A DNA stretch of 64,000 nt, taken from NCBI RefSeq assembly GCF_013031405.1, contig NZ_WPZY01000001.1, forward strand, positions 186,001 through 250,000, in the 5' to 3' direction. A program made the position numbers and the translations under genes. Below the pieces are notes generated by a model. That model had not been told where the DNA came from and did no database searches. It worked only from the letters and a program-made list of their open reading frames with translations. Of this stretch, positions 1 to 64,000 are shown one piece after another. The DNA comes from Ruegeria sp. HKCCD8929. Lineage in GTDB: Bacteria > Pseudomonadota > Alphaproteobacteria > Rhodobacterales > Rhodobacteraceae. Numbering within the stretch: the stretch's first letter is position 1; each line of letters begins with the position of its first letter.

Positions 1-376
1 CATGGGCGCTGGCATGGATCAGCGCATCGTGCAGCACCAGATCGCCTGCCGCCGGAAGCGTGGAGAAAATTGCCTGATTGGCCTGAAACCCGCCACCCAT
101 ATAAAGGGCGGCCTCGGCTCCGAAGAACCCGGCGGCTTCCTCCTCCAACGCCTCATGCTCGGGATGATTGCCGCGCAACAGGCGCGAGCCGCCCGAGCCC
201 ACGGGCACGCCGCGATCCAGCGCCTGCCGGGCGGCATCCTGCAACAGCGCTGAACCCGACAGTCCGAGGTAGTCGTTGGAGGCGAAGTCCAGCCCCCGGC
301 GCGGCGCGAGGCGGCGCAGGCGATGGCGCGCGGCCAAAGCCTCAAGTCCGCCGCCAAGCCGCGCGGCAACCGTCAT
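1..376 (-). CDS. bioF: 8-amino-7-oxononanoate synthase, 5' part (cut by window edge)
   Basis: PLP enzyme that condenses pimeloyl thioester with alanine in biotin synthesis. Only the first 125 codons lie in the window and the frame is open to the edge. Visible family motifs are FASNDYLGL near the N-terminus, the glycine-rich [11 protein letters not shown] segment, and HDALIHAS. The ATG (374-376) overlaps the bioB stop (373-375) as ATGA, so bioF is translationally coupled to bioB. There is no sign of damage; the truncation is only the window boundary. Later bio genes (bioD, bioA) probably follow off the left edge, which is inference. Confidence 0.93.
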
Positions 377-1353
377 TCGGCGGCTTCCTTGCAGGTGTGG
401 CCCTCGGCGCGCATCGGCCGGATGCCGAGCTTGGCGAAGAGCGCCATGTCGGTGTCTTCCTCGGGGTTTTCGGCCGTCAGCAGCGTGTCGCCCACGAAGA
501 TCGAGTTGGCACCGGCAAAGAAACACATGGCCTGCATCTCGTCGCTCATCTCGCTGCGGCCTGCCGACAGGCGCACATGCGATGTAGGCATCATGATGCG
601 GGCCAGCGCGATGATCCGGACAAAGGCGATCGGATCGAGCGGTTCGACATCCGCCAGCGGCGTGTCGGCCTGCGGCATCAGCATGTTGATCGGCACCGAA
701 TCCGGCGCCTCGGGCAGGTTGGCGAGCGTGACCAGCATGTCGATCCGGTCCGCATCTTCCTCGCCCATGCCCAGAATGCCGCCCGAGCACACCTTGATCC
801 CGGCCTCACGGACGCGGTTCAGCGTGTCGATCCGGTCGCCGAAGGTGCGGGTGGTGATGACCTTGGAGTAGTACCGCTCGGAGGTGTCGATATTGTGGTT
901 GTAGTAATCCAGCCCGGCGTCGCGCAACTGCACCACCTGAGTGTCGTCCAGCATGCCCAGCGTCATACAGGTTTCCATCCCCATGGCCTTGACGCCCTCG
1001 ACCATCGCTACCAGCGCGTCCATGTCGCGCGTTTTCGGCTCGCGCCAGGCGGCGCCCATGCAATAGCGCGTGGCGCCAGCCTCGCGCGCCTTGCGCGCCT
1101 CGCTCAGCACGCGCTCGACCTCGATCAGCTTGGAGGCGGAGAGTTTGGAGCCGTTCCGGGCCGATTGCGAGCAATAGGCGCAATCCTCGGCGCAGCCGCC
1201 GGTCTTGATCGAGAGCAGTTTCGACATTTGCACTTCGTTTGGGTCGAAATTGGCGCGATGCACCGTCTGCGCCTGATTGAGCAGGTCCATCAGCGGCATG
1301 TCGTGGAGCTTTTGAGCGGCCTCGCGGGTCCAGTTGGGTGAGTCTTTTGTCAT
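373..1353 (-). CDS. bioB: Biotin synthase (radical SAM)
   Basis: Inserts sulfur into dethiobiotin, the last step of biotin synthesis. It is 326 aa, normal for BioB. The radical-SAM cluster motif is Cys54-x3-Cys58-x2-Cys61, within [12 protein letters not shown]. The [2Fe-2S] ligand region shows the typical [19 protein letters not shown] and [11 protein letters not shown] segments, and VRLSAGR near the C-terminus carries the arginine ligand. First gene of a bioBF operon. The start is supported by alignment of the WTxxxAxxLxxxPLxDLLxxAQxVHR N-terminus with other BioB proteins. No Shine-Dalgarno is seen; the upstream 11 bases are instead occupied by a BioR-type box, and a second box lies 41 bp further out. 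Confidence 0.97.
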
Positions 1354-1354
1354 T

Positions 1355-1364
1355 TTATAGATAA
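1355..1364. promoter_or_regulatory. BioR-type operator, proximal copy
   Basis: TTATAGATAA, one base away from the bioB start codon on the minus strand. It matches the alphaproteobacterial BioR consensus (TTATMKATAA), known as the operator of the GntR-family biotin repressor BioR. The identification is by motif and position; no bioR gene is in the window. Confidence 0.8.
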
Positions 1365-1395
1365 AATCTCGCGTCCATCATGATTACTCGAATCT

Positions 1396-1405
1396 TTATC
1401 TATAA
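1396..1405. promoter_or_regulatory. BioR-type operator, distal copy
   Basis: TTATCTATAA, the reverse complement of the proximal box, centred 41 bp upstream of it. On the minus strand the AT-rich TATAGAT inside it could act as a -10 element, so a repressor bound here would block bioB transcription. The 41-bp spacing (about four helical turns) would put two dimers on one face of the DNA. Confidence 0.8.
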
Positions 1406-1564
1406 AAAATATCGAGAGCAATGCGGCAATACTGACCAAGGCTTTTATAGCGAGATCAGCGTGTTAGATGGATTGCCGCGTTGCCCAACGCAAATCGGGG
1501 CGACTTGCCGAGGCCACCCCGATGTGCCGGGGACGGCAATGCCGCCCATCCTTGATAAGGCGCA

Positions 1565-3523
1565 TCAAAGCGTGATGCGGAACCGCGCGAACCCGTCGGG
1601 GCCGTCGCCTGCGCGCTCGATCTGCATGCCCTCCAACTGATCCATATAGTCCTCGGCCTTGGGTCCGGTGTCGAACAATACCGAGGTGCCGTCCAGCGGT
1701 GCAAATCGCCAGTTGCTGTCTGCACGCGGACTGATTGTGCCCTGCTCGACGATGTAGCGCACGATCACGTCGCGGTTGGTGTCGGGGCCTTCGAACACGG
1801 TGGTCTCGGGCGAAGCGCCCGGGAAGTTGCCGCCGCCGCCTGCGCGGTAATTGTTGGTGGCGATGATGAACTGCTGATCCGGGTCGACGGGCTGGCCATC
1901 GTAGGTCAGGTTCACAATGCGGCTGGCCTCGGGATTGATGAGATTGCCTTTGGGATCGTATTTCGACGGCTGCGAAAGGTCGATCTGGTACTCGACCCCG
2001 TCGATCACGTCGAAATTGTAGGACGGGAATTCGGGGTTCAGCAGCACCACATTCTGCGCGCCGGGCTCGACCTGATTGAATATGCCGGCAGAGCGTTCCA
2101 GCCAGTCCTTGACCTGTGCGCCGCTGACCAGAACCGCACGGGCGGTGTTGGGGTAGAGGTAGAGATCGGCCACGTTCTTGATTGCCACATCGCCTTTAGG
2201 AACATCGGTGAAATACTCAGGCCCGCCGCGCCCACCGGCCTTGAAGGGGGCAGCCGCAGAGAGGATCGGCAAACCTTCGTGTTCGGTGCCGGTCATCATC
2301 TGTCCGATGTACCAGGTCTGTGCGATCGAGACGATCTGCACCGACGGGTCGTCGGCGACCAGCGCAAAGTAGCTGTGCAGGGGCGCGTCGGTCTTGCCCA
2401 CCGCGCGGCGGACATAGGCCAGGGTCTGGTCATGTTCGGCCTGCACCGACTCCAGCACTTTCTGGTCGCTTTCGACCAGAGCGGTGATCGAGCGATCCTC
2501 GTTGCGTTTCGAGATCGGCCGCGCCTCGGAGGTATGGCTGACGATGCGCCATGCGCCGCCCTCGTGTTCCAGCATCAGATCCACCAGCCCTAGATGACTG
2601 CCCCAGAAGCCGCCCATGGCCGCCGGTTTGCCCATGATGGTTCCGGCGGCGGCATCGACCCCTGCGGCGCCCTCATAGTCCGGGCCGGGGAAGACGCGGT
2701 GGTGGTGGCCGGTCAGAATGGCGTCGATTCCGTCGACACCCGCCAGGGGGACCGAGGCGTTCTCCATCCCGTCGCTCGCATCGGCCGCGCCAATGCCCGA
2801 ATGGGACAGGGCGATGATGATGTCGGCGCCTTGTTCCTTGATCTGCGGCACATAGGCCTGTGCGGTCTGCACGATGTCGCGGGCCTGCACGTTGCCCTCA
2901 AGGTGCCGCCGGTCCCAGTTCATGATTTGCGGCGGCACGAAGCCGATCAGCCCGATCCTGATCGGATGCTGAGTGCCCGAACCATCGGTGACGGTGTGGT
3001 CAAGGATGACGTAGGGCGGGATGAGCGTCGTGTCCTGGGTCGGATCGCTGCCCATTTCCTTGACCACATTGGCCGATACCACCGGGAAATTCGCGCCGTT
3101 GAGCGACTTCATCAGGAAATCGAGGCCATAGTTGAACTCATGATTGCCCAGCGTCGAGGCGTCGAAATTCAGCGTGTTCATGGCCTGAATGATGGGGTGC
3201 ATGTCCCCATCCTTCATGCCGCGCTCATAGGCGATATAGTCGCCCATCGGGTTGCCCTGCAGGAAATCGCCATTGTCGATCAGCAGTGAGTTCGTTGCCT
3301 CGGCCCGGATGTCGTTGATGAGGCTCGCGGTGCGCGCCAGACCCACCGTGTCGCGCGGTTTGTCGGCGTAGTAGTCATAGGGGAACACATGCACATGCAG
3401 GTCGGTCGTTTCCATGATGCGTAGATGTGCCTGATTGCCCGCGGCACGGATCGAAAACGGGTGCAGCGCGATGAGCCCGGCGGAGCCTGCGATGAAGTTG
3501 CGGCGATTGAGTGTGAGGGGCAT
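1565..3523 (-). CDS. Periplasmic 2',3'-cyclic-nucleotide 2'-phosphodiesterase / 5'- or 3'-nucleotidase
   Basis: Metallophosphoesterase of the CpdB/UshA family that strips phosphate from exogenous nucleotides. It is 652 aa, against 647 for E. coli CpdB. N-terminal dimetal motifs are TTDLHVHVFPYDYY, DNGDFLQGNP, LGNHEFNYG, SHSGIG and LTGHHHR; the C-terminal half is the 5'-nucleotidase substrate domain. The ATG at 3521-3523 is preferred over upstream frames because GGAGG lies 7 nt before it. The protein then begins with NRRNFIAG plus a hydrophobic stretch, a Tat-like twin-arginine signal. It stands alone, with 125 bp to the upstream gene. A phosphate-scavenging role is inferred from the family. 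Confidence 0.9.
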   Translation of the reverse strand: MPLTLNRRNFIAGSAGLIALHPFSIRAAGNQAHLRIMETTDLHVHVFPYDYYADKPRDTVGLARTASLINDIRAEATNSLLIDNGDFLQGNPMGDYIAYERGMKDGDMHPIIQAMNTLNFDASTLGNHEFNYGLDFLMKSLNGANFPVVSANVVKEMGSDPTQDTTLIPPYVILDHTVTDGSGTQHPIRIGLIGFVPPQIMNWDRRHLEGNVQARDIVQTAQAYVPQIKEQGADIIIALSHSGIGAADASDGMENASVPLAGVDGIDAILTGHHHRVFPGPDYEGAAGVDAAAGTIMGKPAAMGGFWGSHLGLVDLMLEHEGGAWRIVSHTSEARPISKRNEDRSITALVESDQKVLESVQAEHDQTLAYVRRAVGKTDAPLHSYFALVADDPSVQIVSIAQTWYIGQMMTGTEHEGLPILSAAAPFKAGGRGGPEYFTDVPKGDVAIKNVADLYLYPNTARAVLVSGAQVKDWLERSAGIFNQVEPGAQNVVLLNPEFPSYNFDVIDGVEYQIDLSQPSKYDPKGNLINPEASRIVNLTYDGQPVDPDQQFIIATNNYRAGGGGNFPGASPETTVFEGPDTNRDVIVRYIVEQGTISPRADSNWRFAPLDGTSVLFDTGPKAEDYMDQLEGMQIERAGDGPDGFARFRITL

Positions 3524-3648
3524 GTCGAGATCCTCCAGAATCTGTATGCCCCTCTTATAGCACGGTCTTTGTAACGATGAGACGGTGGCGTCGCTTGAGC
3601 GGCGGACCGGGGAAGGCCGTCGCAAATGCGCGGGTTTATAGCGGGTTT

Positions 3649-4764
3649 TCAGGCAAGCGGATCGGTTCGGAACAAACGGATCTTGGTGCCGCCGTGATCC
3701 ACCACCGGGCCGGGTGGCAGCAGCGGCAGACGTGTTGCGCGGGCCAAACCGGGGGTCGTCGTCACGATCCCAACGCGCCAGCCCCGGAAATTCTGGGCAA
3801 GCGTTTTACCGAGTGCGCCGTAGAGTGAACGCAGGCGCTTTTCGTCTCCGATCCGGGCGCCGTAAGGCGGGTTCACGATGACCAGACCGGGCGGGCCATC
3901 GGGGGCCTTGAGATCGCTGACGACGCGGTGCTGAAACCGGGTGAGCCCGTCCACTCCGGCGCGGGTCGCGTTGGTGCGGCTGGCCTCGATCGCGCCGGTG
4001 TTGCGGTCTGAGCCGTGGAACGTGATGTCGGTGTCGCGCCGGGTGTCGGCGCTGCGCATCGCGTTCCACGCGGCGGCATCGAATGAGGCGAGCTGTTCAA
4101 AGGCAAAGCTGCGGGACCGGCCGGGGTTGAGGCCAAGCGCGATCTCGGCGGCCTCGATGACAAAAGTGCCCGAGCCGCACATCGGGTCCAGCACCGGCTC
4201 GGACCCGGCAAACCCGCATTCGCGAAGGAACATCGCCGCCATGGTTTCGCGCATGGGGGCTTTGGCAACCGCTTCTTTGTGGCCGCGTTTGTGTAGTGGC
4301 TCGCCCGAGGTGTCGAGCGAAAAGGTGCAGAGGTCCTTTTCGATCCGCAGCATTACCCGCAGACTGGATTCCGACGAAATCTGTGCGCCGAGTGTTTCGG
4401 TAATCGCGGTCTCAATCCGCTGACGGGCGGCACCTGCGTGGTAGATGCGGGACTTGCGGCAGGTGGCCTCGACCTTCACCGAAACATCGGGGCGCAGGAA
4501 GTCGGCCCATGGAAACTTGCGGGCGCGCTTGTCGAGCTGGGCCAGATGCACCGCCGGGAAAGAGCCGATACGCACCAGAACCTTGTTGGCGCCGCGCAAC
4601 TCCAGATTGGCGCGCCACACTTCGGACCAGCCGCCCCGGCAGGTGACACCGCCGGGCACCTTGCGGGCGCCGACAAAGCCCTTTTCCGCGGCCTCGGCGC
4701 ATAACGGCACCTCAAGGCCGGGCGTGGCCACCAGAAAAATCTCGAACGCGTCCGTCTTGCTCAT
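3649..4764 (-). CDS. THUMP-domain class I SAM-dependent RNA methyltransferase (RlmL N-terminal-half type)
   Basis: Predicted N2-guanine methyltransferase of 23S rRNA, COG0116 family, 371 aa. The THUMP RNA-binding domain occupies roughly residues 45-155. The Rossmann methyltransferase follows, with SAM motif I DPMCGSGTF (193-201) and catalytic motif IV NPPYG (298-302), typical of base-amino methylation. It corresponds to the N-terminal half of E. coli RlmL and lacks the fused RlmK half, as in many alphaproteobacteria. Older annotations call this family 'N6-adenine-specific DNA methylase'. Divergent from nqrA across a 302-bp region. Confidence 0.87.
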   Translation of the reverse strand: MSKTDAFEIFLVATPGLEVPLCAEAAEKGFVGARKVPGGVTCRGGWSEVWRANLELRGANKVLVRIGSFPAVHLAQLDKRARKFPWADFLRPDVSVKVEATCRKSRIYHAGAARQRIETAITETLGAQISSESSLRVMLRIEKDLCTFSLDTSGEPLHKRGHKEAVAKAPMRETMAAMFLRECGFAGSEPVLDPMCGSGTFVIEAAEIALGLNPGRSRSFAFEQLASFDAAAWNAMRSADTRRDTDITFHGSDRNTGAIEASRTNATRAGVDGLTRFQHRVVSDLKAPDGPPGLVIVNPPYGARIGDEKRLRSLYGALGKTLAQNFRGWRVGIVTTTPGLARATRLPLLPPGPVVDHGGTKIRLFRTDPLA

Positions 4765-5066
4765 GACCGTTGCATATACGGGCGTCGCGGTAGGGGCGAC
4801 AGGTTTTCGGCCCCGGGCAGGATTATTGCGCGAAATTGCGACACCTCGTCCAAAAGTGACCTTTGGCCGTCTGTTTGAGCGGTAACAGGTTTGCCTTTAT
4901 CCGTGTCGCCGCGTAAACGGTCGTCTAACCGGAGTGGCCCTTGCGGATTCCCGCCGATTTCTGGCGGATTTGCCGGGGCGTTGGCCAGAGCTTCCGGGTA
5001 TTTGCTTTGTAAAAGCATCCAGTAGGAACGCACCGCCACGGAAATGGGGCTCGAAAACGTAGCGAC
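4765..5066. other. Divergent intergenic region between rRNA methyltransferase and nqrA
   Basis: 302 bp without a credible gene. It must hold the promoters of both flanking genes. The only obvious symmetry is TGCTTT-GTA-AAAGCA at 5003-5017, 50 bp before nqrA, which could be an operator or chance. No strong Shine-Dalgarno precedes nqrA. Confidence 0.5.
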
Positions 5067-6410
5067 ATGCAGACTTTCAAACTGAAAAAGGGGCTGGACC
5101 TGCCGGTTGCAGGCGCGCCTGAACAGAAAATCCACCCGGGGCCCGAGTTTGGGACGGTTGCGGTGCTGGGCGCCGACTATCTCGGTCTGAAACCGCGCAT
5201 GCTGGTGCAGGAAGGCGATGAGGTACAGCGCGGCACGCCGCTTTTCTGTCACAAGGACGCGCCGGACGCGATGATGGTCGCCCCGATGAGCGGCAAGGTG
5301 GTCGCGATCAACCGGGGCGCGCGGCGGGTGCTGCAGAGCGTGGTGATCGAGGTTGGTGATTTCAACGATACCGGCGTGGATTTCTCGGGCGTGGGCGACG
5401 CCGAAACCGCCGAGGGCATGACCACGAAACTGTGTGCCGCAGGCCTGTGGACCGCGTTGCGCACGCGGCCCTATTCCAAGATGCCGGTGCCCGGCGAGGC
5501 GCCGCTGGCGATCTATGTGACCGCGATGGACAGCGAGCCGCTGGCCGGGGATGCGGCGCTGATTATCGGCGAAGAAGAACTGGCTTTTACTGCCGGTCTG
5601 GGCGCACTCTCGAAGCTGACCGAGGGCAAGACCTATCTCTGCCACAAAGAGGGTGACAGCCTGCCTGGCGGCGATCTGCCCGGGGTCGAGGCGGCGGCCT
5701 TTGCGGGCCCGCATCCGGCCGGTCTGGCGGGCACCCATATCCATTTCTTGCAGCCTCCCACGGCGGAAACGCAGGTCTGGACCATCGGCTATCAGGACGT
5801 GATCGTCATCGGGCGTCTGGTGCTGACCGGCCATCTGGACCCCAATATCGTCGTGGCTCTGTCGGGGCCAGCCGCGCGCCAGCCGCGCCTGATCCGCACC
5901 GTCATGGGCGCCTCGACCGAGGATTTGACCCGGGACGAGATCGACGCGGACGGTCCGGTGCGGGTGATCTCGGGTTCGATCTTGTCGGGACGCCATGCGG
6001 ATGGGCCGTTTGGCTATCTGAGCCGTTTTGCCCGCCAGATCACCATCATCCGCGAGGATAGTGGGCAGATCCCGATGGGCTGGATTCGCCCGATGCCGTC
6101 AAAATACGCGGTGCAGCCGGTGCTGGGCTCGGCGTTCGCCAAGAAGCTCTATGCGCTGACCAGCAATCTCAACGGTGGCCGCCGTGCCATGGTGCCGACC
6201 GGCACGTTCGAAGAGCTGATGCCGCAGGACTACCTGCCGACTCAGCTTTTGCGCGCGCTGCTGGTGATGGACACCGACACCGCGCAGGCGCTGGGTGCGC
6301 TAGAGCTGGACGAAGAGGATCTGGGCCTTGTCGGCTTTGCCTGTCCGGCCAAATACGAATACGGGCTCGCGCTCCGCGACTGCCTGACCAAGATTGAAAA
6401 GGAGGGCTGA
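5067..6410 (+). CDS. nqrA: Na+-translocating NADH:quinone reductase subunit A
   Basis: Cytoplasm-facing subunit of the Na+-NQR complex, which couples NADH oxidation and quinone reduction to Na+ export. It is 447 aa, matching the roughly 446 aa of Vibrio NqrA. Family segments include LKKGLDLPVAGAPEQ at the N-terminus, HPGLxxVxxGADYxGxKPxM-type sequence, and SGSVLSG/SGSILSGR further on. No cofactor motif is expected in this subunit. First gene of a tight six-gene operon, with 5 bp to nqrB. The start is set by homology of the N-terminus; the ribosome site is weak. Confidence 0.97.
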   Translation: MQTFKLKKGLDLPVAGAPEQKIHPGPEFGTVAVLGADYLGLKPRMLVQEGDEVQRGTPLFCHKDAPDAMMVAPMSGKVVAINRGARRVLQSVVIEVGDFNDTGVDFSGVGDAETAEGMTTKLCAAGLWTALRTRPYSKMPVPGEAPLAIYVTAMDSEPLAGDAALIIGEEELAFTAGLGALSKLTEGKTYLCHKEGDSLPGGDLPGVEAAAFAGPHPAGLAGTHIHFLQPPTAETQVWTIGYQDVIVIGRLVLTGHLDPNIVVALSGPAARQPRLIRTVMGASTEDLTRDEIDADGPVRVISGSILSGRHADGPFGYLSRFARQITIIREDSGQIPMGWIRPMPSKYAVQPVLGSAFAKKLYALTSNLNGGRRAMVPTGTFEELMPQDYLPTQLLRALLVMDTDTAQALGALELDEEDLGLVGFACPAKYEYGLALRDCLTKIEKEG

Positions 6411-6415
6411 GCCGG

Positions 6416-7624
6416 ATGGGTTTGCGCAGCTTCTTTGACCGGATCGAGCCGCACTTCACCAAGGGTGGCCGGTACGAGAAACTCTTTCCCGTCTACGAGA
6501 TGGTCGAGAGCTTTATCTACACGCCGAAAACCGTCACCACCGTGGCGCCGCATGCCCGGTCCTACGTGGATATGAAGCGGATCATGACCTATGTGGTCAT
6601 CGCGACGATCCCCTGCATCTTGTGGGGCATGTGGAATACCGGTTATCAGGCCAATTCGGCGATTGCCGCATTGGGCCCGGAGTCGGCCACGGGCTGGCGG
6701 ATCGCCCTGTTGCAGATGTTTGGCATCTCGCTGGACTCGGCGAGCATCTTTGGCAACGTGATGCACGGATTGCTCTATTTCCTGCCGATCTACATCGTCA
6801 CACTGGTGGCCGGGGGTATCTTCGAGGTTATCTTTGCCACCGTGCGCGGGCACGAGGTAAACGAAGGTTTCCTTGTCACGTCAATGCTCTATGCCCTGAT
6901 CATGCCGGCCACTGCGCCGCTGTGGCAGGTGGCCTTGGGGATCATCTTCGGCGTCGTGATTGGCAAGGAAGTCTTTGGCGGCACCGGCAAGAACTTCCTC
7001 AACCCGGCGCTTGTGGGTCGGGCCTTTCTGTATTTCGCCTATCCCGCCGACATGTCGGGCGATGCCATCTGGACCCCGGTCGACGGGTTCTCGGGCGCGA
7101 CGGCGCTGGCGGTGTCGGCAGCGGATGGCTATCAGGCGCTGGCCGCCGATGGCATCACCTGGTGGAGCGCGTTCTACGGCACCATTCAGGGCAGCTTCGG
7201 CGAGACCTCGACGCTGGCCTGCATCATCGGGCTGGCCTTTCTGCTGGTCACCAAGATCGCGAATTATCGCCTGATCGTGGGCTGTCTGGCGGGCACGATC
7301 GTGTTTACGTGGCTGTTGAATCTGATCGGGTCGGACACCAACCCGATGTTCGCCTTGCCGTGGTATTGGCACATCGTGCTGGGCGGTTATGCCTTTGGTC
7401 TGGCCTTCATGGTGACCGAGCCGGTGTCGGCCAGCCACACCAACATGGGGCGCTATATCTATGGCGCGCTGATCGGTGTCATGGTTGTGTTGATCCGGGT
7501 CGTGAACCCAGCTTTCCCCGAAGGCATGATGCTGGCAATCCTGTTCGGGAACGTCTTTGCCCCGCTGATCGACCATTTCGTCGTGCAGGCCAATATCAAA
7601 CGGAGGGCGCGTCGCCATGTCTGA
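6416..7624 (+). CDS. nqrB: Na+-NQR subunit B (FMN-binding membrane subunit)
   Basis: Polytopic inner-membrane subunit, 402 aa, carrying covalent FMN and non-covalent riboflavin and lining the Na+ path. The flavinylation motif DGFSGATALA is present, with the acceptor threonine at residue 229 (Vibrio Thr236). About ten hydrophobic segments are visible. It overlaps nqrC by 8 bp, consistent with translational coupling. The FMN must be attached by an ApbE flavin transferase, which is not encoded in this window. Confidence 0.97.
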   Translation: MGLRSFFDRIEPHFTKGGRYEKLFPVYEMVESFIYTPKTVTTVAPHARSYVDMKRIMTYVVIATIPCILWGMWNTGYQANSAIAALGPESATGWRIALLQMFGISLDSASIFGNVMHGLLYFLPIYIVTLVAGGIFEVIFATVRGHEVNEGFLVTSMLYALIMPATAPLWQVALGIIFGVVIGKEVFGGTGKNFLNPALVGRAFLYFAYPADMSGDAIWTPVDGFSGATALAVSAADGYQALAADGITWWSAFYGTIQGSFGETSTLACIIGLAFLLVTKIANYRLIVGCLAGTIVFTWLLNLIGSDTNPMFALPWYWHIVLGGYAFGLAFMVTEPVSASHTNMGRYIYGALIGVMVVLIRVVNPAFPEGMMLAILFGNVFAPLIDHFVVQANIKRRARRHV

Positions 7625-8420
7625 CACGCAGAACAAGGGCCTTATCGCCCGGTTCCTGGCAGCCTCGCCGGACTCGGTTGGCAAGACGATCATCGTCGCA
7701 GTTGCGGTATGTCTTGTGGCCTCGATGATCGTTTCGGCAGCGGCGGTCAGCCTGCGCCCGGTGCAGGAGGCCAACAAGCTCAAGGACAAGCAGGTGAACA
7801 TCCTACAGGTGGCGGGAGTCTACGAGCCCGGCATCAACGTGGGCGAGGCCTTTGCCGCGTTCGAGCCGCAGGTGCTGGAACTGGAAAGCGGCGCGTTCAC
7901 GGATCAGTTCGATGCAGCAACCTTTGACGATCTGGCCGCGGCCAGCGATCCTGAGTTGAGCGTCGCCCTTGCCGACGATCCTGCGGGTATTGGCCGCAAG
8001 GCGAAGTATCGCGTGATCTATCTGCTGCGCGACGACGCGGGCGGGCTGGACAAGGTGATCCTGCCGATCCACGGCTACGGGCTGTGGTCCACGCTCTATG
8101 GCTTCATCGCGCTTGAGGCCAATGGCAACGATATCTACGGCCTGCAATTCTATCAGCATGGCGAAACCCCGGGCCTTGGCGCCGAGGTGGACAACCCGCG
8201 CTGGAAGACCCTGTGGCAGGGCAAGCGGCTGCATGACGATGCGGGTAATCTGCAGATCACCGTCGCCAGGTCGCAGCCCGCCGCCGGTGCCGATCACCAT
8301 ATCGACGGGCTGGCCGGAGCGACGCTGACCACGGTTGGTGTCGACAACCTGGTGAAATTCTGGATGGGCGATCAGGGATACGCCCCGTTCCTGGCGAAAC
8401 TGCAAGCGGGAGAGATCTGA
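7617..8420 (+). CDS. nqrC: Na+-NQR subunit C (covalent FMN subunit)
   Basis: Membrane-anchored periplasmic flavoprotein, 267 aa. One N-terminal membrane segment lies at about residues 22-45. The C-terminal FMN-binding motif is [10 protein letters not shown], with predicted flavinylated Thr236; an alanine replaces the more common serine of SGAT. It overlaps nqrB by 8 bp, and its last base is the first of nqrD. Electron transfer within NQR passes through this FMN after NqrF. Confidence 0.96.
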
Positions 8421-9073
8421 TGTCCCAGACCAAGAAAGAGCTGTTGGTCGATCCACTTGTCGACAACAACCCGATCACGCTGCAGGTGCTGGGCATCTGT
8501 TCGGCGCCGGCGGTGACCTCGTCGTTGCAGGTGGCGTTCGTCATGGCGCTGGCGGTGACCTTCGTAACTGGCTTTGCGTCGATGTTCATCTCGATCCTGC
8601 GCAACCAGATCCCCGGCTCGATCCGGATCATTGTACAGATGGTGATCATCGCCTCGCTGGTGATCCTGGTGGACCAGATCCTGAAGGCATACGCCTTCCA
8701 GATCTCGAAAACCCTGTCGGTCTTCGTGGGCCTGATCATTACCAACTGCATCGTGATGGGCCGCGCCGAGGCCTTTGCAATGAAAAACCCGCCTATGGCG
8801 TCCTTCATTGACGGTGTCGGCAACGGGATGGGTTATGGCCTGATCCTGCTGTTGGTGGGTTTCATTCGCGAATTGTTCGGCGCCGGGTCGCTGTTCGGTG
8901 TCACCATTCTGGAGACCGTGAACAACGGTGGCTGGTATGTGCCCAACGGCATGCTGCTGCTGCCGCCTTCGGCGTTCTTTATCATCGGTCTGATCATCTG
9001 GGCCTTCCGCACGTGGAAGCCGGACCAGATCGAAGAACGTGAATACAAGATCCAGTCGGTGGAGGCGCACTGA
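8420..9073 (+). CDS. nqrD: Na+-NQR subunit D
   Basis: Small polytopic membrane subunit, 217 aa, with about six membrane segments. Cys27 (VLGICSAPA) and Cys110 (IITNCIVMG) sit in the half-helices that, with two cysteines of NqrE, hold the intramembrane iron centre known from Vibrio NQR. Its ends share single bases with nqrC and nqrE, an extremely compact arrangement. Confidence 0.96.
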
Positions 9074-9681
9074 TGGAAGGGCTCATCTCGCTGGCCGTCA
9101 AGGCCATCTTTGTCGAAAACCTGGCGCTCAGCTTCTTCCTCGGCATGTGTACCTTCATCGCGGTGTCGAAAAAGATCTCGACCGCGCTGGGCCTGGGGAT
9201 TTCGGTGATGGTCGTGCAGGCGATCACCGTGCCGACGAACAACCTGTTGCTGACCTACCTGCTGAAACCGGGCGCGCTGGCCTGGGCCGGGTTCCCGGAT
9301 GTGGATCTGACCTTTCTCGGACTGATTTCCTATATCGGTGTGATCGCGGCGATGGTGCAGATCCTGGAGATGATCCTCGACAAGTACTTCCCGCCGCTCT
9401 ACAACGCGCTGGGGATCTTCCTGCCACTGATCACTGTGAACTGCGCCATTCTTGGCGGGTCGCTCTTCATGGTGGAACGCGACTATAACTTTGCCGAGGC
9501 GGCGACCTATGGTTTGTCCTCCGGCTTTGGCTGGGCGCTGGCCATCACCGCGATGGCGGGCGTGCGCGAAAAGCTGAAATATTCGGACATTCCGGACGGG
9601 CTGCAGGGCCTTGGTATCACCTTCATCACCGCGGGGCTGATGGCGATGGCCTTCATGTCCTTCTCGGGCGTCAAACTGTAA
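9073..9681 (+). CDS. nqrE: Na+-NQR subunit E
   Basis: Paralogue and partner of NqrD, 202 aa, with about six membrane segments and inverted topology. Cys26 (FLGMCTFIA) and Cys124 (TVNCAILGG) supply the other two ligands of the intramembrane iron centre, so all four expected cysteines are present in the operon. 10 bp separate it from nqrF. Confidence 0.96.
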
Positions 9682-9691
9682 GGGGGCGGGA

Positions 9692-10912
9692 ATGGAAACT
9701 TTCAGTCTTGGGGTCGCCCTCTTTACCCTGATCGTTCTGGCGCTGGTGGCCATCATCATGATGGCCCGCTCGCGGTTGGTCTCGACCGGCAACGTCAACA
9801 TCACCATCAACGGTGAGAAGACCATCTCGGTCCCTGCGGGGGGCAAGCTGCTGCAGACGCTGGCCGCCGAGAAACTGTTCGTGCCGTCGGCCTGCGGCGG
9901 CGGTGGGACCTGCGCGCAATGCCGCGTGCGTGTGCATTCGGGCGGCGGTTCGATCCTGCCGACCGAGGAAAGTCATATCACCAAGCGTGAAGCCTCCTGC
10001 GGTGACCGCCTGTCCTGTCAGGTTGCGGTCAAGCAGGACATGGATATCGAGGTTCCCGAAGAGGTATTCGGCGTCAAGAAATGGGAATGCACCGTCCGGT
10101 CGAACGACAATGTGGCGACCTTTATCAAAGCGCTGACGCTGGACCTGCCCGAGGGCGAGGACGTGAACTTCCGCGCCGGCGGTTACATCCAGATCGAAGC
10201 GCCCGCGCACCAGCTGTCCTATACCGATTTCGACGTTCAGGAGGAGTATCGCGAGGATTGGGACAAGTTCAATCTGTGGCAATACAAGTCCGTAGTGGCC
10301 GAACCGATCGAACGCGCCTATTCGATGGCGAACTACCCCGAAGAGCGCGGCATGATCATGCTGAACGTCCGCGTGGCCTCACCGCCGCCGGGGTCGGAAG
10401 GCATCCCGCCGGGTCAGATGTCGTCCTACATCTTCTACCTGAAACCGGGCGACAAGGTCACGATCTCGGGTCCGTTTGGCGAGTTCTTCGCCCGAGACAC
10501 GGAGAAGGAGATGGTGTTCATCGGCGGTGGCGCCGGCATGGCACCGATGCGCAGCCACATCTTCGACCAGCTCAAGCGGCTGGGCTCCAAACGCAAGATT
10601 TCGTTCTGGTATGGTGCGCGTTCGAAGAAAGAGATGTTCTTTGTCGAGGATTTCGACACGCTGGCCGCCGAAAACCCGAATTTCGAATGGCACGTGGCAC
10701 TGAGCGACCCACAGCCGGACGACGATTGGGATGGCTACACCGGGTTCATTCACAACGTTCTGTTCGAGGAATACCTCAAGAACCACCCCGCGCCTGAGGA
10801 TTGTGAATTCTACATGTGCGGGCCGCCGATCATGAACCAGTCGGTCATCAACATGCTGCTGGATCTGGGCGTGGACCGCGAAGACATCATGCTCGACGAT
10901 TTTGGCGGGTAA
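9692..10912 (+). CDS. nqrF: Na+-NQR subunit F (NADH dehydrogenase, FAD and [2Fe-2S])
   Basis: Electron-input subunit, 406 aa. One N-terminal membrane helix spans residues 5-25. The plant-type ferredoxin domain has Cys68, Cys74, Cys77 and Cys109 ([10 protein letters not shown] plus RLSCQ). FAD binding is by RAYSM (208-212), and NADH binding by GGGAGMAP (278-285) and CGPP near the C-terminus. Last gene of the operon; a hairpin terminator follows within 10 bp. The usual downstream partners nqrM and apbE are not here, so they must be elsewhere if the complex is functional. Confidence 0.97.
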
Positions 10913-10919
10913 GTAATCG

Positions 10920-10945
10920 GAAACCGGCGCACTTGTGCCGGTTTT
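10920..10945 (+). terminator. Rho-independent terminator of the nqr operon
   Basis: AAACCGGC and GCCGGTTT pair across a short loop, followed by a T-rich stretch, directly after the nqrF stop codon. Confidence 0.75.
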
Positions 10946-11062
10946 CTGTTGGCATCAAGGCCCGGTTTCGGGCCATGTCGCTTTCTGCAATCCGATATCG
11001 GAATCCTGCAAGCGATCTTTCCTTGTGGCTGGAACAGTGGCCGCAAGAAGGAGATCGCCGAC

Positions 11063-12619
11063 ATGCCCCAACAAGCCACAGCAGTCCGCGCCCGCGCAGG
11101 TGGTCGTGCGTCGCGGCGAGCCCTGCGCACCGCGCTGAAATTCGACATGCTGCCTGGGCTGGCCCGCAATATCCCCCTTTGCGAGGTGATGGATGGTAGC
11201 CAGGTCGAGCGGATCGACAATGCCTCGATGGATATCCTGGAAAATGTTGGTGTCCAGTTTCGCGACCCGATTGCGCTTGAGGACTGGAAAAGGATTGGGG
11301 CGAAGGTGGAAGGGGAACTGGTCTATCTGGACCGTGGCCTGATCCGCGAGTTGATCGCCACCATCCCGTCGGATTTCACCTATCACGCCCGCGACCCGCA
11401 AAAGAATGTGCGTCTGGGTGGGCGGCATTCGATCTTCGTGCCGATGACCGGCGCGCCGTTCCTGCGTGATCTGGACGACGTGCGGCGCAACCCGACGCTG
11501 GACGATCTGGCGATGTTCCACAAGCTCAGCCACATGATGCCCGCGCTGCATTCCTCGGCCCATCACATCGTGGAACCCTACGATCACCCGATCAGCCAGC
11601 GGCACCTGCGGATCACCTATTCGTCGATGAAATACTCGGACAAGACCTTCATGGGCATGACCACCTCGCCCAAGAATGCCGAGGATGTGATGGACATGTG
11701 CGCGATCCTGTTCGGAGAGGATTTCATCGACACACATCCGGTTGTCACCGGCAACTGCAACGGCAACTCGCCTCTTGTGTGGGACGAGACCATGCTGGGC
11801 GCCATGCGCGCCTTCTGCCGCCGCAATCAACCGGTGCTGTGCTCTCCCTTCGTGCTGGGCGGGGCCAACACCCCCGCCAGCGTTCCGGCCACCGTGGCGC
11901 AGCTGAATGCCGAGGCACTCAGCGCGTTGGCCTATACTCAGGTGATCCGCAAAGGCGCTCCGGCAATCTATGGGCACTACCTGTCCACCGTGTCGATGAA
12001 GTCCGGCGCGCCGATGGCGGGCACGCCCGAGATCAGCCTGATGAATTTCATGATCGGTCAGATGGCGCGACATTACGGGGTGCCCTGGCGCACCTCGAAC
12101 ACGCTGGGCGGGGCCAAGACCTTTGACGCCCAAGCCGGATATGAAAGCGCCACGACGCTGTCGGCTGTCCTGCACGCAGGGGCGAATTACATCTGGCATT
12201 CGGCGGGCTGGAACGAGGCTGGAATGCATTGTTCGGTCGCCAAGTTCGTGGTCGATGCCGAACAGTGCGCCATGGCATATCGCATGGCCGAGGGCCCGAA
12301 ATGGGACGATTTCGATCAGGCCGTCGCGGCGGTGCCGGATGTGGGCCCGGGCGGGCATTATCTGGGCCATCCCCATACGCAGGAGAACTTTCAGGACGCG
12401 TTCTTCATGCCCGAGCTGTTCGACAACAACTCGATCGAACAATGGGCCGCCGAGGGCGAGGTCGAGGTCACCGAACGCGCGCTGAAGCACGCGCGCAAGC
12501 TGTTGGCCGAATACCAGGAACCCAAACTGGATGTGGCAACGGACGAGGCGCTGAGGGACTACATCGCCCGACGAGAGAGGGAAATCCCTGCCGCCGATGA
12601 GCTGAACCAAAGCTACTGA
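11063..12619 (+). CDS. MttB-family (trimethylamine/betaine-type) methyltransferase, non-pyrrolysine
   Basis: 518-aa TIM-barrel protein of the MttB superfamily (COG5598). True TMA methyltransferases read through an amber codon for pyrrolysine; this gene has no internal stop. It therefore belongs to the non-pyrrolysine branch, whose characterised anaerobic members demethylate quaternary amines such as glycine betaine (MtgB), proline betaine or carnitine with a corrinoid protein. No corrinoid protein, MtbA or activase gene is nearby, so the methyl acceptor is unknown. The ATG is chosen because AGAAGGAG lies 9 nt upstream; a longer N-terminal extension in frame has no such site. It is monocistronic, closed by a strong terminator. 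Confidence 0.85.
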   Translation: MPQQATAVRARAGGRASRRALRTALKFDMLPGLARNIPLCEVMDGSQVERIDNASMDILENVGVQFRDPIALEDWKRIGAKVEGELVYLDRGLIRELIATIPSDFTYHARDPQKNVRLGGRHSIFVPMTGAPFLRDLDDVRRNPTLDDLAMFHKLSHMMPALHSSAHHIVEPYDHPISQRHLRITYSSMKYSDKTFMGMTTSPKNAEDVMDMCAILFGEDFIDTHPVVTGNCNGNSPLVWDETMLGAMRAFCRRNQPVLCSPFVLGGANTPASVPATVAQLNAEALSALAYTQVIRKGAPAIYGHYLSTVSMKSGAPMAGTPEISLMNFMIGQMARHYGVPWRTSNTLGGAKTFDAQAGYESATTLSAVLHAGANYIWHSAGWNEAGMHCSVAKFVVDAEQCAMAYRMAEGPKWDDFDQAVAAVPDVGPGGHYLGHPHTQENFQDAFFMPELFDNNSIEQWAAEGEVEVTERALKHARKLLAEYQEPKLDVATDEALRDYIARREREIPAADELNQSY

Positions 12620-12634
12620 GACACTCCCCCAACT

Positions 12635-12662
12635 GGCCCGCCCAACCTGGCGGGCCTTTTTC
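12635..12662 (+). terminator. Rho-independent terminator after the MttB-family gene
   Basis: A perfect 8-bp stem GGCCCGCC/GGCGGGCC with a 6-nt loop is followed by TTTTTC, 15 bp after the stop codon. It also lies beyond the end of the convergent FAD oxidoreductase gene. Confidence 0.88.
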
Positions 12663-12679
12663 TTGGGGAGCGACGCGGG

Positions 12680-14020
12680 TCACTCCTTGCCGGACCGCCA
12701 TTCTTTCCACATCAGATAGGTATTGGCCCCCAGTGACGCGAAGGGTTCGGGTGGCAGGCGCGTGGGTTTGGGCTGTGCCAGGAAGTGGCTGGCGATATCA
12801 GAACCGCCCTGCAACATCAATTCCGCCACGCCCATGCCTTGCAGCGTGCCGCGCGCTGTGCCCAGCCCGTTCTGGCAGCAGGCGGAAAACACGCCCTGAT
12901 CCAGCTCGCCAAAGGCGGCGGAGCCGTTGCGGCTGAGGCAGAGCATTCCAGCCCAGCGGTGTTCCATGCGGACATCCAGCAGCTGCGGAAACCGCTCGCG
13001 AAACTTGCGGTCATGCACCCAGCCCGCATTGCGTAGCCGCATACGGGTGGTTTCGATGGTGGAATGAAAGCTGGCGCAGGTGCGGATCAGGATCCGGTCG
13101 CCATAGCTGCCCGAGATGCGGCGAACCGAAGTGCCCATCGGATCGGCCGGGGTGACCGACCAGCGGGGTTCACCGCCCAGCGTTTTGATCTGCGCCTCGG
13201 TCAGCGGTTCCGTCATCGAGGCGTAGAGGCAGATATGCATCAGCCGGCGCTGGTAGAAGCCGAAGCTCTCCAGATGACCGTTATTGGCGAGGATGATCCT
13301 GCCGGTAGAGACTTTGCCTTTGGGTGTTGCCACGACCCAGCCGCCGCTCTTTCTGTCGAACCCCGTGGCCGGGCTGTTCTCATAAACGTTGATCTGCCCC
13401 GCGAGATGCGCAGATAAAGCTCGGATATAGCCCGCCGGTTGCAGCATTACCGTACTCGGAGTGAACAGGCCCGACGTGTAATGCGGAGTGCCGGTCAACT
13501 CCTGCATCTGCTGCTGGTCGAGCATTGTTGAGGGCTCGCCCAACCGCTCGAGATGCTCGGCATAATCCCGGTTGTGCCGGTCGCCCGACCGGGTTGCGGC
13601 GGCGTTGATCTTGCCGCTGGGGTCGAACATCTCCTGCGGCAGGGCGCAGTCGGCGGCGACCTCATGGGCAAAGGTGATTGCCCTGCGGTTGAGCGCAATG
13701 GCGGCCTTGTCGGCGTCCAGCCCCTGACCGGCGTAATTGTCGGAGGACAGATCATGCGGCAGGTCGATCATGAAGCCCGAATTGCGGCCAGCGGAGCTTT
13801 CGGCAAAGCGCCCGGCTTCCAGCAGGGCCACCTTCAGCGTGGGGTCGATCTGGTGCAGTCGGCGCGCCGCCGAGAGGCCCGCAAAACCGCCGCCGACGAT
13901 GGTAACGTCGGCGGATTGGTCCTGCTCGAGAACCGGCAGGGCCGTCTGCGGCGGCAGGATGGCGTTCCAGCCCGCCGCTCCGGTCTGCCGGGGCAGCCGT
14001 TTCGCGGTGTAGCGGTTCAA
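12680..14020 (-). CDS. FAD-dependent amine/amino-acid oxidoreductase (DAO family, PuuB/OrdL-like)
   Basis: 446-aa flavoprotein, probably oxidising an amine or amino acid to an imine/aldehyde. The dinucleotide fold is at the N-terminus: VGGGFAG (42-48) and Glu68 at the end of beta-2. This is followed by ESSAGRNSG, like the ASGRNGG segment of gamma-glutamylputrescine oxidase. Its ATG overlaps the stop of the upstream aldehyde dehydrogenase gene (ATGA, 14017-14020), so an amine-to-aldehyde-to-acid sequence within one operon is plausible. The substrate cannot be read from sequence. Last gene of the GntR-led operon. Confidence 0.85.
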   Translation of the reverse strand: MNRYTAKRLPRQTGAAGWNAILPPQTALPVLEQDQSADVTIVGGGFAGLSAARRLHQIDPTLKVALLEAGRFAESSAGRNSGFMIDLPHDLSSDNYAGQGLDADKAAIALNRRAITFAHEVAADCALPQEMFDPSGKINAAATRSGDRHNRDYAEHLERLGEPSTMLDQQQMQELTGTPHYTSGLFTPSTVMLQPAGYIRALSAHLAGQINVYENSPATGFDRKSGGWVVATPKGKVSTGRIILANNGHLESFGFYQRRLMHICLYASMTEPLTEAQIKTLGGEPRWSVTPADPMGTSVRRISGSYGDRILIRTCASFHSTIETTRMRLRNAGWVHDRKFRERFPQLLDVRMEHRWAGMLCLSRNGSAAFGELDQGVFSACCQNGLGTARGTLQGMGVAELMLQGGSDIASHFLAQPKPTRLPPEPFASLGANTYLMWKEWRSGKE

Positions 14021-15513
14021 GCAACGGCCTCGTCAGCGTCGTCAGCCAGATCGATCCAGATCGTCTTGAGCTGGGTATATTGGTCATGCGCATGCACGCC
14101 ATTGTCGCGCCCGCCGAAGCCGGATTGCTTGTACCCGCCGAAGGGGGTCGAGATATCGCCCTCGCCAAAGCTGTTCACCGTCACGGTTCCCGCCCGCAGC
14201 ATACGGGCGCCACGAATGGCGCGCTTGGCGTTGGCGGTGAAGATCGACGCGCAGAGGCCGTACTCGGTGTCGTTGGCGATTTGGATGGCTTCGTCGAAGC
14301 CCGACACTTCGATCACGCTGAGGACCGGGCCAAAGATCTCTTCGCGCGCCAATGTGGCGTCGTTGCCGGGGACCTCGACGACTGTGGCCTCAACAAAGCC
14401 CTTCTCGGCCTTGCCGCCCAGAACGATGTTGTCCGCTTGCGCCAGATAACCGCAGACCTTGTTGAAATGGCCCTCGCTGACCAGCGCACCCATGCGGGTT
14501 TCCGGGTTCAAGGGATCGCCCGTGTTCCACTGCTTGGCGTGATGGGCGATACGGTCCAACAGCTCGGGTTTGACGTCCTTGTGCACGATCAAACGTGAGC
14601 TGGCCGAGCAGTTCTCGCCCATGTTCCAGAACGCACCGTTGACAACATGCTGCGCCACCCGGTCGAGGTTTTCGGCGTCGTCCATCACGATGGCCGGGTT
14701 CTTGCCGCCCATCTCCAACACGACCTCCTTGGCGTTGCTTTCCGCCGAATAGGTCAGAAAGCGTTTGCCGGTCACGGTCGAGCCAGTGAAGGACACCATG
14801 TCGATATCCATGTGCCGCCCGATGGGCTCACCCACCTCGGCGCCACCTCCGGGCACCACGTTCAGGACGCCGCGCGGCAGGCCGGCCTCCATGGCCAATT
14901 CCGCGACACGCAGCGCGGTCAGTGTGGTCTCCGCCGCCGGTTTCACCACGACCGAACAACCTGCGGCCAGCGCCGGGCCGATCTTCCAGGCCAGCATCAG
15001 AAGAGGGAAGTTCCACGGCAGCACCAGGCCCACAACGCCGATGGGTTCACGCACCACCATGGCGATGTGATCGTCCGAGGCGGGCGAGACCTGATCGTAG
15101 ATTTTGTCGATGGCCTCGGCGTGCCATTTCAGGCAGTGAATGGTCTCGGGTACGTCCACGGTTTCGCAGTCATAGATGGTCTTGCCGCTGTCGAGGCTTT
15201 CCAGCACCGCCAGTTCCCGCGCGTTGCGGGTCATCAGCTTGGCGAGGCGGATCAACACATCCTTGCGGTCCGAGGGGTGCATTTTCGACCAGCGGCCATC
15301 GTCAAACGCCTCACGCGCCTTGAGCACGGCGAAATCCACGTCTTCGGCGCCGCAGGCGGCGATGTCAGCCAGTTTCTCGCCGGTGGCCGGGTTCACCGTC
15401 TCGAACGTGTTGCCCGACGCGGCGGGCCGAAAGCTGCCGTCGATGAAGGCGCCGGTGGGTAGGGTCAGGCCTGCGGCGATGGATTGGTATTCGTCCTGTG
15501 TCAGCAGATCCAT
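14017..15513 (-). CDS. NAD(P)-dependent aldehyde dehydrogenase
   Basis: 498-aa ALDH with the full catalytic set: Asn168 (PWNFP), Lys191 (VVVKPA), Glu267 (LEMGGKN) and nucleophile Cys302 (GENCSAS), almost exactly the classical numbering. It oxidises an aldehyde to a carboxylate; the context (FAD amine oxidase downstream, DapA-like enzyme upstream) suggests an amine- or amino-acid-derived semialdehyde. It resembles gamma-glutamyl-aminobutyraldehyde and betaine-aldehyde type ALDHs, but substrate assignment would be a guess. Three bases separate it from the upstream lyase gene. Confidence 0.93.
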   Translation of the reverse strand: MDLLTQDEYQSIAAGLTLPTGAFIDGSFRPAASGNTFETVNPATGEKLADIAACGAEDVDFAVLKAREAFDDGRWSKMHPSDRKDVLIRLAKLMTRNARELAVLESLDSGKTIYDCETVDVPETIHCLKWHAEAIDKIYDQVSPASDDHIAMVVREPIGVVGLVLPWNFPLLMLAWKIGPALAAGCSVVVKPAAETTLTALRVAELAMEAGLPRGVLNVVPGGGAEVGEPIGRHMDIDMVSFTGSTVTGKRFLTYSAESNAKEVVLEMGGKNPAIVMDDAENLDRVAQHVVNGAFWNMGENCSASSRLIVHKDVKPELLDRIAHHAKQWNTGDPLNPETRMGALVSEGHFNKVCGYLAQADNIVLGGKAEKGFVEATVVEVPGNDATLAREEIFGPVLSVIEVSGFDEAIQIANDTEYGLCASIFTANAKRAIRGARMLRAGTVTVNSFGEGDISTPFGGYKQSGFGGRDNGVHAHDQYTQLKTIWIDLADDADEAVA

Positions 15514-15516
15514 GTC

Positions 15517-16434
15517 TCAGCCCTCCGCCACGATATCGGCAATTGCACGCTTCAGAATGCTTGTCACCTGTTCCAGCGCGCGCTTGTCATCCTTGTTCAG
15601 CCCTTTGAGCGGGGACCGAACCGGCCCGGCGTCGAGCCCGTTCATGGTGACGCCATGCTTGATGGTCTGGATGAACTTGCCGCCCTGCTCCAGCACCCGC
15701 ATCAGCGGCATCATCGCCGACATGATCCGGCGGCCTTTGGCGAAATTCCCCTCGACCACACAAGCGTTGTAGAGCGCTACATGTTCCTCGGGCAGAAAGT
15801 TCGAGCCGCCGCAGACCCAGAACGGCGCGCCCCAGGCGAAGAACTCCAGCGCCTGATCGTCCATGCCGCAGCCAAGCTGGATATGCGGATAGTCGCGGGC
15901 CAGCAGGTGCACCCGGTTGATATCGCCCGAGCTTTCCTTGATGCCGCAGAAATTGCGGCTGCGACCCACGCGGTCCAGGAAATCCGGGCCCATCATCGTG
16001 CCGGTGCGGTGTGGGTAGTTGTAGAGCATTACTGGCAGGTCAGCGGCCTTGTCGATGGCCAGCGCGTTCAACGCATTCTCACGGTCGGTCGGCACCGAGT
16101 AGGGTGGGCTCGCCAGCAGGATCGCGTCGGCCGCCATCTCGCGGGCACCGGTGGCCAGCGCAATGGAGGCCTCGGTCAGCATTGCCCCGGTTCCGACCAC
16201 CAGCGGTAGCTTGCCCGCCGACCAGTCACGCGTGAATCGCGCCAGTTCCAGCCGTTCCGCGACTGTCTGGGCATAGTTCTCGCCGGTCGAGCCGCCGGAG
16301 ATCAGCCCGTGCACGCCCTTGTCCACAAGAAAGTCGATCACGTCGGCCAGCGCGTCCCAGTTGACGCGGCCATCGTCGTGATAGGGCGTCACGACGGGGG
16401 TGTAGATCCCCTCGAACCTGAAAATGGGGGTCAT
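15517..16434 (-). CDS. Dihydrodipicolinate synthase / N-acetylneuraminate lyase family protein
   Basis: 305-aa class I (Schiff-base) TIM-barrel lyase/aldolase. Lys166 (GIKESSGD) is the Schiff-base residue; Tyr138 and Arg143 (LYNYPHRTG) and Ser49-Thr50 (GGSTGE) match the DapA active site. Family members include DapA, sugar-acid dehydratases, hydroxyproline-pathway deaminases and 4-hydroxy-2-oxo aldolases. Location in a GntR-controlled catabolic operon argues against lysine biosynthesis. The ATG at 16432-16434 has GAGGA close upstream and leaves 7 bp after the GntR gene; longer frames run into that gene. Confidence 0.88.
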   Translation of the reverse strand: MTPIFRFEGIYTPVVTPYHDDGRVNWDALADVIDFLVDKGVHGLISGGSTGENYAQTVAERLELARFTRDWSAGKLPLVVGTGAMLTEASIALATGAREMAADAILLASPPYSVPTDRENALNALAIDKAADLPVMLYNYPHRTGTMMGPDFLDRVGRSRNFCGIKESSGDINRVHLLARDYPHIQLGCGMDDQALEFFAWGAPFWVCGGSNFLPEEHVALYNACVVEGNFAKGRRIMSAMMPLMRVLEQGGKFIQTIKHGVTMNGLDAGPVRSPLKGLNKDDKRALEQVTSILKRAIADIVAEG

Positions 16435-16441
16435 CGGGTCC

Positions 16442-17149
16442 TCATGCAGTGGAGCGGGGCAGGGCGCCCATCGGCACGTCCAGCGCCTCGGGCATGACGA
16501 ACATCTCGATCCGGTCGCGCGACAGGTTCCAGTGATCCTCGGCCAGTTGCGCGGCGGCGGCATCGTCGCCGGTTTCGATCGCTGCAATGATCGCGTCGTG
16601 CTGGGCGCAGGCCTGTGACACGCTTTCGACCATGCGGGCATCGGCGGGCCGGTAGAAGGTCATCGAGATACGTGCATGGTCGATCAGCAGGCGGTTGAAC
16701 GATGGCAGCAGATAGACATTGCCCGCCATCTCGCCGGTGATCTCGTGAAACCGGTTGTTGGCCAGAGCGCGATCCTCGCCCGAGCCGCGGCGCAGGGCCT
16801 GCCGGAAGGCCTCCTGCGAAGCCTTCAGGGCCTCGATCTGTTCGGGCGTGGCGTTCAGCGCGGCCAGCCGCAGGATCGCGCCATAGATCATCGGGGCGGC
16901 CAGGAAGAAATCGCGCAGTGTGGTGTGGGACATCTCGGACACCCGCGCGCTGCGGTTCTGGCGTAGATCCAGATACCCTTCGCCCGCCAGTTGCCGGAAC
17001 ACCTCGCGTAGCGGCGTGCGGGACAGGCCGAAGGCATCCGAGAGCTGCGCTTCGTCCAGATCGTCGCCGGGTCGCAGGCGCATGGTGAGGATCGACACCT
17101 TGAGGTGCTCGCGCAGCTCGTCCTTCCGGCGTTTCGCTTCGTCCTTCAT
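16442..17149 (-). CDS. GntR-family transcriptional regulator (FCD/FadR subfamily)
   Basis: 235 aa. The N-terminal winged helix-turn-helix covers about residues 15-72 (LSDAFGLSRTPLREVFRQLA). The C-terminal all-helical FCD domain has the scattered histidines (NNRFHEI, AQHDAI, EDHWN) that usually hold a metal next to the ligand pocket. First gene of the operon 17149->12680 and so probably its local, effector-responsive regulator. A candidate operator TATTGT-AC-ACAATA lies 86 bp upstream. Confidence 0.93.
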   Translation of the reverse strand: MKDEAKRRKDELREHLKVSILTMRLRPGDDLDEAQLSDAFGLSRTPLREVFRQLAGEGYLDLRQNRSARVSEMSHTTLRDFFLAAPMIYGAILRLAALNATPEQIEALKASQEAFRQALRRGSGEDRALANNRFHEITGEMAGNVYLLPSFNRLLIDHARISMTFYRPADARMVESVSQACAQHDAIIAAIETGDDAAAAQLAEDHWNLSRDRIEMFVMPEALDVPMGALPRSTA

Positions 17150-17234
17150 CGAATGCCCTTTTGAGTTTGGTTTGGTTGCGGAATGACGAATCGCGCTATG
17201 GATGCCATTTCAGATGCACGATAGATAAAATACA

Positions 17235-17248
17235 TATTGTACACAATA
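17235..17248. promoter_or_regulatory. Candidate GntR operator between divergent genes
   Basis: TATTGT-AC-ACAATA, a 6-bp perfect inverted repeat around two bases. It has the TTGT...ACAA form typical of FCD-type GntR operators and lies between the GntR operon and the divergent GlxA-type regulator. Assignment is by form and place only. Confidence 0.5.
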
Positions 17249-17421
17249 AGAACTTAGCTAGAGTACATGCTGGATTCTGGTGAGGATCGAAGAGTGTCGA
17301 AACTTCTGCGAGTGCTGGCTGGACGATGCCCGCGTCGCTGCGGAATAATCCCGGCATTATCGTCCGTCATATGCGGGGCAGCCTGATGCGAACTGCGTTC
17401 AGGCAGGAGGGAGCGGGGCTC

Positions 17422-18366
17422 ATGACCCAACATTTCGCCTTTGTGCTGGTCGAGGAGTTCTCGCACCTGGCCTTTTCCTGTGCGGTCGAACCCCTGCGCA
17501 TCGCCAATCTGGTCAGCGAGCAAGAGCTTTATCGCTGGTCCTTCGTGTCGGAGCAGGGCGAAAGGGCGGTTTGTTCAAACGGCTCGGTAACGCTTGTCCA
17601 TCACGGGTTCGACAACGTGCCCAGATGCGACCGGTTGTTCGTCCTGTCGGGCATCCATATGCGCAACCATGTCACCAAACCTCTGCTATCCGCGCTGCGC
17701 CGGGAAAAAGCCCGGGGCACGCGGATCGGGGCGCTCTGTTCCGGGGCTTGGGTGCTGGCCGAGGCCGGGTTCCTCGACGGAATGCAGGCGGCGATTCACT
17801 GGGAATACCACGACAGTTTCATGGAGGCGTTTCCCGAGGTGAATCTGGTCCGCAGCGTGTTCGTGGCGGACGAAAAGCACGTCACCGCGTCCGGCGGAAC
17901 GGCCACGGCGGATCTGATGCTGCACCTCATCGAACGCGACCACGGCTATGACCTGTCCGTCGCTGTGGCGGATCAGATGGTCTATAGCGCGGTGCGCAAT
18001 GCGACGGCCGAGCAGAAAGTGTCGCTGCAGTCGCGCAATGGGATGCGCAACACGCATTTGGCGCGGGCGATCCAGCTTATGCAGGATCAGATCGGCGACC
18101 CGGTGTCACCCACTGTTATCGCCGAACGGGTCGGCATTTCGACCCGCCAGCTGGAACGGCTGTTCGGCAAGTATCTGAACACGTCGCCCAAGAAATACTT
18201 CATGGAGATGCGACTGGACCGAGCAAGAAACCTGCTGGTCCAGACGGAATCTTCGGTCACCGATGTGGCCTTTGCCTGCGGGTTCGAGAGCCCGGGCCAT
18301 TTTTCGCGCGTCTATAAGGCGGCATTTGGGATCAAGCCTACGCATCAGCGCGACCGGTTGACCTGA
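17422..18366 (+). CDS. GlxA-family transcriptional regulator (DJ-1/PfpI-like domain plus AraC DNA-binding domain)
   Basis: 314 aa from the chosen start. The N-terminal glutamine-amidotransferase-like domain (1-190) has family signatures FVLVEEFSHLAFSCAVEPLR and GALCSGAWVLAEAGFLDG, with Cys106 at the nucleophile-elbow position. The C-terminal AraC domain (about 212-312) has two helix-turn-helices around 229-249 and 276-300. Relatives such as GbdR, CdhR and ArgR sense quaternary amines or amino acids. An in-frame start at 17326 would add 32 residues, but the family N-terminus begins at the chosen ATG, which has AGGAGGGAG upstream. Divergent from the GntR operon, convergent with tex. Confidence 0.88.
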   Translation: MTQHFAFVLVEEFSHLAFSCAVEPLRIANLVSEQELYRWSFVSEQGERAVCSNGSVTLVHHGFDNVPRCDRLFVLSGIHMRNHVTKPLLSALRREKARGTRIGALCSGAWVLAEAGFLDGMQAAIHWEYHDSFMEAFPEVNLVRSVFVADEKHVTASGGTATADLMLHLIERDHGYDLSVAVADQMVYSAVRNATAEQKVSLQSRNGMRNTHLARAIQLMQDQIGDPVSPTVIAERVGISTRQLERLFGKYLNTSPKKYFMEMRLDRARNLLVQTESSVTDVAFACGFESPGHFSRVYKAAFGIKPTHQRDRLT

Positions 18367-18384
18367 GGGGGGGTATTCTACGCT

Positions 18385-20688
18385 TTATCTTTTGCGGAAA
18401 GCGTCCTGCAGGGCGGCGCCCAAAGCACCGGTTTGCGCGCCGCCGCCCTTCGGGGCAGCCTTCGTTGGGCCTTTGCCACGCTGCTTGCCGCCGCCCGGGC
18501 CACGCGCGTTGCGATCCTCTCGGGCCGAGGCACCGCCATCCTTGCGCATACTCAGCCCGATGCGTTTGCGGGGTACGTCCACCTCGGTGACGCGGACCTT
18601 GACCACCTGACCGGTCTTGACCACCTCATGCGGGTCCTTGACGAAGCGATCGGCCAACTGGCTGACATGGACCAGACCGTCCTGATGCACGCCGATATCG
18701 ACGAAGGCGCCAAAGGCGGCGACGTTGGTCACCGTGCCCTCCAGCACCATGCCGGGTTTGAGATCGGTGATCTCTTCGACCCCGTCCGTGAAGGAGGCGG
18801 TCACAAAGCTGGGGCGCGGGTCGCGGCCGGGTTTTTCCAGCTCCGACAGGATGTCCCGCACGGTGGGCAGGCCGAACTGGTCATTGACGAACTGCTCCGC
18901 TTTCAACCCTTTGAGGGCGCCAGTGTCGCCCATGATCTGCCGGATATCGCGGCCGCAGGCCTGCACGATACGACGGGCAACACCATAGGCCTCGGGGTGG
19001 ACCGAGGACGCATCCAGCGGCTCGGCGCCGTCACGGATACGCAGGAAGCCTGCGCATTGCTCAAAGGCGCGGGGGCCGAGGCGGGCGACCTTGAGCAGAT
19101 CCTGCCTTGAGGAAAACGCGCCGTTCAGGTCGCGATGCGTGACAATGGCTTCGGCGAGGCCCGGTCCGAGACCCGAGACATGGGCCAAAAGCGGGGCCGA
19201 GGCCATGTTCAGGTCCACGCCGACGGCGTTCACCACACCCTCAATCACCGCCTCCAGCGATTGCGACAAGCGATGCTGGTCCACGTCGTGCTGGTACTGG
19301 CCGACGCCGATGGATTTGGGCTCGATCTTGACCAGCTCTGCAAGCGGGTCCTGCAGGCGTCGGGCGATCGACACCGCGCCACGCAGGGAAACATCCAGAT
19401 CGGGAAATTCGCGGGCGGCGAGTTCCGAGGCGGAATAGACCGAGGCGCCAGCTTCGGACACCACAACCTTGGTGGGCGCCTTCACCGTTTTGGGCAACAG
19501 TTTCAGCGTGTCGGCCACCAACCGCTCGGTTTCGCGGCTGGCGGTGCCATTGCCGATGGCAATAAGTTCGACATTGTGTTCGGCGATCAGCTTGAAGATC
19601 GTGGCCTGCGCCCCGCGCAGATCGTTCTTGGGCTGAAACGGGTAGAGGGTGTCGGTTGCGACCAGTTTGCCGGTGGCGTCGACCACGGCGGCCTTCACAC
19701 CGGTGCGGATACCCGGGTCGAGGCCCAGTGTCGGGCGCGGACCCGCCGGGGCGGCAAAGAGCAGGTCCTTGAGGTTTCGGGCAAAGACCTGAATGGCTTC
19801 TTCCTGCGCGCGGGTGCGCAGATCGGCCATCAGCTCGACCATCATCGACAGCGACAGTTTCACCCGCCAGGTCCAGCCCGCCACCTTGCGCAGCCACTTA
19901 TCGCCCGGCCCATCGCCCCGGGTTTCCAGATGGGACGCGACGATGGCCTCGGCCCGCGCTGCGCCGGTTTCGGGCTCGGGCGCGATGTCGAGCGTCACGA
20001 TACCTTCTTTCGAGGCGCGCAGCATCGCCAACGCACGGTGCGAAGGGACGTTGGCCCAAAGCTCGGAGTGATCGAAGTAGTCACTGAACTTTGCGCCCGC
20101 CTGCTCCTGTCCTTCGATCACTTTCGAGGTCAGATAGGCCTCGCGCTGCATGAAGCTCCGCAACTCGCCCAGAAGGGTTGCATTCTCGGTCAGCCGTTCG
20201 GTGATGATGTCCCGCGCGCCATTCAGCGCGTCCTTGGTCGTGGGCACCGCTTCGGTCACATAACCCTGCGCCAGTGCCTCGGGATCAGCCATGCGCTCGG
20301 CGAGGATGGCATCGGCCAGCGGCTCCAGCCCGTTTTCGCGCGCGATCATCGCCTTGGTGCGGCGCTTGGGCTTGTAGGGCAGGTAGATGTCTTCGAGCTG
20401 CGCCTTGGTCTCGGCCTGCGCGATGGATTTGATCAGGCCGTCGGTCAGTTTGCCCTGGTCCTTGATCGAGTTCAGGATCGTGTCGCGCCGTGCCTCAAGC
20501 TCGCGCAGGTATGTCAGCCGGTCGGACAACGTGCGCAGTTGCGTGTCGTCCAGCCCGCCCGTCATCTCTTTGCGGTAGCGGGCGACAAAGGGCACGGTTG
20601 CCCCCTCGTCCAGCAATTTGACCGCAGCGCCGACCTGCTCGGGGCGGGCGCTGATTTCCGTGGCGATGGTGCGGGCGATGCGGTCCAA
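18385..20688 (-). CDS. tex: Tex family RNA-binding transcription accessory protein
   Basis: 767-aa cytoplasmic Tex protein: N-terminal helical region, YqgF/RuvX-like domain (around [19 protein letters not shown]), helix-hairpin-helix repeats and a C-terminal S1 domain (about 643-715, [24 protein letters not shown]). It ends in a basic, glycine-rich tail. I place the start at TTG 20686-20688: GGAGG lies 7 nt before it and the protein then begins [12 protein letters not shown], as in other Tex proteins. Upstream in-frame sequence is low-complexity and unlike the family. The stop is 18 bp from the convergent regulator. Confidence 0.93.
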
Positions 20689-20837
20689 GGGAGGTCCTCC
20701 GAGGCTGTTGGAGGGTCTTTGTAGACAGCGGCGAAGGTGAGGGAAAGAGGATCTGAGAAAATCCGTATCTGCACATCTTCTGCACATGTGTTGCGCGGTG
20801 GTCTGCACGCAGGGCGGGCAGGTTGGCGGCGGCAAGA

Positions 20838-22325
20838 ATGGAGCAGAATATGGGACAGTTTGTTGTTCGGGGCGTACCTGCCTCGGTGGTGCAGGACAGT
20901 TGGTGGCTGGACTCGCCGGGTGATCGGCCTGAGCGGGAAGATGGCGGGATAGCAAAGGGACCATGGAGCGCTGGCGGCGGATTGGCGCTGCTGGTGGCTT
21001 TGGCGGATGTGTTGTTTCTCGATTACCTGCCGGGCGTGTCGCTGGCGGTGTTTGCTCTGGCTGTCGGGGCGGTTGTGTGGGTGCAGCTGGGCCGGGTGCG
21101 GGGCATGGTAGGGCCCGTGGTGCTGCTGGGGCTGAGTGCCCTGCCCGTGGTTGAATACGTACAGGCGCTTTCGGTTGCGTTCCTGCTGGGTGGCTCGGTG
21201 GTGGCGCTGTGCTGGGCAGTGCTGGGTCGTGGCGAGGACCTGAGCTGCGCAGTCTGGCGGTTTCTTGGACTCTTTCCGGTGCTCGGTTTGTGGCAGGCCC
21301 GGCAGATGGCGCGAGAGGCTCGAAATACGCTGCGCGCGGGCGGGGCGGGCGCGCAGGTTTGGCAAAGTTGGGCCTTTCCGATGGGCGGCGGGCTGATTTT
21401 GGGCGGCTTGCTGATTTCGGCCAACCCGGTACTGAGCGACGGGCTGGAGCGGTTTTTCGATGCAGGTATTCGGGTTGAGCGGGTGCTGTTCTGGCTTGGC
21501 GCGGCCCTGTTGATCTGGCCCGTTCTGGCGGTTGCGGTCGAGACTCGGCTGCTGGCGCCCAAGGCCGGTCCCCATCGTCCGCGTCGGATGCCGGGGCTTG
21601 GGATCAATGCCGCGTCGGTGGCGAATGCGCTGATCCTGTTCAACCTGCTGATGGCGGTGCAAACGATGATGGATGCGGTCTATCTGTGGGGCGGGGCGGC
21701 CCTACCCGATGGGATGAGCTATGCGCAATACGCTCATCGCGGCGCCTATCCGCTGGTGGCAACCGCGCTGCTTGCCGGGGCTTTTGCGCTGGCCGCGCGC
21801 CCGTTTCTGCACGAACGGCGCGGCTTGAGGCCGCTGGTCCTGCTGTGGCTGGGGCAGAACGTGGCGCTGGTCATCTCGTCGCTTCTGCGGCTGTCGCTTT
21901 ATGTCGAGGCCTATGGGTTCACCTATCTGCGGGTGCATGCGGGGATCTGGATGGGGATCGTGGCCGTGGGACTGTGCCTGACAGCCTGGCAGATCCTGTG
22001 CGAGAGGCCGAACCGCTGGCTGTTGCTGCGCTGCACCGTCTTGGGGGTGGGTGTTCTCTACGCCTGCTGTTTCGTGAACTTTGCGGCCCTCATCGCGCGG
22101 GAAAACCTGCGGCAAACCGAGCGGTATGATGCGTACTATGTCTGTCTGTTAGGCCCGATGGCTGCGGCGGAACTTGCGGCCGCGCCGCATATTGCAGGTT
22201 GCGAAGCCCAGCCGCCAAGGATCGGCAACTGGCGCGAATGGGGGTTTCGCGCGGATCGGGTGATCCGTAGTCTGGCCGTCGCAACGGAACCGGAGAGCCC
22301 GCATGAAGATCCTCGTCGTGGATGA
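20838..22325 (+). CDS. Polytopic membrane protein, DUF4153/DUF4173-like
   Basis: About 495 aa with roughly 10-12 hydrophobic segments and almost no soluble domain. The sequence resembles the DUF4153/DUF4173 membrane family found in alphaproteobacteria; its function is unknown. Its 3' end overlaps the response-regulator start by 23 bp, so it is in one operon with the two-component pair and may work with that system as a sensor or target. The ATG is preferred to an in-frame TTG 15 bp earlier. The domain call is from memory of the family, not from a search. Confidence 0.65.
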
Positions 22326-22980
22326 CGACCCACGCCTGCGAGAGCTGGTCTCAATCACGCTTGAGCGGGCAGGGTTTCAGGTCGTCACCGCGCGGGACGG
22401 GCAGATGGCGCTGACCCATGCGGCGCGTGAGGCCCCGGCGCTGGTGGTGCTGGACGTGGGGCTGCCCGAGCTGGACGGGCTGGAGGTGTGCCGCAAGCTG
22501 CGGGTCCGGTCAGATGTGCCGATCCTGTTCCTGACGGCCCGGGATGATGAGATCGACCGCATTCTGGGGCTGGAACTGGGGGCGGACGATTATGTCACCA
22601 AACCCTTCAGTCCGCGCGAGCTGGTCGCGCGGATCAAGGCCATCCTGAAGCGGGCGCGCCAGCCCAACGGTCAATCCGTGCTGCGGCATGGACCGTTGGA
22701 GGTGGACAGCGCCGGTCATATGGTGCGGGTCGATGGCGCGGCGCTGGCGCTGACGGCGACCGAGATGTCGATCCTGCGGCGGCTGATGCAGACGCCTGAG
22801 ATGATCGTGTCGCGCCCTCAACTGATCGAGGCGATTTATGGCGTTGGATCCCAGGTCTCGGACCGGACCCTCGACAGCCACTTGCGCAACCTACGCCGCA
22901 AGTTGGGCGAGCAGGGCTGGGCCAGTGCGATCGAGACGGTGCATGGGATCGGACTCAGGATGGGTGCATGGCCCGGCTGA
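22303..22980 (+). CDS. Two-component response regulator, OmpR/PhoB type
   Basis: 225 aa. The receiver domain (1-120) has the acidic pair Asp7-Asp8, phosphoacceptor Asp51 (VVLDVGLPELDG), Thr in FLTARDD and Lys in VTKPFSPREL. The C-terminal winged helix (about 130-222) ends in the usual VRTVHGIG-like segment (IETVHGIGLRMG). It overlaps the genes on both sides, indicating tight coupling with the membrane protein and the histidine kinase. Confidence 0.95.
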   Translation: MKILVVDDDPRLRELVSITLERAGFQVVTARDGQMALTHAAREAPALVVLDVGLPELDGLEVCRKLRVRSDVPILFLTARDDEIDRILGLELGADDYVTKPFSPRELVARIKAILKRARQPNGQSVLRHGPLEVDSAGHMVRVDGAALALTATEMSILRRLMQTPEMIVSRPQLIEAIYGVGSQVSDRTLDSHLRNLRRKLGEQGWASAIETVHGIGLRMGAWPG

Positions 22981-23933
22981 GGCGGAAATGGCGGCCCTCG
23001 CTGGGGTTCGTGCTGGGCGGAGGGCTGGCGGGGACGCTGGCCTTGTCGTTGCTGGGGTTGGTGGCCCTGCGCTATCTGGGTCCCGAAATCGGGTTCCGCA
23101 GGGCCGCATTGCTGCTGGCGGTGTTGATCGGGCTGGCAACGGCGTTTCTGGGATATCTGTTGGTCCGGTTGCTTCTGCGCCCGATCACGGCGCTTGCCGA
23201 TTATGCGGCGGCGGTGCAGCGCGGCGAGACGGGCAGGCCGCCCAGCCACTTCGGCACGCAAGAGTTGTCCAGGCTTGGCGCAGCGGTGCTGGACATGACC
23301 GGCACGTTGCAGCGGCGCGAAGCCTCGATCCGCAGTTTTGCCGATCACGTGACGCATGAGTTAAAAACGCCGGTGACGTCGATCAGGGCGGCGGGCGAAC
23401 TGTTGCAGGACGCGCCCGGGCTGGGGGCGCAGGACGCTGCGCTGGTTAGGCAGATGCTGGGAGCCGTGGATCAGATGCAAGCCCACTTGCAGGCGTTGCA
23501 TCGAGTGACGGCAGCGCGTGCGCCCGAGCATCACGGGCAGGTGCGGCTGGACGATCTTGCTGATGCATTGCGCGACGATTTTCCTGGGCTGGATCTGCAG
23601 ATTGAGGGCGGCAGGGAATTGATATCCTTGGCGGAATCTGGATTGAGCATCGTGCTGCGGCATTTGCTGAACAATTCTCAGCGACACGGTGCCACGCGGG
23701 TAAAGCTGACCGCCGAGCCGGGCAGGCTGGTGGTTCAGGATGACGGGCCTGGGATTTCCGAGGGCAATCGGGACCGCATCTTCGCGCCCTTTTTCACCAC
23801 GGCGCGCGAGGAGGGTGGCACCGGCATGGGCCTCACCATCGCCACCAATCTTTTGGGCGCACATGGGGCGCGGATCGTGTTGATGCCTTCACAGCAAGGC
23901 GCACGGTTTGACATCCAGTTTCCGGCGGCCTGA
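22968..23933 (+). CDS. Two-component sensor histidine kinase (HAMP)
   Basis: 321 aa. Two membrane helices (about 12-35 and 46-70) enclose only some 10 residues, so there is virtually no periplasmic sensor domain. A HAMP linker follows, then the dimerisation helix with His130 (THELKTPVTSIR), N box (LLNNSQRHG), G1 (DDGPGI) and G2 (GGTGMGLTI). Such short-loop kinases usually sense within the membrane or through a partner protein; the polytopic protein encoded two genes upstream is the obvious candidate partner (inference). Confidence 0.94.
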   Translation: MARLRRKWRPSLGFVLGGGLAGTLALSLLGLVALRYLGPEIGFRRAALLLAVLIGLATAFLGYLLVRLLLRPITALADYAAAVQRGETGRPPSHFGTQELSRLGAAVLDMTGTLQRREASIRSFADHVTHELKTPVTSIRAAGELLQDAPGLGAQDAALVRQMLGAVDQMQAHLQALHRVTAARAPEHHGQVRLDDLADALRDDFPGLDLQIEGGRELISLAESGLSIVLRHLLNNSQRHGATRVKLTAEPGRLVVQDDGPGISEGNRDRIFAPFFTTAREEGGTGMGLTIATNLLGAHGARIVLMPSQQGARFDIQFPAA

Positions 23934-24006
23934 CAGGTCTTTCACTTGTTATCTACCACAATCGTTACTACCTGAAGGGGAGTACTTCACAACAGAAAGA
24001 CCCTGA

Positions 24007-25143
24007 ATGCGAATACGCCTTATTGCTTTGTTCATTGCCATCGCCGCCGTTTTTCTTGCCTCCACAGATGCGTTGCGATCATCAAACCGATACGCCGATC
24101 TGGCGGCGACATGCCAAAGCAACTCGGCCACGCCCAAGGATGTTGTGAACGCCTGCACCTCGCTGCTCGAAGTCGAAGGCTTGTCGCCTGCGGATAAGGG
24201 CTTGTTTCTCAGAGAGCGGGCTTGGGCACATCAGTGCAACAGGCATTATGAAGATGCGATTGCGGATGTTGACCAGGCGCTGCAGTTGCAGCCGGAGAAT
24301 GTGCGCAATTGGGTCTGGCGGGCATATATAAATGCCTCCAGTGGAAACCTCGCCGCCGCTACGGAAGATTTTGACCGGGCTTTGACGATCAAGCCGGACA
24401 GCACCTATGTGCTTTGGAACCGGGCCAAGCTGCATGTGCGCCACGAGGAACACCAGAATGCATTGCGGGACTATGAACGTATTCTGGAAATTGATCCGAA
24501 CGCCTCGAATGCGGCAAAGGCGGTGATCAACATTCGATACGGCATGGCCGAATACTCCGATGTGATGAAACTTCTCAGAGACGCCAGCCTTCGCTGGCCC
24601 GATCGTCCTTGGGTTCATCGCTATTTGGCGTTCATGCATGTGATTTACACGCAGGAACTAAACAGCGCGTTGGATGCCGGTATCGAGTGGTCGCGTCTTG
24701 AGCCCAGCGCGTTCAGTGAATTGTTCTGGCCGGGATTAATCCACCTTAGACTTGGTGACCGGAACACAGGCATCAGTTTTGTTGAACGATATGCAGGAAG
24801 GACCCGGCGGGAGGCGTATTCCGACAAGATTTGGTACGATCATTATTGGAGTAGCCTCAGCGTAAAGATTGTCCTGGGCGACAGCGTGGAGCATATGTAT
24901 CGCGGGATAGCATATTCTCAGATCGGCAGGCCTGACCTCGCGCGCAAGGAGTTTGCTCGTTTCGTGGCAGACACGGGACGGCACGGGCGAAGAATACTAC
25001 TGAAAGTTATCGCTTGTGCTGGCGTTCCCTTTAGCTCGGAAGAAAGAGCAAATTCTCGCCAGCACCTCGACAACATTGTGGAGCGCTATATCGAACTTCT
25101 TGGAGACTCCATGCCGATGATCTCAGTCGAGAAAGAGGTGTAG
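24007..25143 (+). CDS. Exported TPR-repeat protein of unknown function
   Basis: 378 aa with an N-terminal signal or anchor (RLIALFIAIAAVFLAS). At least three tetratricopeptide repeats lie between residues about 70 and 180 (AWAHQCNRHYEDAIADVDQAL, NVRNWVWRAYINASSGNLAAA, STYVLWNRAKLHVRHEEHQNA). The C-terminal half is less repetitive. Probably a periplasmic or membrane-tethered protein-interaction scaffold. It has 73 bp to the kinase upstream and stands apart from icd. No partner can be named. Confidence 0.75.
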   Translation: MRIRLIALFIAIAAVFLASTDALRSSNRYADLAATCQSNSATPKDVVNACTSLLEVEGLSPADKGLFLRERAWAHQCNRHYEDAIADVDQALQLQPENVRNWVWRAYINASSGNLAAATEDFDRALTIKPDSTYVLWNRAKLHVRHEEHQNALRDYERILEIDPNASNAAKAVINIRYGMAEYSDVMKLLRDASLRWPDRPWVHRYLAFMHVIYTQELNSALDAGIEWSRLEPSAFSELFWPGLIHLRLGDRNTGISFVERYAGRTRREAYSDKIWYDHYWSSLSVKIVLGDSVEHMYRGIAYSQIGRPDLARKEFARFVADTGRHGRRILLKVIACAGVPFSSEERANSRQHLDNIVERYIELLGDSMPMISVEKEV

Positions 25144-25415
25144 CGACCGCACACCGCCTCTCAGATGTGAAAAGTTTGGTTTGAACCCCGTTGCGCATTG
25201 CCCAATTCGCAGGCAATCGCGCGGTTTTGCGCGAACTGGGTCAAAATGCGCGCCTTGGGTCGATTGAAACACGGCGCGCAGTGATTTAAGGGGACGGTGT
25301 CAAACAGAGTCGCTTGGGCTCGGCGGAGAAGGCGCCGACCCTCCCCGCGCTGCGCACGACGCAGCCCCACTCCTGGATCGCACGCCCCTGAAAGGCTTAA
25401 AAAAGGTAAAGGAAT

Positions 25416-27629
<2,214 letters not shown>

Positions 27630-27641
27630 GCCCATTTCTGC

Positions 27642-27677
27642 AAAAAAAAGGCGCCCGGAGCAATCCGGGCGCCTTTT
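27642..27677. terminator. Bidirectional terminator between icd and the DegT aminotransferase gene
   Basis: AAAAGGCGCCCGGA pairs perfectly with TCCGGGCGCCTTTT around a GCAA tetraloop, with A-tracts on one side and T-tracts on the other. It can therefore stop transcription of icd and of the convergent minus operon. Confidence 0.92.
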
Positions 27678-27690
27678 GCGTTCTTGCCTA

Positions 27691-28881
27691 TCAGGCGTGT
27701 GCCTTTTTGCGCGGGCTGTGCGCCATGGCCCGATCCATGACATCGAGCACACACTCGGCAAGTTGACCGATCCGGTGGTGCGACCAGGTGGGATCGACCA
27801 AAAACGCCAGGCTGGTCTCGCCAAGTTCCTGCGCCACCGGCAGCGGCTGTTTCGGGCCCAGACCGCGCTTGCGGAACGTGCCCTCGCGATAGATCTCGGA
27901 ACAGCTGCCCGAGAAGGCCGGGAAGCCCGAGGCGATGATCTCGGCGACAACGCGATCCCGGCTCCAGTCCGGGGCCAGCGCTTCGGGCCGGACAAAGGCG
28001 TAGAACCGGTAGTAGGCGTGGGTCACGTCCTCGGGCGGCATCGGCACGCGCAGGGCGCTGCTGCGTGACAGGGCATCAGCCAGAATGTGAGCGCTGGTGG
28101 TCCGGTGCGCGCGCCAGTCGTTCAGGCGGGTCAGCTGCACCCGGCCAAGTGCGGCGGCAGGGCCGGACATACGTAGATTGGTGCCCGGACCCGCGTCATG
28201 CAGCCAGCGGAATCCGGGCGGGTGGTCGCGGTTGAACACGGTGTCGTAATCCTTACCGTGATCCTTGTAGCTCCACGCCCGCGACCAGAGGTCGTCGTCA
28301 TTGGTCAGCAGCAGCCCCCCTTCGCCACCGGTGGTCATGATCTTGTCCTGACAGAACGAGAACGAGCCGAAGGTGCCGATGGTGCCAATATGCCGGTCAC
28401 CGATCATCGCACCATGCGCCTGGGCGCAATCCTCGATCACCCATAGCCCGTAGGTACGGGCCAGGTCCATGATGCCGTCCATGTCGCAGGGCCAGCCCGC
28501 CAGATGCACCGGAATGATGCCGCGCGTGCGGGGGCCGATCAGCGGCGCGATGGTTTCCGGCGTGATGTTCTGCGTGTCCGGATCCACATCGGCAAAAACC
28601 GGGATGCCGCCTGCCAGCATGACCGAGCTTGCCGAGGCGATGAAGCTGCGGGGCGTGACGATCACCTCGTCCCCCGGGCGCAGTTGCAGCGCCTTCATCG
28701 CGGTGTCCAGCGTCACCGTGCCGTTTGCCATGGCGATGGCATGGCGGGCACCGGTATAGGCGCAGTATTCCGCCTCGAAGGCCTTTACATCCGGACCAGT
28801 CCAGGCATTGACCTTGCCCGAACGAAGCACATCAGCCACGGCGCTGATCTGCTCCTCGTCATAAACGGGCCAATGTTGCAT
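27691..28881 (-). CDS. DegT/DnrJ/EryC1/StrS-family sugar aminotransferase
   Basis: 396-aa PLP enzyme, probably aminating an NDP-keto-sugar. Lys180 (SFSFCQDKIMTTGGEGG) forms the internal aldimine; Asp151 and Gln154 (IEDCAQAHGA) contact the cofactor. Unlike the homologue at 58154, the lysine is kept, so this is a true transaminase. Last gene of a four-gene unit with PIG-L deacetylase, formyltransferase and a PglC-like transferase, which points to a modified amino sugar of a surface polysaccharide. 15 bp separate it from the PIG-L gene. Confidence 0.92.
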   Translation of the reverse strand: MQHWPVYDEEQISAVADVLRSGKVNAWTGPDVKAFEAEYCAYTGARHAIAMANGTVTLDTAMKALQLRPGDEVIVTPRSFIASASSVMLAGGIPVFADVDPDTQNITPETIAPLIGPRTRGIIPVHLAGWPCDMDGIMDLARTYGLWVIEDCAQAHGAMIGDRHIGTIGTFGSFSFCQDKIMTTGGEGGLLLTNDDDLWSRAWSYKDHGKDYDTVFNRDHPPGFRWLHDAGPGTNLRMSGPAAALGRVQLTRLNDWRAHRTTSAHILADALSRSSALRVPMPPEDVTHAYYRFYAFVRPEALAPDWSRDRVVAEIIASGFPAFSGSCSEIYREGTFRKRGLGPKQPLPVAQELGETSLAFLVDPTWSHHRIGQLAECVLDVMDRAMAHSPRKKAHA

Positions 28882-28896
28882 TGTAACTCCCCCTCC

Positions 28897-29592
28897 TCAC
28901 ACAACAGTTCTTACCAATACAAACCCCTCTGCTGCCGGACGGTGCACCGTCGCCCCGCGCAGGGTCGCCAAAGCCCGCAGGCTTTCGACCGAGCGTTCAT
29001 GCGGGGCCGGTTTGACCTGGCTGGCAAACAGGCGAAATGCTTCGAGCTTGCGCTCGAGCGTGCCGGAAATGTCGACAAAGACATTCGGCAAAAATGGCGG
29101 TGTCAGATACGGCGCGTTCCAGTTGGTCTCGGACAGCGTCTCGTATGCGGCAATCGTGGTCGGATACTCCGCCTGATGCGGGCGGCTGGCGACCAGCGTC
29201 GACAGAAAACTCAGCTGATGGTCCAGATGGATGTCGCCGGGATGCGGTGCCAGCACCAGGCCGGGCGCAAGATCGCGGATCAGCGTGCCGAGGCCGGCGT
29301 TGAGCGCCCCGTGCGGCTGCTCGGCCAGTTCGGCGGCAGGAAAATCGAGCCAGTGGGTATGGGTCACGCCCAGATGACCATGTGCTGCGGCCGCCTCGGC
29401 CTGAACGGTTGCAATCTGGTCCTGGCTGAAGCGGGGTTGTTGGCCCCGTGTGACGATGGCCACATGCACCTCGCGACCCTCGCCCGCTAGCCGGGCGATT
29501 GTGCCGCCCGCACCCAGCACCTCGTCATCCGGATGCGGGGCCACCACGAGCACGGGGCCGCCATTGGTGTTGATGAAGTCAGTCGTGCTCAT
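28897..29592 (-). CDS. PIG-L (LmbE-like) family deacetylase
   Basis: 231 aa, predicted zinc-dependent N-deacetylase. The metal-binding signature HPDDE lies at 20-24, with the distal His-x-x-His at His122-His125 (DIHLDHQ). Family members remove the acetyl group from GlcNAc-containing conjugates. Its ATG overlaps the stop of the formyltransferase gene (ATGA). Together the two suggest exchange of N-acetyl for N-formyl on a sugar; this is inference from adjacency. Confidence 0.9.
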   Translation of the reverse strand: MSTTDFINTNGGPVLVVAPHPDDEVLGAGGTIARLAGEGREVHVAIVTRGQQPRFSQDQIATVQAEAAAAHGHLGVTHTHWLDFPAAELAEQPHGALNAGLGTLIRDLAPGLVLAPHPGDIHLDHQLSFLSTLVASRPHQAEYPTTIAAYETLSETNWNAPYLTPPFLPNVFVDISGTLERKLEAFRLFASQVKPAPHERSVESLRALATLRGATVHRPAAEGFVLVRTVV

Positions 29593-30503
29593 GCGGCGGT
29601 TCCAAGTTTCGAGTGCAGGGCAGGTGGCTTGTCCGCGCCCGACCAGTCGAGAATGTCGATGCAGCGCCCGTCGCCGCAGGCCACGGTAAAGTTTTGACCG
29701 TCAATGGCCTGCACCTGACCGGGCAGGCCGATGTAATAACCTTCGCGCGGGGTGTGGCGGACGGCGGTCAGCACCAGCCGTGTGCCGTCGCTCATGTCGG
29801 TGAAGGCGCCGGGATAGGGCGGGCCCGCAGCGCGGATCAGGCGATGGATCTCGGCGGCCGGACGGCTCCAGTTGATATGCCCATCCTCGGGCCGCCGCCG
29901 GGCACAGATGCTGATGCCGGTCTCAGGCTGCGGAGCTGCCGGGATGTCGCCGCCTTCGATCTGGGTCAGAAGCTGCGGCAACAGTTCGGTCAATGCCTGC
30001 AGCGCGCGGTCGTAGAGTTCGCGCGCGGTTACCGTTTCGGGGTCGACCGCGTACCGGGCCTGCGCCGCGATCGGACCGTCATCGGCGCCTTCACCCAGCC
30101 AGAACAGAGACGCGCCCACATCGCTTTCGCCCAGCAGCACGGTCCATGGGATCACGCCACGCCCGCGCAGACGGGGCAGGGCCGAGGGGTGGAACCCGAT
30201 GCAGCCCAGCTTTGGGATGGCACGGAACTCGGGTCCGCAAAGCTGCGACCAACCGATGACCAGAATAAGGTCGGGCTCGGTCGCAGCGATTGCAGCGATG
30301 GTGCCGTCCCAGTCGCTTTTGGCCGTGTAGTGAACCGGCACATCGTAACGCTCGGCCACCGGAGTGAGATCCGCAAAATCGGAGTGCCGGTGCGCCAGTT
30401 CAGACGGCAGCGTCACGACTAGTTCGGGGGCGTGCCCGGCTGCACAAATCGCCGAGAGCGCTACATGCGATCCCTCGACCGCGCCGACGAACACGGTCTT
30501 CAT
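29589..30503 (-). CDS. Formyltransferase-family protein (methionyl-tRNA/sugar formyltransferase fold)
   Basis: 304 aa. N-terminal formyl-transferase domain (about 1-180) with GFHPSALPRLRGRG (103-116) and DDGPI (141-145), then a C-terminal OB-like region. His105 and Asp142 of the Asn-x-His...Asp catalytic set are kept, but the Asn position is Gly103. The protein sits in a sugar cluster, far from def/rsm genes usual for fmt, so it more likely formylates an amino sugar from N10-formyl-THF than Met-tRNA. Overlaps both neighbours by 4 bp. Confidence 0.82.
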   Translation of the reverse strand: MKTVFVGAVEGSHVALSAICAAGHAPELVVTLPSELAHRHSDFADLTPVAERYDVPVHYTAKSDWDGTIAAIAATEPDLILVIGWSQLCGPEFRAIPKLGCIGFHPSALPRLRGRGVIPWTVLLGESDVGASLFWLGEGADDGPIAAQARYAVDPETVTARELYDRALQALTELLPQLLTQIEGGDIPAAPQPETGISICARRRPEDGHINWSRPAAEIHRLIRAAGPPYPGAFTDMSDGTRLVLTAVRHTPREGYYIGLPGQVQAIDGQNFTVACGDGRCIDILDWSGADKPPALHSKLGTAA

Positions 30504-31120
30504 GCCGGAGACTCCTGCAATGTAGGGTGTCCTTCGGCGGCCAGCCAGCGGGCGGCCTGGTTGATCCGGTCATGGCGGCGGCGCTCACCGCCGAGCGCCA
30601 CGCCAATGGTTTCGATCAGGATTTGAATATCCAGCCCCAGCGAGCGATGGGCCACATACCACAGATCAAGCTGCAGCTTTTCATCATTGGAAAGGGCCGT
30701 GTTTCCGCTGACCTGCGACCAGCCGGTAAGACCGGGCCGGACCGAGCAGCGCGTCTGGCCAGCCGCCGCAAACGCCTCAATGGTTTCGGGCAGCAGCGGG
30801 CGGGGTCCGACGAGCGCCATGTCCCCTTTCAGGATCAGGAGAAGTTGCGGCACTTCGTCCAGACGCAACCGGCGCAGCAAAGCAGTCGCGGCGGTTTGAC
30901 GGTCGGCGTCGGGCAAAAGCGCGCCTTCGGCGTCTCGCGCATCACTCATGCTGCGCAGCTTGTGCAAGAGGAATGTCCGCCCGTGAAGGCCCGCGCGTGG
31001 TTGGGTGAAAAACAGCGGGCGACCCAAGGTTCGCGCCACCACAAGACAGGCGAGCAAAAAGAACGGCAAAGCCAAAACGCCAGCCACAATGCAAATAAGA
31101 ACTTCCAGTACCCTGTTCAC
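30500..31120 (-). CDS. Bacterial sugar transferase (PglC-like undecaprenyl-phosphate sugar-1-phosphate transferase)
   Basis: 206 aa, monotopic phosphoglycosyl transferase that starts a polysaccharide repeat unit on undecaprenyl phosphate. The N-terminal reentrant hydrophobic helix covers residues 5-28. KLRSM, the catalytic Asp-Glu dyad in RLRLDEVPQLL, GDMALVGPRP and RPGLTGWSQVSG are all present. It is the small PglC form without the polytopic domain of WbaP. First gene of the 31120->27691 operon and a good candidate for the priming enzyme of the whole locus. Confidence 0.93.
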   Translation of the reverse strand: MNRVLEVLICIVAGVLALPFFLLACLVVARTLGRPLFFTQPRAGLHGRTFLLHKLRSMSDARDAEGALLPDADRQTAATALLRRLRLDEVPQLLLILKGDMALVGPRPLLPETIEAFAAAGQTRCSVRPGLTGWSQVSGNTALSNDEKLQLDLWYVAHRSLGLDIQILIETIGVALGGERRRHDRINQAARWLAAEGHPTLQESPA

Positions 31121-31793
31121 AATCTAATCCGCAATTACAAAGCCTCCGCAGCGACATCCATCACCCGGAGACAGAAACTCAGAACTTACGTCAGAAAGAC
31201 CCCCTCTCGACGCGAACGAAAAAATTTGCCGTTATTTTCAAACACGAATCTAACGGATAAAAACAATATTAACTTGTACGGAATCGAGGCTTTTTGCAAG
31301 TTTTGAAAGAGGTACGCTGCGGATTTCGTTGGTGGCGTGCGAGCAGTGTACGGCGGATTGAACCGCGAGATGTTTGGCTGGGGTTTGGCCGTCGAGATTT
31401 GGCTGACCATTGGCGCGGAGATCTGTGCCTCGCTGGGTTCGTGTGAAGGTGGTCGACGAAGATTTTGTTGTGTTTTGGTAATGGGTTGAGTGGATTTGAG
31501 CTAGGTATTTCGGATCGGGCGCTGCTTCACGGGTGGACGTCGGTGCACGGCAAGAGTGCAGGGCTCACCGCGCGGTGCCAAAGGTTTGCTCCGGATGGTC
31601 CGGACGTTCTTGCACCTTGTTTTCACACGAAAAATTGTTCGCCTCTCTTGTCAAGAGATGTGTCTTTGCGATGGTAAGCGTGGTTGAATCACACCGATGA
31701 TCGATTTGGTTCCAAACCCGGCCGCACTACCGGTAAGCCAGACGCCATGAAGTTGCGCACAACTTGGGCCCGGGACAGATTGGAGAGATGGTA
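31121..31793. promoter_or_regulatory. Long divergent intergenic region with shared element and GT-rich leader
   Basis: 673 bp with no credible gene. The left part is AT-rich and contains the 35-bp shared element at 31271-31305. The right part, up to the lyase gene, is G/T-rich on the plus strand, suggesting an untranslated leader of up to about 480 nt. AAGTTG-CGCA-CAACTT (31750-31765) is a further inverted repeat about 30 bp before the lyase start. Confidence 0.5.
31271..31305. repeat. Shared 35-bp element, copy 1 (AACTTG-N20-CAAGTT)
   Basis: 29 of 35 positions are identical to 45422-45456, including the blocks AACTTGTA(C/T)GGAATCG and TTGCAAGTTTTG. The outer hexamers form an inverted repeat with the same 20-nt spacing in both copies. 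It lies between two divergent polysaccharide transcription units. Confidence 0.7.
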
Positions 31794-33227
31794 GTGATTG
31801 CATTGATGAGTGGTTTTTCAAGGGTGGTCCACGTGGCCCATGCATACCTTGTCCGTCTTCGGTTGTCTGCGGCACTGGTGATGTCTGTGCTGGCGGGCCA
31901 AGTGGTCGCCGAGGTCGCATTTCCCGGAGCCGAGGGTTACGGAGCCGGCGCTGTAGGCTGGAAGGGCGGTGAGATATTCACCGTCACCACGCTCGCAAAC
32001 CACGGCCCCGGCTCATTGCGGCAATGTGCCGAAACTGCGCAAACGCCGCGTGTCTGCGTTTTTGCCGTGAGCGGCACCATTGATCTGCATAGCCCGCTTC
32101 GTGTTGGTTCGAACACTTACATTGCCGGTCAAACCGCACCGGGCGGCGGCATACAGTTGCGCATCGTCAAGGGGCGGTCGGGCACGTTGGTTTTGAAGAA
32201 TGCACATGATATCGTCATTCGGTTTCTCAAGGCCCGGCCCGGCCCCAGCGAAGAGATGTCTCCGACGGTTGATGCTGTGACCATCGAAAATGGGCAGCGA
32301 ATTTATCTGGGCAACCTGTCTCTGGGCTTCGCCACGGATGAGACATTCAACGTCCACGTCTCGAATTCCACCGCGGCGGACATCACGCTGGCCGACAGCA
32401 TCCTCGCGCTCAGTTTGGACGATTCAACGCATCCGAAAGGGCCGCACTCCAAGGGCGCGCTGTTATGCTCGGCCGAAGGGCGTGGAAATCAGTGCGGGCG
32501 GATTTCGGTGCTGCGGAATCTGTTCGCTCATCATCGTGACCGCATACCCGACATCAAAGGTACTGAGATCGGTCCGATCGAGGTGATAAACAACGTTTTT
32601 TATAATCCGATCAGTCAGTTCGGAGAGTTCTATGATCTTCTTGGGGATGTTGCCATCGCCTATCTCGGGAACATTGCGTTGACTGGTCCCAACACCGTTC
32701 GCAAGACGCCCGAGGCGGTGCAAGTGTTCGAATGGGAGGACAACAACGCCGTCTCGCTGTGGGCAGAGGATAACGTAGCCGGGACCCCTCCCGGGTGTCG
32801 TCGTAGGAGCGTGGATGTCCTCGATGAGACTGCCCAGGCGCGTCAGGTTACCCCCGGCAGTTGGACACTGACAACCCGGCCAATGCCTTCGACTGAGGTT
32901 CTGGAGTCGCTGCTGACCCGGGCCGGGGACAGGATTGAGGGACGCCGGGCGCTGGATTCACTGGATGAAACCGTAATCGAAGATGTGCGCAACTGCACCG
33001 GAGAAGTAATCGACCGGGTGGAGCAGGTCGGGGGCTGGCCTGAGATTTCAGCAGGCGACCTCTCGGCGGTGAAAGACAGCGACGGAGATGGTTTGCCGGA
33101 TGCGTGGGAGCAAACGCGGGATGGGTTGGACCCAACACAAGCCGATGATCCTTGGGACATCGATGCTGTCAGTGGCATGAGCTATGTCGAGACCTGGCTG
33201 GCCGCGATGGCGGGCGACGAAAGGTAG
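31794..33227 (+). CDS. Secreted pectate-lyase-like right-handed beta-helix protein
   Basis: About 477 aa. Signal peptide (RLSAALVMSVLAGQVVA) followed by the PL1-like opening FPGAEGYGAGAVGW, GTIDL, and IAGQTAPGGGIQLRI. The beta-helix core extends to about residue 300, and a calcium-type motif DSDGDGLPDAWEQ lies near residue 435. Likely a periplasmic or extracellular polysaccharide lyase acting on the locus's own polymer during export, chain-length control or release; the substrate is unknown. The start is uncertain: GTG at 31794 has GGAG 8 nt upstream; ATG at 31788 or 31806 is also possible. Confidence 0.82.
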   Translation: MIALMSGFSRVVHVAHAYLVRLRLSAALVMSVLAGQVVAEVAFPGAEGYGAGAVGWKGGEIFTVTTLANHGPGSLRQCAETAQTPRVCVFAVSGTIDLHSPLRVGSNTYIAGQTAPGGGIQLRIVKGRSGTLVLKNAHDIVIRFLKARPGPSEEMSPTVDAVTIENGQRIYLGNLSLGFATDETFNVHVSNSTAADITLADSILALSLDDSTHPKGPHSKGALLCSAEGRGNQCGRISVLRNLFAHHRDRIPDIKGTEIGPIEVINNVFYNPISQFGEFYDLLGDVAIAYLGNIALTGPNTVRKTPEAVQVFEWEDNNAVSLWAEDNVAGTPPGCRRRSVDVLDETAQARQVTPGSWTLTTRPMPSTEVLESLLTRAGDRIEGRRALDSLDETVIEDVRNCTGEVIDRVEQVGGWPEISAGDLSAVKDSDGDGLPDAWEQTRDGLDPTQADDPWDIDAVSGMSYVETWLAAMAGDER

Positions 33228-33277
33228 TTTGTGTTCGTCGCCGGAAGCCGGTTTGTGCCGTTCACCTCGAACACAAA
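33228..33277 (+). other. Long inverted repeat directly after the lyase gene
   Basis: TTTGTGTTCG (33228-33237) and CGAACACAAA (33268-33277) are perfect 10-bp arms beginning at the base after the stop codon. A CCGG-AAG-CCGG hairpin lies inside the 30-nt spacer. No T-tract follows, so it is either a Rho-assisted 3' end/RNA-stabilising structure or an atypical terminator. Confidence 0.5.
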
Positions 33278-33381
33278 GCGCGCGAGCGAAGTGAAGGCCT
33301 CCTTCAAACTGAATGCGTGATTTCAACATCTTGCACGCTCAAAAGCCGTGCCCACGGATTCAATAAGAAGAAGGCCCAGTT

Positions 33382-34818
33382 CTATTCGGCAGCAGCAGCC
33401 TGAGCCGGTATCCGATCCTCCTGGCGTCTGGTCGGATCTGCCACACGGTCGAAATAGGTCCGGTCATTGGACGCAATTGCGCGTGCGGCCTGAATGCCCG
33501 CAAGGCTGGCCCAGTCCGCGCCCGGACGATTCACATGGTAGATACCCTTGAAGGTTCCGACCCGTTCGAACAAGGCTGATCTGTGTGCCGACTGCTGTTC
33601 ACGCCAACTGGCTGCCGCGTTTGTTCGTGGCATGTAGAGAACATGCGCGCCCAGAAGATCCTTTTGGTCTATGAGATCGACCGAGGCCATTTCGGACTGA
33701 GCCAGCTCAATCTGTTCATCCTCGCTCATGGACAGGATCGGGTTGTCACCTGCGCAAAAATACTCAACGCACAGGCACGAGTGACCGTCCGGCACCATAC
33801 CTCCGCCGAATGCCGCGAAGTTTGTCACGCGGCCGCACTGCAGATCGGGGTCATTCACCTCAAGCCAGGCGTGCTCAAAACGGGGTGGCGCTTTGAGGAA
33901 CAGGTAGACCAGCAGAACCGCCCTGTTGGACTCTGGTCCCGGAGGAGGCGGTGCGCCGCCGGGGATTTCCTCGGGGTCCAGCATCGCCCACAGCTGTTCA
34001 ATGGGCAGGCTTGAAATCACGTGATTCAGGACGCGCTCATGATTTTCATCATCGTGTGTCCAGTTGACCCGAACCGTGCCGTCCGGCTGCAGGTTCAGAT
34101 CCGTCACCTCGGCGTCAAAGGCGATTTGCCCGCCCATTTCCAGATATTGGTCGGCCAGCCCTTCGAACAACTGCCCGGTTCCGCAGCGGGGATGACGCCA
34201 TGCAATCTGACGTGAAACCCCACCGCGCCGGGCCATCTGAAAGGTCTTTTTGACGGAACTGAGAAGACCGCCGCCATCCTCGCCCAGCGGATCCGATTGC
34301 GGAGGCGGCATTGCCGCCCATGTCGCACCGCGAAACTTCTCCCAATAGCCCTGCGCCAGAATACGGGCAAAGGGGCCGCCGACGCGTCCGTACCAGAAAT
34401 CCTTGTAATTTGCGGGCTTGCGCAGGGCGCCGCGGACCCAACCGGCAAGCATGCCGACCCCGCCGGTCACCAGCCAGGGCAGGGGCATGCCCCGGAACTG
34501 TCCGCGGTACCGGCCCGACATTTCGACGATGTGGCCACGATAGAGGCTGCCGACCCGATGCGGGTATGGTCCATAGTCCTCGCCCAGAACCCCTTCCCAC
34601 TGTTCGTCGATCTCGGGAAAGCGCGCGTAAAGCTCCTTGCGCCCCAGATCCAGAATGAAATCCCCCCAGCGCGGCGAACGCATCAACCCGCCAACCTGGT
34701 CGCCTTTTTCGAGAATCAGAGGATTTCGGCCTTGCTTCTTCAGTTCCAATGCTGCGCTCAGACCGGCCGGGCCCGCGCCGATGATAAGAGTGTCGTACTG
34801 TGTCAAACTGTTCACCAA
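33382..34818 (-). CDS. FAD-dependent oxidoreductase of the amine-oxidase/UDP-galactopyranose-mutase-like superfamily
   Basis: 478 aa. The N-terminal FAD fold IIGAGPAGLSAALEL is followed by LILEKGDQVGG, the typical superfamily start. The C-terminal part carries RPGADWASLAGIQAARAI, a flavin-contact segment. Similar proteins occur as 'protoporphyrinogen oxidase-like' or NAD(P)/FAD proteins in polysaccharide clusters; the reaction is not predictable. The start is ambiguous: consecutive TTG, GTG and a later TTG (34806) are all possible and none has a clear ribosome site. Divergent from the deacetylase gene. Confidence 0.75.
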   Translation of the reverse strand: MVNSLTQYDTLIIGAGPAGLSAALELKKQGRNPLILEKGDQVGGLMRSPRWGDFILDLGRKELYARFPEIDEQWEGVLGEDYGPYPHRVGSLYRGHIVEMSGRYRGQFRGMPLPWLVTGGVGMLAGWVRGALRKPANYKDFWYGRVGGPFARILAQGYWEKFRGATWAAMPPPQSDPLGEDGGGLLSSVKKTFQMARRGGVSRQIAWRHPRCGTGQLFEGLADQYLEMGGQIAFDAEVTDLNLQPDGTVRVNWTHDDENHERVLNHVISSLPIEQLWAMLDPEEIPGGAPPPPGPESNRAVLLVYLFLKAPPRFEHAWLEVNDPDLQCGRVTNFAAFGGGMVPDGHSCLCVEYFCAGDNPILSMSEDEQIELAQSEMASVDLIDQKDLLGAHVLYMPRTNAAASWREQQSAHRSALFERVGTFKGIYHVNRPGADWASLAGIQAARAIASNDRTYFDRVADPTRRQEDRIPAQAAAAE

Positions 34819-34887
34819 CTGTTAATAATCTGATGCTCGCAATATGGCATCGATAAAAGAATGCGCGTTTCACAAAGCACCTTATCA

Positions 34888-34902
34888 AAGAATCAGATTC
34901 TT
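34888..34902. promoter_or_regulatory. Perfect 15-bp palindrome, candidate operator
   Basis: AAGAATC-A-GATTCTT in the 143-bp divergent region, 59 bp before the polysaccharide deacetylase start. Perfect dyad symmetry about one base is typical of a repressor or activator site, but no known consensus is recognised. Confidence 0.45.
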
Positions 34903-34961
34903 GGTAGGTTGCTTGCGGTAAAAAACCCATTTTTTTGTTAGCTGATTGAAGAGATGTGTAG

Positions 34962-35963
34962 ATGGTTAAGGTGAGCAGGTCTTTAGATTTTGGCAATCCG
35001 GGCGGATGCGTGCTATCGCTGGACTACGAACTGCTCTGGGGTGTGTACGGTTCACACACAAAAGAGACCTACGGCGCCAATATTCTTGGTGTGCGCGAGG
35101 CGATTCCGAGGCTGCTTGAGCTGTTCGAGCGCTACAAGGCAGGGTGCAGTTGGGCCACTGTCGGGTTCCTGTTCTACGACAATCGCGAAGAATTGCTCGC
35201 ATCGTTTCCGTCCATCAAGCCGACATTCCAGAATCGCAGAAACTGCAACTACACGTTCATCGACAATATTGGCGCCGACGAGAAGAGCGATCCGTATCAC
35301 TTTGGTTTCTCGCTGCTGCGCAGAATTGCCGAGACGCCGCAGCAAGAGATCGCGACGCACACGTATTCTCACTACTATTGTCTTGAAGAGCAGTGCGATC
35401 AGGCCGCGTTTGCCGCTGATATGGATGCGGCGGTGACATCGGCAAAGCGTCTGGGCGTCACGCTGGAAAGCATCGTCTATCCCCGAAACCAGGTCTGTCC
35501 GACAACCTTCGATATCTGTCGCGAGCGCGGCATCACGGTCTATCGCGGTGCCGGTCGGCATTGGTTCGACCAGCCGTCCGCGCGTGAAAGCGAAAGCCTC
35601 GGGCGCCGGATCAGCCGCCTGTCCTACAGCTATCTGCCGTTAGGACGGTCCGGCGTGGTTGACGTAAACCATCATGACGGGATGACGGATGTGCCCGCCA
35701 GCCGGTTCCTGAGACCCTATTCGCGCCGGTTCCCGAAGGCGACCGCGCTTCAGCTTGAGGCGGTCAAGCGCGATATGCGCCGGGCCGCACGCGAGGGTCG
35801 CATTTTCCATCTGTGGGCGCACCCGCATAACTTTGGGGTCAATGTGAACGAGAACATGGACCTTTGGGAGGCGGTTCTGGTCGAGTTCGCAGCCTTGCGC
35901 GATCAGTATGGCTGGCCGTCGTTGACGATGGCCGAAGCGGCAAAGGCCAGCGTACAACTATAG
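34962..35963 (+). CDS. Polysaccharide deacetylase (NodB/CE4-like) family protein
   Basis: 333 aa. The N-terminal LSLDYELLWG carries the metal-site acid, the THTYSHYYC segment supplies the histidine pair, and HLWAHPHNFG near the C-terminus supplies a late catalytic histidine. These order as in NodB-type barrels, although the usual DDG is replaced. It would remove acetyl groups from the polymer or an intermediate. No signal peptide is visible, so it may act in the cytoplasm on a lipid-linked unit. Divergent from the flavin oxidoreductase. Confidence 0.82.
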   Translation: MVKVSRSLDFGNPGGCVLSLDYELLWGVYGSHTKETYGANILGVREAIPRLLELFERYKAGCSWATVGFLFYDNREELLASFPSIKPTFQNRRNCNYTFIDNIGADEKSDPYHFGFSLLRRIAETPQQEIATHTYSHYYCLEEQCDQAAFAADMDAAVTSAKRLGVTLESIVYPRNQVCPTTFDICRERGITVYRGAGRHWFDQPSARESESLGRRISRLSYSYLPLGRSGVVDVNHHDGMTDVPASRFLRPYSRRFPKATALQLEAVKRDMRRAAREGRIFHLWAHPHNFGVNVNENMDLWEAVLVEFAALRDQYGWPSLTMAEAAKASVQL

Positions 35964-35971
35964 CTGGCGTG

Positions 35972-35991
35972 TGCCTTCATGCAGGAAGGCA
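35972..35991. terminator. Hairpin between convergent deacetylase and glycosyltransferase genes
   Basis: Perfect 7-bp stem TGCCTTC/GAAGGCA with a 6-nt loop, 8 bp after the deacetylase stop. There is no clear T-tract, so it is only a candidate. Confidence 0.4.
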
Positions 35992-36047
35992 TAGGAAAGC
36001 CCGGTCACTCAGCCCAGTGAAAAAGGCTTTCATGTCCTGCGGGATGC

Positions 36048-37247
36048 TCAGCTTGCTTGTGTAACCCCGGTGCACCCCGGCTGGCCGTGCTGTAGCAGCT
36101 TGCGATAGATCTCGCAGATACTTTCCACGTGCCTCTGCCGACCGTAATTCTCGGCGGCGTTCTTGTGGGCGGCTTCGGTGACGCGATCAAACAGCTCTGG
36201 GCTGTCCAAGAGCTGTTTTGCAGGCCCGGCAAATGCGGCGGGATCATTGGGGCACACGAGAAAGCCGGTTTTGCCGTTTTCTATCGCTTCAACGTTCCCG
36301 CCATGCAATGTCGCAATGACGGGTGTGCCCAGATACATGGATTCGATCAGTGTCCGGCCAAAGGGCTCGTTCAGCGCCGAGATCAGCAAAGCATCCATTC
36401 CGGCCATGCAGACGTCAATCGGTTGCCGGAATCCCATGAGATGGATCTGGGGTTCGATCCCGAGTTCCGCCGCCTTGCTTTTGGTCCGTTCGTCCAGCTT
36501 GGACTCCTCGTCGGCAACACGTCCAAACAGAAGCCCGTGAACCGGGCGGTCCTTTACCGCGTTCTGAATGGCGGCGATGGTTTCGACGAAGTGGACCGGG
36601 CGTTTGCGCTCGGTCAGGTTGCCGAAATAGCCGTACAAGACGGCGTTTTCCGCCAGCCCAAGCTCGGAAATGAGCGCCTGTTTCGCTTGCATGCGATTTG
36701 GAATCTCGGGCGGAAAGTCAAACGGGCTCCGCACCACCGAAAACTTGTGATCCACGGACCGGATCGGTTTTGACGGTTTGGAGAAGTGGGACACGCTTAC
36801 GATGTGATCCGAAAACAGCGGCGCCAGTTTGTTGATGCCAAAGGCGGTTGGATCCTGCCGATGGTGCCAGATATGGATGCGCCCGGACAGTTTTGTCGGA
36901 AGCACCCAGTTCGTGTGCATCCGCCCTTCGTTGGTATGCACGATGGCCGGGTTGATCCGCTTTAGTACCGATTTGAGCTTCCAGACAGATGACATGCAGT
37001 ACTGGGCGACGGTTGCGTCGTTTTCCCGACGTTTGCCCCGAACGGCCAGCAAGCTCGGCTCGTGCAGAACCTCGTGCTTGAGACCCAGAGACTGCGCATA
37101 TTCTCCGATCACGCCACACTCGAAATGACAAAGTACGTGCGGTTCGAACACGTTTCGATCCAGTGAGGCTGCGAGGTTCATGGCCGAGACATGGCTGCCA
37201 CCCATCAGGTCGCCGCCAATGAAGGGGAACAGCACCTTAGCTTTCAT
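36048..37247 (-). CDS. Glycosyltransferase family 4 (GT-B)
   Basis: About 399 aa. The N-terminal domain opens with VLFPFIGGDLMGGSHVSAMNLA; the C-terminal nucleotide-sugar domain has the E-x7-E motif NEPFGRTLIESMYLGTPVIA followed by GGNVEAIENGKTGFLV. A retaining cytoplasmic transferase adding a sugar to the growing lipid-linked unit. The ATG at 37245-37247 has GGTGAG 5 nt upstream; a GTG 12 bp earlier is also in frame. It is monocistronic and is followed upstream by an unusually long 563-bp gap. Confidence 0.9.
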   Translation of the reverse strand: MKAKVLFPFIGGDLMGGSHVSAMNLAASLDRNVFEPHVLCHFECGVIGEYAQSLGLKHEVLHEPSLLAVRGKRRENDATVAQYCMSSVWKLKSVLKRINPAIVHTNEGRMHTNWVLPTKLSGRIHIWHHRQDPTAFGINKLAPLFSDHIVSVSHFSKPSKPIRSVDHKFSVVRSPFDFPPEIPNRMQAKQALISELGLAENAVLYGYFGNLTERKRPVHFVETIAAIQNAVKDRPVHGLLFGRVADEESKLDERTKSKAAELGIEPQIHLMGFRQPIDVCMAGMDALLISALNEPFGRTLIESMYLGTPVIATLHGGNVEAIENGKTGFLVCPNDPAAFAGPAKQLLDSPELFDRVTEAAHKNAAENYGRQRHVESICEIYRKLLQHGQPGCTGVTQAS

Positions 37248-37810
37248 GAGTCTCACCACTGCGACATACGCCGTTTTCCTGCCTGTTTAAAAAGGGCAGT
37301 TCCGCTCTGTTTTCTTTTGCTTTGCCCCCAACAATATGTCGGCTGATCATATCGGAAACGGTTGAATTATTCCACACTCGCTTGCGCCTTACTTGTTTCG
37401 AGAGACGCAAACGCATGCCTGCGGCTCAGGAATTCGAGGATTTTATGATTTCAAGCTTCGCGTCGTTTCAGGCGAGGGAGCTCAAAACTGAATGATAAAA
37501 ACACTTTGATTATGTATGTGATCCAGACAACAAATCGGTAACAGCTTCACCCCACTTTAGCTCTACGCCTTCCCATGACCACATTGGAAATGGCTCTGCG
37601 TCCAAACCCGCTGGGTGCGTAACGCATCACATCGGGGTAGATCCGTCAATCGGTCAAGTATCGCGGCACTTATTTAGCGCATCGTGGTCACAACAACTGC
37701 AATCTTGTTCACGTTTTCGTTGCCTTGTTTAACGGCCTAGATTCGTGCATTCTTTTTGGAAGTAGTGTTAGTTGGTGCATTTTGTTAAGAATGATTTCGG
37801 AAATAACTAT
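37248..37810. other. AT-rich divergent intergenic region
   Basis: 563 bp between the divergent GT4 and sulfotransferase genes. It is AT-richer than the surrounding genes. No credible open frame, RNA gene or strong repeat was found; it presumably holds two promoters. It lacks the 35-bp shared element seen in the other two long divergent regions. Confidence 0.45.
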
Positions 37811-38710
37811 ATGAAACCAAAGGTTATTTACGTAGCTGGCTACGGTCGCAGCGGCTCCACTCTGCTTGACATTGTTTTGGGACATCACCCGCAGATCTTT
37901 GGTGCGGGCGAGATTTCCACGATCCTTCGGCACGTGTGGCCGAACAATGAGTTCTGTGCATGCGGTGATCGGGTGAAGTCCTGCGACGTCTGGGCGCCCT
38001 TGATTGAGAACTGGGCGGCAAACCGAGACAATCCAGAGCAATTCGTTCGATTGCAGCAAAAAATGGAAACAGTGTCGCCCCTGAGCGCATGGGCGTCCCG
38101 CCGACTCAAGGAAACCTACGCGTCGCTGTCGGTAGATTTGTACCGCAGCATCCTGCAGCGGACGAACTGTGACTATGTGCTCGACGCCTCAAAGAACCCG
38201 TCCAGAGGGTTGCGATTGGCCGAGGCGGGCAGTGCGGAACTGTTTGTGATCCACTTGATACGGGATGCGCGTGCGGTGGCTTCGTCGATGTCAAAAGCCC
38301 TGAAGCGAAACGCCGAGAGCGGTCTGCAAAAAGAAATCAAGCCTCGCCCCGCGGCTTGGACCGCGATGCGTTGGATGCAGTACAATTACTATTCCGAACG
38401 TCTGGCAAAGAAGGTCGGGCCTCAGCGTTCGGTTCGGGTCAGATACGAGGACTTTGTTGCCAGCCCCGGCGAACAGTTGGAGCGCATTGGCAAAATGACC
38501 GGTGTTGATACCGGCAACCTTGTCGAGATGGTGCGGTCGGGACAGGCTTTCGTTCCTCAGCATCAAGTTGCTGGCAACAGAATTCGGATGGGCGGTCCTC
38601 TCAAGCTGAGAAACGATATAACCTGGAAGGGTGAAATACCCGACAGCATGAAGCGGCAGGTCGAGATTATTGCTGCTCCGCTTTTACGAAGATACGGGTA
38701 CGAGATCTAG
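37811..38710 (+). CDS. Sulfotransferase family protein (PAPS-dependent)
   Basis: 299 aa. The 5'-phosphosulfate loop is YGRSGSTLLD (11-20) and the 3'-phosphate motif is IRDARAVASS (150-159), including Arg151 and Ser158. It would transfer sulfate from PAPS to a sugar hydroxyl. A small cysteine cluster (CACGDRVKSC, 49-58) may bind metal or form a disulfide. The ATG at 37811 is preferred to an in-frame TTG 39 bp earlier. Its last 44 bp overlap the 3' end of the convergent Wzy-like gene. Confidence 0.88.
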   Translation: MKPKVIYVAGYGRSGSTLLDIVLGHHPQIFGAGEISTILRHVWPNNEFCACGDRVKSCDVWAPLIENWAANRDNPEQFVRLQQKMETVSPLSAWASRRLKETYASLSVDLYRSILQRTNCDYVLDASKNPSRGLRLAEAGSAELFVIHLIRDARAVASSMSKALKRNAESGLQKEIKPRPAAWTAMRWMQYNYYSERLAKKVGPQRSVRVRYEDFVASPGEQLERIGKMTGVDTGNLVEMVRSGQAFVPQHQVAGNRIRMGGPLKLRNDITWKGEIPDSMKRQVEIIAAPLLRRYGYEI

Positions 38711-39932
38711 CTGAGATCGTTACGGGCATCAGGCTGACGGAAAGTGCAAGCATCCACGGCACTGTCCAGAACCGGGCGTAGAAATGAGGGATGGCGTTCA
38801 TAACCAGCGCCACCATGACAACGATAGACAGCGACAAGGCCGAGTTGATCCAGTTGTGGCGGAAGAACCGCTCGAACCACGCGATGTAGATACCGGTCAG
38901 AAGCATCCCGACCAGCCCAAGCAACGACATCAACCCGCCCTCCGACAACGTCAGCAGGTATGTGTTGTGAACAGGCGCGTCCAATGCACTAACTTCCTCG
39001 TACTGATCGATGCCAAGGCCCAGCCAGACAGTATCGTCAGCGATCTTTTGTGCCTCGAGGATAAGCATGAAGCGTTCATCGAACGTCCCGGACTCGCTGG
39101 CGTCACCTGCGCGCACCGCTTCAAAAACGCGTTCCTGGAATACTTCGGGCAGAAACGCATCACCCCAGAGAAGGGCGACCGTGAACAAGGCAATCATCGC
39201 CGATAAGAGCTTGATGATCGCGCGAGCCGAACCGCTGAGCACCGCAAGTCCGAAAACGCCGATGGCCGTCAGGTAAAAGCCAGTATTGGAGCCGGTCAAC
39301 AGCAGGCCATAGACGATCGGGGTCAGAAGCAGGAGGAAGAGGATAATGTGTATCCTGCCGACATATCGAAGCCACGTCAGGAAGGTGATCGCAAACGCTG
39401 CCATTGCGCCGGCTCCGTTGACGCGCTCGACCAGACCCTTGAGCCGTCCGTTTATCGATACAAACCGCCCGTCATCCGGATAGTAGTTCACGTAATAGGC
39501 ACCGTGGATCATCGAAACACAGATTGAGGCCACGAACGCCAGTATCAGCAATTCGGTTTCCCGCCTCGAGCGCTGCAGGATGATCATCGGCAGCAGGATC
39601 AGCGTCACGCAATACTGTCCGATCGCGGTTGTCCCGGCGATCGGGTCACCGTTCAGGATTGAGGCCATCATGAACCCGGTCAGGAACATCAAGACCGACG
39701 CAAACCAAAGACCGCTGATCGCACCGAACGGCCGCAGTGGCAGGCGGCCTTTGGTCAGCATCAGAATAAAGGTGCTGAACGCAAAGACGTCGCCAAGCGT
39801 GAAGTACACGAAACTGGCGCGCAGATAGTTCAGGGGGGCCAGAAACACCGTTATCATGGCCAGTGTCAGTTCAATGGATGAGGCCGGGCCCGGGTATGGC
39901 GTGCTGTTCTCTGTTGTGCTGAAATCCGTCAT
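38667..39932 (-). CDS. O-antigen ligase/polymerase-like membrane protein (Wzy candidate)
   Basis: 421 aa with about 10-12 membrane segments. The large periplasmic loop holds HNTYLLTLSEGGLMSLLG, the typical Wzy/WaaL (PF04932) signature His-Asn...Glu-Gly. In a locus with Wzx and Wzc, polymerisation of the repeat unit is the likely role; ligase cannot be excluded. Last gene of the 45039->38667 operon, 8 bp after the Wzc-like gene. Its 3' end is antisense to the sulfotransferase 3' end. Confidence 0.85.
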   Translation of the reverse strand: MTDFSTTENSTPYPGPASSIELTLAMITVFLAPLNYLRASFVYFTLGDVFAFSTFILMLTKGRLPLRPFGAISGLWFASVLMFLTGFMMASILNGDPIAGTTAIGQYCVTLILLPMIILQRSRRETELLILAFVASICVSMIHGAYYVNYYPDDGRFVSINGRLKGLVERVNGAGAMAAFAITFLTWLRYVGRIHIILFLLLLTPIVYGLLLTGSNTGFYLTAIGVFGLAVLSGSARAIIKLLSAMIALFTVALLWGDAFLPEVFQERVFEAVRAGDASESGTFDERFMLILEAQKIADDTVWLGLGIDQYEEVSALDAPVHNTYLLTLSEGGLMSLLGLVGMLLTGIYIAWFERFFRHNWINSALSLSIVVMVALVMNAIPHFYARFWTVPWMLALSVSLMPVTISARSRTRIFVKAEQQ

Positions 39933-39940
39933 CTAAGCGT

Positions 39941-41776
39941 TCACCCGCAATTTACGATTGTGAACGGATCAATGCCCAGCTGTTCCAGCGCTGCGGTAGA
40001 CTTGGCCACGGCGTCCAGATCCGAGTGCTTGTCCCTCACAATCAGAAGCATCTGATCGACCAGCGGCAAAATCCGCCCAACGACGGCCCGGAGCGAGGCT
40101 GGCGGCGCAACCAGTATGGCGATGTCGTAGTGCTCCCACAGCCAGTTGGTGGTATCGACGACCCCGCTCTGGTTGAACAGGTCCAGCGGCGGCACGGAAT
40201 CGGCGGCCGGGAAGACGAAATCCACTCCATCTGCCAGATGATTCAGGATCGTCTCGCGCTTCATAACCGCGACGTCGCCGAACAGCTCTGCAAGTGTGCG
40301 TTCGGAACGGTCTCCGGGCGCGATCTTTATGCTCCGCTCGTTCTTGCTGTCGCCAAGATCGATAAGAAGAACCCGGTTGCCGTCATTTGCTGCTGTTATC
40401 GCCAGGCATGCGGCCAGAAATCCGTGATCGTCATTCTCGTCGGTTGCAGTGAGGCCCAGAACCAGACATTCGGTATCCGAGAACCGGTTGTCCATCACCG
40501 ACAGGATGTGGCGAGCGGCCTCGGCGGCTGCGCTGGGACGGCGCCGGCGTGTGATCTGCGCCACCAGTCGCTCAAGACTTCGCCGGTGGCGACCCGGTAC
40601 AGCGGGAAACCGGATCGTGTACCGCAATCCCGCTTCCAGCAGAGACGACCGGCCAAGAAAGATCCTCCGGTCCATCGACTCGCGAAACAGGGCGGCCACG
40701 AAGCTCAGTGCCAAACCGCTCACGAAGCTGGCGGCAAGCAGAGTGTTGCGGTTCGGACGGCTTGGGCGCTTGGGAACCTGGGCGACCGATATTTGCCGCG
40801 CCAATGGCGTCGTCAGCGCCATTTGAGCCCGCAACTCGGACACCTTATTCGACATGAAGGCGTGTCGGTTGTAGAGATCCTCCAACTGTCGTTCGAGGGT
40901 TTTTCGCGTCTGCTCTGCGTTTGAGCGCCGGGCCAGAGCCGCGTTCAGATCGTCGATCTGCCCCTCGACCGTGGCAATCCGGTCCGAGGCCTGGCCGGTT
41001 TCCTTGAGGTATTCCAGGCGCACCTGCGCCCTTTGCAGGTCCGACAACAATTGCCGGCGCACCAGAGTATCGTCGAGGTCGTTCAGGCGGATCAGATCGG
41101 ACAATCTGACCTCGGTGGTGGCGATTTCGGTGTCTAGGGACGTCAACTCATTCTGAACCAGACCCATCGACCTCAGGATGCTCTGCAGTTGCAGGGCAAG
41201 CGTCTGGTCGATGTATGTCTGCACGATTTCGTTTGCGATCAACGCAGCCCGGGCCGGATCGGTATCGTTGACCTGAATGCCTAGCCCTAGACTTTGCCAG
41301 AACCGGCTGATGGCATAGTTTTTCAGCAGTTTTGTGGTTGCCGCATCAAACGCGGTGTCCTGCTCGCCGATTGTGTCGGTTTCGGGAGAGAGGTACCCGG
41401 GGTCCTCATCCAGCGAGAGATTTCTGACGATTTCTTCCGCAAAGTCCCGCGATCTGAGAACCTCGATTTCGGTCAGGATGTAAGAGAAGGAAACATCGCG
41501 TCTGCCTGAGGCCAGGGCGTCATATCCGACATTGGCGCGCCGGCTTTCGAAAACCAGTGCTGTGGTTGCGGTATACTCGCGTTCAGCCGTCTGCACGACC
41601 AGGTAACCCATTGACATCGAGATGACCAGGATCGAGACGATCAGGATCGCGTTGCGCTTCAAAATCGCCCTCAGCCCGGAAAACCCAGCTCTTTCCACCA
41701 GATCCTCGATGGAAGGTTTCAAGTTTTTTCCAGCGTGCTTCACGATGTTGAAACGGTCGGGGTTACTTGTTGTCAC
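39941..41776 (-). CDS. Wzz/Wzc-like polysaccharide copolymerase with degenerate kinase domain
   Basis: About 611 aa. First membrane helix NAILIVSILVISMSMGYLV, Wzz domain, long periplasmic coiled coil, then a second helix (LLAASFVSGLALSFVAALF) and a cytoplasmic P-loop-like domain. The Walker A region reads LGLTATDENDDHGFLAA with no GKS/T, and the C-terminus lacks the tyrosine cluster of BY-kinases. LLIDLGDS keeps Walker A'-like form. It is therefore predicted not to autophosphorylate and to act only as a chain-length copolymerase. The start is a GTG with GAAGG upstream; an earlier in-frame start at 41860 gives an unlikely basic N-terminus. Confidence 0.85.
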   Translation of the reverse strand: MTTSNPDRFNIVKHAGKNLKPSIEDLVERAGFSGLRAILKRNAILIVSILVISMSMGYLVVQTAEREYTATTALVFESRRANVGYDALASGRRDVSFSYILTEIEVLRSRDFAEEIVRNLSLDEDPGYLSPETDTIGEQDTAFDAATTKLLKNYAISRFWQSLGLGIQVNDTDPARAALIANEIVQTYIDQTLALQLQSILRSMGLVQNELTSLDTEIATTEVRLSDLIRLNDLDDTLVRRQLLSDLQRAQVRLEYLKETGQASDRIATVEGQIDDLNAALARRSNAEQTRKTLERQLEDLYNRHAFMSNKVSELRAQMALTTPLARQISVAQVPKRPSRPNRNTLLAASFVSGLALSFVAALFRESMDRRIFLGRSSLLEAGLRYTIRFPAVPGRHRRSLERLVAQITRRRRPSAAAEAARHILSVMDNRFSDTECLVLGLTATDENDDHGFLAACLAITAANDGNRVLLIDLGDSKNERSIKIAPGDRSERTLAELFGDVAVMKRETILNHLADGVDFVFPAADSVPPLDLFNQSGVVDTTNWLWEHYDIAILVAPPASLRAVVGRILPLVDQMLLIVRDKHSDLDAVAKSTAALEQLGIDPFTIVNCG

Positions 41777-41899
41777 AACAAAACAGCCTTCAACGCACGA
41801 ACTTTCGATCACGGTGGCCAGCAGGGCTTGGGCGTGGCGCAGGTGCCAGCGGCATCTCAACGGGTATCATGAAACGGGATGTCCGCATATCCGCCATTC

Positions 41900-43906
41900 T
41901 CAGTTGGGGTGGGCGCTGCCCTGCAGCGCCGGGGTTTGACTTGCGACATTCGGCATGGGTTGCATCCATGTCTCATGCCAGCACCCGAACATCATCGCCG
42001 ACCACAGATGAGCGCCCCAGTTTCGTTCGCCCGACAAATGCTCGTTCCAGCGTTGGCGCAGCTCGGAAGGATCGAAATACCGGTTCAGACCGCTGTCGCC
42101 TTCGAACATGGCCGCCGCCCGGTCCTTGAGCGGGCCTCGCAGCCAGTCATTGACCGGGATGCCAAACCCCTGTTTGGGTCTGTCGAACAGGGATGTCGGC
42201 AGCCGTTTTTCCAACAGGCGGTGTAGCGCGACTTTGCCCCGCTTTCCGTCAAATCGCAGGGAGGCCGGAGAGCGCCACGCCGCCGAAACCACCCGGTGAT
42301 CCAGAAGAGGCGCCCGGGCCTCAAGCCCTACGGACATCGAGGCGCGATCCACTTTCACCAGAATGTCTTCGGGAAGGTAGATCAGGGAATCCAGCAGCAT
42401 CATCTCATCAGCGCGGCCAAGGTTGCCGGGCAGTACTTGCGACAGAAACGCGCTGCGCTCGTTTACCTTACCGGAAAGCACATCCTCAGGGTCCCACAGC
42501 GAACAGAAGTTGTCATACCGTTGGCGAAATTCCCGGTGCGATATGATCGAGGCCAGTTTGCTGATCCGGTCGGCGGACAACTCTCCGCGCAGGCGTCCCG
42601 GCGCGAAGGGATGAAGAACGGTTGTCAGTACGTTCACCAGACCGATTGGCGCATTGGAAAGCGCCCGCGCCAGCCCGCGCGGCATTTTCCGGCCCAGCTT
42701 TTCAAAGAGCAGCATTCTGGGATACCGAGCGTACCCGCCAAAGGACTCGTCGCCGCCATCCCCCGACATGGCCACCTTCAGATGCGACCGTGCCAGTTGC
42801 GATACCAGCAGGGTCGGGACCTGTGAAGGATCGGCGAACGGTTCGTCATAGACATGAGGCAACTGATCCATCAGATCGAGCGCCATTTTGGGTGTCGCCG
42901 TGACCTCATGATGGTCGGTTCCGATGTGCCGGGCGATGGCCGCCGCAAAGTCCGCCTCGTTCGTGGCCTCGTCATCAAACCGCACGGTGAAGCTGGTCAC
43001 CGGGGTGTCGGACAGTGACTGCATGATCGTCGCGACCAGGGTCGAGTCGATGCCGCCGGACAGGAATGTGCCGACGGGCACATCGGCAATCATCCGTTCG
43101 GCGACAGCGACCGTCAGAGCATCCTCGATCGCGTTCAGCGCGGTTTGATCATCCCGGTAAGGTGAAGCAAGACCATTGGCGGCGACGTCCTCGCAACTCC
43201 AGAACCGTTGGCTTGAATGTGCAAGCTGCTCGGCGGATGCCGGGGGCCGGGACAGGTCGACCTCAAGAAACGTGCCGGCGGTCAGTTTCACGACCCCGCG
43301 ATATATCGTGCGCGGGGCGGGAATGTAGCCATAGCGGACGAACTGCCCAAGCGCCTCCTGATCCACGTCGGCAACGGCAAAGTCATCATGTGCCCGCAGC
43401 GCTTTCAGTTCTGACCCGAAGAACAGCGTACCGTTCTGCAGACCCAGATACAGGGGTTTCTTGCCCAGCCGGTCGCGGGCAAAGATCATGCGGTTGGTTT
43501 GCCGGTCCAGGATCGCAAAGGCGTACATGCCGTTCAGGCGTTCCAAAGCCGCCTGCACCCCCCATGTTTCAAGCGCAGCCAGCAGTACCTCGGTATCCGA
43601 AGTGCCCCGAAACGAGATGCCCTTTGCCAGAAGCTCCTGGCGGATTGACAGGTAACCGTAGATCTCGCCATTGAAGATGGCGCAGAAACGCCCCCCGGGC
43701 GACTCCATGGGCTGGTTTCCGGTCTCGGACAAATCCACGATGGACAGCCGGCGATGCCCCAGCGCCACGCCGCGATCGGCATCGACGAACAACCCCTCTC
43801 CGTCGGGGCCGCGATGGCGGATACTGTCGCACATTGCCCTGAGAGTGACTGTTGCCTGTCGTTTTTCAAACGGCGCAAAAGTCGTAAAGCCAGCGAAACC
43901 ACACAT
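41900..43906 (-). CDS. asnB: Asparagine synthase-type amidotransferase (glutamine-hydrolysing)
   Basis: 668 aa. Cys2 (MCGFAG) starts the glutaminase domain, with RHRGPDGEG and GEIYG following; the C-terminal ATP-pyrophosphatase domain has SGGIDST and SGDGGDESFGGY. Such AsnB paralogues in polysaccharide clusters usually amidate a uronic acid or other carboxyl sugar rather than make free asparagine. Second gene of the operon, 11 bp after the glycosyltransferase, with a clear GAGGG ribosome site. Substrate assignment is inference from context. Confidence 0.92.
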   Translation of the reverse strand: MCGFAGFTTFAPFEKRQATVTLRAMCDSIRHRGPDGEGLFVDADRGVALGHRRLSIVDLSETGNQPMESPGGRFCAIFNGEIYGYLSIRQELLAKGISFRGTSDTEVLLAALETWGVQAALERLNGMYAFAILDRQTNRMIFARDRLGKKPLYLGLQNGTLFFGSELKALRAHDDFAVADVDQEALGQFVRYGYIPAPRTIYRGVVKLTAGTFLEVDLSRPPASAEQLAHSSQRFWSCEDVAANGLASPYRDDQTALNAIEDALTVAVAERMIADVPVGTFLSGGIDSTLVATIMQSLSDTPVTSFTVRFDDEATNEADFAAAIARHIGTDHHEVTATPKMALDLMDQLPHVYDEPFADPSQVPTLLVSQLARSHLKVAMSGDGGDESFGGYARYPRMLLFEKLGRKMPRGLARALSNAPIGLVNVLTTVLHPFAPGRLRGELSADRISKLASIISHREFRQRYDNFCSLWDPEDVLSGKVNERSAFLSQVLPGNLGRADEMMLLDSLIYLPEDILVKVDRASMSVGLEARAPLLDHRVVSAAWRSPASLRFDGKRGKVALHRLLEKRLPTSLFDRPKQGFGIPVNDWLRGPLKDRAAAMFEGDSGLNRYFDPSELRQRWNEHLSGERNWGAHLWSAMMFGCWHETWMQPMPNVASQTPALQGSAHPN

Positions 43907-43917
43907 ACGTCACCCTC

Positions 43918-45039
43918 TCATTCAGCGTTTACGGACATCCAGGCACCGGCGCCCGACCGATCTCCGGTCAGCACCGCTTCATAGGCGTTGGCAATCTTCG
44001 GAAGCGCATAGTTGCGCGCAATCTGATTTCGCGCCTGCAGGCTCTTGTCCCGGTATTTTGAGGCTGGCCATTTGGCGACCTTCACCATCGCCGCGGCCAG
44101 CGCCTCGGGGTCGCGGGGCGGTACGATGTACCCGCAATCATCGACGATCAAAGCGGAATCTCCGACATCCGTGCTGACAACCGGGCGCCCGTGGCACATG
44201 GCTTCGGCAATGACGTTGGGAAATCCTTCGGTCCGCGACGATAAGACCAGCACATCGATCTCTTCATAAAACGGGTGGATGTCCAACAGATCGCCACACA
44301 GGTGGACCTGATCGGTGGTCAGCCCGTTTTTCTCAATCAGAGCCAGCAGTTCGTGATTGTCGGCTGTCACTTTGTCCCCGGCCGCCATGAAGCGAAGATC
44401 GGGGACCTCGCGGGATGCCATGCCGGCGGCGGCAAGAAAGGTCGAGTAGTCCTTTTGCGGATGAAATCGTGCGGCAAGCCCAAAAACACGTGCCGGGCCT
44501 TGCCGCGTGTTCTGGCCGTCCGGAACATCAAACCCGTTCGGGATGACAAAGGACTTGTTGTCCTTAAAGCCGTACTTGGCGTGCTGCAGCCGGGCGCGGT
44601 CCGAGTTGTAGATGATGCCGGCGCTGGCGCGCGACAGTTTGCTGGACAGTGTAACGGCTGCACGGGTGCTGGTTGTCAGTGCCGCTGGGTCGTCCAGGGC
44701 CTGACGAACGGTCCAGAAGACCGGCGTCCTGGTGAACGAGACCGCCGCAGCCGCCAGTCCGATGACCATCGGGTGGTACATCCAGCACAGGACCGTATCC
44801 GGCCTGTGTTGGCGGATCAGGCCCGCCAGACCTGCAACGGCCCGCGGTAGGGCGCGTAGCGAGCGGGCTTGCAGCGCATGGTAGATGACGTTCGGATTGT
44901 TCGCCTGATCCACGTTGCGATCAGAAACGCCGACCAGTGAAACCACAACTGCCGGTTCTCCTGAGTGAGCCAACAGCCGGGCCAGCATGGTCTGGGCGCC
45001 GCCCTGCGATCCGAAATCGGTGACGACATGCATGATCAT
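43918..45039 (-). CDS. Glycosyltransferase family 4 (GT-B)
   Basis: 373 aa. N-terminal HVVTDFGSQGGAQTMLARLL, nucleotide-binding domain with FGLAARFHPQKDYSTFLAA, and the E-x7-E motif RTEGFPNVIAEAMCHGRPVV. Retaining cytoplasmic transferase. First gene of the minus operon GT4 - asnB - Wzc-like - Wzy. An 828-bp region separates it from the divergent BY-kinase gene. Confidence 0.92.
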   Translation of the reverse strand: MIMHVVTDFGSQGGAQTMLARLLAHSGEPAVVVSLVGVSDRNVDQANNPNVIYHALQARSLRALPRAVAGLAGLIRQHRPDTVLCWMYHPMVIGLAAAAVSFTRTPVFWTVRQALDDPAALTTSTRAAVTLSSKLSRASAGIIYNSDRARLQHAKYGFKDNKSFVIPNGFDVPDGQNTRQGPARVFGLAARFHPQKDYSTFLAAAGMASREVPDLRFMAAGDKVTADNHELLALIEKNGLTTDQVHLCGDLLDIHPFYEEIDVLVLSSRTEGFPNVIAEAMCHGRPVVSTDVGDSALIVDDCGYIVPPRDPEALAAAMVKVAKWPASKYRDKSLQARNQIARNYALPKIANAYEAVLTGDRSGAGAWMSVNAE

Positions 45040-45867
45040 CGCGCGCGCGCCATTCTCTGCCGCGTAGCTGCAGGCGTGATTTTCCCGTTGTTACCAGCGA
45101 GAGTTGTGCGGGGCCGGGCAGGCAGAGTCTGCGGCACTCGAGTTGGTTGGGCGAGGCGCAAGTGGAAGCAACGGGTCAGACCGTGGATGCATCTCGCAAA
45201 TGGCGCGGAAGTCTTGATGAGCGGTCTCAAAACAGAGCTCACATCGAAAACAAATACTTTTGAAGACTTAATCACAATCCAGTCCACAACTTACTAATCC
45301 AATCAGGCACAAGCCGATCAGAAGTCACAAAACACGAGCTGCGCCGGCACTACCCCTCCAGACGCATTGATTTCCAATCGGCTTTAATCAAATTCCGATT
45401 CGATACAGTTCATATAGAAACAACTTGTATGGAATCGTAATTTATTGCAAGTTTTGCAGCATGAATGAGTTTTAAGGTTCCTTGATGGCTATGTCGGGGT
45501 GGGTTGTTTTGTGACTAATATGGGTGGCGGGGCCGTCTTTCGGCGCCGTTTTGATTCTTTTGTCAGCTTCGGTTGGTCGAGGCTGCTGATACTGGAACAT
45601 GCTGTGGATCGGCACGTCCGGTGCTTCCTTCTGAGATACGGATGTTTGTTTGGCTGCGGTCCGCAGCTTGGGTTGTCGAGAGTGCGCGTCGCTCGGCGGT
45701 CGGGACGTGTGGTGTCCGGGACTCGACTGACAAGATTTTGATTGTCCGGCCCGACACCACGCGCAGAGGGAAGTTCTGAGGGGGCAAGGGTTTAATTATA
45801 AGATCTGCTGCCACATCTTGGACGGAGTAGTGGTTTGAAGACTGACTTTTAGTCTGGTGATTTGTGA
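45040..45867. promoter_or_regulatory. Long divergent intergenic region with shared element and GT-rich leader
   Basis: 828 bp between the two main polymer-assembly operons. It contains an AT-rich core around 45230-45480 with the second copy of the 35-bp element, followed by about 400 bp of G/T-rich sequence up to the Wzc gene. Small open frames here lack ribosome sites and recognisable sequence. The layout closely mirrors 31121-31793. Confidence 0.5.
45422..45456. repeat. Shared 35-bp element, copy 2 (AACTTG-N20-CAAGTT)
   Basis: 29 of 35 positions match 31271-31305 in the same orientation, with the same inverted hexamers and 20-nt spacing. It lies 412 bp before the BY-kinase operon. Confidence 0.7.
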
Positions 45868-47739
45868 ATGTCGGTATTGGAAAAACTTGAGAAAACAAAC
45901 CAAACCCGTGGGGACGATCGTATCGGGTTGAGCGGTATCTGGCACTTGGTGCGTCGGCATATCGTTCTGGTACTTGTGATCACAGCAGCCTGCGTGGCTG
46001 CGACATTTGCCGTCGTGTCCGAGATGGAGCCGCACTACAAATCCCGTTCGACGGTCGTGATGGCGCTGCAGGACACCCGGGTGCGGGCAACGGATGTGCA
46101 GCTTGAGTCCTTTGAGCTGTCCCGCGTCGTCATTGAAACCGAACTCGACGTTCTCAAATCCCGCGAATTCGCCGCCGAGGTTACGACGGTTCTTTCCCTG
46201 TTTGACGACCCGGGATTTGCGGGTGTGGTGGACCCTGATCAGCCGGAACCAGAGGTGGCACGGCGCGAGCGGGTCATCGACAAGATGCTGAGCTCATACA
46301 GCGTGTCCAGGCACGGCGAGAGCTTGGCCATCGAAATTACTGCGACATCGGTGGATCCGGCGCTGGCGGCGGACATCGCAAACACCGTCGCCGAAATCTA
46401 CATTCTGAAATCCATGCTAAAGCGCAGGGAAGGGATCACTCAGTCGATTGAATTCCTGCGCACGCGCGTCGACGAACTGGGCGAAGAGCTGTCGCAATCC
46501 GAGCTGGAACTGGCCGCCGATATTCGCGAGAACAACCTGGATGACCAGAACCTTCCGATCCGCCTGCGCGCGGATGTTGAACGCCTTACGTCCATCTATG
46601 AAGTCGTTCGAGACGATCCGGCCTCGGTAGAAGAGGCGCCGCTGATCGCGAAAGAGCTTGAGGAGGCGCAAGCGGCCTTGCACGCACGCACGCGGGCCGA
46701 ACTGGCGCTGATGCGCAAGGAGCGCTCCCTCGAGTTGTTGCGGGCGCGTTATCAGACATCCATCGAAAAGCTCAACGAGCTGGAAACCCAGTTGCAATTC
46801 GTAGGGCAGGGCGCGCGTCAGGTGTCTGTCGCGCGCGTTCCGGTCGACCCCTATTGGCCCAATCCTAGGCTGGCAGTTGCGGCAAGTGCCGCCGCTGGGT
46901 TCACGCTGGCATTCATCATCGCCTATCTGACCGAAAACATGAACACCCGGGTCTGGAGCGAGAACCAGATCCTGCGAGTCACGGGTCTGGTAAACTACGG
47001 ATTTCTGCCGCGCATCAAAAAACGCGGGCTGTTTCCCCGGAGACATGAACCGCTGTGGTTCCTTGAAAATAATCCGAATTCCTCCTTTGCAGAAGCCCTG
47101 CACAGTTTCCTGACCCTCTGGTTCAACGTGGGAAGTGCGGGCAAGGTCATGATGGTTACGTCAGGACTTCCGAACGAGGGGAAATCCACGGTGGCGGTTT
47201 CCCTTGCAGCGGCTGCGGCCCGGGACGGGATGAAAGTCCTTGTGTTGGATTTCGACAGTCACCGTCGCGGCGCGATGAAGCTGTTCGGCGTGGAGCAGAC
47301 GGCCCTTTCGGTGGAAGAGGTACTTGCCGGTGACGGCGCATCCGAGCCCGTGAGTGTCGAAGGCGAGGCCATGGAGGGCATTACCCTGCTGAGCCTCAAG
47401 ACGAGATCGAAATCGCCGTTGCCTGCGTTGAAGACGGCGCTTGCCGAATTGAAAGAAGGCTTGCTGGGCTATTACGATCTTATCCTTGTGGATACGCCGC
47501 CTGTTCTGATCGTCGATGACGCGTGCAGATTGGGGCCGCTGATTGACCGAACGCTACTTGTGGTTCGCTGGGGGAACACGACCGAGGCGGTCCTGAGGGA
47601 CGCGACGGAGAAGCTTTCGATGAACGGGATCGAGGTTTCGGCAACACTGGTAAATGACGTCGATACCCGCAAGCACCGCAGGTACGGATATGGTGGCTAT
47701 GCGCATTATTATTCATATGGCACATCGGATTACTCCTGA
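45868..47739 (+). CDS. Wzc-type polysaccharide copolymerase / bacterial tyrosine kinase
   Basis: 623 aa. Membrane helices lie at about 31-50 and 335-357, with a Wzz and coiled-coil periplasmic region between. The cytoplasmic BY-kinase domain is intact: Walker A GLPNEGKST (433-441, Lys439), Walker A' LVLDFDS (Asp461), Walker B LILVDTPP (Asp542). The last 20 residues hold seven tyrosines (RYGYGGYAHYYSYGT...), the autophosphorylation tail. Together with Wza and Wzy it controls chain length and export. First gene of a plus operon with Wzx, Wza and a sulfotransferase. Confidence 0.95.
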   Translation: MSVLEKLEKTNQTRGDDRIGLSGIWHLVRRHIVLVLVITAACVAATFAVVSEMEPHYKSRSTVVMALQDTRVRATDVQLESFELSRVVIETELDVLKSREFAAEVTTVLSLFDDPGFAGVVDPDQPEPEVARRERVIDKMLSSYSVSRHGESLAIEITATSVDPALAADIANTVAEIYILKSMLKRREGITQSIEFLRTRVDELGEELSQSELELAADIRENNLDDQNLPIRLRADVERLTSIYEVVRDDPASVEEAPLIAKELEEAQAALHARTRAELALMRKERSLELLRARYQTSIEKLNELETQLQFVGQGARQVSVARVPVDPYWPNPRLAVAASAAAGFTLAFIIAYLTENMNTRVWSENQILRVTGLVNYGFLPRIKKRGLFPRRHEPLWFLENNPNSSFAEALHSFLTLWFNVGSAGKVMMVTSGLPNEGKSTVAVSLAAAAARDGMKVLVLDFDSHRRGAMKLFGVEQTALSVEEVLAGDGASEPVSVEGEAMEGITLLSLKTRSKSPLPALKTALAELKEGLLGYYDLILVDTPPVLIVDDACRLGPLIDRTLLVVRWGNTTEAVLRDATEKLSMNGIEVSATLVNDVDTRKHRRYGYGGYAHYYSYGTSDYS

Positions 47740-47790
47740 TCCGCAGCGCGCAAACCGGAGGGTCTGGCTTGTGCGAAACGGTGTGTTGGC

Positions 47791-49131
47791 GTGATCTCCC
47801 GACTGGCATCCGGGTTCAGAAATGAGCCGGTGGCGCAGCGTTTGCTGCGCAATCTGAAGTGGATTTTTTCCTCTCAGGTGGCCGTCGCGCTATTAGGCAT
47901 GATCTATCTGGCGTTCGGAGCCCGGGCGCTGGGGGCGGCAGGTCTTGGTATGCTGGCGCTGGTGGAATCCTACGGCCGCATCATTGAACGTCTGATCCAT
48001 CTGGAACCGTGGCAGGCCGTTATCCGAAACGGAAGCGAAGCCCTGGAGGCTGGTAATGACGGGCGCTTCGGGCGCCTTGTCGGGTTGTCGGTACTGCTGG
48101 ACCTCTTCGGAGGTGTTCTGGCCGCCAGTGTTGCACTGCTGCTGGTGCCGGTCGCGGCCCCTTGGTTCGGATTCGATGCGTCGCAGTATTGGCTGTTGAT
48201 TGCGGCGGCAGCGGCGGCGCTGATCTCATTGCGAGCGACCGGGTTGGCATTGTTGCGGTTGTATGACCGCTTCGATTTGCTGGCCAAGATCGACACCGCT
48301 GTTGCCGGTCTTCGGGCTGCCTTGGCGGTGGGGATGTGGGCTGCAGGATTTGGGTTGGCCGGGTTTGTCGCGATTTACGTGATTGTCAGCCTATTGAACG
48401 GAACGGCGGCATTGATTGCTGGCATCCGGGAGATGCGTCGCCGCAACCAACAGGTTCAGATTGGTGCCGTGCGCGAGGCGCTGAACGAGAACCCGGGGTT
48501 CCTGCGCCTGATGTGGAACAGCAATCTGGCTGTCATTTTGCGCCAAACCTCACAACGATTTGACGTCATCATCCTGGCGGCTTTGGTTCCCGCCGCCTCG
48601 GTCGGTTACTATCATGTCGCCCGGCGGTGTGGTGACGTGGCGCTCAGGCTCGGCCGTCCGATCAGCCAGGCCATCTACCCCGAGCTGACACGCTTTGCCG
48701 CCCGAGGGGAGTTGGCCCGTATTGGCCGGGTTGTGCGTGGTGTCAGCCTTGGGTTTGCTGCAGTTATGATCGTCGTGCTTGCGCCGGTTATCTGGCAGCT
48801 TGAACCCATGGTTACGACGATCTTCGGCGACACATTTGCGCCCGCTGTGCCGGTTGTGGCGATCCAAGCGGTGGCGGTCGGATTTTATATGTGCGGGATC
48901 GTCATGAATCCCGCGTTGCTGAGCCTTGATCAGGATCGTGCCATGGTTCGGATCGGTGCCACTTCTACCGTGCTTTTCTTTGTTCTGGTGGTGCCCATGG
49001 TCAAATTGTTTGGAGTGGCCGGCGCCGCCGGCACACATTTGATCTGTAATGCGATCTGGTTGACCTTATGTGTTGTTATACTGCGCAAGAGTTTGCGTCA
49101 GACCGCTGTTGCCAAGGAGGTGTCGAGTTGA
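47791..49131 (+). CDS. Polysaccharide flippase (Wzx/MurJ-like, MOP superfamily)
   Basis: 446 aa, about 12 membrane helices, opening with RNLKWIFSSQVAVALLGMIYLAFGARALG, the usual Wzx start of 'helix 1 then FGARxLG'. It would flip the lipid-linked repeat unit to the periplasm. The start is GTG at 47791, in frame and 51 bp after the Wzc stop; no ATG gives the full first helix. The downstream Wza gene follows by 43 bp. Confidence 0.9.
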   Translation: MISRLASGFRNEPVAQRLLRNLKWIFSSQVAVALLGMIYLAFGARALGAAGLGMLALVESYGRIIERLIHLEPWQAVIRNGSEALEAGNDGRFGRLVGLSVLLDLFGGVLAASVALLLVPVAAPWFGFDASQYWLLIAAAAAALISLRATGLALLRLYDRFDLLAKIDTAVAGLRAALAVGMWAAGFGLAGFVAIYVIVSLLNGTAALIAGIREMRRRNQQVQIGAVREALNENPGFLRLMWNSNLAVILRQTSQRFDVIILAALVPAASVGYYHVARRCGDVALRLGRPISQAIYPELTRFAARGELARIGRVVRGVSLGFAAVMIVVLAPVIWQLEPMVTTIFGDTFAPAVPVVAIQAVAVGFYMCGIVMNPALLSLDQDRAMVRIGATSTVLFFVLVVPMVKLFGVAGAAGTHLICNAIWLTLCVVILRKSLRQTAVAKEVSS

Positions 49132-49174
49132 GAGACCTGAGTTTGGCGATATTAAGTTTTTGGAGGAACGTCCT

Positions 49175-50404
49175 TTGAGCTTCACCAATGTTATGAAAGT
49201 TGGGCTGCTATTTGTGCTTGGGCTTGTGTCCGCCGCGCATGCAGAAAGCTATCTTTTGGTTCCCCAGGACCGGGTTGTCGTCCGCGCGATGAGGTGGGAT
49301 CCCACATCGACCACGTACCTAAGATGGGATGGTATCTCGGGCGAATACACGGTTGCGCAAGACGGGACGCTGGCCGTGCCGCTGATTGGACAGATCGAAG
49401 CTCAAGGCAAGAACAGCGGCGATCTGTCCCGAATGCTCGAGATACGTTTGCGCCGTCAGACCGGCATGGCGGAGCCTCCGCAGATCGCGCTGGAGGTGAT
49501 AGGGCACCTCCCCGTCTATGTTCTGGGCGATGTCTCAGGCCCCGGTGCATATCCCTTCCGGCCCGGGCTGACCGCGCAGCAGGCTCTGGCTTTGGCGGGC
49601 GGACCGCTGCGGCCGCCGGTCCAGTTCAACAACGGAACCGATCTGCAGCCGCTGCGCCTCGGCGGGGAAATCCGCCTGCTCAATGAACAAATTGAGGACT
49701 TGCAGCAGGAAAAGCGCCGCCTTGTTGCCGATCTGGACGCGGTTTCTTCGCAGGGCGCCGCTGGGTCAGCACAAGTACCTTCTGGTTTGGAGGGGGAAAT
49801 CCTGATTGCCGCTCAAAATGCGCGGAGCGGCCAAGAAGAGAGTATTCGTGAGCTGAAATCGGTGCTGACCGAAAAGATCGCGAGCCTTGCGGCCCAACTT
49901 GAGCTGCTGGAAGAGCGGATCGCACTGACCAAGAAGGATTTGGACAACGTGACGTCGCTCAAGGAAAAGGGCCTGACGGTTAACACACGGGTTACCGCCC
50001 TGACGAACGCGCTGAACAACCTCGAAGCGGAGCGGCTGAACCTGGATATCGCGCAGCTGACCGCGCGGCAACAGCTGAACCGGGCAGAGCGGGACGGGCT
50101 GGCCTTGCTCGATACCGCCCGATCCAACGCGTTGGTTCGCCTCAACACGGTGGAGCAGGAACTGACCACGCTGCAGACGCGTCTTGCCACGGCCCGGCTT
50201 CTTCACTCCGAGGTGGTGGCGGCAGGGCTGACGACCGACACCGAACCCAGCGGAGAGGCGGTGATCCGGTATGCGGTCACACGCGGAGACGATGCGGTGA
50301 CGACCCAGATTGATGCCAAAACAAAGCTGCAACCCGGCGATACTCTGGACGTGACCCGAGAGGTCGTTCTTGAACCGTTGTCCGGCCAAACCGCAGGGAA
50401 TTGA
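49175..50404 (+). CDS. Wza-like polysaccharide export protein with coiled-coil region
   Basis: 409 aa from TTG 49175, chosen because GGAGG lies 8 nt upstream and the protein then begins with a signal peptide ending AHA (residue 23). The poly-export (PES) domain is at about 30-110, the SLBB segment VYVLGDVSGPGAYPFRPGLT at 115-135, then a coiled coil of about 180 residues (168-350) and a short beta-rich end. No lipobox cysteine follows the signal. The architecture joins a Wza/GumB head to a periplasmic coiled coil like those of AprE-type adaptors. Confidence 0.88.
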   Translation: MSFTNVMKVGLLFVLGLVSAAHAESYLLVPQDRVVVRAMRWDPTSTTYLRWDGISGEYTVAQDGTLAVPLIGQIEAQGKNSGDLSRMLEIRLRRQTGMAEPPQIALEVIGHLPVYVLGDVSGPGAYPFRPGLTAQQALALAGGPLRPPVQFNNGTDLQPLRLGGEIRLLNEQIEDLQQEKRRLVADLDAVSSQGAAGSAQVPSGLEGEILIAAQNARSGQEESIRELKSVLTEKIASLAAQLELLEERIALTKKDLDNVTSLKEKGLTVNTRVTALTNALNNLEAERLNLDIAQLTARQQLNRAERDGLALLDTARSNALVRLNTVEQELTTLQTRLATARLLHSEVVAAGLTTDTEPSGEAVIRYAVTRGDDAVTTQIDAKTKLQPGDTLDVTREVVLEPLSGQTAGN

Positions 50405-50408
50405 CGTC

Positions 50409-51341
50409 ATGCCTTTGCCCCCGGACGGGAATGTCGATTTTCTGATTATTGGCGCAGCGAAATGCGCCACGACTTGGCTGCAACGCTCTCTGGAACAGAA
50501 CCCGGCGATACATATGCCAGGCCCCGAGCTACACTATTTCTCGCGGGAGTATCACCGCGGGTCTCACTGGTTTCGCGATCAGTTCGACCCGAATGATGCC
50601 ACCCGCCTTATCGGGGAAAAGTCCAACTCATATCTGACGCAGCCCGAAGCAGCGGGTCGCATTGCTCGGGACTGTCCCGGCGTAAAGCTGATCTTGCAGA
50701 TGCGCGACCCGGTGCAGCGTGCCTATTCCGACTATTGCATGTTGTTCCGGCGGGGTGAGGTCTCGGGCGATATTCGCCGCTATCTGGATCCCGACATAGC
50801 CGCCGAGGAACGGTTTTTGAACGACGGCCGCTACGCCCATCACTTGCGCCGCTTCTACGACCTGTTCCCGTCCGAAGACATTCTGCTGCTGGCGTATGAG
50901 GATATCCGCACCGCACCGCTGGATCAGCTGAGCAAGGTCAGCCGACATGTGGGCTTTGGCGATGAACTGCGCCCACCAGTTCAGCAGCGGATCAAGGACA
51001 AGGAAGCGCCGGTTGTCCCCCTTGGCCTGCGCCAGGTGTTGGCGCCGTTCCGGCCTGTTCTGGATCCAATCCGCCATAGCTGGCCGCTCCGCACCCTGCG
51101 TGGTGCGGTTGCGCGCAAGGTTGCGTATCCCCCGTTACCCACTGACATTGCAGGGAAAATGACGGAGTTCTACCTGAAGGACGTGGAGCAGCTGAGGGCG
51201 TACAACCCAGAGGTTTGTCGACCCTGGACCAAGCTGCAGACCGAGGGTGCAATCGAATCGGGCGCGGGCGCAGGATTTGATTCGACGCAGGTTGCCGTAG
51301 GGGCAGGTGCGGTTGTTGGCGGTGACGCTGGCAACACATGA
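50409..51341 (+). CDS. Sulfotransferase family protein (heparan-sulfotransferase-like)
   Basis: 310 aa. PAPS 5' loop GAAKCATTWL (15-24), 3' motif RDPVQRAYSDY (99-109, Arg99 and Ser107), and SYLTQPEAAGRI as in NDST-type sulfotransferases. Distinct in sequence from the one at 37811, so the polymer may be sulfated at two positions. Starts 5 bp after the Wza stop; ends the operon. The last 40 residues are Gly/Ala-rich and look unstructured. Confidence 0.88.
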   Translation: MPLPPDGNVDFLIIGAAKCATTWLQRSLEQNPAIHMPGPELHYFSREYHRGSHWFRDQFDPNDATRLIGEKSNSYLTQPEAAGRIARDCPGVKLILQMRDPVQRAYSDYCMLFRRGEVSGDIRRYLDPDIAAEERFLNDGRYAHHLRRFYDLFPSEDILLLAYEDIRTAPLDQLSKVSRHVGFGDELRPPVQQRIKDKEAPVVPLGLRQVLAPFRPVLDPIRHSWPLRTLRGAVARKVAYPPLPTDIAGKMTEFYLKDVEQLRAYNPEVCRPWTKLQTEGAIESGAGAGFDSTQVAVGAGAVVGGDAGNT

Positions 51342-51768
51342 ATTTGTGATCTGCCAAAGGTAACCAGATTTCCGGGAGAGGTCATTAACTATCTGAATAA
51401 TAAGGAGAAAATTTCCAATTTTGCATCGTGGCATGATGATGTCTGAAGGTGGACATTTTTTTGAAAAATCAATTTTGATCTGACAAGCAATATGTTACCG
51501 TTAATCTGAAGTTAACGGATTTCTTTTGGTTGTTTCTCCCGTCGCTTCGAAGACGGGATGTGTGTGAGGGGGTAAAGGTTGGCGCGAGCAGTTTTTGATG
51601 CATTCGCGCAAAGGGGGAAAGTCAGAAGCAAGATCAGGTAGCTGATTGTCGACGCAATGCGCTCGGCAATTTGTTTGCTCTTATATGTCATAATAACCGG
51701 CTTTTGCCGGGGGGATATTTTTTGAGCGAGTAGTCGGGGGCCTAATAGAGACGCTGGAGCGTTCACCT
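51342..51768. promoter_or_regulatory. Intergenic leader with CtrA-type box and hairpin
   Basis: 427 bp between two plus-strand operons. It contains the CtrA-type box at 51501-51516 and a hairpin TCCCGTC/GACGGGA at 51537-51558, leaving about 210 nt to the next gene. A minus-strand frame of 84 codons here is not considered real. Confidence 0.55.
51498..51518 (+). promoter_or_regulatory. CtrA-type binding site within a dyad
   Basis: TTAA-TCTGAAG-TTAAC (51501-51516) fits the alphaproteobacterial CtrA consensus TTAA-N7-TTAAC exactly. The flanks extend it to a dyad CCGTTAA-N7-TTAACGG (51498-51518). It lies 250 bp before the CapD-like gene; binding is predicted, not shown. Confidence 0.6.
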
Positions 51769-53892
51769 ATGCATGAGTATGAGTATTATCCATCCGGGGG
51801 TTCATCCCGGAAAAAGGAAATTAATTTACCGCAGAACGATTTGCTGAAATTCAATTCTTGGCAAAAACAAGTCATTGCGGAAATTCGCGCCAATCACCGT
51901 TTGGTGTTCGGCGACGTATTGGCAGCTGTGGTTACAGTCTGTCTCGCCGTTGTTCTTGCCAATGGCGGGTCTGTCCCCGCTGAATTGTCGCCAGCCTTGC
52001 TGCCGCTGGCGCTGTTGTCCGGTTTGGCCGGTCTGATCGCCTTTCCAGTGTCTGGGGTCTATCGTCGGCACACCCGCTCCACCTCGTTGCGCGACATCGC
52101 TCACATTCTTGTTGGGGCAGTTCTTTCCGTTGTACTGCTGGCGCTCATGGCCTCGGTGTTGACTGTAACCGCGCAAGTGCCCCTGCCGGTTTACGTCATC
52201 CAGTTTCTGTTGGCTGTCCCCGCGCTGAGCGCGCTGCGGGTTGTGGCGCGCAGCCGTGAGTTGGCGCGTCAGAATAAGCGTCTGATGGCGCAGCATGCCG
52301 ACAAGATCCCCGTGCTGCTGGTCGGAACCGGCGCAAGCTGCGACCTGTTTGTGCGCTCGCTGCGCAACACTGGGTCCAAGTACCAGCCGGTTGGCATCAT
52401 CGACGACGCGCGTAACACGCAGGGCCTGTATTTCCACGACGTGCAGATAATCGGGTCGCTGCTGGACCCCGACTGCCTGATTGCGCGGCTGAAGCATTGC
52501 AACATGCTGCCGCAGCGCCTGTTTCTGACCGAGCCGGTGACTCATTTCGAAAGCGACGGCATTCGCAAGCTGATCAGCTGGTCCGAGGCGCATGGTATCG
52601 CGGTGTCGCGTCTGGCCGGACTTGAGGAATTGGGTACCGAGGCCGATGCCGACAAGTCGAGCCTGCGCACGGTAAAGCCCGAGGACATTCTGGACCGCCC
52701 GCAAAAAGCGGTCGAGCGCTCGATGCTGCGCGAATTGTTCCAGGGCCGCCGCGTGCTGGTGACCGGAGCCGGTGGCTCGATCGGCAGCGAACTGACCCGT
52801 CAGATCGCATCATTCGATCCGGCCGAGCTGGTGATGATCGATAACTGCGAGTTCAACGCCTATTCAATCGACATGGACCTGAGCCAGAACTTCCCGGATG
52901 TCGCGCGCCGCATGTATGTGGCCAGCATCCGCGACGCCGCGCGGGTCAATACGATCTTCGAGCGTCATCGCCCCGAACTGGTGTTCAATGCCGCCGCGCT
53001 GAAACATGTGCCGCTGGTCGAACTGAACCCCTGCGAGGGTGTTCTGACCAATGTGATCGGCACCCGTAACGTGGCGGATGCTGCCCGCAATGTCGGCGCC
53101 ATCGCGATGGTGCAGGTGTCGACCGACAAGGCGGTCAACACCACCAATGTGATGGGCGCGACCAAGCGCGTGGCCGAATTCTATGTCCAGGCACAAGACC
53201 GGATCACCAACGAGACCGAAGAAATGACCCGTTTCTTCTCGGTCCGGTTCGGCAATGTTCTGGGCTCGTCCGGTTCACTGATCCCGCTATTCCAGCGGCA
53301 GATTTCCAAGGGTGGGCCGCTGACTGTGACCGACCGCAAGATGGAACGGTATTTCATGACCATCCGCGAAGCGGTGCAGTTAACGCTGGTCGCGGCAGCC
53401 AGTGGCCTGACGCTGGACACCAGCCATGGCGAGATTTTTGTCCTCGACATGGGCCGTCCGGTCAAGATCGTCGATCTGGCCGAGCGGATGATCCGGCTGG
53501 CGGGTCTCACGCCTTACGAAGACATCGACATCAAGTTCATCGGCAGCCGCCCCGGCGAGAAACTGTTCGAAGAGCTGTTCGATGCATCAGAAGAACGGCG
53601 TGAATGCGGCATCCCCGGTGTCAGTTCGGCGCGGCCCGATGGAGTGGCAATTGCGCGTCTGCGCGCCACGATCCTCAAGCTCGAGCAGGCCGCGGCGGTG
53701 GGTGACGAACTGTCGGTCAAGCGTCTGCTCAAGGATCTGGTGCCGGGTTATGGCATCAACGGACTGCGTTCGGTCGATGTGTCGGATTCAATTAAGAAGC
53801 CGGTGCTGACCGCGACGGATCTTTTGCCGAAGAACGATATTCCCGCGGTGGATGCGGGCGCGGAACAACCGCGGCTGAGCGCCGGACGGTAA
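51769..53892 (+). CDS. Membrane-bound nucleoside-diphosphate-sugar 4,6-dehydratase/epimerase (CapD/PglF/WbpM-like)
   Basis: 707 aa. Four N-terminal membrane helices (about 45-165), a CoA-binding-like Rossmann domain (about 185-290), and the C-terminal extended-SDR domain with VTGAGGSIGSE (331-341) and STDKAVNTTNVMGATKR (451-467). The Met/Lys arrangement instead of YxxxK is normal for this family. It likely makes a 4-keto-6-deoxy UDP-sugar, which could feed the DegT/PIG-L/formyl module at 27.7-31.1 kb. First gene of the right-hand operon, with ATG 10 nt after GGAG. Confidence 0.92.
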   Translation: MHEYEYYPSGGSSRKKEINLPQNDLLKFNSWQKQVIAEIRANHRLVFGDVLAAVVTVCLAVVLANGGSVPAELSPALLPLALLSGLAGLIAFPVSGVYRRHTRSTSLRDIAHILVGAVLSVVLLALMASVLTVTAQVPLPVYVIQFLLAVPALSALRVVARSRELARQNKRLMAQHADKIPVLLVGTGASCDLFVRSLRNTGSKYQPVGIIDDARNTQGLYFHDVQIIGSLLDPDCLIARLKHCNMLPQRLFLTEPVTHFESDGIRKLISWSEAHGIAVSRLAGLEELGTEADADKSSLRTVKPEDILDRPQKAVERSMLRELFQGRRVLVTGAGGSIGSELTRQIASFDPAELVMIDNCEFNAYSIDMDLSQNFPDVARRMYVASIRDAARVNTIFERHRPELVFNAAALKHVPLVELNPCEGVLTNVIGTRNVADAARNVGAIAMVQVSTDKAVNTTNVMGATKRVAEFYVQAQDRITNETEEMTRFFSVRFGNVLGSSGSLIPLFQRQISKGGPLTVTDRKMERYFMTIREAVQLTLVAAASGLTLDTSHGEIFVLDMGRPVKIVDLAERMIRLAGLTPYEDIDIKFIGSRPGEKLFEELFDASEERRECGIPGVSSARPDGVAIARLRATILKLEQAAAVGDELSVKRLLKDLVPGYGINGLRSVDVSDSIKKPVLTATDLLPKNDIPAVDAGAEQPRLSAGR

Positions 53893-53979
53893 TTCCGTCT
53901 GGATATGAGTTTTGGTTGGGCGTCAGCGCCCGGCCGGTTGAGAGTTTAAGTTTAAGGGCCCTTAAGGGCGAATGTTTGA

Positions 53980-54411
53980 ATGACGGTGCGCAGTTTTTCC
54001 AAACCTGTTGATACCCCGCCCAGCCCTCGGTCGCGGGTGGTGCGGTTTCTTGGCGCGGGCGTCATCAACACCGCATTTGGCTACAGCGTGTTTGCAGCGC
54101 TGGTGTTTCTGGGTGCGCATCCGCAGGTTGCTCTGATCGTGCAGTTCGTGATCGGTGTGATCTGGAACTACTGGATTCATGGCCGCTATGTCTTCGGCGT
54201 GCGTGGATACGCCCGGCTGCCGCTATACGCGCTCTCCTACGTCATCATCTATTTTGCGAATGCCTTTCTGCTGCGCGCATTCATGGTCGCTGGCCTCAAT
54301 GCCTATCTGGCGCAGGCGGTGGCGCTCGGGCCGGTGGTGATCTTGTCTTATGTGATGATCTCTCATGCTTTGGGTGTTCGGCCCGGGGCGAAGGGGGATG
54401 AGCAGCTATGA
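53980..54411 (+). CDS. GtrA-family membrane protein (polyprenyl-phosphate-sugar flippase candidate)
   Basis: 143 aa with four membrane helices, the GtrA signature VRFLGAGVINTAFGYSVF near the N-terminus and WNYWIHGRYVFG in the middle. In three-component Gtr systems GtrA flips undecaprenyl-phosphate-linked sugar made by GtrB. Its last four bases overlap the start of a GT-C transferase gene, and a GtrB-like GT2 lies further down the operon. Confidence 0.9.
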   Translation: MTVRSFSKPVDTPPSPRSRVVRFLGAGVINTAFGYSVFAALVFLGAHPQVALIVQFVIGVIWNYWIHGRYVFGVRGYARLPLYALSYVIIYFANAFLLRAFMVAGLNAYLAQAVALGPVVILSYVMISHALGVRPGAKGDEQL

Positions 54412-56051
54412 GCGCGACCGATATCCGCGACGCTGTGCAGGAGGACGAGCACGGCATGAAACAGCACCTGACCTTGCGCATGATCCGCGTAGGTGCGGTG
54501 GCATTGATGTTGGGCCTGTTGGCGGCGGCGATCTATGGCCGGATGATGAGCTTCGGTTTGCGCCGGGACGAGATGATGTTTGTGACCCCGGCGGAACTGC
54601 TGGGGCAGTGGCAGCTTTATCGCGACTTCTTCTACAATCATGTGCCCAATTCCGCTTGGTTCTTCCGGGGTTTCCATCTGCTGTTCGAAGATCAGGGTCT
54701 GCTGGGTTCGGCCCGGCTGGGCGTGTTCTTTGCCTGGCTTCTTTTGGTCAGCGGTCTGGGGTGGGTCACCTATCGGATTTCGCACTCGGCCGTCTTGGGC
54801 CTGTTCTTTCCGGTGGCGCTTATGGCGTGCGAGCCTTTGCTGACGCAGGCCGGTATGGCGGCGACCAACAACCTGCTGCCCTTGCCGTTTGCGGTACTTG
54901 GGCTGGGTCTGTTCGTTTCTGAGACGCTGGGAAATCGCCCGCGCAAGATAATACTTGTGATCGCTGGGATCTGTCTGTCCATCGCGGCGGGCATGAAGGT
55001 CAGCGCCATCATGTTCATTCCGCCGATCGCAATCGGGGCCTTTTTCCTGCCCCGTGAGATGTCGAGCGAGTACCGTCTCACCAAGGTGGTCGTGCCGTTG
55101 GTCCTGGGCGGACTGATCGGTGCGGTACCGCTATTCTGGTATCTGGGGGCCGATCCGCAGCTGTTTCTGGCCCATGTGGTCAAGTTCCACACCGGCCCGC
55201 ATGTGGAATACTGGCAGGTCAATGCCGCCTCCGAGCCCGGGCTTGCGATGGGACTGGCTGGCAAGGTGCAGTTGGCCTACGGCGCATGGTTGTCCGGCGT
55301 CGGGCTGGTCATGACGATGGTTTTGTTCTTCCTGATCTGGGTGGCCCTGCGTGACACCAGCTCGGGCGACGTGCTGGAAGAGTCGTATCGGGGTCAGATC
55401 CTGGTGGTACTGGGCGTGCTGGCTCTGACCGCCGGAATGAGCCTGGTGCCCACACCCGGCTTCCCGCAATACTACATTCAGCCGCTGGTCTGCCTGCCCA
55501 TCCTGTGCGCCATAGTCTATCGTCGCCTGCTGCATGTTCACCGCCGCGAGGTCATGCCGATCTTTGGTGCCGGTCTGCTTGTCTTGGTATTGCTCGGACT
55601 GCCGCGTCTGGCGCCCGGATTGCTGGCACTGACTGAACCCGGCAAGTTTACCACCGCCAAGGTTGCTCGGGGCGGTGAGGCCCTGCGTCAGGTTCTGGCA
55701 GAAAACGGCAATTCCGATGGGCCGGTTGCAACCCTCTTTCCGCTTTATCCGCTTGAAGCCGGGTTGCCGGTTTACGGCGAATTCGCAACAGGGCCGTTCG
55801 CCTATCGCATCGCGCCCTTTACCGACCCGGTGCTGGCCAATGAATACCAGATGGTGGGCGAGGACGGTTTGACCGCGCTCTTCGATGCCAATCCCCCGTC
55901 CGCATTCCTGTTGGGTTACGACCCCGCGCTTGAGGCCCCGCTGCAGCGCTATGCAGAGGCAAACGGGTATCAGCCGGTCGAAGTCGAAGGGCTGAAAAAC
56001 CGTTACGGTCAGGGGATCGTGTACATGAAAGACCCGGAGGTGTCGCAATGA
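54408..56051 (+). CDS. GT-C superfamily membrane glycosyltransferase (GT39/ArnT-like)
   Basis: 547 aa, about 11 membrane helices with a soluble C-terminal part (from about residue 400). The first periplasmic loop carries LRRDEMMF, with Asp54-Glu55 in the place of the GT-C acidic catalytic motif. Such enzymes use polyprenyl-phosphate sugars in the periplasm. Overlap with gtrA (ATGA) suggests that it uses the sugar GtrA delivers. No family-level substrate can be read. Confidence 0.82.
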   Translation: MSATDIRDAVQEDEHGMKQHLTLRMIRVGAVALMLGLLAAAIYGRMMSFGLRRDEMMFVTPAELLGQWQLYRDFFYNHVPNSAWFFRGFHLLFEDQGLLGSARLGVFFAWLLLVSGLGWVTYRISHSAVLGLFFPVALMACEPLLTQAGMAATNNLLPLPFAVLGLGLFVSETLGNRPRKIILVIAGICLSIAAGMKVSAIMFIPPIAIGAFFLPREMSSEYRLTKVVVPLVLGGLIGAVPLFWYLGADPQLFLAHVVKFHTGPHVEYWQVNAASEPGLAMGLAGKVQLAYGAWLSGVGLVMTMVLFFLIWVALRDTSSGDVLEESYRGQILVVLGVLALTAGMSLVPTPGFPQYYIQPLVCLPILCAIVYRRLLHVHRREVMPIFGAGLLVLVLLGLPRLAPGLLALTEPGKFTTAKVARGGEALRQVLAENGNSDGPVATLFPLYPLEAGLPVYGEFATGPFAYRIAPFTDPVLANEYQMVGEDGLTALFDANPPSAFLLGYDPALEAPLQRYAEANGYQPVEVEGLKNRYGQGIVYMKDPEVSQ

Positions 56052-56169
56052 CCGGCACGGCGGGCAAAAAGATCTCGAAGGAAGGGAGAGGGATTGGGCT
56101 GACCAAGCAGGTGGCCTGATTTCATGTGTGTTCTTTTTTGTTATTAGTAAGTTAGAGGAAGGAAAGACA

Positions 56170-56979
56170 ATGAAAACGGTACTTTTGGCTGGTGGACTGG
56201 GTTCACGGCTGGCCGAAGAAACGGTCTCCATCCCCAAGCCGATGGTAGAAGTCGGCGGGCGCCCGATCATTGCCCGCGTGATGGACATCTACAGCCATTT
56301 CGGCCATCGCGATTTTGTCGTGGCCGCCGGATACAAGGCGCTGCTGCTCAAGCAGTTCTTTGCCAACTATCACCTGATTGCGAACAACATCTCGGTGTCG
56401 CTGGACACCGGTGAGCTCAAGCTGGTGCCAACCGCCCCGGGCGGCTGGAACGTATCCGTTGTGGATACCGGTGCGCATACCATGACCAGTGGTCGCATCC
56501 GGCGCCTGAAAGAGTGGCTCGATCCCGGCGAGACCTTCATGTGCACCTATTCCGACGGGCTGGGTAACATCGACATCAATGCGCTGATCGAGTTCCACAA
56601 ATCGCATGGCAAGCTGGCCACCGTGACTGCGGTGCAGCCACCCGCGCGCTTTGGCAATATCGAACTCAAAGGCGACCGGGTCGATGCCTTTACCGAAAAG
56701 GTGCGCAAGCGCGAAACCTGGATCAACGGCGGGTTCTTCGTCTTTGAGCCGGGCGTCATGGACTATATGGTCGACGACATGGAGCCGCTGGAGCAGTCGC
56801 CGCTGACCCAGATGGCCCGCGATGGTGAGTTGATGGCGTTCAAGCACGCCGGATTCTGGCATCCGATGGACACTATCCGTGATCGTGCCACGCTGAACGG
56901 GCTGTGCGATGAAGAGACGCCGCCCTGGATGAACTTCGACGATGAAGCGCCGGCAAGCTATCCGGCTTTGGCGATCTGA
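56170..56979 (+). CDS. rfbF: Glucose-1-phosphate cytidylyltransferase
   Basis: 269 aa; makes CDP-glucose from CTP and glucose 1-phosphate. N-terminal nucleotide motif LAGGLGSRL, IPKPMVEVGGRPI with the catalytic lysine, and family segments GNIELKGDRVDAFTEK and WINGGFFVFEPGVMDY. The ATG at 56170 has AGGAAGGAAAG just upstream and gives the family N-terminus. Followed 7 bp later by rfbG, so the first two steps of the CDP-dideoxyhexose pathway are together. Confidence 0.96.
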   Translation: MKTVLLAGGLGSRLAEETVSIPKPMVEVGGRPIIARVMDIYSHFGHRDFVVAAGYKALLLKQFFANYHLIANNISVSLDTGELKLVPTAPGGWNVSVVDTGAHTMTSGRIRRLKEWLDPGETFMCTYSDGLGNIDINALIEFHKSHGKLATVTAVQPPARFGNIELKGDRVDAFTEKVRKRETWINGGFFVFEPGVMDYMVDDMEPLEQSPLTQMARDGELMAFKHAGFWHPMDTIRDRATLNGLCDEETPPWMNFDDEAPASYPALAI

Positions 56980-56986
56980 GGTGAAC

Positions 56987-58123
56987 ATGGCTGGTCAGGT
57001 TGATCCCATCTTCGGCGGCATTTTTTCGGGCCGCCGTGTCCTTGTCACCGGGCATAGCGGGTTCAAGGGTGGTTGGCTGTCGGTCTGGCTGTATCGGCTG
57101 GGCGCGCAGTTGACCGGCGTGTCGCTGCCGCCCGAGAAGGGGCCGTCGTTTTATGACGCCTGTGGCTTGCCGGTGATCATGGACAGCCGCTTTGCCGATA
57201 TCCGCGACCCTGCCGCCCTGCAAAAGGCGTTAGCGGATGTCGATGCCGAGGTGGTGTTTCACATGGCGGCTCAACCTTTGGTGCGGCGGTCCTACCGGGA
57301 GCCGGCCGAGACCTTTGCCACCAACGTGTCAGGCACGGCCCACGTGCTGGATGCGGCGCTGAAGATGAAGTCGCTCAAGGCCGTCGTGGTTGTCACCAGT
57401 GATAAGTGCTACGACAACAAAGAGTGGACCTGGGGCTATCGCGAAAACGATCCCATGGGGGGCAGGGATCCGTACAGCGCTTCGAAGGGCTGTACCGAGC
57501 TTGTTGCTCAGGCCTATCAGCACTCGTTCTTTGGCGATCCGCAGGGGCCACAGCTGACCACGGTTCGCGCGGGCAACGTGTTCGGTGGCGGCGACTGGGG
57601 CGAGGATCGGCTGGTGCCGGATATCGTGCGGTCGGCCGAGGCGGGCAAGCCTCTGCATATCCGCAGCCCGTTCAGCGTGCGTCCCTGGCAGCATGTGCTG
57701 GAGCCGATTTCCGGCTATCTGGGGCTGGCTGCCAAGCTGTTGGAAAAAGGCCAGCCATTTGCCGGGCCCTGGAATTTTGGGCCGGACGTGTCCGGCACGG
57801 TCAATGTGCGCAATCTGGCGATGATGATGCAGCATTCCTGGGGCGCTGGAGCGCCGGAATTCACGTTCCACCACACCGGCGACGGCCCGCCGGACGGGAT
57901 GCACGAAGCCGGCATTCTGCGGCTGGATAGCACCAAGGCGCAGACCCGGCTGGGCTGGCGCCCGCAGCTGGACCTGCCCGAGGCGATCCAGCTGACGGTG
58001 GACTGGTATCGGTCACATGCCGCCGGAGAAGCCATGGCCGGGATCACCGATGCCCAGATCGGCCATTACAGCAACCTGATGTCATCGGACATGTTCGACC
58101 GGGCCACGGTCGCCGCGCAGTGA
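56987..58123 (+). CDS. rfbG: CDP-glucose 4,6-dehydratase
   Basis: 378-aa extended SDR converting CDP-glucose to CDP-4-keto-6-deoxyglucose. NAD fold VTGHSGFKGGWL (20-31), Ser/Thr in VVTSDKCY, and the catalytic Tyr163-x3-Lys167 (DPYSASKG). HSGFKG and ENDPMGGRDPYSASKG are specific to this family. The ATG at 56987 follows GAGGTG by 3-4 nt. Confidence 0.96.
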   Translation: MAGQVDPIFGGIFSGRRVLVTGHSGFKGGWLSVWLYRLGAQLTGVSLPPEKGPSFYDACGLPVIMDSRFADIRDPAALQKALADVDAEVVFHMAAQPLVRRSYREPAETFATNVSGTAHVLDAALKMKSLKAVVVVTSDKCYDNKEWTWGYRENDPMGGRDPYSASKGCTELVAQAYQHSFFGDPQGPQLTTVRAGNVFGGGDWGEDRLVPDIVRSAEAGKPLHIRSPFSVRPWQHVLEPISGYLGLAAKLLEKGQPFAGPWNFGPDVSGTVNVRNLAMMMQHSWGAGAPEFTFHHTGDGPPDGMHEAGILRLDSTKAQTRLGWRPQLDLPEAIQLTVDWYRSHAAGEAMAGITDAQIGHYSNLMSSDMFDRATVAAQ

Positions 58124-58153
58124 AGGCGCGGGTTTATTGAGGAGAAGAATTAT

Positions 58154-59359
58154 ATGCGAGTAAATTACGGTCAGACCGTTCACGGCCAGGAAGAGATCGA
58201 CGCCGTGGTCGAGGTGCTCAAGACCTCGACACAGATGGGGCCGAAGGTCCGGGAGATGCAGGAAAAGGTCTCGGCGCTTTTTGCCAAGAACCATGGCGTC
58301 ATGGTCAACTCCGGTTCGTCGGCCAATTATCTGGCGGTCGAGATTCTGGATCTGCCCAAGGGCAGCGAAGTCATTACTCCGGCACTCACGTTTGCCACCA
58401 CCGTTGCGCCGCTGGTCCGGCAGGGGCTGATCCCGGTTTTTGTGGATGCTGCCCCCGGCACCTACAATATCGATGTGGACGCGATCGAGCGGATGATTAC
58501 CCCCAACACATCCGCTGTGATGATCCCATCGCTGATCGGCAACCTGCCGGACTGGCGGCGCATTCGTGAACTGGCCGATGCCCATGGACTAAAGGTGATC
58601 GAGGACAGCGCCGACACGCTGGGCGCAACCATCGACGGGACCAGCACCGGGGTCTACTCTGACGTTTCGACCACCAGCTTCTATGGCAGTCACGTTATCA
58701 ACGGGGCGGGCAATGGCGGCATGTTGTGTGTCAACGACGATGAGCTGGCCCGCAAGGCGCTCCTGCTGCGCTCGTGGGGCCGCAGCTCGTCGCTGTTCGT
58801 GGAATCCGAGGCCATCGAAAACCGCTTCAACGTCAAGCTGGATGACATTGAATACGATGCCAAATTCCTGTTTGAGGATCTGGGTTACAATGTCGAACCC
58901 TCCGAGATCAGCGCCGCCTTTGGGTTGGTACAACTGGGCAAGCTGGACAACAACATCCGCGTGCGCGAAGAGAGCTTTGACGCGCATCGCGCCTTCTTTG
59001 CCCGTTACGAGGACTGGTTCATTCTGCCCGAGCAGTTGCCCGGATCGCGGACCGGCTGGCTTGCCTTTCCGCTGACCTTGCGGCCCGGCGCGCCATTTAC
59101 CCGGCGGCAGATGCAGATCTTCCTTGAAACTGCGGACATCCAGACCCGCCCCGTCTTTACCGGCAACATCCTGCGGCAACCGGCGATGAAAGACGTCGAA
59201 TACCGTGCAGACCCGGCCGGCTATCCCGTTGCCGATGCCGTAATGCGTGGCGGTATCCTGCTGGCCTGTCATCACGGGCTGACACAGGCGCATATCGATT
59301 ACATGCACGGCAAGTTTGACGAGTTCGCCACGCAACATCAAAAGGAGCTGGCATCATGA
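58154..59359 (+). CDS. DegT-family sugar 3-dehydratase (RfbH/ColD-like, His instead of PLP lysine)
   Basis: 401 aa. In the active-site segment SFYGSHVINGAGNGG the PLP-lysine position is His180, the hallmark of 3-dehydratases (E1/RfbH and ColD) that use PMP or PLP without an aldimine lysine. After SWGR the canonical RfbH has the cysteine motif for a [2Fe-2S] cluster; here it reads SWGRSSSLFVESEAIENRF, with no cysteine. So it should not work like classical E1 with an E3 reductase; a ColD-like, cluster-free C3-deoxygenation is more likely. Stop overlaps the next start (ATGA). Confidence 0.85.
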   Translation: MRVNYGQTVHGQEEIDAVVEVLKTSTQMGPKVREMQEKVSALFAKNHGVMVNSGSSANYLAVEILDLPKGSEVITPALTFATTVAPLVRQGLIPVFVDAAPGTYNIDVDAIERMITPNTSAVMIPSLIGNLPDWRRIRELADAHGLKVIEDSADTLGATIDGTSTGVYSDVSTTSFYGSHVINGAGNGGMLCVNDDELARKALLLRSWGRSSSLFVESEAIENRFNVKLDDIEYDAKFLFEDLGYNVEPSEISAAFGLVQLGKLDNNIRVREESFDAHRAFFARYEDWFILPEQLPGSRTGWLAFPLTLRPGAPFTRRQMQIFLETADIQTRPVFTGNILRQPAMKDVEYRADPAGYPVADAVMRGGILLACHHGLTQAHIDYMHGKFDEFATQHQKELAS

Positions 59360-60600
59360 ACCAGCAGTTCATCAGACCATCGGTACGGACAACTTGCCGG
59401 GCATGCAGCTCGGACAACCTGATGCTGGTATTGCCGATGGGTGATCATCCCCCGGCGAATATGTTTGTGCGCGCGGATGAGCGCGAGCAGCCGCAACCGG
59501 CATTCCCGCTGAACACGCAGGCCTGTCTGGATTGCGGCCTGATTCAGGTCGCCGATCAGGTGCCGCCGGATTTCTTCACCGATTACCTGTACGTCCCCTC
59601 GGGGGCGGCGACAATGCACACGCATTTCGCCGGTCTGGCACAGGTTTGCGTGGACCGGGCAGATGGAGGCCTGATCGTCGATATCGGCTGCAATGACGGG
59701 CTGATGCTGTCTCACGCGAACGGTCTCGGCGGAAGGACACTCGGCATTGATCCTGCCGCCAATCTGGCACGGATTGCAGCCGAGCGTGGGGTGAGGGTTC
59801 ACACGGACTTTTTCAACCCCAAAACGGCGCGCGAGGTGCGTGACGCGGAAGGCCCGGCCAAGGTCATCACCACCACCAACACCTTCAACCATATCGACGA
59901 CCTCCACGGTTTTGCCGAGGGCGTTCTGGCGCTGCTCGAAGATGACGGTGTCTTTATCATCGAAGTGCCGTGGGGCAAGGCGATCCTTGAAACCAATGAG
60001 TTCGACAACGTCTATCACGAACATCTGTCCGAGCTGAGCCTGCTGTCGATCGTGCGGCTGGGCGAGGCCGTTGGTCTGGACGTGGTCGATGTGACAAAGC
60101 TGCCGGTTCATGGTGGGTCCATGCGGGTCTTCATGCAGCCTGCGGCGCTGAAACAATCGCCTGCTCCCATCGTCGGCTCGATGCTGGAGGAAGAGAAGGC
60201 GGCTGGCATGACCCGCCGGGAAAGCTATGAGGCGTTCGCGGGCCGCGTGCAGGAACTGGGCGATACCCTGACCCGGATTCTGGCCCAGATCAAGGCAAGC
60301 GGTAAGACGGTTGCGGGTTATGGTGCGCCGGCCAAGGGCAATACGTTGCTCAACTATTTCGGCATCGGCCCGGACACGCTGGATTTCCTGGTGGACCGCA
60401 ACCCGCTGAAACAGGGCCTGTATTCGCCGGGCATGATGATCCCGGTTCTGTCACCGGATGCAGTCGAAGAGCACAAGCCGGACTATCTGCTGGTTCTGGC
60501 CTGGAACTTCTTCGACGAGATCCGCGAGCAGATGGCGGATTTCGAGGCCCGGGGTGGCAAGTTCATCGTGCCACTGCCGATGCCGGTGGTCATTCCCTGA
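59356..60600 (+). CDS. SAM-dependent sugar C-methyltransferase (TylC3/NovU-like)
   Basis: 414 aa with the three-part architecture of keto-sugar C-methyltransferases. The N-terminal zinc domain has Cys14, Cys17, Cys57 and Cys60 (CRAC...CLDC). The SAM domain has IVDIGCNDGLML. Tyr220-His221-Glu222-His223 (VYHEHLSELS) is the conserved catalytic loop. The C-terminal Methyltransf_14 domain has VAGYGAPAKGNTLLNYFG. Known members methylate carbon 3 (or 5) next to a 4-keto group. Placed directly after the CDP-4-keto pathway genes, it probably builds a branched-chain CDP-sugar. Confidence 0.92.
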   Translation: MNQQFIRPSVRTTCRACSSDNLMLVLPMGDHPPANMFVRADEREQPQPAFPLNTQACLDCGLIQVADQVPPDFFTDYLYVPSGAATMHTHFAGLAQVCVDRADGGLIVDIGCNDGLMLSHANGLGGRTLGIDPAANLARIAAERGVRVHTDFFNPKTAREVRDAEGPAKVITTTNTFNHIDDLHGFAEGVLALLEDDGVFIIEVPWGKAILETNEFDNVYHEHLSELSLLSIVRLGEAVGLDVVDVTKLPVHGGSMRVFMQPAALKQSPAPIVGSMLEEEKAAGMTRRESYEAFAGRVQELGDTLTRILAQIKASGKTVAGYGAPAKGNTLLNYFGIGPDTLDFLVDRNPLKQGLYSPGMMIPVLSPDAVEEHKPDYLLVLAWNFFDEIREQMADFEARGGKFIVPLPMPVVIP

Positions 60601-60610
60601 GGAAGCAACG

Positions 60611-61582
60611 ATGGCACGCGTACTGATAACCGGAGCGACCGGATTTATCGGATCACATCTGGCCCGGGCCTGTCTGGCCCGGGGCGATGAGGTTTCGGTT
60701 ATCGCGCGGCCTGCCTCATCGCTGGTCCGGCTGGCGGATGTCTCGGGCCGGATCGCCGTGCATCGCCTGGACCTGGCCGAGGCTGACCGGTTGCGCACCT
60801 GTCTGGCACAGGCGCGCCCCGAGATTATCTTTCATGCCGGCGCCAGAACCCGCTATCCGGCGCAGAAGGACCTGACGGACCTTTCGGACAGCGTGACGGA
60901 GAATCTTTCAGGGCTGATCGCGCTGCTTTCCGCTGCTGCGTTTGCTGACGTTCCGCCCCGGGTTTTTGTTCGCACGGGATCGATTGCCGAGTATGGCGAC
61001 ATCGAAACGCCCTATGTCGAAACCGCTCGAGAAGCGCCGCGCAATGCGTATGGTGCGTCCATTCTGGCGGGCACGCAGTATATGGCCATGGCGCGTCCAC
61101 GGTTGCCGTTTCAGGCAGTGACCGCCCGGTTGGCGCTTACCTACGGTCCCGAGCAATCGAGTGATTTTCTCATTCCAAAATTGATTGAAGATTTTCTTGA
61201 TGAAAAACCGGTGACGATCCATCGGCCCCATGACCGGCGTGACTTGATCCATGTCGATGATGTGATCCGCGCCTTGTTGCTGATTGCCGACGACCCTGTG
61301 TCGGCCGGTGCGGTGATCAATGTGGGTACGGGCGATGCCCCCAAAATGGCCGAGGTCGCCCGGATGCTGGTCGCGATGACCGGTGCCCGGCGCGAGTTGG
61401 CGAGCTTTGGAACCCCAGCCGATCCACCGGTCGTGTTGAATTGTGATCCGGGAAAGGTGAAGGCGACGCTTGGGTGGTCGCCGCAGATTCTGCTTCCCGA
61501 AGGTCTGGAAAGGACAGTGCAATGGGCAAGACAATCCCGGGCTCCCCACAGCCAGCCGGTAGCGATGGGGCAGGACGCATGA
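60611..61582 (+). CDS. NAD-dependent epimerase/dehydratase-family SDR, probable 4-ketoreductase or epimerase
   Basis: 323 aa. NAD(P) fold ITGATGFIGSHLARAC and the Ser/Thr segment FVRTGSIAEYG are present. The catalytic tyrosine is Tyr147 (NAYGASILAG), but the lysine expected four residues later is Ile151. This loss of the YxxxK lysine is unusual; the enzyme may rely on another base, bind nucleotide non-productively, or be a reductase with altered mechanism. It starts 11 bp after the C-methyltransferase stop with GAGGAAG as ribosome site, and its stop overlaps the GT2 start. Confidence 0.85.
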   Translation: MARVLITGATGFIGSHLARACLARGDEVSVIARPASSLVRLADVSGRIAVHRLDLAEADRLRTCLAQARPEIIFHAGARTRYPAQKDLTDLSDSVTENLSGLIALLSAAAFADVPPRVFVRTGSIAEYGDIETPYVETAREAPRNAYGASILAGTQYMAMARPRLPFQAVTARLALTYGPEQSSDFLIPKLIEDFLDEKPVTIHRPHDRRDLIHVDDVIRALLLIADDPVSAGAVINVGTGDAPKMAEVARMLVAMTGARRELASFGTPADPPVVLNCDPGKVKATLGWSPQILLPEGLERTVQWARQSRAPHSQPVAMGQDA

Positions 61583-62601
61583 CCACTGTTTCCATCCTCA
61601 TCCCCGCGCTGAACGAAGAGGACAATGTTCGCAATGCGTATGAGCGGGTCATGGCCGTCTTCGATGGCCTGCCGGATTATGAGCCCGAGATCATCTTTAC
61701 CGACAACCACTCGGACGACCGGACCTTTGAGATTCTATCCGAGATCGCAAAGGATGACAGCCGTGTACGTGTGATCCGCTTTTCCCGCAACATGGGGTAT
61801 CAGTCCTCGGTGCTGACGGCTTATCGCTCGGCCACCGGCGCCTGCGCGATACAGATCGACTGCGATTTGCAGGACCCGCCCGAGTTGATCCCGCAAATGC
61901 TGGATACCTGGCGGCAGGGCTATCATGTGGTCTATGGCATCCGGCGCAGCCTGCCGGACGGCCCCATTGTCGCAGCCGCGCGGCGCGGATTCTACGCGCT
62001 GATCGACATGATCAGCAACGACGATTTGCCCCGTAATGCGGGCGAGTTCCGTCTGACCGACCGGCGCATTCTGGATGAACTGCGCCGGGTCGATGATCGC
62101 TCGCCTTATGTGCGGGGTTTGATCAGCGGCATGGGCTTCAACCAGATCGGGTTCGAATATGACCGCGACGCACGCACGGCAGGGGAATCCAAATTCCCGT
62201 TCAAGGCCATGCTGTCGCTGGCGGTGGACGGGCTGATCAACCACTCGTTGCTGCCCCTGCGACTGGCCTCGATGATCAGCCTGACCGTTGGGCTGGTGAC
62301 CTTCCTTCTGATGATGGGATACATCATCGGCAAGGTGGTCTTTGGTCAGGACTGGCCCGCCGGTTTCGCCACCACCACCATCCTGCTGCTGCTCTCGATG
62401 ACGCTGAACGCGATGTTCCTGGGCATACTTGGCGAATATATCGGGCGGATCTTTTTGCAGTCCAAGGATCTGAACAGGCCCATGATCGAACATGAACTGA
62501 ACCGCCCTAAGGCCGAGCCTGAATTGCCGGACCGCGCCAGTTCCGCGCAGCAGGGAAATGCAACGGTCTCCAAACGTGTCATCAATCAGGCGGCGGAGTA
62601 G
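61579..62601 (+). CDS. GT2 polyprenyl-phosphate glycosyltransferase (GtrB/ArnC/DPM1-like)
   Basis: 340 aa. Catalytic GT-A domain with ILIPALNEEDNV and DCDLQD (94-99), followed by two C-terminal membrane helices (about 229-251 and 264-286), as in GtrB and ArnC. It would move a sugar from a nucleotide carrier to undecaprenyl phosphate. With GtrA (53980) and the GT-C protein (54408) it completes a three-component route, here wrapped around the CDP-sugar genes. The ATG overlaps the SDR stop; a longer upstream frame runs through that gene and is rejected. Confidence 0.9.
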   Translation: MTTVSILIPALNEEDNVRNAYERVMAVFDGLPDYEPEIIFTDNHSDDRTFEILSEIAKDDSRVRVIRFSRNMGYQSSVLTAYRSATGACAIQIDCDLQDPPELIPQMLDTWRQGYHVVYGIRRSLPDGPIVAAARRGFYALIDMISNDDLPRNAGEFRLTDRRILDELRRVDDRSPYVRGLISGMGFNQIGFEYDRDARTAGESKFPFKAMLSLAVDGLINHSLLPLRLASMISLTVGLVTFLLMMGYIIGKVVFGQDWPAGFATTTILLLLSMTLNAMFLGILGEYIGRIFLQSKDLNRPMIEHELNRPKAEPELPDRASSAQQGNATVSKRVINQAAE

Positions 62602-62607
62602 CCCGAT

Positions 62608-63687
62608 TTGAAGGTGCTGCTTGTGCAGGGTGGGTTCGGCGCCGGTGGGGCCGAGAAGGTCGTCGCCATGATCGCCGCCCATCGGGCCGGGCGCGGGGAT
62701 GATGTGCACATCGCGGGCATGACAATGCCCGAGGGGGGTTCCTATTTTTCCTATCCAGAAGCAGTGACTCTGCATCCAATGCAGAGCGGCGCGCTGCCCA
62801 GACGGCGCGTGCAATGGAACCGGCTCAAGCATATCCGTCAGGTGATCAAAAAAGTGCGCCCCGATGTGGTGGTATCCTTCCTGACAAAGATCAACACACT
62901 CACTCTGGCAGCGACCCTCGATAATCGCGTCCCTGTCGTCATCTCCGAACGGAACAACCCCCGGGCCCAGAACGCGCATCCGGTTTGGCGGCAGGCCCAG
63001 CATCTGCTGGCGCGCCGGGCGCGGGCGATCGTCATGCAGACGGACCGGGCGCGTGAGGATTTGCCCGCAGGTCTGCGCGGACGGGCCGAGGTCATCGCAA
63101 ACCCCTGCGCCCCGTTCCCGGGTGTTGAGGAAGGTCTTGGCCGCAATGGCAGTCAGCTTGTGGCAGTTGGACGGCTCGACCGGCAAAAAGGGTTCGATAT
63201 CCTCATCGACGCCATGACGGACATTCGGGACCGGGTGCCCGATGTGCATCTTACCATCTACGGCGTGGGATCAGAGCGCTCGGCCTTGGAAGATCAGCGC
63301 GACCGGCTTGGCTTGACGGATGTCGTCTCCATGCCCGGTCCCAGCAAGCAGCCCGGCGATTGGATGAAGGGTGCGGACATCCTCGTTTTTCCTTCGCGTT
63401 TCGAAGGCTTTCCAAATGTTGTCGCCGAAGCAACCGTAAGCGGCTTGCCGGTTGTATCCGCCGATTGCGCCTACGGTCCGCGCGAGTTGATCCGTCAGGA
63501 AGAGAACGGCCTCTTGGTGCCTTCCGAGGACGCAAAGGCGTTGTCGGCAGCGGTGGTGCGTCTGTCGCAGGACCCCGAGTTGCGGGCCAGAATGCGTGAA
63601 TCCGCCGAGCGCAACCGCCTGTGGCTGGCGCCGAAATATGTTCTGGGGGAATGGGACCGGGTGATTGACGGCACTCAGTTCGGGTGA
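62608..63687 (+). CDS. Glycosyltransferase family 4 (GT-B)
   Basis: 359 aa from TTG 62608, with GGAG 11 nt upstream. N-terminal LLVQGGFGAGGAEKVVAMIAAH and C-terminal domain with VAVGRLDRQKGFDILIDA and SRFEGFPNVVAEATVSGLPVV (E-x7-E), followed by GPRELIRQEENGLLV. It belongs to the GalNAc/PglH-like GT4 group. Last gene of the right-hand operon; a convergent HAD-family gene ends 10 bp beyond. Confidence 0.92.
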   Translation: MKVLLVQGGFGAGGAEKVVAMIAAHRAGRGDDVHIAGMTMPEGGSYFSYPEAVTLHPMQSGALPRRRVQWNRLKHIRQVIKKVRPDVVVSFLTKINTLTLAATLDNRVPVVISERNNPRAQNAHPVWRQAQHLLARRARAIVMQTDRAREDLPAGLRGRAEVIANPCAPFPGVEEGLGRNGSQLVAVGRLDRQKGFDILIDAMTDIRDRVPDVHLTIYGVGSERSALEDQRDRLGLTDVVSMPGPSKQPGDWMKGADILVFPSRFEGFPNVVAEATVSGLPVVSADCAYGPRELIRQEENGLLVPSEDAKALSAAVVRLSQDPELRARMRESAERNRLWLAPKYVLGEWDRVIDGTQFG

Positions 63688-63697
63688 CCGCGGCGGC

Positions 63698-64000
63698 CTA
63701 GTCCTGGAGTGTCTCCAGCACCTCATCCAACACATCCAGACTGGTGATCCTTGCATGCGGGGCGTGTGCCTCGTCCGGCGGTGTCGGGTCGTGCACTGCA
63801 CCGGGCCGCAGAATCTGAATGGTCAGCCACCCTCGCGCGTTTGGGGTCACAAAATCCTTCGCCGGGTTATCGGCTATGTAAATCATCCTCGTGTGACCTG
63901 CAGCCGCAGCCTCCATTTCCAGATACGCGCGCGGATGGGGTTTGCCAAATCCGTCCGGCCAGGCGCCCGTCGGGCGGATATGGGCGATATGGTTTTCCAG
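63698..64000 (-). CDS. HAD-superfamily hydrolase, C-terminal part (cut by window edge)
   Basis: The frame is open from the right edge to a stop at 63698-63700, about 100 residues. It shows HAD motif III (FGKPHPRAYLEM) and motif IV (IYIADNPAKDF, acidic pair for Mg), followed by the usual beta-strand and cap return. The phosphoaspartate motif I lies beyond the window. Convergent with the polysaccharide operon. Substrate unknown; HAD phosphatases of sugar phosphates are common next to such loci. Confidence 0.75.
   Translation of the reverse strand: MENHIAHIRPTGAWPDGFGKPHPRAYLEMEAAAAGHTRMIYIADNPAKDFVTPNARGWLTIQILRPGAVHDPTPPDEAHAPHARITSLDVLDEVLETLQD

Follow-up and report, generated by a model that had tools for sequence, protein, structure and literature searches.

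A gene set of a marine-type bacterium with a predicted iron-sulfur-free CDP-sugar 3-dehydratase most likely feeding 3-C-methylation

How a CDP-sugar could lose its C3 hydroxyl at a locus whose DegT-fold enzyme carries none of the cysteines of an iron-sulfur (Fe-S) cluster is the question raised by the genes in Table 1, which lie in a window of 64,000 nucleotides, the whole stretch of DNA that was analysed. This compact gene set of a marine-type bacterium probably builds a rare surface sugar with two oxygens fewer and an extra methyl branch. On the evidence of its sequences, it most likely encodes an Fe-S-free CDP-sugar 3-dehydratase that would feed 3-C-methylation. The gene positions given in an earlier note on this DNA hold, and RfbF and RfbG, which both exceed the curated cut-offs of their models, can be assigned to the CDP-glucose 4,6-dehydratase pathway. 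Gene order, families, residues and co-occurrence are read directly from the DNA. An ATGA overlap joins the DegT stop to the methyltransferase start and another joins the SDR stop to the GT2 start, and the GtrA-like gene shares four bases with that of the large membrane protein.

Table 1. Genes of the proposed CDP-sugar set and its surroundings, with positions in the window
Feature	Position	Strand	Evidence
GtrA-like membrane protein, proposed polyprenyl-phosphate-sugar flippase	53980..54411	+	PF04138 6.1e-13
Large membrane protein, probable GT-C type glycosyltransferase	54408..56051	+	~11 hydrophobic segments; RRDE near N-terminus
RfbF, glucose-1-phosphate cytidylyltransferase	56170..56979	+	TIGR02623 315.6 bits (cut-off 300.25)
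RfbG, CDP-glucose 4,6-dehydratase	56987..58123	+	TIGR02622 446.9 bits (cut-off 278.45); PDB 1rkx 2.1e-110
DegT-fold, His180-type, Fe-S-free predicted CDP-4-keto-6-deoxyglucose 3-dehydratase, 401 aa	58154..59359	+	
TylC3-type sugar C-methyltransferase (zinc domain, SAM domain, Methyltransf_14)	59356..60600	+	
Extended SDR, predicted substrate 4-keto CDP-sugar, reaction unsure	60611..61582	+	Ser124, Tyr147, without YxxxK lysine
GT2 polyprenyl-phosphate glycosyltransferase-like protein (GtrB/ArnC/PgfS type)	61579..62601	+	PF00535
GT4 glycosyltransferase, next gene	62608..63687	+	PF00534

The DegT protein carries His180, within the motif SFYGSH, at the position of the PLP-lysine of aminotransferases, and histidine fills this alignment column in 55/55 rows of its clade and in 13/13 rows of Fe-S enzymes. 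It has just two cysteines, C192 and C372, and A153, S212, L214 and I221 stand at the four columns that are cysteine in all 13 Fe-S rows, confirming the earlier claims that the protein keeps the histidine hallmark of 3-dehydratases and lacks every cysteine of the RfbH [2Fe-2S] motif. The alignment also places the ColD-type residues S179, E251 and H373 in this protein. A serine precedes the catalytic histidine in 52 of the 55 clade rows and in 3/3 ColD-like rows; these three make up the entire ColD side of the residue comparison, and L034 alone among them has a PDB match to ColD. By sequence as well as by fold, the best match is E1 (PDB 3bcx), which also gives a higher profile score than ColD. 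The curated RfbH model NF011936 yields 305.8 bits, below its cut-off of 423, and one ColD-like protein likewise falls under this cut-off (358.4 bits).

The tree separates the clade of the DegT protein from both the Fe-S E1/RfbH enzymes and the ColD-like enzymes with supports of 100/100 and 100/98, its bootstrap being not fully settled (correlation 0.983) and its 55 clade rows representing part of the 85 related loci, with four near-duplicate rows dropped. The catalytic histidine is kept in 85/85 of these loci and the E1 cysteine motif is found in 0/85. At 77 of them rfbF or rfbG lies within 9 kb, and at 53 the DegT gene has relatives of rfbF, rfbG, the SDR and the GT2 gene together inside this 9-kb range, in cassettes of mostly conserved order; because 53/85 loci hold all four, this grouping can be taken as more than chance. 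The GT4 gene is not a constant member of the cassette. YerE-like thiamine enzymes (PMC12188165) are encoded near the DegT gene at five of the 85 loci. With the clade profile (E up to 1e-3), at least 571 relatives were confirmed in GTDB species genomes among the matches listed, a count that may extend beyond the clade itself, and the Fe-S-free DegT type seems, from these sequences, to be common among bacteria.

The absence of an E3 reductase gene had been offered in the earlier note as an argument for the Fe-S-free mechanism. No E3-like protein was found in the window, where the single FAD_binding_6 match, one of five in the genome, is a Fer2+FAD+NAD protein at 9692-10912 that is read as NqrF because it comes after NqrC- and Rnf/Nqr-like genes. 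When the E3-like protein of L158 was used as the single query (E up to 1e-10, at which a divergent or distant E3 could escape), it was matched at 0/85 clade loci and, among the 17 loci that carry RfbH of the Fe-S type, at one only, several of these 17 stretches ending at contig ends (L180, L182, L188 and L189). Since no such E3 was detected at 16/17 Fe-S loci either, its absence is not diagnostic, and the argument was dropped. The other parts of that interpretation, namely a CDP route, an Fe-S-free His-type 3-dehydratase and a C-methyltransferase on the same route, are supported by comparison.

The methyltransferase exceeds the cut-offs of PF08421 (Methyltransf_13), PF13489 (Methyltransf_23) and PF08484 (Methyltransf_14), shows the motifs CRAC...CLDCG and VYHEH (row P0003), and finds its best PDB match in 4rv9, a D-mycarose 3-C-methyltransferase (4.8e-93), in accord with its previous description as a TylC3-type enzyme with zinc and YHEH motifs. 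The name TylC3 belongs to this D-mycarose enzyme, and the zinc cysteines and the Y-x-E-H region are presumably the catalytic residues. It is the sole PF08484 match in the genome. The methyltransferase occurs in 37 of the 53 cassettes and is missing from 16 otherwise similar ones; it is an optional part of the cassette. Strains of Roseibium and Leisingera have the complete set, whereas the cassette of a Sinorhizobium meliloti strain (L041) has no methyltransferase.

An unlikely arrangement is that CDP-4-keto-6-deoxyglucose serves as substrate for both the methyltransferase and the DegT protein, in two parallel branches, which would give a 3-C-methyl-6-deoxyhexose of the virenose or vinelose kind beside a plain 3,6-dideoxyhexose. 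In its favour, the usual substrate of TylC3-type enzymes is a sugar bearing a C3 substituent. Methyltransf_14 proteins are encoded beside rfbF and rfbG in L164, L165 and L166 (38-40% identity), where no 3-dehydratase was found, and beside rfbF in L175 (48% identity), and virenose is described in PMC3539893 as a 3-C-methyl-6-deoxy sugar. However, the set of the window contains a single SDR and a single GT2 protein, its DegT and methyltransferase genes overlap, a methyltransferase of the window type adjoins the DegT gene on 17/17 plasmids (many of them near-copies of one another), and the nearest outside relative of the methyltransferase among the sampled loci also sits with a 3-dehydratase, inside an E3-rfbF-rfbG-E1 cluster. 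Dehydration and methylation could also be correct with the methyl group placed at another position or atom, as no sequence feature that was read fixes the carbon. This is improbable in view of the 10 matched PDB sequences, in which all descriptively named entries are sugar 3-C-methyltransferases and the rest are TcaB9 or 'methyltransferase', and of Y220, E222 and H223, which at least 38 of the 39 sequences in the alignment conserve.

Doubt could likewise attach to the DegT protein, which would lead to a C-methylated amino sugar if it were an aminotransferase or had a dual activity like that of SpnQ. Its relatives on the annotated plasmids examined are labelled simply aminotransferase, aminotransferase folds score near E1 and ColD, and SpnQ can transaminate without a reductase, as stated in the review PMC8987622. 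Nevertheless, ColD and E1 are given there as lacking transferase activity in those no-reductase conditions, histidine replaces the lysine in all 55 clade rows, and YerE, whose relatives neighbour five clade members, couples to a ketone (PMC12247030); an amino sugar is distinctly improbable. That the clade acts otherwise on the 4-keto sugar, for example by epimerisation, with recurrent neighbours that are coincidental to dehydration, is scarcely credible: the clade-specific N187 in place of glutamate and a one-residue insertion after the histidine, both near the active site, would fit it, but YerE-like and Methyltransf_14 partner kinds are common to Fe-S E1 and the DegT clade.

The SDR keeps Tyr147, and the lysine position is occupied by M, L, I, A or F in 53/53 cassette rows; the Ser/Thr-Tyr-(x3)-Lys signature of extended SDR 4-keto reductases is lacking. 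This gene lies within the range covered by the earlier note, yet was unmentioned there, and the Gtr-like flanking genes (GtrA, membrane protein and GT2) were left out. These flanking genes may deliver the sugar. The smaller membrane protein belongs to the GtrA family, relatives of which were found by HMM somewhere in the locus in 47/53 cassettes. The large membrane protein has no Pfam match; its orthologues are annotated 'glycosyltransferase family 39' (L040) and 'hypothetical protein' (L039), and a tblastn relative lies within 9 kb in 53/53 cassettes, sometimes on the opposite strand. The GT2 protein has two C-terminal hydrophobic segments, and its best NCBIfam models, PgfS (201 bits) and ArnC (135 bits), both remain under their cut-offs.

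Fe-S-free dehydration followed by C-methylation, the reading that we prefer, is supported by the separate clade, by S179, E251 and H373, by the YerE-like neighbours at 5/85 loci and by the related methyltransferase in a cluster with E1 and E3. The full route, from RfbF and RfbG through Fe-S-free 3-dehydration by the DegT protein, C-methylation and the SDR to polyprenyl-phosphate delivery, is considered likely; its reactions, methylation site, stereochemistry and delivery are predictions from gene content and residues. RfbF and RfbG would supply CDP-4-keto-6-deoxyglucose. The DegT protein would hold PMP in an active site with His180 in place of lysine, form a Schiff base at C4 and expel the C3 hydroxyl, and the product would be freed by hydrolysis rather than electron transfer, PMP being regenerated from glutamate in the fashion of ColD. 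The resulting CDP-4-keto-3,6-dideoxyhexose, made without an Fe-S cluster or E3, would then be methylated by the TylC3-type enzyme at the position adjacent to the ketone, C3 being the likeliest, and the lysine-less SDR could act at the ketone itself or at a neighbouring centre. The GT2 protein would transfer the sugar to polyprenyl phosphate, the GtrA protein would flip it, and the large membrane protein would add it to a surface polysaccharide.

A wider proposal is put forward tentatively, with somewhat less than even confidence: that the clade forms a fourth class among nucleotide-sugar 3-dehydratases, CDP-specific like E1 and Fe-S-free and glutamate-driven like ColD, feeding a self-contained, exchangeable cassette that makes an undescribed 3-C-methyl-3,6-dideoxyhexose or its 4-ulose and, with a CDP-sugar as donor, delivers it through a polyprenyl-phosphate, GtrA-type route. 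The 4-ulose is a possible end product because the sole SDR of the set lacks the catalytic lysine. The review PMC8987622 lists three 3-dehydratases as well characterised: the CDP-sugar enzyme E1 and the TDP-sugar enzyme SpnQ, both with Fe-S, and the GDP-sugar enzyme ColD, which has none. An Fe-S-free CDP enzyme would, if true, be a combination outside this trio, suggesting that both release chemistries are exchangeable inside one pathway, and would allow 3,6-dideoxy sugars to be made by one protein without an iron-sulfur cluster. Together with the C-methyltransferase it would predict a sugar that can be searched for in marine bacterial polysaccharides. Within the open-licence literature, represented mostly by abstracts, we found no report of an Fe-S-free CDP 3-dehydratase class or a 3-C-methyl-3,6-dideoxyhexose, no test of a similar Fe-S-free enzyme, and no paper with the word vinelose.

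Among known systems, E1/DdhC/RfbH shares with the DegT protein the fold, the catalytic histidine, an equivalent of D154 and the CDP route with RfbF and RfbG, whereas the DegT protein differs in its missing [2Fe-2S] cysteines, its score under the RfbH cut-off, its separate clade, the insertion after the histidine and the lack of E3 at its locus. ColD (GDP-4-keto-6-deoxymannose 3-dehydratase, PDB 2gms) has in common with it the Ser-His pair, Glu251, His373 and the absence of an Fe-S motif, and by analogy glutamate-driven chemistry would be expected; the context here is CDP instead of GDP, the profile score is lower than for E1, and the protein falls outside the ColD-like clade. The methyltransferase shares three domains, zinc cysteines and the YHEH region with enzymes of the TylC3, TcaB9 and KijD1 types, but while TylC3 and KijD1 act on TDP-sugars, the predicted substrate here is a CDP-sugar without oxygen at C3. 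Vinelose, made by a CDP route, is a C-methylated 6-deoxy sugar with a C3 oxygen. The CDP-vinelose and virenose routes resemble the present one in yielding a C-methylated 6-deoxy nucleotide sugar and differ in retaining that oxygen (for virenose, PMC3539893). SpnQ, the TDP-sugar enzyme, is also of the His type but is an Fe-S protein that works with ferredoxin or flavodoxin reductase pairs (PMC8987622). The yersiniose route would pass through the same intermediate, CDP-3,6-dideoxy-4-keto-glucose (PMC12247030), where YerE puts a two-carbon branch on the ketone instead of the one-carbon, SAM-derived branch expected next to it here; no YerE-like gene occurs in this locus, though some DegT relatives have one nearby. 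Finally, the GtrA/GtrB/Gtr(type) module has a counterpart here in the GtrA family protein and putative ones in a GT2 protein with C-terminal hydrophobic segments and a multi-pass membrane protein, and whereas GtrB-type enzymes use a UDP-sugar according to PMC11127046, a CDP-sugar would be expected here.

The gene set is probably best read as encoding a predicted Fe-S-free CDP-sugar 3-dehydratase acting together with a C-methyltransferase. The DegT protein, which is the predicted 3-dehydratase, carries His180 at the PLP-lysine position of aminotransferases, in agreement with the hallmark named in the earlier note. Four columns of a 74-row alignment hold Cys in all 13 Fe-S rows; these read A153, S212, L214, and I221 in the DegT protein, and neither of its two cysteines, C192 and C372, lies at a ligand position, which bears out the claim that it lacks the cysteines of the [2Fe-2S] motif of RfbH (E1). 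The S212 column is Ser in 55/55 rows of the clade formed by its relatives. Because column 153 is also Cys in 6/55 clade rows and in 3/3 rows resembling ColD, the Fe-S-free GDP-sugar enzyme, three of the four columns are truly diagnostic. The score against the RfbH model was 305.8 bits, under the cut-off of 423.

The earlier note had also deduced a ColD-like mechanism in part from the lack of a gene for E3, the reductase partner of E1, and this part of the argument is not supported. A reductase like that of L158, a locus with an outside methyltransferase relative, was found in 0/85 sampled clade loci. By a single query, and with some of the stretches short, it was also not found at 16 of the 17 loci that have RfbH of the Fe-S type, so that its absence is uninformative. 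The sole FAD_binding_6 protein of the window, which is NqrF-like, stands beside NqrC- and Rnf/Nqr-like genes.

Coordinates of the features in the window, in 5' to 3' order
Feature	Position	Strand
NqrC-, Rnf/Nqr-, and NqrF-like genes (NqrF-like last)	7617-10912	
FAD_binding_6 protein	9692-10912	
Eight-gene set	53980-62601	+
GtrA-like, large membrane protein	53980-56051	+
RfbF		+
RfbG		+
DegT	58154-59359	+
Methyltransferase		+
SDR	60611-61582	+
GT2	61579-62601	+

The eight genes are tightly spaced, with four-base overlaps, which are common within one operon, at GtrA/membrane protein, DegT/methyltransferase, and SDR/GT2. Polysaccharide export, flippase-like, sulfotransferase, and nucleotide-sugar dehydratase genes lie 5' of the set, and the locus is therefore a surface-polysaccharide region. 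Both RfbF and RfbG exceed curated equivalog cut-offs. The four enzymes of the pathway previously proposed for 56170..61582 (rfbF, rfbG, DegT, and methyltransferase) are present, but the proposal left out the SDR and the flanking GtrA, membrane protein, and GT2 genes. The SDR keeps Ser124 and Tyr147 and lacks the lysine of YxxxK. The SDRs of L039-L093, of the extended family, keep the catalytic Ser/Thr, with Tyr in 52/53; the lysine position in these and in the window is M, L, I, A, or F, and it is Gln in the SDRs of L122 and L158. The lysine is present in a single aligned relative, the gene of L110, which is just 24% identical, and Arg121 and Arg173 are invariant in 53/53 rows. The expected sugar would be a 3-C-methyl-3,6-dideoxyhexose; should the SDR not act as a reductase, the 4-keto form of this sugar would be expected instead.

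The TylC3-type C-methyltransferase predicted to follow DegT was recognized by its zinc, SAM, and Methyltransf_14 domains and by a match to D-mycarose 3-C-methyltransferase 4rv9 (4.8e-93); Y220, E222, and H223 are among the positions common to at least 38/39 aligned sequences. The genome contains no second match to this family. On plasmids, a match (E up to 1e-90) adjoins a clade DegT gene in 17/17 records, and where a DegT match reaches 73% identity or more, 6/23 records lack the methyltransferase; these counts are not independent because many plasmids are near-copies. In these records the methyltransferase is always with DegT, and not the reverse, an asymmetry that would fit a step acting after DegT. 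Among sampled genomes, the nearest relative of the methyltransferase beyond the clade (51%) is in the L158 cluster (4.1-11.5 kb: E3-like reductase, rfbF, rfbG, Fe-S type E1, SDR with YAASK, methyltransferase, SDR without the lysine). That cluster has a 3-dehydratase of classical type, an argument that a 3-deoxy sugar would be the substrate of this methyltransferase group. Weaker support comes from L175 and L191: a relative (48%) there adjoins rfbF, and both rfbG and a gene for Fe-S type RfbH are about 7.5 kb or more off. A link to 3-deoxy sugars does not hold for the entire Methyltransf_14 family, since L164, L165, and L166 have more distant members (38-40%) beside rfbF and rfbG, and a 3-dehydratase was not found there.

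A scan of GTDB species genomes (E up to 1e-3) confirmed at least 571 DegT relatives, of which the best 80, with five plasmid loci, form the 85-locus sample. The E1 cysteine motif occurs in 0/85; the His motif pattern matched in 84/85, and the last locus reads SFYGSH too. Either rfbF or rfbG lies within 9 kb of DegT in 77/85 loci and both in 73; neither was found within 9 kb in L042, L111, L114, L116, L117, L118, L121, and L123. Three divergent relatives (L017, L018, and L042; 44-49% identity) have SFSIFH or SFAMAH in place of SFYGSH and perhaps a different function; near L042, on a Rhodococcus plasmid, no cassette gene was found. Matches at E up to 1e-100 occur in 11/385 sampled genomes of the class and in 4/295 of a same-family sample, the window's own counted in each, and the cassette is therefore accessory.

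Three genomic settings were distinguished. In (i), 53/85 loci have rfbF, rfbG, SDR, and GT2 relatives all within 9 kb of DegT, with a relative of the membrane protein near in 53/53 and the methyltransferase in 37/53; in its place, L045 carries another methyltransferase and L049 and L050 an acyltransferase, and at some loci lacking it DegT is directly followed by the SDR (e.g., L041, L046, and L047). In (iii), an RmlD-like reductase lies 5' of DegT in twelve Bacteroidota loci, the RmlD domain being confirmed in two of the twelve; in L111, L114, L116, L117, and L118, this pair is seen with rfbF/rfbG not found within 9 kb. In (ii), five gammaproteobacterial loci (L094, L096, L100, L102, and L106) have a TPP enzyme and two SDRs nearby, which suggests yersiniose-type sugars made without E1. 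The TPP enzyme of L094 scores 437.8 bits to JanthE (YerE-like) versus 251 to the best acetolactate synthase, and PMC12247030 describes YerE as coupling its donor to CDP-3,6-dideoxy-4-keto-glucose. Each setting would thus hold a candidate enzyme for a 4-keto 3,6-dideoxy sugar, in (i) and (iii) by family resemblance only.

The sugar genes are flanked by GtrA and the large membrane protein on one side and by GT2 on the other, a set resembling the three-component periplasmic glycosylation module. However, GtrB-type enzymes use UDP-sugars, according to PMC11127046, whereas the sugar pathway here is of the CDP type, so that a CDP donor would be unusual.
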